Shown here in pieces: positions 1-32,463 of a DNA stretch of 32,463 bases. Each line of letters opens with the position of its first letter. Positions within the stretch are counted from its first letter, which is position 1. The DNA lies in NCBI RefSeq assembly GCF_007692535.1, contig NZ_REBW01000182.1:1-32463 (forward strand), in the 5' to 3' direction. The notes beneath the pieces were generated by a model that did no database searches, was not told where the DNA came from, and saw nothing but the letters and a program-made list of their open reading frames with translations. This DNA is from Thioalkalivibrio sp. (lineage in GTDB: Bacteria > Pseudomonadota > Gammaproteobacteria > Ectothiorhodospirales > Ectothiorhodospiraceae). The position numbers and the translations under genes were made by a program.

Positions 1-1094
1 TGAAGGGGATCGTGAAGAACCTCACCGACTACGGCGCGTTCCTGGATCTGGGCGGGATCGACGGGCTGTTGCACATCACCGACATGGCGTGGAAGCGGGT
101 CAAGCACCCCTCCGACGTGGTCAACATCGGTGACGAGGTCGACGTCAAGGTGCTCAAGTTCGACCGCGAGCGCATGCGTGTTTCCCTCGGCCTGAAGCAG
201 CTGGGCGAGGATCCGTGGGAGAACATCACCCGCCGTTACCCGACCGGCACCCGCATCTTCGGCCGTGTCACCAACATCACCGACTACGGCTGCTTCGTGG
301 AGATCGAAGACGGTGTCGAGGGTCTGGTACACGTCTCAGAGATGGACTGGACCAACAAGAACGTGAACCCCGGCAAGGCCGTTGCCATCGGTGACGAGGT
401 CGAAGTCATGATCCTCGATCTGGACGAAGAACGCCGCCGCATCTCCCTGGGCATGAAGCAGTGCCTGCAGAATCCCTGGGAAGACTTTGCGTCCAACCAC
501 AACCGCGGCGAGAAAGTGAGTGGCGTGATCAAGTCGATCACCGACTTCGGGGTGTTTGTCGGCCTCGACGGTGGCATCGACGGTCTGATCCACCTGTCCG
601 ATCTCTCCTGGCAGGTGCCCGGCGAGGAGGCTATCCGCAACTTCAAGAAGGGTGACGAAGTGGAAGCGGTGGTGCTGTCCGTCGATCCCGAGCGTGAACG
701 GATTTCGCTGGGACTGAAACAACTGGATCGCGATCCGTTCTCCAGCTTCGTGGCCGAACATACCAAGGGCAGCATCGTGTCCGGTGTGGTCAAGGAAGTC
801 GATGCAAAGGCCGCCGTGATCGAACTGGCCGATGGCATCGACGGCATCCTGCGCGCAGGCGACATCTCACGTGACCGGGTCGAAGATGCCCGCAGTGTGC
901 TGAATGTCGGCGACAAGGTCGAGGCCAAGTTCATGGGTGTGGACAAGAAGACCCGCGCCATCAGCCTGTCGATCAAGGCCAAGGACTACCAGGAAGAGGC
1001 CGAGATGGTCAGCGACTACGCCAGCGGGAGTTCCACGGCAACGACCTCGCTTGGCGCGCTGCTGCAGGAAAAAATGCGCGGCAAGAGCGACTGA
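1..1094 (+). CDS. rpsA: 30S ribosomal protein S1, C-terminal part (5' end outside window)
   Basis: S1 binds mRNA at the 30S platform and helps start translation, especially on structured leaders. The reading frame is already open at the left edge (first full codon at 3), so this is a partial gene. Four successive S1/OB-fold repeats are visible, each with the pattern of a 'DYG/DFG' strand followed by 'G(I/V)(D/E)GL(L/V/I)H': [36 protein letters not shown] and a last, more diverged one ([12 protein letters not shown]). Six repeats are usual, so repeats 3 to 6 are present and about 190 residues are missing upstream. The order rpsA then ihfB is conserved in Gammaproteobacteria. The identification is secure. 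Confidence 0.97.
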
Positions 1095-1374
1095 GCAGAA
1101 GACCCGTCGTCAACGGAGCCGGGTGTCGCGCGTTCCAGCGGCGCCCGGTGTCCCGGGTACGGCGCATGCTGTCCATGGACCACGCCCGTATAACAGGGGG
1201 GCTGGCCGCGACCGCGGGGGAACTGCGTCCAGGGGCGAGCAGGCGGCTGCATGCAGAGACCGTGCTGCTGTTTGGGGGAGCGGGCGTGGCGTCCCGAACG
1301 AGGGTAGGGAGGACGGTGGTATGGCGTCACCGGTCCCTTTAAATGAATAAGAATAGACAGGGGGATGTGTTGCC
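1095..1374 (+). other. Intergenic region rpsA-ihfB, no gene seen
   Basis: This 280-base stretch has no convincing coding frame. A TATAAC hexamer at 1199-1204 could be a -10 box for ihfB, but no good -35 box sits 16-18 bases before it. A GC-rich stem with G-U pairs can be drawn around 1120-1152 just after rpsA, without a T run. The ihfB ribosome binding site (AGGGGGA, about 1359-1365) lies at its right end. Confidence 0.4.
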
Positions 1375-1674
1375 ATGACAAAGTCTGAGTTGATCGAGAA
1401 ACTCGCGGAGAAGACCCCCCATCTGCCAGCCAAGGATGTTGAATTGTGCGTAAAGGCGGTACTCGAACGCATGAGTCAGGCTCTGGCCCATGGGGATCGG
1501 GTCGAAATCCGTGGCTTCGGCAGCTTCGCACTGCATTTCCGGCCACCGCGCATCGGGCGCAATCCCAAGACCGGCAAGGGTGTCGCCCTACCGGGCAAGC
1601 ACGTGCCTCATTTCAAGCCCGGCAAGGAGTTGCGCGAGCGCGTGAACCAGGTGTTTGCCGATACCGGAACCTGA
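1375..1674 (+). CDS. ihfB: Integration host factor subunit beta
   Basis: IHF beta pairs with IhfA to bind and sharply bend DNA at specific sites in recombination, replication and transcription. The 99-residue product has the normal family length and the HU/IHF fold. It opens with [13 protein letters not shown], and the DNA-intercalating beta arm carries the [12 protein letters not shown] motif with its conserved proline, followed by the [12 protein letters not shown] end. The ATG at 1375 follows a purine-rich AGGGGGA site by about nine bases. Position directly after rpsA supports the beta rather than the alpha subunit, and the residues around the arm also fit IhfB. High certainty. Confidence 0.96.
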
Positions 1675-1681
1675 ATCCTTC

Positions 1682-2884
1682 ATGAGCGGGCCATGGCTCA
1701 TGCTGCTGCTGCCCATTGCGGCCGCAAGCGGTTGGTTCGCCGCGTACTATGTCCATGCCCGCCGCCGCGTGTCACGGGAGCCCCCCCTTGACCGTTATCT
1801 CGAGGGTGTGCGCTATCTGCTGGATGACCAGACCGACCGCGCGCTGCAGGCCTTCATCGAGGTGGTCGAGGTCGACCACGAAACCTTCGAAACCCACCTG
1901 ATCATCGGGCGTCTGTTCCGGCGGCGGGGCGAGGTGGACCGTGCGATCCGCATTCACCAGAACCTTGCCGCACGACCGGCTCTGACCGATGCCCAGCGCG
2001 CGCAGGCGACCTACGAAATGGGGCGGGACTTCCTTCTGGCCGGGGTGCTGGACCGTGCTGAGGTCGTCTTCCGCGAGCTGATGGACTCGCCCACAGTCGG
2101 CAACCGGGCCCTGGAGGATCTGCGCAACGTCTACGAAACCCAGCGGGACTGGGCCCGAGCGATCGAGATCGGCCTGCAACTCAAGGATCAGGAGGGTTCA
2201 TCGGCAGCGCTGCGCATCGCTCACTACGAGTGCGAACTCGCCCTGGAAAGACTGGAAGAGAACCAGACGGACCTGGCCCTGGAACACGCTGACAGGGCCA
2301 TCGATCTGTGCCCGGGCCTTTCCCGGGCATTACTGTTGCGAGCGACCGTAGCGGAGCGCAATGGTGACATCCCGTTGTCGATACACCTTGAGCGCGAGGC
2401 GGTCGAACGCACGCCTGCGCTGGCCACCCTGGTGGTTCCCAAGCTGGAACGCCTCTACCTGAACTCGGACCTGCCTCAGGCCAGCCGCAGCCTGGAAACG
2501 ACCCTGCGCGCGCTTGCCAACGAGCAGAACATCACCGTGGCCAGCATTGCGCTGATGCGCCTGTACCGCCGCTCCAACCGGCTGGACGACGCACTGACGC
2601 AGTTGCATCGCATTTTGGCCCAGCGCCCGGTTCCAACCTCAGGGCTGCTGGAGGCCGTGCGCTGGATGAAGATCCTGCCGGCGGTGCACACCTACAGCAG
2701 TGAGTTCGCGGCGTTTGAAAAGGCGCTGATGGACCAGCTGCGGAGCCAACCCCTCTACCAGTGCAGCAACTGCGGCTACCAAGGCCGGGCACATGTCTGG
2801 CAATGCCCCAGCTGCCGGCGCTGGGATACCCTGCGGGGCATGGACCTGGACCTTGACCAGCCGCCGCACCAGACCTTTCAATAA
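1682..2884 (+). CDS. lapB: Lipopolysaccharide assembly protein B (LapB/YciM)
   Basis: LapB is an inner-membrane protein that, in E. coli, controls LpxC turnover by FtsH and so balances LPS with phospholipid synthesis. The 400-residue product, close to the E. coli 389, has an N-terminal membrane helix (about residues 4-24), a long run of TPR-like helices, and a C-terminal rubredoxin-like metal site made of CSNC and CPSC around residues 361-378. I chose the ATG at 1682 because the membrane anchor starts there; an in-frame ATG at 1655 lies inside ihfB. Only seven bases separate it from ihfB, and pyrF follows after 14, so the genes are probably cotranscribed. The usual partner gene lapA, normally between ihfB and lapB, is absent. 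Confidence 0.95.
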   Translation: MSGPWLMLLLPIAAASGWFAAYYVHARRRVSREPPLDRYLEGVRYLLDDQTDRALQAFIEVVEVDHETFETHLIIGRLFRRRGEVDRAIRIHQNLAARPALTDAQRAQATYEMGRDFLLAGVLDRAEVVFRELMDSPTVGNRALEDLRNVYETQRDWARAIEIGLQLKDQEGSSAALRIAHYECELALERLEENQTDLALEHADRAIDLCPGLSRALLLRATVAERNGDIPLSIHLEREAVERTPALATLVVPKLERLYLNSDLPQASRSLETTLRALANEQNITVASIALMRLYRRSNRLDDALTQLHRILAQRPVPTSGLLEAVRWMKILPAVHTYSSEFAAFEKALMDQLRSQPLYQCSNCGYQGRAHVWQCPSCRRWDTLRGMDLDLDQPPHQTFQ

Positions 2885-2898
2885 AGAACATCATTGAC

Positions 2899-3606
2899 AT
2901 GAATAATGATCCACAATTGATTGTTGCAATGGATTTTCCGGACCGCATCGCAGCCGAGAGAATGGCTGGCCAACTGGACCCGCGGCAGTGCGCGGTGAAG
3001 GTGGGTTTCGAGCTGTTCGTAGCCGCGGGACCCAGGCTTGTGGAACACCTCCAGGCGCTGGGATTTCGGGTTTTCCTCGACCTCAAGTTTCACGACATCC
3101 CGAACACGGTAGCCGGCGCCTGCCGCGCCGCCGCGCGCCTCGGCGTCTGGATCGTGAACGTGCACGCCTCGGGCGGCCTGGAAATGATGCGGGCGGCCCA
3201 CGACGCGGTACGAGAGATCCGGCCCGAGACGCGGCTCATCGCCGTGACCGTGTTGACCTCCAGCGATGCGGAAACCCTGCGTGGGATCGGCATCGATCGC
3301 AGTCCCGAGCAGCAGGTGCTGCGCCTTGCCGACCTGGCCGTGAGCGAAGCCGGCCTGGACGGACTGGTGTGTTCCCCGCTGGAGGCATCGGTGCTGCGCC
3401 AGCGACTCGGTGGCCAGCCCTGGCTGGTCACGCCGGGGATACGTCCGGGCGGCGCCGGTGGCGATGACCAGAAGCGCGTAATGACCGCGAGTGCCGCATT
3501 CCGGGCCGGCGCGAGTCATATCGTCGTAGGCAGGCCGATCACGCAGGCCTCCGATCCCGCGGCCGCCGTGGCGGCGATCCTTGCTGAGATTCCCGAACAG
3601 GCCTGA
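2899..3606 (+). CDS. pyrF: Orotidine 5'-phosphate decarboxylase
   Basis: Catalyses OMP to UMP, the last step of pyrimidine synthesis, in the cytoplasm. The 235-residue protein is a TIM barrel of normal length. The catalytic signature DLKFHDIPNT spans residues 61-70, giving Asp61, Lys63 and Asp66 of the D-K-D network; the C-terminal phosphate-binding segment VTPGIRPGG and the later VVGRPIT are also present. The gene follows lapB by 14 bases, the common gammaproteobacterial order lapB-pyrF. Nothing unusual was seen. Confidence 0.97.
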   Translation: MNNDPQLIVAMDFPDRIAAERMAGQLDPRQCAVKVGFELFVAAGPRLVEHLQALGFRVFLDLKFHDIPNTVAGACRAAARLGVWIVNVHASGGLEMMRAAHDAVREIRPETRLIAVTVLTSSDAETLRGIGIDRSPEQQVLRLADLAVSEAGLDGLVCSPLEASVLRQRLGGQPWLVTPGIRPGGAGGDDQKRVMTASAAFRAGASHIVVGRPITQASDPAAAVAAILAEIPEQA

Positions 3607-3668
3607 TCCAGAAAGCCGACAGGTCCGGAAGATGGTGGCATGAGTGGCGAAGTCTGCCTGCGACCCCT

Positions 3669-3697
3669 TTGCCCACGAGTGGATTCGGGGTTAGGAT
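3669..3697 (+). promoter_or_regulatory. Candidate sigma-70 promoter for the ComEA-like gene
   Basis: TTGCCC at 3669-3674 and TAGGAT at 3692-3697 are separated by 17 bases, each matching 4 of 6 consensus positions. It lies about 58 bases before the ATG at 3755, in the gap after pyrF. Read by eye only. Confidence 0.4.
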
Positions 3698-3754
3698 ACG
3701 CTCGGTGCCGGGATTGGCACCGTGCTATCAACGAAAAACATGGAGGTTGTCAAC

Positions 3755-4015
3755 ATGAAGAAGTGGATCCTTGCCGTACTTTTCCTGATGCTGGTCGCCG
3801 TGCCGGCCGCGTGGGCCACCGGCCCCGTGAACGTCAACACCGCGTCAGCCGAGGAATTGGCTCAACTCGGCAATGTCGGACCGGCCAAGGCGGCCGCAAT
3901 CGTTGCACACCGCGAAGAGAATGGGCCTTTCCGCTCGATACAGGAACTCACGCGCGTCACCGGAATCGGTGAACGCACCGTCGAGATGAATCTGGATCGA
4001 ATCGCTTTTGAATAA
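3755..4015 (+). CDS. ComEA-like secreted helix-hairpin-helix protein
   Basis: Small (86 residues) predicted exported DNA-binding protein. It has a signal peptide (MKKWILAVLFLMLV..., cut probably after AWA near residue 22) followed by one ComEA-type double helix-hairpin-helix unit: VNVNTASAEELAQLGNVGPAKA then FRSIQELTRVTGIGERT. ComEA family members bind double-stranded DNA in the periplasm during natural transformation; many gammaproteobacteria carry such short stand-alone versions, and some have no proven competence role. The ATG at 3755 has GGAGG at 3742-3746 eight bases upstream; the in-frame ATG at 3740 overlaps that site and would spoil the signal peptide. No other competence genes are in the window. 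Confidence 0.85.
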   Translation: MKKWILAVLFLMLVAVPAAWATGPVNVNTASAEELAQLGNVGPAKAAAIVAHREENGPFRSIQELTRVTGIGERTVEMNLDRIAFE

Positions 4016-4028
4016 GGCCTGACCTGGG

Positions 4029-4051
4029 GCGGGCCACCTGATGTGGCCCGC
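4029..4051 (+). terminator. Stem-loop after the ComEA-like gene
   Basis: Perfect 9-bp inverted repeat GCGGGCCAC / GTGGCCCGC with a five-base loop (CTGAT), 13 bases after the stop codon. Only a weak T-containing tail (TTCG) follows, so it may be a terminator of low efficiency, or only a structured leader for galU. Confidence 0.5.
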
Positions 4052-4082
4052 TTCGCACAGCAGACAGACGCACAGGGAGAGC

Positions 4083-4973
4083 ATGATCAAAAACCCGCAG
4101 CAGCGCATTCGAATGGCCGTCTTCCCCGTAGCCGGCATGGGCACACGCTTCCTCCCGGCCACCAAGGCCAATCCGAAGGAAATGTTGCCAGTGGTCGACA
4201 AGCCACTGATTCAGTATGCCGCGGAGGAGGCCGTCGCCGCCGGGATCGAGACCCTGGTCTTCGTCACCGGCCGCAACAAGCGCTCCATCCCGGATCACTT
4301 CGACAAGGCGTACGAACTCGAGACCGAATTGGCCGAGCGCGGTAAGGCCGCGCTGCTGGAACTGGTGCGCAACATCGTCCCGCCAAAGGTCACCTGCGTC
4401 TATGTGCGCCAGACCGATGCACTGGGTCTGGGCCACGCAGTCGGCTGCGCCCGCCCGATCGTGCAGCACGAGCCCTTCGCGGTCATCCTGGCGGACGACT
4501 TGATCGTGAGCCATGACGGTGGTGCGCTGGCGCAGATGGTGGAACAGTTCAACGAGTTGCAGTGCAGTGTGCTCGGCGTCGAAGAAGTCCCGCACGACGA
4601 AACGGGAAAGTATGGCGTCATCGACCCCGTTGCCACGGACACACCGGGCCTTTGGGACGTCCGCGGCATCGTCGAGAAACCAAGTCCGAAGGACGCGCCC
4701 TCGAATATGGCCGTGGTCGGCCGTTATATCCTGACCCCGCGCATCTTCGAACTACTCGAACAGCAGGGGGCCGGCGCAGGCGGCGAAATCCAGCTGACCG
4801 ATGCTATCGCGCGACTGCTGAACGAGGAGCGGGTCACCGCCTTCGAATTCAAGGGCGAGCGCTTCGACTGCGGCAGCAAACTGGGCTACCTCAAGGCTAC
4901 CGTGGAATACGCCCTACAGCACCCGGAACTTCAGGACGACTTCAAGGCCTATCTGAAATCACGCTTCGGTTGA
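4083..4973 (+). CDS. galU: UTP-glucose-1-phosphate uridylyltransferase
   Basis: Makes UDP-glucose from UTP and glucose 1-phosphate for envelope polysaccharide and LPS sugars. The 296-residue product has the nucleotidyltransferase signature [20 protein letters not shown] near the N-terminus with the catalytic-loop G-x-G-T-R, the substrate-binding [10 protein letters not shown], the metal-binding LADD, and [14 protein letters not shown] in the second half. I chose ATG 4083 over an upstream GTG-type start because GGGAGA lies just before it and the family begins with a short tail before the first beta strand. It may supply UDP-sugars to the glycosyltransferase encoded further right, but that link is only positional. 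Confidence 0.96.
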
Positions 4974-5010
4974 GCTGCAGACGGCCAGCCTCGCCAGGCA
5001 GGCGAGACGC

Positions 5011-5040
5011 GGCCGATATCTGGGCGGCCGATATCTGGGC
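5011..5040 (+). repeat. Perfect tandem duplication of 15 bp
   Basis: GGCCGATATCTGGGC occurs twice head to tail at 5011-5025 and 5026-5040, in the short gap between galU and the FkbM-type gene. It contains the palindrome GATATC. It could be a recent slippage duplication or a doubled binding site. No function can be assigned. Confidence 0.85.
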
Positions 5041-5060
5041 TGACCAGCCCCTGGAGGCCC

Positions 5061-5906
5061 GTGAACCCGATGCACTGGCAACGTACGCTCGGCATCCTGC
5101 GCTCGCTGGTGATCTACTGGCGGCCGGGGCGACAGCGTAGCTTGCGCCGACTCTATCGCCCCTTCCTGCACGACCAGTCGCTGGTGTTCGACATTGGCGC
5201 GCACCTGGGTGATCGCACGCGAGCCTTCACGAGCCTGGGAGCCAGGGTAGTGGCACTGGAGCCGCAACCGCATCTGTTCCAATGGCTGCAACGGCTCGTC
5301 GGTTCCCGACCCGGGGTCATTCTGCGGCCGGAAGGGGTTGGCCGGCATCCGGGCGAGGCGACGCTCGCGGTGAGCCGACGCACACCGACGGTGTCCACCC
5401 TCTCCCGCCACTGGCAGACCGACCTCGGCCGCAATAATCCGTCATTCGGGGCGGTGGCCTGGGAGGAGTTCATCCAGATTCCCCTGGTCACCCTGGACCA
5501 ACTGATCGAGGAATACGGCCTCCCGGATTTCTGCAAGATCGATGTCGAGGGCTTCGAGGCCGAGGTCCTGAATGGGCTCAGTCAGCCGGTACCCGCGCTC
5601 TCGCTGGAGTTCGTCGCCGGTGCTCTGGAAATCGCCGGGGACGCGGTGGGACGGCTCGCCGAGCTCGGACCCTACGAGTTCAATGCCATCCGTGGTGAGC
5701 AACGCCAGTATCTGTTCGCGGATTGGCTGCCGGCCTCCACCCTGTTGCAGTGGCTGCAAGAGGGGGCCGATTCGCTCCCCTCCGGAGACATCTATGCGCG
5801 TTTGCCCGCTCCCGCGGGCCGGACACAGCCAGGTCGCACGCAACTGCAGGCCGCGTCGGGAGACGGCCTGACAGGCACCCGTGCAGCGGGAAGTCCGAGG
5901 CTATGA
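5061..5906 (+). CDS. FkbM-family SAM-dependent methyltransferase
   Basis: Class I methyltransferase of the FkbM family, which mostly O-methylate sugars or polyketides. The SAM-binding motif VFDIGAHLGDRTRAF falls at about residues 40-54, followed by the acidic strand end VVALEPQP; the family hallmark KIDVEGFEAEVLNGL lies near residue 160. Length is 281 residues, with a low-complexity tail after about residue 255. The start is GTG 5061 or ATG 5070; GGAGG at 5053-5057 is very near the first and 12 bases from the second, so the start is uncertain. The stop overlaps the start of the creatininase-family gene (ATGA at 5903-5906), which implies translational coupling and a shared job with it. Confidence 0.85.
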   Translation: MNPMHWQRTLGILRSLVIYWRPGRQRSLRRLYRPFLHDQSLVFDIGAHLGDRTRAFTSLGARVVALEPQPHLFQWLQRLVGSRPGVILRPEGVGRHPGEATLAVSRRTPTVSTLSRHWQTDLGRNNPSFGAVAWEEFIQIPLVTLDQLIEEYGLPDFCKIDVEGFEAEVLNGLSQPVPALSLEFVAGALEIAGDAVGRLAELGPYEFNAIRGEQRQYLFADWLPASTLLQWLQEGADSLPSGDIYARLPAPAGRTQPGRTQLQAASGDGLTGTRAAGSPRL

Positions 5907-6715
5907 ACCGATCCGGTTTTCCTCGTTGGCAGGACATGACTGCACCCGAGATCCGGGCGTTCTCGGGCCGTGATCCGGTGGTGATTCTGCCGCTTGCGGC
6001 GATCGAACAGCATGGCCCGCATCTGCCGTTGTCCACGGACCTCGACATTGGCATGGGACTGCTCGAGGCAGCGGCGGCGAGGCTCGGTGATTCCTGCGCG
6101 GTGCTGGTTCTGCCCCCGATGGCGGTCGGGACCAGCATGGAGCACGAGGCCTTTCCGGGTACGCTGAGCCTGGATCCCGAGACCGCCCTGGCGGTGATTG
6201 GACGCTACGGTGGCGACGTGGCCCGCGCCGGTGCCCGGCGCCTGCTGCTCTGTAACAGCCATGGCGGCAACACCCAGGTGATGGATCTCGCGGGTCTTCG
6301 TCTGCGCCGGGATCACGGGCTGCTCGTGGCCAAGTGCAGCTATTTCCGGCTTCCGGCTCCTGCCGACCTCGATTTGCCGGCGGGCGAACTCCGGCACGGA
6401 TTCCACGGGGGTGCGGTCGAGACCGCGATGATGCTGCACCTGATGCCAGGATCGGTGCGCATCGAACAGTGTGCGGACAACGTGTCCGTCGGCTACCGCC
6501 TGGAGCGGGAGATGGCGCAACTGGGGCCGGAAGGGGCGGCCTCCTTCGCCTGGATGACGCAGGATCTCCATTCCGGCGGTGCGGTGGGAAACGCGCTTCT
6601 GGCCGACCCGGATCTGGGCGCGCGCCTCGTGGCTCATTACGGCGCGGCCATTGCCCAGGTCATCCGCGATACCGCCACGTTTCCGCTCGACGTGCTCCGG
6701 GCGCCGCAGCGATGA
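5903..6715 (+). CDS. Creatininase-family metal-dependent amidohydrolase
   Basis: The family hydrolyses C-N bonds; members include creatinine amidohydrolase, MftE, and the archaeal formamidopyrimidine deformylase ArfB. The 270-residue product keeps all usual metal ligands: EQHG (Glu35, His37), TD (Asp46), NSHGGN (His120) and VETAMM (Glu173). Start ATG 5903 overlaps the upstream stop. A stand-alone RibD-type reductase follows after 70 bases on the same strand. ArfB and ArfC in archaea are precisely a creatininase-fold deformylase followed by a RibD-like reductase acting on the GTP-derived pyrimidine, so I suggest, without proof, a pyrimidine substrate. No mycofactocin genes are nearby, which argues against MftE. 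Confidence 0.85.
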   Translation: MNRSGFPRWQDMTAPEIRAFSGRDPVVILPLAAIEQHGPHLPLSTDLDIGMGLLEAAAARLGDSCAVLVLPPMAVGTSMEHEAFPGTLSLDPETALAVIGRYGGDVARAGARRLLLCNSHGGNTQVMDLAGLRLRRDHGLLVAKCSYFRLPAPADLDLPAGELRHGFHGGAVETAMMLHLMPGSVRIEQCADNVSVGYRLEREMAQLGPEGAASFAWMTQDLHSGGAVGNALLADPDLGARLVAHYGAAIAQVIRDTATFPLDVLRAPQR

Positions 6716-6785
6716 GGCGGGTCTGCTCTCCCCGTTGTCATCCACGGCCGGGACGCACGCCCCCGACGCATCGACGTTCCCTGCC

Positions 6786-7592
6786 ATGAACGACAAACGC
6801 GCGGATACAGTGGAATGGGACGCGATCCTCGAGCACCTGGCCATGCTTCGGAGAAGCGAGCAAGGTCAGCCTGCCGCCCGGGAACCAGGGACCGACGATC
6901 CCGGTGGTGGCCGCTCCCAGGTCGAGGCCATCTACCTGCCACTCGTCCAGACCCGGAAACTGGTGATCGCACAGCTCGGACAGACGCTGGACGGGCGCAT
7001 CGCCACCCATAGCGGCCACTCGCATTTCGTGACCGGACCCGAGGACATCGAGCATCTGCACCGCCTCCGGGCCCTGGTCGATGCGGTGGTCGTGGGAGCC
7101 GGTACCGTCATTTCCGACGACCCGCAACTGACGGTGCGTCACGTGCGCGGTGACAACCCGGTCCGTGTGGTGTTGGATCCATCCGGCCGGGTTCCATCGG
7201 ATCGGAAGATGTTTCAGGACGGCGCCGCCCCGACCCTGTGGCTGCAAAGTCGGCGCGCGAAGCCGCCTGTCGCCAGCGGGACGGTGGAGGTTCTGCAGAT
7301 GGACGAGGCAGTAGCAGGCGGGGGGTTCCATCCCGCAGCGGTGCTTGAGCGATTGGCTGCCCGCGACCTGACCCGGGTGCTGGTCGAAGGCGGTGGCCTC
7401 ACCGTGTCCCGCTTTCTGGCGGCCGGGGTGCTGGACCGACTGCATCTGACGGTCGCGCCCCTGCTGCTGGGCTCGGGGCGTCCCTCGGTGACCCTGGACC
7501 CGGTGCATACGCTGCACGAGGCATTACGTCCGCAGTGTCGTCACTTTGCCCTGGGTCCGGACATCCTGTTCGATCTCTGCCTTCGCCCCTAA
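6786..7592 (+). CDS. RibD C-terminal-domain (DHFR-fold) reductase
   Basis: NADPH-dependent reductase domain resembling the second half of RibD, which reduces the ribosyl group of the riboflavin-pathway pyrimidine to ribityl. Here it stands alone: 268 residues with about 55 unrelated N-terminal residues and no deaminase domain or zinc motif. Conserved segments seen are LDGRIAT (about 68-74), DAVVVGAGTVISDDPQLTVR (about 99-118), VRVVLDP, and VLVEGGGLTVSRFL with the late VAPLLLGSG. Start ATG 6786 follows the creatininase-family gene by 70 bases. A normal bifunctional ribD for riboflavin would be expected elsewhere, so this copy probably serves a dedicated pathway. Its last 194 bases are also covered by the convergent flippase frame. 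Confidence 0.85.
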   Translation: MNDKRADTVEWDAILEHLAMLRRSEQGQPAAREPGTDDPGGGRSQVEAIYLPLVQTRKLVIAQLGQTLDGRIATHSGHSHFVTGPEDIEHLHRLRALVDAVVVGAGTVISDDPQLTVRHVRGDNPVRVVLDPSGRVPSDRKMFQDGAAPTLWLQSRRAKPPVASGTVEVLQMDEAVAGGGFHPAAVLERLAARDLTRVLVEGGGLTVSRFLAAGVLDRLHLTVAPLLLGSGRPSVTLDPVHTLHEALRPQCRHFALGPDILFDLCLRP

Positions 7593-8514
7593 GGCGCCTG
7601 GAATCGGCTCCGCCTCGCGCCAGGCTGACCCGGAGCAACGGCAGCAGGCCCGGCAGGGAAGCCAGCAGGAACAGCAGCCCGTAAGCCACGGCAATGGCGA
7701 CGCCCTCAGCGACACCGAGGCCACTGAGCCCCCACAGAAGGGCCGCCGCGCCTTCGCGCACGCCCCAGCCCGCGACGCTGATCGGCAGCATCATCACCAG
7801 CAGCACCGGAGCAATCAGGGGCAGCAGGGTCGCCAGCGGAATCTCCGAACCGAGTGCACGGGCTGCGGCCACGTACACGATCAGGTTGGCCGCCATCACA
7901 AGGGCTGCGGTGCCGACCTGTATCAGTAAAACGGGTGCGGGTAGGAAAGCCCGGCGCGCGTCCGCCCCGAACTCCCGGAGGGCGGCCCGCAATGCCGGAA
8001 GCCGTTGCCGGAGGCCCACTGCGCCGATCACGAGGGCCGCGAACGTGAGCGGCACCGCCCAACCCCATCCAAGCGAGTCCGGCCGCAACGCCGGGATCGC
8101 CAGCAGCGATGCGATGGCGACGGCCAGCATCACGGACTGGACCACGGCCCGTTCCAGCACGACCGCGTGAATGGCGCTGCGCCTGCGCACCGCGACGATG
8201 GCGTGGCGCCAGGCCCGCGAGACATCACCCAGGATGCCGCCAGGGAGGACCTGGTTCAGAAAGACCCCGAGGTAGTATTCACCCAGCGCGTGCCGGTAGG
8301 GCATGCCCACCCCGAGCCGCGCCGCGGTGAATCGCCAGCGCCAGGCCAGCAGCATGATCTGCAGAACGGACAGGAGCAGGGCCGGCAACACCCAGCGCAG
8401 GTCGAGCTGCACGAGGTGTGCCGCGATCTCGGCGGCGTCGAAGATCTGAAACAGGACCAGCAGCAGGGTGACGCTGACGGCAAGGCGCAACAGACCTTTC
8501 ACCCTGTCGTTCAT
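7399..8514 (-). CDS. YbhN/AglD-like flippase-type membrane protein (LPG synthase TM family)
   Basis: Polytopic inner-membrane protein of the UPF0104/lysylphosphatidylglycerol-synthase transmembrane family; such proteins are thought to flip or modify lipid-linked substrates. About seven or eight hydrophobic segments are visible in residues 1-305, with family motifs LNQVLPGGILGDVSRAWRH near residue 86 and MMLPISVAGWGVREGAAALL near residue 240. It lacks the soluble MprF synthase domain. The start ATG (8514) overlaps the stop of the upstream methyltransferase (ATGA, 8511-8514). Odd feature: the frame runs 194 bases into the convergent RibD-like gene, adding about 64 Pro/Gly/Arg/Ala-rich residues not expected for the family. 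Confidence 0.8.
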   Translation of the reverse strand: MNDRVKGLLRLAVSVTLLLVLFQIFDAAEIAAHLVQLDLRWVLPALLLSVLQIMLLAWRWRFTAARLGVGMPYRHALGEYYLGVFLNQVLPGGILGDVSRAWRHAIVAVRRRSAIHAVVLERAVVQSVMLAVAIASLLAIPALRPDSLGWGWAVPLTFAALVIGAVGLRQRLPALRAALREFGADARRAFLPAPVLLIQVGTAALVMAANLIVYVAAARALGSEIPLATLLPLIAPVLLVMMLPISVAGWGVREGAAALLWGLSGLGVAEGVAIAVAYGLLFLLASLPGLLPLLRVSLARGGADSRRLRGEGRDRTGCPDPGQSDDTADVMPRAAYAPGPGSPRDAPSPAAGARPSDAVGPAPRPPESGTR

Positions 8515-9317
8515 CTCACCGGTCCCGGCAGGGCGAGCAGATCCTGATGCCCAACCTGCACGCGGATACGACCGGCGGCGAGGTCTGCACAGCGACGCCC
8601 GCCCCAGGCGCGGAATCCGGAGCAGCTCTCGGGAAGCTGTTCACAGGCGGCCGCCACCCACCCCTCGACCAGTGCCTGGGCCAGCACCACGTTCTCACGC
8701 CCGAGATCCCAGGGGCTGGATTCCACCCAGACGTGATAGCCGGCATCGCGGAACCGCCCGGCCAGCTCGCCGGGCGCGGCGGGACCCAACGCGGCACCGA
8801 GACCCTTGTCCCGCTGCTGGTGTGCGTTGACGGCCGCGAGCACGGCATCGTCCAGCGGGTCAGGGGAGGACCATTCGACCTGCCCGTCATAGCTCAGCAC
8901 CATCAGGGCTGCCGCGCCCCGTTCACGGCAGGCCGCGACCAGCGAGTCGAGCCAGTCCGCCGAGACGAGGTCCAGCAGGGCGGATGCGGTCACCAGGTCC
9001 GGCGACGGATCGCTGGCAAAACGATGCCATTCGGAGAGATCGGCCTGAATGCTGCGCGATTCATGTCCACTGGCCTTCGCGCTGGCGAGGGCCAGCAGGG
9101 CAGGGTCGTGATCCACCAGTGTCCAGTGCTGGTCGGCTGGCAGCAGGGGCGCGAGAAAACGCCGGTTGGAGCCGGTACCGGTCCCCAGATCGAGTACACG
9201 CAGGCGCTGGCGAGGTGCGCACCAGACCTGCAGCCGTTGCCCCAGTACCCGGGAGCGTGCCTGGTGATCCGCAGGTTCACGCAGCGCCAGCCAGTCGGCC
9301 TGGAAATCCCCGCTCAT
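8511..9317 (-). CDS. Class I SAM-dependent methyltransferase
   Basis: A 268-residue soluble protein. Motif I is RVLDLGTGTGSNRRFLAPLL near residue 40, followed by an acidic residue after the second strand (WTLVDHDPALL), then DLSEWHRFASDPSPDLVTASALLDLVS-type motifs II/III. The substrate is not evident from sequence. I set the start at ATG 9317, not an upstream start, because it overlaps the glycosyltransferase stop in an ATGA (9314-9317). It is therefore translationally coupled on both sides, between the glycosyltransferase and the flippase-like gene, and probably acts on the same intermediate. Confidence 0.82.
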   Translation of the reverse strand: MSGDFQADWLALREPADHQARSRVLGQRLQVWCAPRQRLRVLDLGTGTGSNRRFLAPLLPADQHWTLVDHDPALLALASAKASGHESRSIQADLSEWHRFASDPSPDLVTASALLDLVSADWLDSLVAACRERGAAALMVLSYDGQVEWSSPDPLDDAVLAAVNAHQQRDKGLGAALGPAAPGELAGRFRDAGYHVWVESSPWDLGRENVVLAQALVEGWVAAACEQLPESCSGFRAWGGRRCADLAAGRIRVQVGHQDLLALPGPVR

Positions 9318-10375
9318 CGGGCGGCCAACTCGTTCACGGCCGCTGCGAAGGCCGCAGACGCCTGATGCCAATCGGGCAGGGTCCGAGCATGAGCCAACGC
9401 GCCCTCGGCCAGATCCCGCCGCAACCCGGGCTCATCCAACAGCCGAACGAGGGCCGCGGCCAAGGCGTCCACATCCCCGCAAGGGATCAACAATGCGGCC
9501 TGGCTTGGTACGGTGTGCGGAATCGCGCCGCCGGTCGTCGCGAGGATTGGCAGCCCGTGTGCCATCGCCTCGGTGAAGGCCATGCCATAACCCTCGTACC
9601 ACGAGGGCAGTACGAACAGGCTGGCGGACTGATACAGCGCTCCCAGTTCCTCGTCGCTGCTCTCGCCGGCAAAGCGGACGCGGTCGGTGATTCCGAGGCG
9701 ACCTGCGTCGGCCCGCACCGCCTGCACGAACGCTGGATCGCGCTCGGTACTCCCGGCCAGCACACACTCCCAGGCACGATCAGAGAGCCGCCCCAGGGCC
9801 TGCACCAGCAGGTCCTGGCCCTTGCGCGGCACCACGGAACCCACACACAGCAGCAGCGGGGACGCTGCGGATTCGGGCGCGCGGGCCCGCTGCGCGGGCT
9901 CGGTACCCGGAATCACCACGCGAACCGGAGTCGATGCCTGCAGCCAGGGCCGCAGGAGAGCGGCCGTGAACGGGCTGGTCACGATCACTGCCTGGCAAGC
10001 CGCCAGGGCGCGCTGTTCCAGTTCGCGCAGCTCGGCGGCACGGGGCGGGGGCAACGCAGTCTCTTCGGACAGGGGGTGATGGACCAGACCGATCAGCGCG
10101 AGCCGCCCGCCATGCGCTTCGGCCGGCAGGGGCAATCCACCCAGCGCGAGCCCGTCGATCACCACCGTCGACCCAGCCGGCAACTGGCGCAGGGTGTGGT
10201 CGAGGGCCTGCTCGGCCTCGCGGTCGGGTCCTGGAAAACGGCCGGCCAGCTCGTGCACCTGGACCGACCAGCCCATTCGGCGCAGGCCGGCGCAGATCCG
10301 ACTGTCGTAGATGTACCCTCCGGTACGCTGCTCCAGGGCCCCAGGAACCACGAGATGCAACGGGGCCAGGCTCAA
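9314..10375 (-). CDS. Glycosyltransferase family 4 (GT-B)
   Basis: A 353-residue GT-B fold enzyme transferring a sugar from an activated donor. The N-terminal domain has the acceptor-side GGYIYDSRI loop near residue 19. The C-terminal donor domain has [17 protein letters not shown] near residue 195 and the retaining-GT E-x7-E motif [20 protein letters not shown] near residue 265. The first codon appears to be TTG at 10375, overlapping the stop of the upstream PTPS-like gene as TTGA (10372-10375); this tight coupling makes TTG believable though unusual. The next gene overlaps its stop. The acceptor is unknown; context suggests the same small molecule the PTPS-like protein handles. Confidence 0.82.
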
Positions 10376-10770
10376 AGTGTTCCTTCGTAACTGGCCCAGG
10401 CGACGTGGGATTCGTTCAGGGTCACGCAGAGCGCGGTCAGGCCTTTTGCGGAGGATCCCAGCTTGCCGCGTGCGATCGCGTCCGCCAGCCGCAGGTAGAT
10501 CTGATGGGCGAGAAACTCCGTCGTGGTGTTCTGGTCGTCGAAATCCGGATGGTCGTCAAGATTCTGATAGTTCAGGGCGGCCAGAATGGCGGACAGCTGC
10601 TGGCTGGCGAGGCCGATGTCCACCACCAGTCCATCCGAATCCAGTTCCTCACGGCGGAAGGTGGCGTCGACCACGTACGTGGCGCCGTGCAGACGCTGGG
10701 CCGGGCCAAACACCTCCCCCGTGAAGCTGTGAGCGATCATGAAGTGGTCGCGGACATTGAGACTGTACAT
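10372..10770 (-). CDS. Degenerate 6-pyruvoyl-tetrahydropterin synthase/QueD-fold protein
   Basis: A 132-residue T-fold protein of the PTPS/QueD superfamily, the usual length. Against QueD, the first zinc His survives (MIAHSF, His14) and the second too (LHG, His28), but the third is Ala30 where QueD has HGH, the catalytic Cys position is Ala24, and the catalytic Asp-His pair of LDHHYLN is replaced by Asn67-Tyr68. The pterin-anchoring Glu near the C-terminus (LNES) seems kept. So it probably binds a pterin- or pyrimidine-like ring but should not do QueD chemistry. Start ATG 10770 has AAGGAG five bases upstream. First gene of the tightly overlapped GT-methyltransferase-flippase set. The alignment was made by eye. 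Confidence 0.75.
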
Positions 10771-10912
10771 GCGGACTCCTTTGGAAGGGCAACGGAAACA
10801 AGGGTTGATCGTTGTTCGATGACCGTGGGTCAGCGGATTCGTTCCTGTGGTCTCCTCGGTATAACTCTCATGGCCCGGGAGAGCGCCACCCCTGATGATG
10901 AAAAGCGGCAAA

Positions 10913-11027
10913 CTGTAGGTCGGGTTAGCGCAGCGTAACCCGACGGGCCTCGCACTCCACCCATGGGCGCAAAATAGCGTCGTCCCCGGGACGTCGTCGG
11001 GTTACGCTGCGCTAACCCGACCTACAG
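10913..11027. repeat. Perfect 33-bp inverted repeat (REP/MITE-like palindromic element)
   Basis: The left arm at 10913-10945 (begins CTGTAGGTCGGGTTAGCGCA) is the exact reverse complement of 10995-11027; 49 bases lie between. Each arm is itself partly palindromic around GGTTAGCGCAGCGTAACC, so the unit folds into a compound hairpin. Copies of this GGTTAGCGCAGCGTAACC type are known scattered between genes in many bacterial genomes as REP- or MITE-like elements. It sits between the dehydrogenase stop and the leader of the PTPS-like gene and could act as a terminator between the two. Confidence 0.85.
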
Positions 11028-11063
11028 GGCTGTGACTTTCACGCCAAGTACGATCGAACCGCG

Positions 11064-12047
11064 TCAGGGATACCGGATGCGATGGCAGAGGGTGTCACCG
11101 CCTCCCCGGGCCAGTTCGGTCATCACCGCCGGCAATGTCTCGAAGACACTCTCGCCAGTGATCAGGTGATCGAGCTCGGACGCCCGCAGTAGATCCAGGG
11201 CGAGCCCCAGGCGGCGACGGTAGTCCCAGCGGGCCTGCCGATGCGCCGGAATTCGGCCCACCTGGCTGCTTTTCAGCACCAGCCTGCGCGAGTGAAACCC
11301 CTCGCCGAGGGGCAGTGTCACCGGGCGGTCGCCATACCAGCTCAGTTCCAGCACGGTGGCTTCGAGGCCAGCGTGCCGGAGGGCCTCGGCCAGGCCCTCC
11401 GGCTGCCCACTGGCATGAATGACCAGGTCCGCGTCGGCAGGCTCTGCAAACTCCCGGGCAAATTCGATCCCCAACGCCGTGCTCGCGGCGCGGCGTGCCG
11501 GGTTGATGTCGATCAGCGTAACCTGCGCACCGGGGATCTGCCGACAGAGCCAGGCGGTCAGGAGTCCCAGCACGCCGGCGCCAAGGATCACGATCCGATC
11601 GCCCGCAAGAGGACCGGCGTCCCAGAAGGCGTTGATCGCGGTCTCCATGTTCGCTGCGAGCACCGCCCGTTCCGGTGGCACCCCTGCAGGCAACGGAACC
11701 GCAGCGGAACCGGGAACCCGGTACCGGTCCTGGTGCGGATGCAGGCAGAAGACCGTCTCCCCGATGCGCTCGGCCGGCCCCTCCTCGATACGACCCACAT
11801 TCATGTAACCGTACTTCACCGGGCCGGGGAAATCGCCGGCCTGAAACGGCGCACGCATGGCTTCATACTGCGTCTTCGGGACCCTGCCGGTGAAGACCAG
11901 CGTCTCGGTGCCGCGGCTGATACCCGAATACAGGCTGCGGACCAGCACGTCGCCGTTGCGCGCCGGCGGCAGGGTCTCCTCCCGGATGCGGCCGGCGCCG
12001 GGTTGGGTGATCCAGAAGGCGCGGGCGGTCTCCGCGGACATGTTCAT
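11064..12047 (-). CDS. Medium-chain dehydrogenase, BchC-like, lacking zinc ligands
   Basis: NAD(P)-dependent oxidoreductase of the MDR superfamily, 327 residues. The Rossmann motif VILGAGVLGLL is at about residues 153-163, with an acidic strand end (LIDIN, Asp180). The catalytic domain has SGISRGTETLVFTGRVP where zinc MDRs have G-I-C-G-T-D, and GYMNVG where they have GHE-x-x-G, so both active-site zinc ligands are missing; the structural-zinc Cys lobe is also absent. The SGIS-x-GTE pattern resembles BchC (bacteriochlorophyllide dehydrogenase), but an extra segment after it differs. Start is ATG 12047 or 12041; GGAG at 12052-12055 precedes. It is divergent from the CDP-alcohol phosphatidyltransferase with a 155-base gap between them. 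Substrate unknown. Confidence 0.8.
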   Translation of the reverse strand: MNMSAETARAFWITQPGAGRIREETLPPARNGDVLVRSLYSGISRGTETLVFTGRVPKTQYEAMRAPFQAGDFPGPVKYGYMNVGRIEEGPAERIGETVFCLHPHQDRYRVPGSAAVPLPAGVPPERAVLAANMETAINAFWDAGPLAGDRIVILGAGVLGLLTAWLCRQIPGAQVTLIDINPARRAASTALGIEFAREFAEPADADLVIHASGQPEGLAEALRHAGLEATVLELSWYGDRPVTLPLGEGFHSRRLVLKSSQVGRIPAHRQARWDYRRRLGLALDLLRASELDHLITGESVFETLPAVMTELARGGGDTLCHRIRYP

Positions 12048-12202
12048 TGGTCTCCGGTGCGGTGCGGGCGTCGCTGCATGGTACTCATCGTCGCCACCCA
12101 ACCGCCACAACAAATGCCGCTGAACACGGTCGAAAACGGCAACGTCGGGTGCAACCGGACGATGCCGCCCTTGCGGACTGACATGATCCAGGAAAAAGAA
12201 CG

Positions 12203-12985
12203 ATGAAGAACAGGCTTCGAAATACAGGCTTGCGGCGGCAGGCCCGGCAATTTGCAACGCAGGCGGGGGTCTGGAGGTGGGAACTCACCGCCGGACTCCT
12301 GACCGTCCTGGCCGGGGCCGCGCTACTGCACCTTGCCGCCGGGGTGCCCGCCTCGGTGTTCGCGGCATCGCTGCTGTCCTACGGGCTCCTGGTCTGCATG
12401 GTCCTGCACACGTCCCCGGCGGTCTTTCACCGCGACGGTCCGGGGCTCGCCAACCGCGTTACCTTCCTGCGCGCCGCGCTGATAATGCCGGTCGCAGCCA
12501 TGGCGCTGCTCCCTGCCCATCTCGATGCGGGCGTAGCCTACTGGCTGCTCGGCCTGGCGGCCATCGCCCTGGCGCTCGACGGGGTGGACGGGGCGGTGGC
12601 ACGGCGTACCGGCCGTATCACCGCCTTCGGCGCACGCTTCGACATGGAACTCGACGCCCTGCTGATCCTGGTCCTGGCGCTGTTGGTCTGGCAGACGGGG
12701 CAGGCGGGCCTGTGGGTACTGCTGGTCGGATTGATGCGCTACCTGTTCGTTGCTGCAGGATGGCGCTGGACCTGGCTGCAGGGCGATCTGCCGCCGAGCC
12801 GTCGCCGGCAAACGGTCTGCGTCGTGCAGTCGGTCGCGCTCCTGGTGGCACTGGCACCCGTGGTGTCTCCCGGCCTTGCAAGCGCGCTCGCGCTCGCGGC
12901 GTTGCTGCTTCTCACCTATTCCTTCACCGTGGACGTGCTGTGGCTCTACCGCCAGGACCGCAGCCTTGCAGGAGAATACCCATGA
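12203..12985 (+). CDS. CDP-alcohol phosphatidyltransferase family membrane protein
   Basis: Integral membrane enzyme joining a CDP-activated lipid or alcohol with a hydroxyl acceptor, releasing CMP. The full signature DG-x2-AR-x8-G-x3-D-x3-D is present: Asp126, Asp129, Arg134, Gly143, Asp147 and Asp151, so all four metal-binding aspartates are kept. Length is 260 residues with about six hydrophobic segments and an extended N-terminal part of about 80 residues before the ANRVTFLR helix. Start ATG 12203 has AGGA upstream. The stop overlaps the ATG of the decayed YceI gene (ATGA at 12982), showing they were once one operon. The alcohol acceptor cannot be read from sequence; it is not clearly PgsA or PssA. 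Confidence 0.85.
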   Translation: MKNRLRNTGLRRQARQFATQAGVWRWELTAGLLTVLAGAALLHLAAGVPASVFAASLLSYGLLVCMVLHTSPAVFHRDGPGLANRVTFLRAALIMPVAAMALLPAHLDAGVAYWLLGLAAIALALDGVDGAVARRTGRITAFGARFDMELDALLILVLALLVWQTGQAGLWVLLVGLMRYLFVAAGWRWTWLQGDLPPSRRRQTVCVVQSVALLVALAPVVSPGLASALALAALLLLTYSFTVDVLWLYRQDRSLAGEYP

Positions 12986-13240
12986 CGCTGGCGTACTCGA
13001 ACCGCCTGTTCGCGAAATCCGCGTTCGTATTTGCGCTGCTGCTGGCCCGTCCTGGCGCGGCCAGCGCGGACATGGAGCGATGAGAGATCGACCGGGAACA
13101 CTTCCCGGCCCGGGATTCTGTGTGCCTCGCTGCGGGGCACCATCAACAGAAGCGGGTGGGGCATGACCTACAGCCTTTCACGCGGTCTGGTTGGCGATGA
13201 GATCGAGCTCATCCTCGAATTCGAGGCCCAGCGTCAGTAG
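12982..13240 (+). pseudogene. Remnant of a YceI-family secreted lipid-binding protein
   Basis: The first 33 codons (12982-13083) encode a good signal peptide (MTLAYSNRLFAKSAFVFALL..., ending ASA) and then stop at TGA 13081. The bases straight after still read EIDREHF in the same frame, like the start of a mature YceI domain. Shortly downstream, in another frame, RSGWGMTYSLSRGLVGDEIE and LILEFEAQRQ, the typical YceI C-terminus, end at TAG 13240. About 100-130 residues of the roughly 190-residue family are missing. YceI proteins are lipocalin-like binders of isoprenoid or other amphiphilic molecules. Internal deletion plus a nonsense codon makes this a decayed gene, provided the assembly is right. 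Confidence 0.75.
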
Positions 13241-13296
13241 CGGCAACGGTTCCGGTATCCACTGGAGCGGTGACGACAAGCTTTGGAGAATACGGC

Positions 13297-13647
13297 ATGA
13301 AAATAGGCAATTGGTGGCCATTCGGGCGGGTACCCGAAATGCCCGCGGAGGATCTCGCCGCCGCGGTCGCGGACGGATCGGTCCAGGTGCTCGATGTACG
13401 CACGGGCGCGGAGTTCCGGCGCAGTCGGATCCCCGGGGCGCGACACCTTCCGATCACGCGCTTCAGCAAACCGCATCTGGAGGAACTGGACCTGGACCGG
13501 GAACGACCGGTCGTCGCGATCTGCCTGACGGCGCACCGGAGCATTCCCGCAGTCCGGAAGCTTGCTGAACTCGGCTACGACGCCAGGCAACTGAAGGGCG
13601 GCATGCGAGCGTGGTGGAAGACCGGGGGGCCCACCGAATCTGGCTAG
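13297..13647 (+). CDS. Single-domain rhodanese
   Basis: A 116-residue cytoplasmic rhodanese-like sulfurtransferase. Conserved parts are VLDVRTGAEFRRSRIPGARH (about residues 31-50) and the active-site loop CLTAHR with Cys76 able to carry a persulfide, then ELGYDARQLKGGMRAW, the common C-terminal signature. Start ATG 13297 has GGAGA seven bases before it; the GTG at 13270 has no site. There is no signal peptide. Such small rhodaneses are frequent in sulfur oxidisers, and the next gene is a sulfur-globule-like protein, but no shared transcript is proven. Confidence 0.88.
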   Translation: MKIGNWWPFGRVPEMPAEDLAAAVADGSVQVLDVRTGAEFRRSRIPGARHLPITRFSKPHLEELDLDRERPVVAICLTAHRSIPAVRKLAELGYDARQLKGGMRAWWKTGGPTESG

Positions 13648-13652
13648 TGGAC

Positions 13653-13682
13653 TTGATCTCCGGTGACAGGTTTGAGTATTCT
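13653..13682 (+). promoter_or_regulatory. Candidate promoter for the sulfur-globule-like gene
   Basis: TTGATC at 13653-13658 and TATTCT at 13677-13682 (4 of 6 each) with an 18-base spacer, in the AT-richer 196-base gap upstream of the ATG at 13844. This would leave a leader of about 155 bases. Weak evidence, by eye. Confidence 0.35.
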
Positions 13683-13843
13683 ATATTGGCACGTGGTTAT
13701 ATGCTTATTCCGTGCCCTCCAGAGAGTCGGAAGCACCCGATTCGAAGGCGGAATCAAAGTGACCATGCCTGCCACGCGTGGCCCTTGGCAGAGCAGGCAA
13801 AAGAAAACAGCAAGGGTGTTTCCGTGAATCTAGGAGAAAAGTC

Positions 13844-14203
13844 ATGCGCAAATCTCTGAAAGTTATAGCGGCTTCTGCTCTCGTCCTGGCCTTTGCGGCT
13901 CCGATGCAGTCCAGCGCCCAGTGGTACGGCCCGGGTTATGGCTATGGCCCGTACTATGGCCCCGGTTACTACGGACCGGGATACGGCCGTGGCTGGGGTG
14001 ACTGGTTCGGGTTCGGCGACATGTTCGGCGACATCGGCTTCTCGATGCGCGGCAGCGGCCGAGGCTGGGGACGCGGATACGGCCGTGGCGACGGTTGGGG
14101 CTACTACAACCCCTACACCTATCGCGGCTACGGCTATGCGCCGTACTACGGTGGGCCCTGGGGCGCCCCGGCTGCGCAGCAGCAGCAGCCTGAGTCCGAG
14201 TAA
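13844..14203 (+). CDS. Sulfur globule-type Gly/Tyr-rich secreted protein
   Basis: A 119-residue exported protein. The signal peptide (MRKSLKVIAASALVLAFAAP..., cut after SSA at residue 25) is followed by a mature part dominated by Gly, Tyr, Pro and Trp in repeats such as YGPGYGYGPYYGPGYYGPGY, a short DMFGDIGFSM core, and GRGWGRGYGRG. This composition is that of sulfur globule coat proteins (Sgp) of purple and colourless sulfur bacteria, which line periplasmic sulfur deposits. It ends in an AAQQQQPESE tail. ATG 13844 has GGAG at 13833-13836; an upstream in-frame GTG would bury the signal peptide. Two hairpins follow the stop. Other Gly/Tyr-rich surface proteins look similar, so function is probable, not certain. 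Confidence 0.75.
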   Translation: MRKSLKVIAASALVLAFAAPMQSSAQWYGPGYGYGPYYGPGYYGPGYGRGWGDWFGFGDMFGDIGFSMRGSGRGWGRGYGRGDGWGYYNPYTYRGYGYAPYYGGPWGAPAAQQQQPESE

Positions 14204-14205
14204 GC

Positions 14206-14256
14206 CTTCAGGCGGAGCCTGAAGACGCGGGCCCGGTCCCTCGGACCGGGCTCTTT
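14206..14256 (+). terminator. Double stem-loop terminator after the sulfur globule-type gene
   Basis: The first perfect 8-bp stem is CTTCAGGC / GCCTGAAG (14206-14213, 14217-14224). A second perfect 9-bp stem is GCCCGGTCC / GGACCGGGC (14231-14239, 14243-14251), followed by TCTTTC. The second is a good intrinsic terminator; the pair just after a likely abundant transcript may also protect its 3' end. Confidence 0.75.
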
Positions 14257-14324
14257 CACGTCTGGGATTCGGCGATGGATGTGATAGGCTTCGCCGTCCC
14301 GAAGACTGCCCAGGATGGCCAGCG

Positions 14325-15248
14325 ATGATGTTCAAGAACCTCCGTCTCTATCGCCTTGCGAAGCCCTTCGCACACAGCCCGGACGGCCTCCACGAGCACC
14401 TGGAGGCCGCAGCCTTCCGTCCCTGCGGGAAGCTGGAGCACGAGACCCTGGGCTGGGTGCCGCCCCTGGGCCGACGGGCCACGCTGCTCACCCATGCGGC
14501 CGGTCCTGCGATTCTGGTCTGCGCCCGGAAGGAGTCCCGCATGCTCCCTCCGGCGGTGATCAACGAGGAACTGGCCGAAAAGGTCGCCGCCATCGAGGAC
14601 GGCGAGAGCCGACGCGTCGGCCGCAAGGAGCGGCTGGAGATCAAGGACCAGATCGTTCACGAACTGCTGCCCCGGGCCTTCACCCGCTCCAGCCACATCT
14701 ACGCCATGATCCTTCCGCGCAGCGGCTGGATCGTCATCGATACGTCGAGCAAGGCGCGCGCAGAGGAATTGCTGAGCCTGCTGCGCGAGGGCCTGGGCTC
14801 GTTGCCGGTCGCCATGCCCCGGCCGGTTGCGGATCCGTCGACGGTGATGACCTCCTGGATCGCTGGCGAGCCCCTGCCAGCGGGACTTGAACTCGGTGAC
14901 GAGTGCGAGCTGCAGGAGTCGGGCGACGACGCCGGCACGATCCGGGTCAAGCGCGTGGAGCTGTTGTCCGACGAGATCCGGACCCATCTCGGGGCGGGCA
15001 GGCGGGTGGTGAAGCTCGCACTCGCCCTCGATGAACGCATGCGCTTCGTGCTCGATGAGGAGATGGGTGTGAAGCGGCTTGCCTTCGAGGACGTGGTACT
15101 GGAGCCGCTGCAGGACGTCGACGGGGATGATGATCTGGCGCGCATGGATGCCCAGTTCGCCCTCGTGAGCCTGGAGCTGGAAGCCATGCTGCCAAGGATC
15201 CTGGATTGGTTCGGCGGCGAGGAGGACATGGCAGGCGTTGCTGCCTAG
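14325..15248 (+). CDS. rdgC: Recombination-associated protein RdgC
   Basis: RdgC forms a ring around DNA and restrains RecA-driven recombination. The 307-residue product (E. coli 303) shows the family opening MMFKNLRLYRLAKPF, the LGWVPPLG segment, LLPRAFTRSSHIYAMI in the middle and VKRLAFEDVVLEPLQDVDGD near the C-terminus. The double ATG at 14325/14328 leaves a one-residue ambiguity. It is a single gene, convergent with the MazG-type gene on the other strand with 30 bases between stops. RdgC is almost confined to Beta- and Gammaproteobacteria, which supports the taxonomic reading. Confidence 0.95.
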   Translation: MMFKNLRLYRLAKPFAHSPDGLHEHLEAAAFRPCGKLEHETLGWVPPLGRRATLLTHAAGPAILVCARKESRMLPPAVINEELAEKVAAIEDGESRRVGRKERLEIKDQIVHELLPRAFTRSSHIYAMILPRSGWIVIDTSSKARAEELLSLLREGLGSLPVAMPRPVADPSTVMTSWIAGEPLPAGLELGDECELQESGDDAGTIRVKRVELLSDEIRTHLGAGRRVVKLALALDERMRFVLDEEMGVKRLAFEDVVLEPLQDVDGDDDLARMDAQFALVSLELEAMLPRILDWFGGEEDMAGVAA

Positions 15249-15278
15249 TGGGTCGTGCGGGGCAGGGACCCGGCAGGG

Positions 15279-15644
15279 TCACTCCTGCGGTCCGTATTCC
15301 GTGTATTTGCGGGAGTCGCCGTACACGCGTTCGACCGGATACTTCCGCTCGTTTTCGAGGACCTTCGCCTCTACCGCATCCGCGATGCTGACACCCAGCC
15401 GGTCGGCCAACCGCACCAGGTAGATCTGGATGTCGGCAATTTCGGAGGCCACCTGTTCCAGGGTCCGCGCGTCCAGCTCTTCGCTCTGGCGCTCGCTGAG
15501 CCACTGGAAGTGCTCAATCAGTTCACCGGCCTCGCCCGCCAGCGCCATCACCAGGTTCTTCGGGGCATGAAACTGTTCCCAGTCCCGGCGCCGGGCAAAG
15601 TCCCGCATGCGGATCTTCAGGTCTTCCAGTTCGGACCATTCCAT
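15279..15644 (-). CDS. MazG-like nucleotide pyrophosphohydrolase
   Basis: A 121-residue all-alpha NTP pyrophosphatase of the MazG/dCTPase type, hydrolysing (d)NTPs to NMP and pyrophosphate and so clearing unusual nucleotides. Metal-binding residues are visible as GEAGEL (Glu38, Glu41) and SEIADI (Glu68, Asp71), with the FQWLS and NERKYP segments typical of short bacterial members such as the RS21-C6/dCTPase-like group. ATG 15644 opens 19 bases after the stop of the TrpD2-like gene, so the two are probably one transcript. The exact nucleotide preference cannot be told. Confidence 0.88.
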   Translation of the reverse strand: MEWSELEDLKIRMRDFARRRDWEQFHAPKNLVMALAGEAGELIEHFQWLSERQSEELDARTLEQVASEIADIQIYLVRLADRLGVSIADAVEAKVLENERKYPVERVYGDSRKYTEYGPQE

Positions 15645-15663
15645 CGTGAACGCGCCGCGACGA

Positions 15664-16680
15664 TCAGGCAGCCACCTGCATGCGATCCCGGTTCCGCGAC
15701 TGCCACATCTCCCGTGCGAGCGCCGTTGCCGCCTCGGGCGTGGGCGCCTTTTTCATCAAGTGCAGTGCGATCGCAGCGGTCCCGATGACCGCGGCCTCGC
15801 CGTATTCTTCCTCGCTCTCACCACGCCAGAAACGGCCCAGTCGGCCGACGTCGAGGTGATCCTCCCGGGTGTGGCGGCGGGCGAACATCGCCGGCCACTC
15901 CTCTTCCTCGAGGACGCCGTTACGGACCCGCTGCACCAGACAGGGGCTGTCGGGGTTGCGCTCGATCTCGCCACCCTCGCCCTTGATCACTGCGACGTTG
16001 GCCTCTCCGAGGAGCATCGCGGCTTCCTGGTGCACGGGGCGGTAACCGGGGTGGAAGATGCCCTGCATCACGTAGGGGGCATTGAAGGGGTTGGTGCTGC
16101 GGGCGACGGTATGCACCGGCGAGCGCAGGCCCATCAGTGGCCGCAACTCGATGATCTCGTACAGCCTGGGGCAGAGGTACTGCAGATCGAGGTAGGCAAA
16201 GTTCTCGGTCGCCATGCGCTCGCAGGCCTCGTCGATGGAGGTGCAGGGCGCGATACCGAGGGCGCCGAGCACGTCGCGCGTGTAGATGCGCCCCACGGTA
16301 TGGCCGCTCGCCCCATGCATGAAGGTGCGGACACCGTTCTGTGCCAGCAGCAGTGTCGACAGCAGGTACCAGGGGAGGACGCGCCGCTTCCCGGCATAGG
16401 AGGACCAGTCGAGATCGACCCTGGGCGCATCTGCGGGGATCTGGATGGCGTTGCGCACGGCGCGCACGAACCCGACGAGCTCTTCCCGGGTCTCCTCCTT
16501 CACACGCATCAACATCATGTAGGCGCCCAACTGGACCGGCTCCACCTGTCCCGCCAGGATCATGCTGAACGAGTCGAAGGCCTCCTGCTCGGTGAACGGC
16601 CGGGTGCCATTCTTGCCCTTGCCGAGGATGCGCACGTACGGCGCGAAGGGGTGTTCTTCGTACTGGGTGGGTTCGACCAT
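15664..16680 (-). CDS. TrpD2/YbiB-like glycosyltransferase-family protein
   Basis: A homologue of anthranilate phosphoribosyltransferase that does not make tryptophan; E. coli YbiB of this family binds DNA and has no known TrpD activity. The 338-residue product has the N-terminal helical part (ILGKGKNGTRPFTEQEAFDS, LGAYMMLMRVKEET) and a C-terminal domain with MHGASGHTVGR, in place of the KHGNRSVSS-like PRPP loop of true TrpD, and VIKGEGGEIERNPD. I start at ATG 16680, which has GGAG at 16689-16692; a TTG at 16686 is too near that site. No trp genes are adjacent. It probably shares a transcript with the MazG-like gene. Confidence 0.82.
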   Translation of the reverse strand: MVEPTQYEEHPFAPYVRILGKGKNGTRPFTEQEAFDSFSMILAGQVEPVQLGAYMMLMRVKEETREELVGFVRAVRNAIQIPADAPRVDLDWSSYAGKRRVLPWYLLSTLLLAQNGVRTFMHGASGHTVGRIYTRDVLGALGIAPCTSIDEACERMATENFAYLDLQYLCPRLYEIIELRPLMGLRSPVHTVARSTNPFNAPYVMQGIFHPGYRPVHQEAAMLLGEANVAVIKGEGGEIERNPDSPCLVQRVRNGVLEEEEWPAMFARRHTREDHLDVGRLGRFWRGESEEEYGEAAVIGTAAIALHLMKKAPTPEAATALAREMWQSRNRDRMQVAA

Positions 16681-16791
16681 GCTCAAATCTCCGGAATGTC
16701 TGGGCGCGCCGTGCCGTGTACTTCACCGGCCTACGCTGCCGGCTGGATGAGCATCATAACCCCCGGTCTGACGCTCGCAAAAGATCGTGGT

Positions 16792-17325
16792 TCAGTTCGC
16801 GGCGGAATCACCGTCCGGGCGGAGGCGTTCGACGACGTCTCCCAGGCCGCGGCTCGACGCATGGAAACCCGTGGTGCCCCGGCGCATTCGCCCTGTTTCC
16901 TCGGAGTGGAAGACCCGGGTCAGTTCCACGCGAAAGGCGCCGCGTGCGACGATCCGCGCCACCTCGGCATCCGTGAATTCGATCCAGCACACCGGTCCCG
17001 AGCAGTAGCCGTCCTCCATGCGCACCGCCCTGCGCAGACCAGGGAGATCCACGGTCGCCTGTATCAGGCGGTAATCCTCACCGAGCCAGGCACCCGCAAA
17101 CAGCCAGCCATCGCCCTCCGGGATGAATGCCAGCGCGGTTCCATTGAGGTCCAGGGCGGCGTGGCATCGATCGCTGTCGGGAACCAGTGGGGAGGGTTCG
17201 CAGGTGTACTGCCACTCGCCGGCGATGAAACGCGCACAGGCTGCCAGCAGGACCACTCCGCCCAGGACAAGGACCAAGGGCAGGGGACGAAGGCGGGTCC
17301 ATCGGAAGGTTTTTTTTCGCTGCAC
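16792..17325 (-). CDS. Putative lipoprotein of unknown function
   Basis: I do not recognise a family. The 177-residue product has a basic N-terminus, a hydrophobic stretch (about residues 15-29) and LAAC at 27-30, an acceptable lipobox, so it is probably a lipoprotein; a single membrane anchor is the alternative. The mature part has four more cysteines (YTC, DRC, GYCSGPVC) that could form disulfides. The start is GTG 17325 with no clear ribosome site, and codons 3-5 contain a run of eight A (8 T at 17310-17317 on +), a slippage-prone stretch. The coding pattern otherwise resembles its neighbours. Existence fairly likely, start uncertain. Confidence 0.6.
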   Translation of the reverse strand: MQRKKTFRWTRLRPLPLVLVLGGVVLLAACARFIAGEWQYTCEPSPLVPDSDRCHAALDLNGTALAFIPEGDGWLFAGAWLGEDYRLIQATVDLPGLRRAVRMEDGYCSGPVCWIEFTDAEVARIVARGAFRVELTRVFHSEETGRMRRGTTGFHASSRGLGDVVERLRPDGDSAAN

Positions 17326-17438
17326 GTTGAATGGCGGCCGGTTGTCGTGTTCTTGCGGGCAGGAAGGGGCCCCGGACGCGCCACTTTAGCAGCGTCCGAG
17401 ATCTGGTGCCGCCGAGAGGAGGGATCCGAAAGCCGCCT

Positions 17439-17723
17439 TCAGAAGATCCCGGCCGGAGCCGAGCGGTCACGCTGGCGGCTCTGCGTGGTTGCCTCATCCG
17501 GACCATGAAGGCGGCGGATCTGATGCGGACGGGCATCGACCACGATCCCGTCCCGAGTCAGAACCTTGACCCGGTAACTCGCGTTGGTCCGGTATTGCAT
17601 GCTGAGCAGATCCATCGAGGTTCTGGGCGCCAGCGGGCTCACGACCACGCCGAGCGCACCGTTCCACTCCGTGTAGTAACTGGCATTCTGCATGATGACC
17701 AGTTCGCCGACCTTGAACGTCAT
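17439..17723 (-). CDS. Small protein of unknown function, SH3/KOW-like
   Basis: A 94-residue protein beginning MTFKVGELVIMQNASYYTEW, with NGALGVVVSPLA and SYRVKVLTRDGIVVDARPHQIRRL. The pattern of a short strand (GELV), a turn and G-V-V strands is what small SH3- or KOW-like beta barrels look like; no family is claimed. The start is well supported: GGAGGA at 17731-17736 lies seven bases before ATG 17723, while the frame continuing further upstream has no start of similar quality. The tail after residue 75 is polar and basic. A stand-alone gene with its own likely promoter. Confidence 0.65.
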   Translation of the reverse strand: MTFKVGELVIMQNASYYTEWNGALGVVVSPLAPRTSMDLLSMQYRTNASYRVKVLTRDGIVVDARPHQIRRLHGPDEATTQSRQRDRSAPAGIF

Positions 17724-17803
17724 TTGTACTTCCTCCGTGCGGAAGAGGGCCGAGTCCTGAATACCGCGGTGACTACCGCTCGCTCTACCTACCATTGGAC
17801 TGA

Positions 17804-17836
17804 AGTATAACGAAACCGTTTCCGTCATTTGGCCCG
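17804..17836 (-). promoter_or_regulatory. Candidate -10 region of the small SH3/KOW-like gene
   Basis: On the minus strand TATACT (complement of 17804-17809) matches 5 of 6 positions of a -10 box, about 80 bases before ATG 17723. No good -35 box lies at the right distance. A short palindrome GAAAC-C-GTTTC at 17812-17822 lies just upstream and could be an operator in place of it. Confidence 0.3.
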
Positions 17837-17880
17837 ATCGCGATCCCGACAACACTGCCCTGCTGCCGACCCGTTCCCCG

Positions 17881-19485
17881 TCAACGCCAGAAAGGTTCGA
17901 GGCCATGGATGGTTTCGACATCCTCGGGCCAGGACACGACGTACCCGAAGCGGATCTCTTCTTCGCCCCCTGCCTGCAGTTCGGTGGTCCACGCGAGAAC
18001 CCCGAGACGACCATCGACGTCGCGCTCGGCAGGCAGGGTGCTGCCCGGACTCAGTTCCACCTTGATGCGTTCGTCCCGTGGCACGGGCAGGCGATCGAGA
18101 ACGGTCACGTTCAGGGCCCGGTCGTGCCGATTGTTCAGCGTGAAGCGATAGCCGCGCTCCAGTTTCTGCTGCCGGCGCAGCAGCCCTTCGCGCCCCGTGA
18201 TGTCCCGATCCAGCTCGTGACGGATCTCGATGCGGTCATCGACCCCGAAGGCCAGGCGCAGGACCGCACCCGGCGCTACGGTACCCACGCGGGTCTGTCC
18301 AGCCAGCTGCCCATCCTGGAACAGATTCACCGTGCCGGGCAGCATCGGTGTCGCTCCCTCGAACACGGTTTCTGCAAACAGGTACGCGTCGGTCGAGAGT
18401 GCCGGGACCGCGCGGGCCGAGAGCTCGACCGCGTGCGACTCGGTTGCCAGCAGGAAGCGCTGCTGCCGGTTGTCGGCGGGCAGGCTGACCCGGCCGGGAA
18501 CGCGATACTGACTGGTGAAGCCCGTGGTTTCCAGCACAGCCTTGTCCATGACCGGCGCCGGCGCCGCCATCATTCCCAGCGCATCCGCCTCGCGCCGCTG
18601 CGGCGCCCGGTGCGGTGGTGCGATGTCAATGAACCAGCTCTGCATTTCCGGCAGGCTTCCACCCAGGGCCGGACGTGACGTGGAGAGGTACAGAACCACG
18701 TCGTGCCATTCCTCGCCGGTGTTCTGGCGTACCTCGGCGCGCTGCACCCACTCCAGCGTCGCCCCGTCGGTATCGAGACGCGCCTCGTACCGAGGCGCCC
18801 AAGTCGCTCCAGGTACCTCGTATTCGAGGGTGATCAGGGCCGTCCCAGCGGCGTCCGCGTGGTAGTGGACTCCCGCTTCGACACTGTCGCGACGATCCGT
18901 GCGCAAGGCATTGAGCTCCCGCTCGATACGGGCGATTTCGGCGTCGACGTCGCGCAGATCCTTATCGATCCGGGCAATTTGCTCCAGCGTGTCGAGGGCT
19001 CCGTCGCCGATCAGGCCCCAGGCCCGGTGCCATTGCTCGGGGGACAGAGCCGGTTCCACGGCCCCGGCGTTCTCCGAAAGACGTTCGATGAAGCCGAGCT
19101 TCAGAGTCTGGGCCTGCCTGCCGTCGCTCAGATTGCGGCGTTCATCCTGCGCAGTCCGCAACGCCTCGGCCAGGGCGCGCTCCCCGGGATGGGCCAGGTC
19201 GCGGCCGTGTACGGTTCGCGTCTCGACGTGCTGCAGGCGTACACCACCAGCCCCCTCGGCGCGCACGCGCAGGCTCTCAGGGTTGAGCCGGGCTGGCAGG
19301 GCAGGGATTCGGACGACCCCCTCGCCCGCGTCGAGTTCGACCGTCTGCTCGCGCACGACATTCGCCCGGTCGGGGTACACGGTCACCTGGGTGATGCCGT
19401 TCCCCAGGGCCGGCGCCAACGGCAGTATGGCGGCAAGACCGAGGATCAGGGCGGCGATGGGAAGATAACGACACAGCGGGGCCAT
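17881..19485 (-). CDS. DUF4139 domain protein (MuiA-like), exported
   Basis: A 534-residue protein with a signal peptide (about residues 1-28, ending APALG). Next comes the N-terminal DUF4140 part (ITQVTVYPDRANVVREQTVEL, typical opening strand), a coiled-coil stretch (IDKDLRDVDAEIARIERELN), then the long DUF4139 beta domain (ITLEYEVPGATWAPRYEARL, TGEEWHDVVLYLSTSRP, RFTLNNRHDRALNVTVLDRL, EEEIRFGYVVSWP). The family is widespread and poorly understood; one fungal member was named mucoidy inhibitor A. ATG 19485 has GGAG eight bases upstream. Predicted periplasmic or surface location; no function is offered. The NYN-domain gene ends 82 bases upstream. Confidence 0.85.
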   Translation of the reverse strand: MAPLCRYLPIAALILGLAAILPLAPALGNGITQVTVYPDRANVVREQTVELDAGEGVVRIPALPARLNPESLRVRAEGAGGVRLQHVETRTVHGRDLAHPGERALAEALRTAQDERRNLSDGRQAQTLKLGFIERLSENAGAVEPALSPEQWHRAWGLIGDGALDTLEQIARIDKDLRDVDAEIARIERELNALRTDRRDSVEAGVHYHADAAGTALITLEYEVPGATWAPRYEARLDTDGATLEWVQRAEVRQNTGEEWHDVVLYLSTSRPALGGSLPEMQSWFIDIAPPHRAPQRREADALGMMAAPAPVMDKAVLETTGFTSQYRVPGRVSLPADNRQQRFLLATESHAVELSARAVPALSTDAYLFAETVFEGATPMLPGTVNLFQDGQLAGQTRVGTVAPGAVLRLAFGVDDRIEIRHELDRDITGREGLLRRQQKLERGYRFTLNNRHDRALNVTVLDRLPVPRDERIKVELSPGSTLPAERDVDGRLGVLAWTTELQAGGEEEIRFGYVVSWPEDVETIHGLEPFWR

Positions 19486-19567
19486 ACGGGAATCTCCAGA
19501 TGCGGGTGTAGCACGAGGGACCGGCTGGTCCGCGACAGGCGAGCGCAGTGGTGCGCAGTGCGCCCCG

Positions 19568-20386
19568 CTAGTCATCGAACAGGATGATATAGCCTCCCGA
19601 GCGCTGGTCGCGTTCCAGCTTGATCAGGCCGGTGCGGGCGGCTTCCTCCAGCAGGGCACTGAAGGACCGGAACCCGTAGTAGCTCTCGTTGAATCCGGGT
19701 TTGCGCCGCTTGATGGCCTGCTTGACCATCGAGGCCCAGACGGGTTCGCCTTCGCCGCGTTCCGCCTGCAGCGCCTCCGCGGTCTCCACGACCAACTCCA
19801 TGGCTTCGTGCTGCTTGTCGTCGGCTTCCTGCTCCGAAGGCTTGGGCGGGGTCCCCTCCTTGCCGGCAGCCTTGGCCACCTTGCGCGGTCTGTGCGTCTT
19901 GCGGGCCTCCTCCCGGACCAGGTCATCGTAATAGATGAATTCGTCGCAGGCTGCCGTGAGCAGATCGGAGGTGGACTTCTTGACGCCGACCCCGATCACC
20001 AGCTTGTTGTTCTCGCGCAGCTTGGCCACCAGTGGCGAGAAATCGGAATCGCCGCTGATCACCACGAAGGCATCCACATGCCCCTTGGTGTAGCAAAGGT
20101 CCAGGGCATCCACCACCATGCGGATGTCCGCCGAGTTTTTGCCCGACTGGCGCACGTGAGGGATCTCGATCAACTCGAAGGCGGCTTCGTGCATCGGCGC
20201 CTTGAAGTCCTTGTAACGGTCCCAGTCGCAGTAGGCCTTGCGTACGACGATATTGCCCTTGAGCAGAAGTCGCTCCAGAACCCGTCGGATGTCGAATTGG
20301 GGATACTTGGCCTCGCGGACCCCCAGGGCGATGTTCTCGAAGTCGCAGAACAGCGCCATGTTTCTGATTTCAGGTAGATCTGGCAT
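19568..20386 (-). CDS. NYN (PIN-like) domain protein with C-terminal OST-HTH/LOTUS domain (LabA type)
   Basis: A 272-residue predicted RNA-processing protein. The NYN nuclease domain (about residues 8-155) keeps the acidic residues of PIN folds: FCDFENIAL (Asp15, Glu17), SADIRMVVDAL (Asp87, Asp93) and ISGDSDFSPLV (Asp113, Asp115). A charged linker (about 155-195) leads to an OST-HTH/LOTUS winged-helix domain (about 196-272: VWASMVKQAIKRRKPGFNES, GFRSFSALLEEA, GGYIILFDD), which binds RNA in eukaryotic relatives. This architecture is the DUF88/LabA type common in bacteria. The start is probably ATG 20386; an internal ATG ten codons in is possible. A GTGAGG/CCTCAC hairpin lies in its leader (20415-20430). 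Confidence 0.88.
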   Translation of the reverse strand: MPDLPEIRNMALFCDFENIALGVREAKYPQFDIRRVLERLLLKGNIVVRKAYCDWDRYKDFKAPMHEAAFELIEIPHVRQSGKNSADIRMVVDALDLCYTKGHVDAFVVISGDSDFSPLVAKLRENNKLVIGVGVKKSTSDLLTAACDEFIYYDDLVREEARKTHRPRKVAKAAGKEGTPPKPSEQEADDKQHEAMELVVETAEALQAERGEGEPVWASMVKQAIKRRKPGFNESYYGFRSFSALLEEAARTGLIKLERDQRSGGYIILFDD

Positions 20387-20578
20387 CGACTGAGGACCCC
20401 GTCCGAGGGCAGCGTGAGGGATGCCTCACTAGAGTACATGAATCTTCGGAACCGGGGGCAGAGTTGACCATTCTGCGGACCAGGAGTAACGTCCCGAAGA
20501 ATTTTTTGGAGAACTCAGTTCCGTGCCTGCCGGCAAGAGCCTGCAGAACGGTTTCACCCCAAGAGCTCCGGAGGAAAG

Positions 20579-20767
20579 ATGGAAGCCTTAGCGACTGCAG
20601 CGCTTTATCCCCAGATTCTCGTTCTTGCCATCATCGGTTTCGTTGCCTTCTATTCCTCCTGCACGGTCGGTATCCGCGCCGGATGGCTGGCCTACCATCC
20701 GTCCGTCTGCGGCACCGTCGGCGCGTTCGCCGGAGCCGCGATGGGTCTGGCGGCTGCAACGATTTAG
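20579..20767 (+). CDS. Small two-helix membrane protein, unknown function
   Basis: A 62-residue hydrophobic protein: one segment from about residue 10 to 30 (YPQILVLAIIGFVAFYSSCT) and a second at about 44-62 rich in Gly and Ala (CGTVGAFAGAAMGLAAATI), with two Cys. It has a very strong ribosome site, GGAGGAAAG at 20570-20577, directly before ATG 20579, and a stem-loop after its stop, so it is a real gene in my view. The possible promoter is TTGACC at 20464 with TAACGT 17 bases on, a weak match. I do not recognise a family. It lies between the divergent NYN gene and the convergent men operon. Confidence 0.65.
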   Translation: MEALATAALYPQILVLAIIGFVAFYSSCTVGIRAGWLAYHPSVCGTVGAFAGAAMGLAAATI

Positions 20768-20785
20768 GGTTTCCCATGCATTGAA

Positions 20786-20813
20786 CCGGGACCCCGCTTC
20801 GCCGGGGTCCCGG
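20786..20813 (+). terminator. Strong GC stem-loop between the small membrane gene and the men operon
   Basis: CCGGGACCCCG (20786-20796) pairs perfectly with CGGGGTCCCGG (20803-20813) around a six-base loop. It stands between two convergent genes and could stop both transcripts; no T run follows on either strand, so termination strength is uncertain. Confidence 0.55.
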
Positions 20814-20850
20814 GGTTAGCCGTGAGAGTCGGCCTCGTAAACTCCTTTCG

Positions 20851-21273
20851 TCAACGGGCTTCGCGCACCATGACCGTGAGCCGGGACGCGCAGACGAGTT
20901 CCTGCTGCTCGGTGACGATAGTTACGTCCCAGACCTGAATCGTCCGGCCGATGCTCACGGAGCGGGCACATCCGGTGACCAGGCCGGAGCGCACCGCCTT
21001 TACGTGATTGGCGCTGATCTCGAGCCCCATGGATACAAACCCCGGCTCCGCCGCCAGATTGGCAGCGATGCTACCAAGGGTCTCGGCCAGTGCCACCGAG
21101 GCACCGCCGTGCAGGAAGCCGAAGGGCTGGCGGGTGCGCTCATCCACCGGCAGGGTCCCGTAGAGGGCATCGTCCTCCACCGCCGTGATACGGATACCCA
21201 AGGCATGCATCAGGGTGTTGCGGTTGGCCTCGTTCAGGGCTTCGAGATCCACGGTTTTCTTCCAGATCGCCAT
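20851..21273 (-). CDS. menI: 1,4-dihydroxy-2-naphthoyl-CoA hydrolase (hotdog thioesterase)
   Basis: Releases 1,4-dihydroxy-2-naphthoate from its CoA ester. The 140-residue hotdog protein resembles E. coli MenI (YdiI) along its whole length: MAIWKKTVDLEALN, then TLPVDERTRQPFGFLHGGAS with the acyl-CoA loop, VALAETLGSIAAN with the catalytic Glu, and GLEISANHVKA. It is the last gene of the men operon, starting 10 bases after menE, which settles the substrate better than sequence alone. ATG 21273 has GGAG five bases upstream; the in-frame extension to 21324 overlaps menE. Placing the hydrolase inside the men operon is not the E. coli arrangement. Confidence 0.9.
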   Translation of the reverse strand: MAIWKKTVDLEALNEANRNTLMHALGIRITAVEDDALYGTLPVDERTRQPFGFLHGGASVALAETLGSIAANLAAEPGFVSMGLEISANHVKAVRSGLVTGCARSVSIGRTIQVWDVTIVTEQQELVCASRLTVMVREAR

Positions 21274-21283
21274 AAGGGCTCCG

Positions 21284-22639
21284 TCAAGGCCCGCCACGCG
21301 CCGCGAGAGCCACGAGATCCGCACGCAGGATCTTCATGCCTTCGCTGCGAGGCAGGGGATGGAAGGCGACGGGCAGTTCCCAGGCGTTCAGGTACTGCCG
21401 CAGCCAGGTTCGAAGGGCATCCTGCTGGATCTCTCCGGTGGCGTCGAGGAAGGCCACCGGCCGCTGGCCGAATTCCGCATCGGCGCGCGGTACCACGACA
21501 GCCTGGGCAATCGCCGGATGTCGGTGCAAGACGTCCTCGATACGCTCGGGCTGGACGTTCTCGCCACCGCTGATGAACTGATGGTCCCTGCGACCCAGCA
21601 CCTGAAATACCCGCTCGTCCCAGTATCCCAGATCGCGTGTATGGAACCAGCCATCGACATCGGTGGCAGGGACCAACCCGCCGTCTTCAAGATACCCGAG
21701 AAACAGAGTATCCCCGCGCACCAGGATTTCGCCATCGGCGGCGATACGGCACTCGCGGTGTGGCAGCAACCGGACCATGCCGTCCGGCCCCTGGACGATC
21801 ACCTGGGAGCTCATCTCGGTGAGTCCGTAGGTCATGCACGCCGGCAGACCGCGGTCACGGGCCGAGCGCAGCAAGGCCGGCCGCACCGGACCACCGCCCA
21901 GCAGCACGCCGCGCAGGCCGGGGAGTGCATCCTGCCGGGCGAGCAGGCGCTGAAGCTGCGCCTCGACCATCGAGACGTGGGAGACCCGCAGGTCACGCAG
22001 GAAATCGGGATCCTCGACGCGCCCGCCGAGCACCACGGCCGCGCCGCCCAGCAGGCACCGGAACAGGATCGCCACGCCGCCCACGTGGAACCAGGGAAGC
22101 GAGAGCAGGTACCGGTCTCCGGGCGCCAGCGGCATGACGCTGGCCGACCCCACGGCACTCAACACATGGTTCCGGTAGCTGTGCACTGCAAGCTTCGGTA
22201 CACCGGTGGACCCGGAAGTCAGGATCCCGGTGCAGGGCGCATCACCAACAAATTCCAGGGTCTCCGCTCTGGGGACACCTGAACCGGAGCCTTCCATCGC
22301 CGGCAACTCAGCGCCATCGGGGTCGAGCAGGCGCCCGATCCGATTCCGGGTCGCCAGCATTCGGAGTGGCTCCTCGGGCTGAGCGGGATTCACCGGCAGG
22401 ACATGGAAGCCAGCACGCAACAGCGCCAGGAACCCGACCAGGCCCTCGACGCTGTGCGCAGCCTTCAGCGCCACCCAGGCCCCCGGACTCCCGATCGTCG
22501 TCAGCGTCCGGGCGCGTTCGCTGACGCGGTGATCCAGTTCGCGGAACGTCAGCCGCTCCTCCGGCCCGAGCAGGGCCGGGGCATCCCCGAAGCGCCGAGC
22601 CCCAACACGCAGGAGGCAGGGTTGTATCGCGACTTTCAC
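21284..22639 (-). CDS. menE: o-Succinylbenzoate-CoA ligase
   Basis: ATP-dependent activation of o-succinylbenzoate to its CoA thioester. The 451-residue ANL-superfamily enzyme has the P-loop TGILTSGSTGVPKLAVHS, the YGLTEMSSQV A5 motif, the GWFHTRDLGYW A7 motif and the hinge-following GGENVQPERIED; near the C-terminus GMKILRADL holds the catalytic lysine (Lys after GM). The start is GTG 22639, overlapping the menC stop (GTGA), which is the expected coupling. It is slightly shorter than some acyl-CoA ligases but normal for MenE. Confidence 0.94.
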   Translation of the reverse strand: MKVAIQPCLLRVGARRFGDAPALLGPEERLTFRELDHRVSERARTLTTIGSPGAWVALKAAHSVEGLVGFLALLRAGFHVLPVNPAQPEEPLRMLATRNRIGRLLDPDGAELPAMEGSGSGVPRAETLEFVGDAPCTGILTSGSTGVPKLAVHSYRNHVLSAVGSASVMPLAPGDRYLLSLPWFHVGGVAILFRCLLGGAAVVLGGRVEDPDFLRDLRVSHVSMVEAQLQRLLARQDALPGLRGVLLGGGPVRPALLRSARDRGLPACMTYGLTEMSSQVIVQGPDGMVRLLPHRECRIAADGEILVRGDTLFLGYLEDGGLVPATDVDGWFHTRDLGYWDERVFQVLGRRDHQFISGGENVQPERIEDVLHRHPAIAQAVVVPRADAEFGQRPVAFLDATGEIQQDALRTWLRQYLNAWELPVAFHPLPRSEGMKILRADLVALAARGGP

Positions 22640-23646
22640 AGAAGCCGATCCAGGTGTTCCAGCCCGTCCCTACCCAGAACGGGCCGCACGACCGGATCCT
22701 CCAGATACCGCGGCGGCTGCAGCAGTGCCATCGAGAACGGGCGGAAGGTATCGAGCCCGTGCGGCCCCTCCAGGCCCCAGAAGGTCGCCAGGCAGGCATA
22801 AAAGTCAAGGCTGAGATTGGACTCGTACGCGCCGCTGAGTACGGCCCTGATGCCGCGAACGCGGGCTTGATCGACCAGGTCGCGGGTTTTGGCAAGGCCG
22901 GCAAGCATCGGTTTCAACACCAGCGCGCCGAGGCCGGGCGTATCGAGATCCGGTAGGGAGTCCTGACGCAGGGTCTCGTCCCAGGCGAAGGGAATCCTGG
23001 TTCGATCGGCCCAGCCGGCGTAGGAAAGGCCGGGCCTGAGCGGCTCCTCCAGGTAGTCGATCCGCCGAGCGTCGATCGCGGCGCAGAGCTCCGTCGCCTG
23101 TTCCAGCGACCAGCTCCGGTTCGCATCCAGGCGAAGCCGGGCTCTCGGTTCCATGGCGTCGAGGAGCCGCCGGATGCGGTCGAGATCGGTCTCCAGATCC
23201 CCGCGACCGACCTTGAACTTGACGCAGGTCGCCGTCGCGGCGTCGGGGGGTATGGGCGCGTCCGGGTCGAGAAGCCTGCAACTGCGGATGGGGGGAGGCG
23301 AGGGCAGGGGCAGGCTCAGCTGCAGGCAACCGCTCTCCAGACCGAAACGCACGGCAGGTGCCAGCGCGTTGGACACTGCGGCCAGCAGCCCATCCACATC
23401 TTCGAAGCCGGGGTTCGCAAAGAATCCCTTGCACTGGCGGATGCAGTCCTGCAGGGATTCCCGACTGAATTCGGGCAGCGGCGCGATCTCGGACCAGACG
23501 ACGCGGCCCTCTGCCTGCTGCCATTCCAGTAACAGGCCGTTGCGTTCGTCGATGGTCCGGCGGCCGAGTCGCAGGGGGTTCTTCAGCGGCACCCGGTAGC
23601 CCCACAGGTCCAGGTGCGTCACCGCCCCGAGGGGCGCCGCGATCAT
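22636..23646 (-). CDS. menC: o-Succinylbenzoate synthase
   Basis: Enolase-superfamily enzyme that dehydrates SHCHC to o-succinylbenzoate. The 336-residue product shows the acid/base lysine pair CVKFKVG, the three metal ligands in [16 protein letters not shown] and AWDETLR, and the opposite-face lysine in VLKPMLAG. The start ATG 23646 overlaps the menB stop as ATGA; the much longer open frame upstream is antisense-like extension through menB and was dropped. Order menB-menC-menE here matches the biochemical neighbourhood though not the reaction order. Confidence 0.94.
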
Positions 23647-24500
23647 GGCTGCCGCTTGAACTTGCCGAAGTCCGGCCTGCGTTTTTCCAGGTAGGCGTTG
23701 CGCCCTTCCTGCCCTTCCTCGGTCATGTAGAACAGCATGGTGGCGTTCCCCGCGAGTTCCTGGATACCCGCCTGGCCGTCGGTCCCGGCATTGAACGCGG
23801 ACTTGAGCATCCGCAGGGCGATCGGGGAATGCTCCAGGATCTGCCGACACCACGCCACCGTTTCCCGTTCCAGTTCCGCCAGCGGAACGACCGTGTTCAC
23901 AAGCCCCATGTCCAGGGCTTCACGGGCATCGTACTGGCGGCACAGGAACCAGATCTCCCGAGCCTTCTTCTGGCCCACCACGCTGGCGAGGTAACTGGCG
24001 CCGAAGCCGCCGTCGAAGGACCCGACCTTCGGGCCGGTCTGGCCAAAACGCGCGTTCTCCGCGGCAATGGTCAGATCGCAGATGACGTGCAGGACATGTC
24101 CACCGCCGATGGCATAGCCCGCGACCATGGCAATCACGGGTTTGGGACAGCTGCGGATGTCCCGTTGCAGGTCCAGCACGTTCAGGTGATGGACGCCCTC
24201 ATCGTCCCGGTAACCCGAGTCGCCCCGGACCCGTTGATCCCCACCGGAGCAGAACGCCAGGTCACCCTGGCCGGTCAGGATGACCACCCCGATCTGGTCG
24301 TCGAAGCGGGCATCGGCCAGCGCCTGCTGCATCTCCTTGACCGTGATCGGCCGGAAGGCATTGCGGACCTCCGGGCGGTTGATGGTGATCTTCGCGATCC
24401 CCTCCGCCTTGTGATAACGGATATCGCGGTAATCGCCGGAACAATCCCGCCAGTCCAGGGCAGGGACGATGGAGGTGAAATCGGCAGCAGATGGTTTCAT
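23643..24500 (-). CDS. menB: 1,4-Dihydroxy-2-naphthoyl-CoA synthase
   Basis: Crotonase-fold enzyme closing the second naphthoquinone ring. The 285-residue protein has MenB hallmarks: [51 protein letters not shown] followed by IGGGHVLH with the oxyanion glycines, and [20 protein letters not shown]. The family C-terminus [16 protein letters not shown] is present. Start ATG 24500 overlaps the menH stop (ATGA); the extension to 24524 lies inside menH. No missing key residue noticed. Confidence 0.96.
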
Positions 24501-25282
24501 GAAGAGGCGTGCTCGGCGGTGCACATGCGACGAATGAATCCCGCCACCGCTTCCGGCGCCAGGGCATGGCAGTTATGCCCGAGGCCATCGAGTTTGACAA
24601 GGGTGAGGTTGGGGACCAGCCCGGCCATCCGGTCGCCGACGGCGCAGAATTTCCCGTCCAGCCGCCCCACCAGAAATCCGACGGGCATGGTGAGCCGTGG
24701 CAGGTCATCCCAGCGGTTTGGCTGCCGCGCCAGGCTGGTGGAACGCAGCACTTCCGAGAGGATCCCCGGCAGCTGCGCCGAGCGGCGCTCGATGAAGGCG
24801 CGGCGTTGCTCGTCCGAGAGCGAAGCGAAAACCGGCTGCCGATACCAGTCCTCGAGGATCCGCGGCCACGGTTCGGTCTCGAACCGGCGCGCCCAGTCGG
24901 CGTCGACGACGGCGCGTTCCGCGCGTTCCCCGGCCAGCGGGAGGCCGGGGTGGGCCGCTTCGAGCACCAGGGCACTGATCCGGTGCGGATGCCGGCAGGC
25001 GAGATCCAATGCCAGGCGTCCACCCAGCGAGTAGCCGACCAGCGCAAACCGGGGCGGCAACAGCGGTTCCAGCTTGCGCCACAGCAATCCGGAATAGGCC
25101 GCGAAGGGGTCCTCTCCAATAACCGGATCCAGCGGTCTGCCATCGTGCCCGGGCAGATCCGGCAGCAGACAGTGAAACCGGGGCTGCAGAAAGCGCGCCA
25201 CCTCGACCCAGTCGCCTCCCGTACCCAGGAATCCGTGCAGCATCACGATCGTCGGATGGCCGGCAGCCCCGGCCTTCAGCAT
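24497..25282 (-). CDS. menH: SHCHC synthase (alpha/beta hydrolase)
   Basis: Eliminates pyruvate from SEPHCHC to give SHCHC. The 261-residue alpha/beta hydrolase has [12 protein letters not shown] near residue 14, the nucleophile elbow GYSLGGR, the [16 protein letters not shown] segment, the acid LVGRLDGKF and the histidine in DGLGHNCH, which together give the MenH Ser-Asp-His triad. ATG 25282 overlaps the menD stop by seven bases; the open frame upstream is only read-through of menD antisense positions. Assignment depends partly on operon position, since MenH resembles other hydrolases. Confidence 0.92.
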
Positions 25283-26973
25283 GTTTGGTCGTCCCGGAGC
25301 CGACGGGTCAGCTCCTGCAGCAGTTCCGCGCTTTGGCCAGGTGCAAACCGCAGCTCGATCAGCGTGCAGCCCTGTCGTGCGCAGGCTTCGGCATACTCCG
25401 CGCGCAGCGCCGGGGCCGAGACGGGACAGGCGTAGCGCACGCCGAACTGCGCAGCGGCCTGTTGGAAATTCAGGCCGTGCGGAAGCTGAAACAGGGTCTC
25501 GAACCACTCGCCCTGTTCCTTCGCGGGAAGCAGGTTGAAGATCCCGCCGCCATCGTTGTTGAGGACCACAATCACCAGGGGCCCGGGACTGCGCGCGGCC
25601 AGCGCCAGGCTGTTCAGGTCGTGCAACAGGGACAGATCGCCCAGCAGCAGCGTCACCCCAACGCCATCCCTTTGGGCGAATCCGCAGGCAGTGGCGAGCA
25701 GGCCGTCGATGCCACTGGCGCCCCGGTTGGTCACGCAGGCGTTACCTAGCCGGGGGCGCGCGAACATGTCCATGAGGCGGATGCTGAGGCTGTTGCCCGG
25801 CAACAATGCCATGGTCGGCGGAATCTCCTCGCTGACGATGCGGGCGGCCGCGAGCTCCGAGAAGCGCTCGGCGAGAAACCCGTCCACGCGGGCACTCAGC
25901 TCCCGGGCGATGGGTGTCAGTCCCAGGTCTGTTTGCGGGAGCACGACGAGTTTCCGACAGAAGGCGGGGATATCCGCCTGAATCGCGACGGCCCTGTGCT
26001 CCGGGTCCAGATAGGCGGAGTGACGGCTGACCAGCCAACGTGGGCCCTCAAACGCCGAAAGCCATTGGTTGACCCGCTTCCCCGTCAGGCGCCCGCCAAA
26101 CTGGAGAACCTGCTCCACGCCTTCGAGTACAGCCCGGCCGCGCGGGCTGGCAAACAGGAGGTCCGGCCCTTCCAGCACAGCGGGGTCGCGCAGCAGGCGC
26201 AGCTGGCTGCCGATATCGGTCACGATGGGAATCCCGAAGCGTTGCCCGAGTGCGAGCACGGCAGCGGCCTCTTCCGCTTCGAGCCGCCCCGCGACCAGCA
26301 GCAGGGGGCCGGTCAGGCGGGGCAGGTCGTCCGGTTCCAGGCCCTCCGTGCTCTCGTGGCGGCCGTCCTCGAGATCCGCCAGCCAGGCGCTGAAGTCCTG
26401 CTGACCCGTTGCTCCGTACAGTGGTTCATGGAAGGGCGCGTTGACGTGCACGGGACCTGCGTCGACCCCGTGCAGTCGGCGGAGAACGCCGTCGAGTTCC
26501 CGACCCAGGCGACCTGCGGACCAGGACGGGTCGGGGGAGGGCAACCGGAGTTCGCCGCGGAGGTGGGTCGCGAAGATCCCCAGTTGGTTGATGGTCTGGT
26601 TCGCGCCACAGCCGTGCAGTTCCTCGGGCCGGTCGGCGCTGATCGCGATCAGGGGTCGGTGGTCCTCGAAGGCCTCCGTCATGGCCGGGTGCAGATTGGC
26701 CACCGCCGTCCCGGAGGTGGTGACGATGGCGACGGGCCTCCGTGACGATTTCGCCAGGCCCAGCGCAAAAAAAGCGAGGCCGCGTTCGTCGAAGTGGCTA
26801 TGCAGCGTGACATCGGGGTGATCCCGGCGGTAACGGGCTGCGGCGAGAACGAGGGGTGCGCTGCGGCTGCCGGGGGCGATGCAGAGGTCCTGGACCCCGT
26901 GCACGCGATGCAGGCGATCCATCAGCACATATGCCCAGGCCTCGTTGATGTGGCTGAACAGGCGTTTCAGCAT
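25276..26973 (-). CDS. menD: SEPHCHC synthase, thiamine diphosphate-dependent
   Basis: Joins isochorismate and 2-oxoglutarate, releasing CO2, the first committed step to menaquinone. The 565-residue product has CIAPGSRSAPLVLAAA with the isochorismate-binding serine/arginine, SHFDERGLAFFALGLAK with the catalytic Glu that activates TPP, TTSGTAVANLHPA, and the TPP/Mg site LLGDLSLLHDLNSL ... NNDGGGIFNLLP. Start ATG 26973 overlaps the menF stop by seven bases (26967-26973). Length matches the family (about 555-580). Confidence 0.96.
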   Translation of the reverse strand: MLKRLFSHINEAWAYVLMDRLHRVHGVQDLCIAPGSRSAPLVLAAARYRRDHPDVTLHSHFDERGLAFFALGLAKSSRRPVAIVTTSGTAVANLHPAMTEAFEDHRPLIAISADRPEELHGCGANQTINQLGIFATHLRGELRLPSPDPSWSAGRLGRELDGVLRRLHGVDAGPVHVNAPFHEPLYGATGQQDFSAWLADLEDGRHESTEGLEPDDLPRLTGPLLLVAGRLEAEEAAAVLALGQRFGIPIVTDIGSQLRLLRDPAVLEGPDLLFASPRGRAVLEGVEQVLQFGGRLTGKRVNQWLSAFEGPRWLVSRHSAYLDPEHRAVAIQADIPAFCRKLVVLPQTDLGLTPIARELSARVDGFLAERFSELAAARIVSEEIPPTMALLPGNSLSIRLMDMFARPRLGNACVTNRGASGIDGLLATACGFAQRDGVGVTLLLGDLSLLHDLNSLALAARSPGPLVIVVLNNDGGGIFNLLPAKEQGEWFETLFQLPHGLNFQQAAAQFGVRYACPVSAPALRAEYAEACARQGCTLIELRFAPGQSAELLQELTRRLRDDQTC

Positions 26974-28445
26974 CCCAACACGGACAGGAAGGATTCGATT
27001 TTGGCTTCCAGCTCGTTCCATTCCGCCTCGGGATCCGAGCCGTCCACGATGCCCACGCCGGAGTAGCACAGAATCCGATCCTGATTCACGAGCGCGGAGC
27101 GGATGGCCACCGCGAACTCCGAGTGGCGTGGCGAAACGATACCCACCGCACCACTGTACCAGCCCCGCTGCACCGTCTCCTCCCGCCGGATCAAGGCCTG
27201 TGCCGCGCCGCGTGGGAAGCCGCAGACCGCGGGGGTCGGGTGCAGGGCGTGCAGGAGTTGAGCGTCCAGCACCCCGGGCTTCAGGGTGGCGCTGATCGGG
27301 AGATGGCGGTGCTGGATGCGGTCCAGCTTGAAGACACCGGCTTCGCTTGGGCTGTCGGTCTCCGTCACCCAGGGTGCGATCTGGCTGCGCACGAAGCGGG
27401 TCACGAGGTCATGCTCATGCACCAGCTTGGGGTCGTCGCGGAGCCTGCGTTCCATGTCCGCGTCTTCCTCCCGGGTAAGGCCACGGCGAACGGTTCCTGC
27501 CAGGGATTCGGTCCGGATCTCGCGATCCCACCGCCGGTAGAGGCGCTCCGGCGAGCAACCCATGAACAGGTCATTCGCCTGCTCCATGGCAAAGCCGAAA
27601 CTCCCGGGATTCGTGTCGCACCAGCGCTGCAGCACCCTGAAGGGCGCCACGGGCGCCGTCAGGCGGAGCTCGACCCGGCGCGCCAGCACGACCTTGTGCA
27701 GGCGGCCCTGGGCGATATCGCCCAGGATGTCGCTGATGCGTTCCCGGCATACGGATAAGTCCATGTCGTCGATGCGCTGTGCGACGCTGGGCGAAACCGC
27801 GTTTTCCAATGCCTGAGGCTGGAATTCCAGCCTGCACAGCAACTCGATCAGGTGCGTCTTCATGCGTACGAACTCGCCGGGGGACTCCGCCAGCAGGTTC
27901 ACCGCAAGGTGGTGATCCAGGCCCCGCTGACGAAGCTCGATCGCGGGCAGCACGAAGCGCGCGGCGGGGAAAGCGGACCATTCGTCCCTCCCGTTGTCGC
28001 CGGCAAAGGCGAGGCCACCCAGGAAGAACGCATCCCGGCCCTCCAGGATCGCGTTGATCCTTCCCAGCAGGGGCGCGTGATCGTGAGATGAATGGGCCAC
28101 GAGTTCGACCGCCGCACCGACACCGGCGACACTCATCATTTGCTCTCGGTCCTGCCAGAAGCAGCGCGCACCATGGGGGTTGACCTGCAGCCAGTCCAGC
28201 AGATTGATGCGGGGCACGGTTTCGCGCAGGTGCAGCAGCGCGCCCTCGCGAAAACGCCAGTTCTTGACCTGCTCGAGCAGCCGCGACACGGCTGCTTCAA
28301 AGGAGGCGGATACGGACGGAGCCCGGGTCCGCGGTCCGGGCATCGGGACGGCGTCGGTGCCTCGATGAATCCCGGCATCCCCGGGCTCTCTCGTTAGAAC
28401 CCGGTCCTGCTCAACGGCGGCCGGGTGCGGATGGCGTGACGTCAA
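26967..28445 (-). CDS. menF: Isochorismate synthase
   Basis: Converts chorismate to isochorismate, the entry of the men pathway. The C-terminal chorismate-binding domain shows LHKVVLARRVEL with the active-site Lys, FMGCSPERLYRR, TESLAGTVRRG, ELHE-like VHEHDLVT, LHPTPAVCGFPR and YSGAVGIV, ending with the metal-binding EWNELEAKIE. First gene of the operon. Two starts are possible: TTG 28445 (492 residues, GGAGAG six bases upstream) and ATG 28343 (458 residues, no clear site but nearer the usual length of about 430-460). I give the longer form with reservation. No entA-type siderophore genes are adjacent, so MenF is preferred to EntC. Confidence 0.92.
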   Translation of the reverse strand: MTSRHPHPAAVEQDRVLTREPGDAGIHRGTDAVPMPGPRTRAPSVSASFEAAVSRLLEQVKNWRFREGALLHLRETVPRINLLDWLQVNPHGARCFWQDREQMMSVAGVGAAVELVAHSSHDHAPLLGRINAILEGRDAFFLGGLAFAGDNGRDEWSAFPAARFVLPAIELRQRGLDHHLAVNLLAESPGEFVRMKTHLIELLCRLEFQPQALENAVSPSVAQRIDDMDLSVCRERISDILGDIAQGRLHKVVLARRVELRLTAPVAPFRVLQRWCDTNPGSFGFAMEQANDLFMGCSPERLYRRWDREIRTESLAGTVRRGLTREEDADMERRLRDDPKLVHEHDLVTRFVRSQIAPWVTETDSPSEAGVFKLDRIQHRHLPISATLKPGVLDAQLLHALHPTPAVCGFPRGAAQALIRREETVQRGWYSGAVGIVSPRHSEFAVAIRSALVNQDRILCYSGVGIVDGSDPEAEWNELEAKIESFLSVLGC

Positions 28446-28602
28446 AACGGACTCTCCATGCCATCATGCCAGCGCCTTCCGCGAAGCTTGCAGATCGCGT
28501 AACCCGCAACGGCCGCCCGCTCGATCAACGCCGAAATCCACTGGCTGCCCGCGCGCGATTCGATTTTCTTCCCCGGCTGCTGCAACGCCACTCCCGATCC
28601 AA

Positions 28603-28621
28603 AACACGCTTGAACACGCTT
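28603..28621 (+). repeat. Short direct repeat upstream of menF
   Basis: AACACGCTT occurs at 28603-28611 and again at 28613-28621, one helical turn apart (10 bases). It lies in the 238-base gap where the men promoter should be, so it may be a regulator-binding pair. No known regulator motif was recognised. Confidence 0.3.
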
Positions 28622-28655
28622 ACGTGATCGCCTTCGACGAAGGTAACCCGCCTCA

Positions 28656-28681
28656 GGGGTTCCGGCAATGCCGGCGGCCCC
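28656..28681 (-). terminator. Possible terminator hairpin of the CobW-like gene
   Basis: CCGGC-AAT-GCCGG (28662-28674) inside outer GGGG/CCCC arms (28656-28659, 28678-28681), just downstream of the minus-strand stop at 28684. Interrupted stem and no T run; moderate at best. Confidence 0.4.
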
Positions 28682-28683
28682 TT

Positions 28684-29721
28684 TCAGGGAGCAACCGGCC
28701 GTCGCGCCGCCAGCAACTCGCGATCGATGACCTCCCCATCCAGTGGCCTGTGATCGATGATCTCCAGACGCCCTTCCGCAGCGCCCGGATGCGGCTCGAG
28801 GCCCCCGACCCCGGCGACACGGTTGATGCTCACCCAGCCAGTGCTGGTGGCAACGACGCCCTTGACCCGATCCCAGGCGTCGCGGCGCAGAGTCTCATCC
28901 AGGCGCATGGGTTCGAATTGTACCGTTGGACCAAACCGCCAGCTACGCCCGAAATGTCCCTCGCCCCGCGATTCCGCGGTCCACCATTCCGGCCGGTCTG
29001 TCTCGAGAGGTTGGGGATCCCCGGATTCCGAGGTCTTCAGCCGATGGGCCGTGAGGAACGCGTGCGCTTCGGGGAAGAGGGCACGGCGGGCCGCGCTCAG
29101 GGGCAGGTCCAGCCATGCCGGATCCAGGTCGCCTCGTGACACCAGCGCAGTACGCAGTTTCGGGGGGTCCAGGGCGCGTGCAAACTCGAAGAAGGCCTCG
29201 CGATCCTGCTCGGTGTAGAGATCCGCCTTGTTGGCCACCAGCACATCGGCCAGGTGGATCTGGTCACACCAGGTTTCGTGCGCCCGGTGTCGGGCCGAGG
29301 CAAGGTGCCGTGCATCCATCAGCGTGATGGTGGCGTGAAGCTCCAGCACCGATGCGTAGAGCGTTCCCGTCAGTGTCTCGATGACCTGCGCCGGGTGTCC
29401 GAGGCCCGTCGGCTCGATCAGGATGCGCTGGGGGCGCTCCCGGCGAATGATGTGGTTCAGGCCAACCGTGAAGGCCTGGCTGGCGACGCAGCACAGGCAG
29501 CCTCCGGCCACCTGGCGGACGGCTACCTCACCATCGGCCAGCAGTTCCGCATCGACGCCCACTTCCCCGAATTCGTTGACGAGGACCGCCCAGCGCTCGT
29601 CCTTGGGCCGCCGCTCGAGCAAACGGCGAATGGCGGTGGTCTTGCCCACCCCGAGGAAACCCGTGATCAGGTGGGTTGGTATCGGCCGGGGCCTGCTGAA
29701 CAGGGCATGAGGGTCAGACAT
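28684..29721 (-). CDS. COG0523 family GTPase (CobW/ZigA-like metallochaperone)
   Basis: A 345-residue P-loop GTPase. It has THLITGFLGVGKTTAIRRLL (Walker A), NEFGEVGVDAELL, the family metal-binding GGCLCC (C-x-C-C), LIEPTGLGHPAQV, and NKADLYT (G4). COG0523 proteins load Zn, Co, Ni or other metals onto targets; the subgroup cannot be told here. The C-terminal domain (from about residue 225: WRFGPTVQFE, VKGVVATSTGWVSINRV) is a CobW_C-like domain and lacks a His-rich tail. No cobalamin genes or zinc-limitation (Zur) box were seen. ATG 29721 begins just before the P-loop domain; the extension to 29760 has no good site. Divergent from the AAA+ gene. Confidence 0.85.
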   Translation of the reverse strand: MSDPHALFSRPRPIPTHLITGFLGVGKTTAIRRLLERRPKDERWAVLVNEFGEVGVDAELLADGEVAVRQVAGGCLCCVASQAFTVGLNHIIRRERPQRILIEPTGLGHPAQVIETLTGTLYASVLELHATITLMDARHLASARHRAHETWCDQIHLADVLVANKADLYTEQDREAFFEFARALDPPKLRTALVSRGDLDPAWLDLPLSAARRALFPEAHAFLTAHRLKTSESGDPQPLETDRPEWWTAESRGEGHFGRSWRFGPTVQFEPMRLDETLRRDAWDRVKGVVATSTGWVSINRVAGVGGLEPHPGAAEGRLEIIDHRPLDGEVIDRELLAARRPVAP

Positions 29722-29903
29722 GGATTCCCGAGCGTGCGCGATTCGCTGACCTGTTGGCAAGTGCCAGGACTACCCGATATCCGTAACCAACGCCGGACAC
29801 GAGGCAGGCACGCCGTTTCTCTACCGGGCGGTCACACCTCCGCCCCGCGCAAAAGCACCCCCAAATGGAGAAGAAACATGGCAAGCTAGCGCGGGTACGC
29901 ACC

Positions 29904-29926
29904 CTGACCCCGGGACACAGGGTCAG
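29904..29926. promoter_or_regulatory. Inverted repeat in the divergent CobW-like / AAA+ intergenic region
   Basis: CTGACCC (29904-29910) and GGGTCAG (29920-29926) form a perfect 7-bp inverted repeat with nine bases between, in the 252-base region between two divergent genes. The half-site spacing of 16 bases centre to centre fits a dimeric regulator, or a leader hairpin for the AAA+ mRNA. Which regulator is unknown. Confidence 0.35.
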
Positions 29927-29973
29927 CAGAGATCCTGCGCGCCGGGAACTCACCCATCACAGGAGCCCGACCC

Positions 29974-31461
29974 TTGAACAGCGCCATGACCCGCATCGGG
30001 AAGGCACTCGCCGGCGGCCAACCGCTGGTTTACGTCCGTTGTCACGAGGAGGACCGGCTGGAACGCATGTTGAAGCAGTTGTCCGCGTCCCGTTTCACAG
30101 ACGCCCGGCCGGTGCGCATCTGGACACTCACCCATGGATTTGTGGGTCAAATGGCGGGGGCGAATGGAACACACGATCCGGTCCAGGTCCTCCAGGGAAT
30201 CCTCGCGGACCCGCAGGAGGCCTTTTACCTCCTGAAGGACCTGCCGCTGCTGTTCGAGACCCATCCCGGCGTGGTCCGCGGCCTGCGCGACCTGTACGAG
30301 TCGCTGTCCGGCAGCAGGACCTGCATCTTCGTGTCCAGCCCGATGTGGCGCATCCCAGAGGTACTCTCGCGGCAACTCTTCACGGTGGAGCTCGGCGCTC
30401 CGGACGAGCAGGAAATTCTTGCAGAACTAAGCCGCCTTGCGCCATCGCGCGACGGCGCGGACGCGCCTGCCGAAGCCTGGCTGACCCAGGCTGCGAGTTC
30501 CATGAAGGGCATGATGCTCAATGAGACCAGACACCTGATGCGACGTCTGGCAGAGGAGGGCAAGCTGGGTACCGAGGCCGCACTGGTCGAGATCCGTGAG
30601 GAGAAGGCGACGGCCCTCATGCGCGAGGCCTGCCTGAAGTACATTCCGGAGACGGTGGACATCGACCGCGTCGGGGGTCTCCAGAATCTCAAGGAGTGGG
30701 TGCTCACCCGCCGTGCCTTCTTCTCCGGAGAGCGGGCCGATGCGCGCGTAGCGCCGCCCTCCGGCGTGCTGTTCATGGGCGTCAGCGGCTGCGGCAAGAG
30801 CATGGCGGCGAAGGTCATCGCCAGCGCCTGGTCGCTGCCGCTGGTGCGTCTGGACATGAACCTGGTGCTCTCCGGAGCCTTCGGCTCGCCGGAGTATGCG
30901 TTCGACAACGCCCTGCGCCTTGCCGAGCAGATCGCGCCTCTGGTGCTCTGGATCGACGAGATGGAGAACAGCTTCGGCTATGATACCGAGAGCAAACGGG
31001 GCAACAACCCGAACATCTTCTCCAGCTTTCTGACCTGGATGCAGGAAAAGCCACCGGGTGTGTTCGTCGTGGCCACGGCCAACCGGATCCAGCTGCTCCC
31101 CGCCGAGGTCATCCGCAAGGGACGATTCGACCAGCTGTTCTTCCTGGATCTGCCCACCGAGGAGGAGCGCCTCGGGATCATTGCAATTCATCTGCGCACG
31201 GCCGGTGCGGATCCGGGTGCTTTCAACCTCAAGACACTGGCCGTCCTGACCAGAAGCTGGAGCGGGGCCGAGATCGAGCAGGGAATCAAGTCGGCCGCAG
31301 TGCACGCGTGGGAGGAAGGGCGCGAGTTGAATGAACGCGACGTCTTCTGGAGCACAGCGCGGATCGTGCCGTTGTCGAAGACGATGTCCGAACAGATCAA
31401 GGCGCTGCGCACCTGGTCGCAGGACCGTGCCACGCCCGCTTCGCACAAGGGCCTCCCTTGA
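29974..31461 (+). CDS. AAA+ ATPase, Ycf46-like
   Basis: A 495-residue protein. The N-terminal half (about 1-215) is a degenerate P-loop-like domain without Walker A. The C-terminal half is a full AAA+ module: GVSGCGKS Walker A (269-276), LVLWIDEME Walker B (323-331, Asp328, Glu329), sensor-1 Asn370 in VVATANRI, and the arginine-finger region RKGRFDQLFF (381-390), followed by the helical lid (SWSGAEIEQGIKSA). This architecture matches cyanobacterial/plastid Ycf46 and its bacterial relatives, linked in cyanobacteria to photosynthesis and CO2 use; its role here is unknown. The start is TTG 29974 with AGGAG eight bases upstream; ATG 29986 is too far from that site. Confidence 0.85.
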   Translation: MNSAMTRIGKALAGGQPLVYVRCHEEDRLERMLKQLSASRFTDARPVRIWTLTHGFVGQMAGANGTHDPVQVLQGILADPQEAFYLLKDLPLLFETHPGVVRGLRDLYESLSGSRTCIFVSSPMWRIPEVLSRQLFTVELGAPDEQEILAELSRLAPSRDGADAPAEAWLTQAASSMKGMMLNETRHLMRRLAEEGKLGTEAALVEIREEKATALMREACLKYIPETVDIDRVGGLQNLKEWVLTRRAFFSGERADARVAPPSGVLFMGVSGCGKSMAAKVIASAWSLPLVRLDMNLVLSGAFGSPEYAFDNALRLAEQIAPLVLWIDEMENSFGYDTESKRGNNPNIFSSFLTWMQEKPPGVFVVATANRIQLLPAEVIRKGRFDQLFFLDLPTEEERLGIIAIHLRTAGADPGAFNLKTLAVLTRSWSGAEIEQGIKSAAVHAWEEGRELNERDVFWSTARIVPLSKTMSEQIKALRTWSQDRATPASHKGLP

Positions 31462-31627
31462 GGCACATCGTCCCGTTCGCCCCGGTGGCACGGGCACCAG
31501 CAGGCGCGGCGGGTCGAAGCCTGGCGCCTGTCGAACAGGCATCACCGCCTGACCGGACAGACCCGGGGCAGGCGACGCCCCCGGCAAAGTGGGGACAAAC
31601 CTACGCAATTGGGCGAGAATACTGCGC

Positions 31628-32463
31628 ATGAGATCGCTCCATAGAATCCTGACGGTTTTCTTGCTGCTCGCCTGGCTCGCCGGCTGTGCGACGACCGGCA
31701 CGATCCCGGGAGACGCCCGTTCCGCTTACGGCGTCGTGTCCGATGCGGTGGTGCGCGGAGATTGCACGGCCGCCGCCGACGCCACGGACGCCCTCGCGCA
31801 ACGCTTCCCGGATAGCCCCTCACTGGACAATGCCAGGCTGGAAACGGCTTCCATCTGCATGGCCAGCAGGGAACCGGAACGGGCCCGGGAACAGAGTGGC
31901 AAACTGATCGCCGAGGCACCGTCGCATCCGCGGCTGGACCAGGCCTACCATCTCTATGCAGTCGCTGGTTACCAACTCTGGAAAGGCGACCATGGCACTG
32001 CCTCCGGTACACCGGAGCTCCTTGCCGATATCGAGACTGCCCGGGAGGTCATCGGGGATTTTCGGGAGTTTGTGACCCGCTTCCCGGACTCCGAGTACCG
32101 GGAAGAAGTCCTCCCTTACCTTGTCGACCTGCGCGAGGGTCTTGCGCGTTCGGAACTTCAGGTAGCCCGCAATCTCTTCGAGGCTGGCGAATTGGGGCAG
32201 GCTGCGGCACGCGCGGCGTACGTGGGTGAACACTTTCAGGACACGGAGAGCGCGCCGCGCGCTCTGACACTCGAGATGCAGGCGCTCGCAAGGATCGATG
32301 ATCCGCTCCCGGTCGCCATCGTTGCGGCACCGGTCCGTGCCGCGGAACGCACACCGGCAGAGGCGGAACCCGTCCGGGTCCGACCCGCCCCCCCTCCCGC
32401 ACCACCCGCGGCTGCGCCTGAGCCGCGGCGCCCGGCCGAAGTCGCTGCTGCACCACCCACGGT
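31628..32463 (+). CDS. BamD-like TPR lipoprotein (3' end outside window)
   Basis: The frame is open to the right edge, 278 full codons. The N-terminus MRSLHRILTVFLLLAWLAGC is a lipoprotein signal with lipobox LAGC (Cys20). The following region has TPR-like helical pairs (ADATDALAQRFPDSPSLDNA, VTRFPDSEYREEVLPYLVDL, AAYVGEHFQDTESAPRALTL) with the 'F-P-x-S' turns seen in BamD and YbgF-type proteins. From about residue 230 it becomes Pro/Ala/Arg-rich, a periplasmic spacer that may lead to another domain outside the window. True BamD is about 240-280 residues without such a tail, so this is more likely a paralogue. The ribosome site is weak. Confidence 0.75.
   Translation, partial: MRSLHRILTVFLLLAWLAGCATTGTIPGDARSAYGVVSDAVVRGDCTAAADATDALAQRFPDSPSLDNARLETASICMASREPERAREQSGKLIAEAPSHPRLDQAYHLYAVAGYQLWKGDHGTASGTPELLADIETAREVIGDFREFVTRFPDSEYREEVLPYLVDLREGLARSELQVARNLFEAGELGQAAARAAYVGEHFQDTESAPRALTLEMQALARIDDPLPVAIVAAPVRAAERTPAEAEPVRVRPAPPPAPPAAAPEPRRPAEVAAAPPT

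Follow-up and report, generated by a model that had tools for sequence, protein, structure and literature searches.

The toxoflavin cluster combines a dedicated GTP cyclohydrolase II (GCHII), a RibD-like enzyme and a methyltransferase, and its product is a non-vitamin compound made from GTP. SCO6650 of Streptomyces coelicolor is reportedly the subject of a structure paper of 2008. SCO6655 of the same organism is annotated as a GTP cyclohydrolase II (PMC2853524), and Sinorhizobium requires BrbF, an AFRPP deformylase of the creatininase family, for riboflavin (PMC9478397). Here we analyse a window of 32,463 nucleotides from Thioalkalivibrio sp., in which an earlier note had singled out nine genes as a candidate undescribed pathway. 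In the open-access literature, which leaves most subscription journals outside, we found no description of the gene set as a pathway, or of its product. The label 'undescribed' fits only in part, since there are records of two single S. coelicolor proteins, SCO6650 (structure 3D7J) and SCO6655 (GCHII).

The gene set in the window

All nine open reading frames are open at the positions below, and profile searches agree with the families that had been assigned to them. The features, including a decayed tenth gene, are as follows.

5061..5906, + strand: FkbM-family methyltransferase (FkbM; PF05050 51.2 bits, TIGR01444 90.6 bits)
5903..6715, + strand: creatininase-family amidohydrolase (CREAT; PF02633 208 bits)
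6786..7592, + strand: lone RibD_C-type pyrimidine reductase (RIBD; PF01872 146.7 bits)
7399..8514, - strand: YbhN/LPG_synthase_TM flippase-like membrane protein (FLIP; PF03706 127.9 bits)
8511..9317, - strand: class I SAM methyltransferase (MT; PF13649 38.1 bits; ORF extends to 9371)
9314..10375, - strand: GT4 glycosyltransferase (GT4; PF13692/PF00534 about 110 bits)
10372..10770, - strand: PTPS-fold protein (PTPS; PTPS profile 91.4 bits; ORF extends to 10911)
11064..12047, - strand: BchC-like MDR dehydrogenase (ADH; TIGR01202 49.6 bits, cut-off 291; ORF extends to 12257)
12203..12985, + strand: CDP-alcohol phosphatidyltransferase (CDPOH; PF01066, CDP-OH_P_transf, 64.8 bits, motif intact)
13036..13228, + strand: decayed YceI-like gene (start and end recognisable, frame broken)

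The preferred starts of PTPS (10770), ADH (12047) and MT (9317) were taken from orthologue alignments and give products of 132, 327 and 268 aa, respectively, all shorter than their ORFs. With MT starting at 9317, the start that gives a 4-base overlap, the overlaps described along the minus-strand run PTPS-GT4-MT-FLIP are exact (FLIP/MT, MT/GT4 and GT4/PTPS); FkbM and CREAT overlap by four bases as well. RIBD and FLIP are convergent, their 3' ends sharing 194 bp. Both flanks consist of ordinary genes, as had been stated: an S1-domain protein, a LapB-type protein, pyrF (our reading of the ORF), an HHH protein and a galU-like nucleotidyl transferase upstream, and a rhodanese, a sulphur-globule-like protein and RdgC downstream. 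Scans for promoters and terminators gave no signal above chance.

The CDPOH motif D..DG..AR.{8}G...D...D is complete in the window and present in 106 of 107 loci. In the YceI gene that follows CDPOH, the recognisable parts are some 23 codons close to the start and the final 45; the middle is gone. YceI is intact 3' of CDPOH in relatives, one copy scoring 126 bits with PF04264, and it adjoins CDPOH in several lineages. OpgG and OpgH-like genes are also found beside the cluster in several lineages.

Conservation of order and co-occurrence

The arrangement of the cluster is widely shared. Among the 55 full named loci that have all of FLIP, MT, GT4, PTPS, ADH and CDPOH, the order is that of the window in 50 and the strands are the same in 52. 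As this order recurs in four phyla, a chance neighbourhood is excluded. We also searched a phylum sample of 398 genomes, 27 of which, from 20 genera, carry the cluster. Orthologues of PTPS (E <= 4.2e-32) and ADH (E <= 1e-25) occur in the identical 27 genomes, and a strong RIBD orthologue (E <= 7.3e-47) is present in 24 of them and in 0 of the 371 others, the next match being at 6.2e-33. The stretch MT-GT4-PTPS-ADH has the same order and strand in 24 of the 27 loci, and the remaining three miss one member within the stretch read.

MT is found in all 63 full named loci and GT4 in 62, FLIP in 58 of these (11/27 in the phylum sample) and CDPOH in 59 (13/27). A GCHII gene is part of 50 full named and 11 phylum-sample loci, and CREAT of seven phylum-sample loci, or eight counting one on another contig. 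RIBD is present in just 18 of the 63 full named loci and absent from most Streptomyces loci; no strong copy was found outside the locus in 20 actinobacterial genomes. All 15 phylum-sample loci outside the window's class have PTPS and ADH, most have GT4, MT and RIBD, and just one has CDPOH or FLIP. Halomonas ventosae harbours the whole gene set in a single locus. As FLIP, CDPOH, FkbM and CREAT are not universal, lipid-linkage of the product is a candidate feature only, and we regard FkbM as an accessory member.

Among 30 genomes of the genus of the window species, 28 have PTPS, 29 CREAT and 27 RIBD (E <= 6.4e-53). The RIBD tally, 29 at a threshold of 1e-8, was reduced because the matches in two genomes (G015 and G019) are weaker and housekeeping-like. 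In many species of the genus, CREAT, RIBD and FkbM are distant from the PTPS core, and such split genomes keep them, with a GCHII, elsewhere. The split separates FkbM-CREAT-GCHII-RIBD from MT-GT4-PTPS-ADH-CDPOH; the FkbM-CREAT pair stays linked in the split genomes read, and none of the genus's 16 core loci of the split type contains FLIP. The scattering without correlation that would have spoken against a single pathway was thus not seen. A pairwise distance comparison between gene families gave correlations of 0.32-0.89, RIBD being the weakest, for at most 32 chosen loci and no control, and we do not count it as evidence.

That genes on both strands form one pathway was a conjecture of the earlier note; they sit together in most loci counted. 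Taken together, the shared order, the co-occurrence, the split genomes that keep the genes and the presence of GCHII give good support for placing all nine genes in a single old pathway that is widespread among bacteria.

Pyrimidine-type enzymes and the altered PTPS-fold protein

The prediction that relatives would carry a GCHII gene in their clusters was borne out, and the gene lies at most 1 kb from RIBD or CREAT in 10 of 11 (phylum sample) and 45 of 50 (full named) GCHII-bearing loci. At position 105 (E. coli numbering), the 51 actinobacterial GCHII loci have Met (40), His (7) or Tyr (4). All 47 Met/His105 loci carry CREAT, whereas none of the four Tyr105 loci does; Gram-negative cluster GCHIIs retain Tyr105 even alongside CREAT. 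In the window species, CREAT is retained but a cluster-type GCHII is absent. The other large GCHII match of its genome is to a bifunctional protein of RibB type whose GCHII part is weak (TIGR00505 65.8 bits, cut-off 205.85), which is probably also the case across the genus, so that in 16 species the cluster-type enzyme may be the sole good GCHII, also serving riboflavin synthesis. Seven genomes, including that of the window, have another GCHII elsewhere; in the window genome it passes the NF001591 cut-off. The second GCHII gene of the window genome lies among transport-like genes, unlinked to the cluster.

CREAT contains the motifs EQHGPHLPLSTD, NSHGGN and HGGAVET, which we take to be metal ligands. 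The window protein is not listed by the ArfB model (cut-off 180 bits), with which the Streptomyces protein scores 39.1 bits; with the MftE model TIGR03964 (cut-off 172), the values are 116 and 142.8 bits, respectively. In a tree, the Gram-negative cluster copies group together (support 100/98 without locus L085, 90/90 with it). Matches at 1e-25 occur in 20 of the 27 cluster genomes and 71 of the 398 overall, a tally that we dropped as co-occurrence evidence because the tree placed five of six off-locus copies from cluster genomes outside the cluster group (seven further off-locus copies were left out). We propose that CREAT is a putative formamide hydrolase acting after GCHII, a role to which the GCHII neighbour and the position-105 pattern in actinobacteria point only indirectly. 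RIBD has PF01872 only (residues 60-247 of 268), with no deaminase domain listed. Its best solved-structure matches, 6p8c and 2azn, are diaminopyrimidine-type reductases, and it scores below the equivalog cut-offs (TIGR01508 113.8 bits for 186.45; TIGR00326 116.8 bits for 156.35). We propose it as a candidate ribosyl-to-ribityl reductase.

The PTPS-fold protein is orthologous to SCO6650 (PDB 3D7J), which scores 209.6 bits with the family profile. The catalytic Cys of the FGxC motif, as aligned to PTPS chains, and the third Zn-binding His (HGH) are both replaced by Ala in 131 of the 131 loci read, leaving the three-His zinc site incomplete. In motif searches, the first Zn His is kept in 122 of 131, two of the three Zn His being mostly retained, and the Glu that presumably holds the pterin head group is present in 130. 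The Asp-His of the catalytic triad is found in none, and the residues preceding xNLD are Asn-Tyr in 103. The NCBIfam QueD model gives 42 bits, below its cut-off of 89.25. Given the replaced catalytic residues, we reject the idea that the PTPS gene encodes a normal pterin synthase or QueD.

A proposed pathway, its alternatives and known systems

We think it fairly likely that this single pathway yields a GTP-derived compound of pyrimidine or pterin-like type, which is tailored and, in most lineages, reaches the cell envelope; its likely starting point is a GTP-derived aminopyrimidine. Gene order, co-occurrence, residue changes and GCHII presence are direct observations; every reaction, the step order and the product are what we infer. 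GTP would be opened by GCHII, whose gene accompanies the cluster or its separated parts in many relatives; in the window species another GCHII must presumably serve for this step. If the formyl group is still attached, CREAT would take it off, yielding 2,5-diamino-6-ribosylamino-pyrimidinone phosphate, and RIBD would convert the ribosyl to a ribityl chain. The PTPS-fold protein might then bind the 2-amino-4-oxo-pyrimidine head group via the kept Glu and catalyse a non-PTPS reaction, followed by tailoring by ADH, GT4 and MT. Finally, FLIP, CDPOH, FkbM and the YceI-type protein, where present, would put the product in or across the membrane.

Alternatively, the product might be soluble and exported rather than lipid-linked, a ribityl-pyrimidine or pterin that is both glycosylated and methylated and acts as, for example, a pigment, signal or protectant, FLIP serving for export only and CDPOH being an unrelated neighbour. 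We regard this as a realistic possibility, although a somewhat unlikely one. It would account for the rarity of CDPOH or FLIP (1/15) in the loci outside the window's class that all have PTPS and ADH, and the patchy occurrence of the PTPS gene within the genus of Streptomyces tendae, where 41 of the 101 genomes sampled have it, resembles specialised metabolism; however, CDPOH and FLIP are present in 59 and 58 of the 63 full named loci, and YceI lies beside CDPOH in several lineages.

It is improbable that GCHII, a BrbF-like CREAT deformylase and RIBD merely feed flavin synthesis as an auxiliary riboflavin supply, the other genes being bystanders. RIBD and GCHII are indeed riboflavin-type families, BrbF offers a precedent for the deformylase, and the window's genus may have no good GCHII besides the cluster-type enzyme. 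Because of the weak GCHII part of the RibB-type protein, we judged riboflavin supply slightly likelier and the envelope-compound pathway slightly less so. Nevertheless, neither lumazine synthase nor riboflavin synthase is present among the nine genes or the ten neighbours scanned in the window, strong RIBD orthologues are confined to genomes with the PTPS/ADH core, and seven genomes hold another GCHII, that of the window genome passing its cut-off.

The locus could also consist of two merely adjacent modules, one for an envelope glycan (GT4, FLIP, FkbM, CDPOH and the OpgG/OpgH-like neighbours) and one for a pyrimidine (GCHII, CREAT, RIBD and PTPS), as the flanking OpgG and OpgH-like genes and the occurrence of split loci might suggest. 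This is highly improbable: GT4 and MT form an interleaved run with PTPS and ADH, fixed in order and strand, in 24 of the 27 phylum-sample loci, and the genus split does not separate glycan from pyrimidine genes. A mycofactocin-like peptide-derived cofactor pathway, considered because CREAT is nearest to the MftE model, was rejected, as both CREAT scores are below the MftE cut-off and no radical SAM or MftB-like gene is present among the nineteen window genes scanned.

Returning to the envelope-compound pathway, a bolder and rather doubtful proposal is that its product, a glycosylated ribityl-pyrimidine or pterin anchored in the membrane, represents a new compound class. It would serve streptomycetes, halophiles and Gemmatimonadota alike as a redox cofactor soluble in lipid or as part of the envelope, be handled by a YceI-type carrier and in some lineages by cytochrome b561, and be made with a PTPS-fold enzyme of new chemistry mid-pathway. 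Conserved in order across four phyla and frequent in the Streptomyces tendae genus, the gene set very likely makes something useful. It would indicate that the PTPS fold can carry out a new reaction, suggest that riboflavin-type chemistry supplies an envelope compound, and provide a context for two lone recorded proteins, SCO6650, whose structure is solved and function unassigned, and SCO6655. As the set is small enough to be expressed as a whole, the question is directly testable.

Compared with known systems, the cluster would share with the riboflavin pathways that have a separate deformylase (archaeal ArfA/ArfB, bacterial BrbF) cyclohydrolase ring opening, a deformylase, of the creatininase family in BrbF as in the cluster, and a RibD_C-type reductase. 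It adds the PTPS-fold protein, a dehydrogenase and glycosyl- and methyltransferases, and no lumazine or riboflavin synthase is seen. The toxoflavin cluster resembles it in the GCHII, RibD-like and methyltransferase genes but is not known to include a PTPS gene, a GT4, a flippase or a CDP-alcohol transferase. Like 6-pyruvoyl-tetrahydropterin synthase and QueD, the cluster protein belongs to the PTPS family, has two of the three Zn His in most loci and keeps the head-group Glu, but unlike them it lacks the catalytic Cys, the Asp-His and the third Zn His. Lastly, the gene count from other Streptomyces loci (PTPS, GT4, MT, FLIP, CREAT, GCHII) spans SCO6650-SCO6655 in S. coelicolor, so that, by deduction from those loci, this stretch would represent the pathway in a different phylum. 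RIBD and FkbM, lacking in most Streptomyces loci, are present in the window, which is without the cluster GCHII.

Composition and co-occurrence of the gene set

The nine genes are present in the window as the open reading frames that the earlier note had described, profile matches bear out their family assignments, and ordinary genes lie on both flanks. They encode an FkbM methyltransferase, a creatininase-family protein (CREAT), a lone RibD_C-type reductase (RIBD), a YbhN-like flippase (FLIP), a class I SAM methyltransferase (MT), a GT4 glycosyltransferase, a PTPS-fold protein (PTPS), a BchC-like MDR dehydrogenase (ADH) and a CDP-alcohol phosphatidyltransferase (CDPOH). Starts set according to orthologues make three of them shorter: MT (9317), PTPS (10770) and ADH (12047). 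Successive 4-base overlaps join FLIP, MT, GT4 and PTPS, and FkbM and CREAT also overlap by 4 bases. RIBD (+) and FLIP (-) are convergent, their 3' ends overlapping by 194 bp at 7399-7592, with a like arrangement in two other loci (L032 and L038). The window is one entire contig of a 3.1-Mb genome; at 13778-14203 it encodes a small Gly/Tyr-rich protein with a sulphur globule protein match (PF17228, 29 bits against a cut-off of 26.7).

We searched for the PTPS protein in 58 genomes and found matches in 28, own genome included, all within the 30 genomes of the window's genus; the 28 genomes representing other genera in the same family and class gave none. Among 398 genomes of the phylum, 27 have a PTPS orthologue at E <= 4.2e-32, the next match being at 4.8e-16, and they spread over 20 of 213 genera. 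ADH at E <= 1e-25 is found in the identical set of 27, and the 24 genomes with RIBD at E <= 7.3e-47 all fall within it. The best RIBD match beyond those 24 has an E-value of 6.2e-33, and weaker ones mostly lie in longer frames resembling ordinary RibD. Under independence, the hypergeometric chance is 1.7e-42 for the identical 27 and 1.5e-35 for the 24-in-27 overlap, values that are not true probabilities, as the genomes share kinship.

In the window's genus, many species have a PTPS core without RIBD and CREAT. As read from sixteen regions of ten split-cluster genomes, plus the loci of GTP cyclohydrolase II (GCHII), some of these species have a second locus, FkbM-CREAT-GCHII-RIBD, and others two extra loci, FkbM-CREAT and GCHII-RIBD. 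All 16 split-type core loci hold PTPS, GT4, MT, ADH and CDPOH, and FLIP is found in none of these core loci. Searches of whole genomes of the genus detected CREAT in 29 of 30 and RIBD likewise in 29 at E <= 1e-8; of the latter, 27 reach E <= 6.4e-53 and the other two are weaker matches resembling housekeeping copies. Because CREAT and RIBD are retained after separation, there is good evidence for joint function. Together with the shared genomes of PTPS, ADH and RIBD, this upholds the proposal of a single pathway, to which the nine genes very probably belong.

Gene content varies around a stable core (table). The order and strand of MT-GT4-PTPS-ADH are constant in 24 of the 27 phylum-sample loci, the other three being without one member in the stretch read. 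All of FLIP, MT, GT4, PTPS, ADH and CDPOH are held by 55 of the 63 full named loci (from the best 80 of at least 585 places), with the window's order in 50 and its strands in 52; CDPOH is on the opposite strand in three. Every cluster member lies within one stretch in Halomonas ventosae (L128).

Table. Loci holding each gene, at bit thresholds set by us. Some of the 27 phylum-sample loci reach contig ends. The named loci are those with at least 20,300 bases (63; 17 shorter ones left out) among the best 80, many of them from Streptomyces, of at least 585 places encoding a PTPS relative. A few of the named loci (e.g. L114, L141, L172) come from genomes also represented among the other loci. An OpgH-like GT2 gene is present in 10 of the 27 phylum-sample loci.
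Gene Phylum sample (27) Named, full (63)
PTPS 27 63
ADH 27 63
GT4 26 62
MT 25 63
RIBD 23 18
CDPOH 13 59
FLIP 11 58
GCHII 11 50
FkbM 9 8
CREAT 7 51

Among the matches listed, the cluster occurs in Actinomycetota (Streptomyces, Actinomadura, Micromonospora, Pseudonocardia and others), Gemmatimonadota, Acidobacteriota and Pseudomonadota (Thioalkalivibrio, Halomonas, Kushneria, Granulosicoccus, Thauera, Variovorax and one Rhodospirillaceae genome).

GTP cyclohydrolase II and the formyl step

The GTP cyclohydrolase predicted in clusters of relatives is indeed there, as GCHII is encoded in 11 of the 27 phylum-sample loci and 50 of the 63 full named loci (best 80 of at least 585). Its distance to CREAT or RIBD is at most 1 kb for 10 and 45 of these loci, respectively. 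Gram-negative cluster GCHIIs have about 380 residues and score 345 bits with NF006456 (cut-off 464) and 233.6 with NF001591 (cut-off 148); those of Streptomyces are single-domain proteins above GCHII cut-offs. Sixteen genomes of the window's genus carry the cluster type, which the search of the genus did not find in the window species or its close kin. Seven genus genomes, none with the cluster type, have a different single-domain GCHII away from the cluster, and in two of them (G014, G016) the GCHII search gave no further match. That of the window's genome, at 5058-5873 of contig G000:C77 (L239), is above the NF001591 cut-off (174.9 against 148). No genome of the genus was found with both types, suggesting that one may have replaced the other.

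The remaining GCHII match of the window's genome is a bifunctional RibB-type protein (G000:C89, L241, 968-2077; NF010626 525 bits, cut-off 513); RibBX proteins are of this kind. Since its GCHII part is far under the GCHII cut-off (65.8 against 205.85 bits), genomes of the genus may have one good GCHII apiece, and in split species the cluster type may also serve riboflavin synthesis. The case for a GCHII reserved for the pathway is correspondingly weaker in this genus.

At the position of Escherichia coli Tyr105 (2bz0 alignment), 51 actinobacterial GCHII loci have Met (40), His (7) or Tyr (4). CREAT is present in all 47 Met/His loci and in none of the four Tyr loci. According to what Spoonamore et al. 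reportedly found in 2006, SCO6655 of S. coelicolor, with Met at this position, yields a formamido-pyrimidine, not the diaminopyrimidine; PMC3509567 cites that study. BrbF is a creatininase-family deformylase for this formamido-pyrimidine (PMC9478397). The pairing of Met/His105 with CREAT thus fits a role of CREAT as deformylase, with few lineages involved. Gram-negative cluster GCHIIs keep Tyr105 whether CREAT is present or absent, and therefore residue 105 lends no support to a deformylase step there. In a midpoint-rooted tree of 58 creatininase rows of our choice, actinobacterial and Gram-negative cluster copies form separate groups, non-cluster copies being closer to the latter. Either CREAT was recruited twice to the same place, or the split is very old.

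Taken as a whole, the pathway probably begins with a GTP-derived aminopyrimidine. As for its reduction in actinobacteria, no strong RIBD match was found in 20 genomes (19 Streptomyces, 1 Pseudonocardia; weak matches in 13, the best at 1.1e-11), and thus either the step there must fall to a different reductase or the chain stays ribosyl.

Envelope connection

The catalytic motif of CDPOH is intact in 106 of 107 loci. A YceI gene lies 3' of CDPOH in 28 loci, at least two of which represent one genome counted twice, from the window's genus, Halomonas, Thauera, Variovorax and others. Other recurrent neighbours encode cytochrome b561 (9 loci), OpgG (11), an OpgH-like GT2 (17; matched in Pfam by general GT2 families only) and a membrane protein without Pfam match (18), which looks like a sulphatase-type transferase. 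The recurrence of the CDPOH motif, YceI, cytochrome b561 and Opg-type neighbours favours a membrane-associated product, although these hints are lineage-bound. We regard the chances of a lipid- or envelope-linked product as even.

Relatives have an intact YceI-like gene 3' of CDPOH, whereas window positions 13036-13228 hold a remnant, in which about 23 codons close to the start and the final 45 can still be recognised, the middle being gone and the frame broken. Halomonas-type and Gemmatimonadota loci (L084, L090, L123, L128, L130, L135 and others) have OpgG/OpgH-like (periplasmic glucan) genes next to the cluster, and an OpgH-like gene follows ADH in eight loci from outside the window's class.

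The PTPS-fold protein and its Streptomyces coelicolor counterparts

The closest named matches of the window's PTPS protein, among those listed, are from Thioalkalivibrio (83 and 79% identity), and 13 aligned orthologues have in common V6, R7, M11, I12, H14, S15, FGPAQ, HGAT and TTTEF. Relative to PTPS chains, the catalytic Cys and the third zinc His are both replaced by Ala in 131 of 131 loci, none has the catalytic Asp-His pair, and the PTPS-type Glu is retained in 130 (from 133 rows, two unreadable by motif, one of them no orthologue, and some genomes represented twice). The best solved-structure match is 3D7J, 'Uncharacterized protein SCO6650'. The 2008 report on that structure is said to describe no zinc, no triad and no PTPS catalysis, with a pterin-like site retained.

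In the genus of Streptomyces tendae the PTPS orthologue occurs patchily (41 of 101 genomes), much as genes of specialised metabolism do. Three of the 101 (G452, G491, G555) have two SCO6650-type genes each.

Counting genes from SCO6650 places GCHII at SCO6655, in agreement with its annotation as GTP cyclohydrolase II in PMC2853524, where it is listed in a table of genes mostly described as up in stationary phase. The same count places MT at SCO6652, for which PMC3610822 gives log2 values of 0.8, 4.3 and 4.1 at 24, 48 and 72 h in second versus first mycelium, the later two amounting to about 17-20-fold up. The main idea of the earlier note, a single pathway, is right in structure, and its key prediction, a GTP cyclohydrolase in relatives, was borne out. 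The note had called the pathway undescribed, which needs correcting in that members of the set in S. coelicolor were already known singly.
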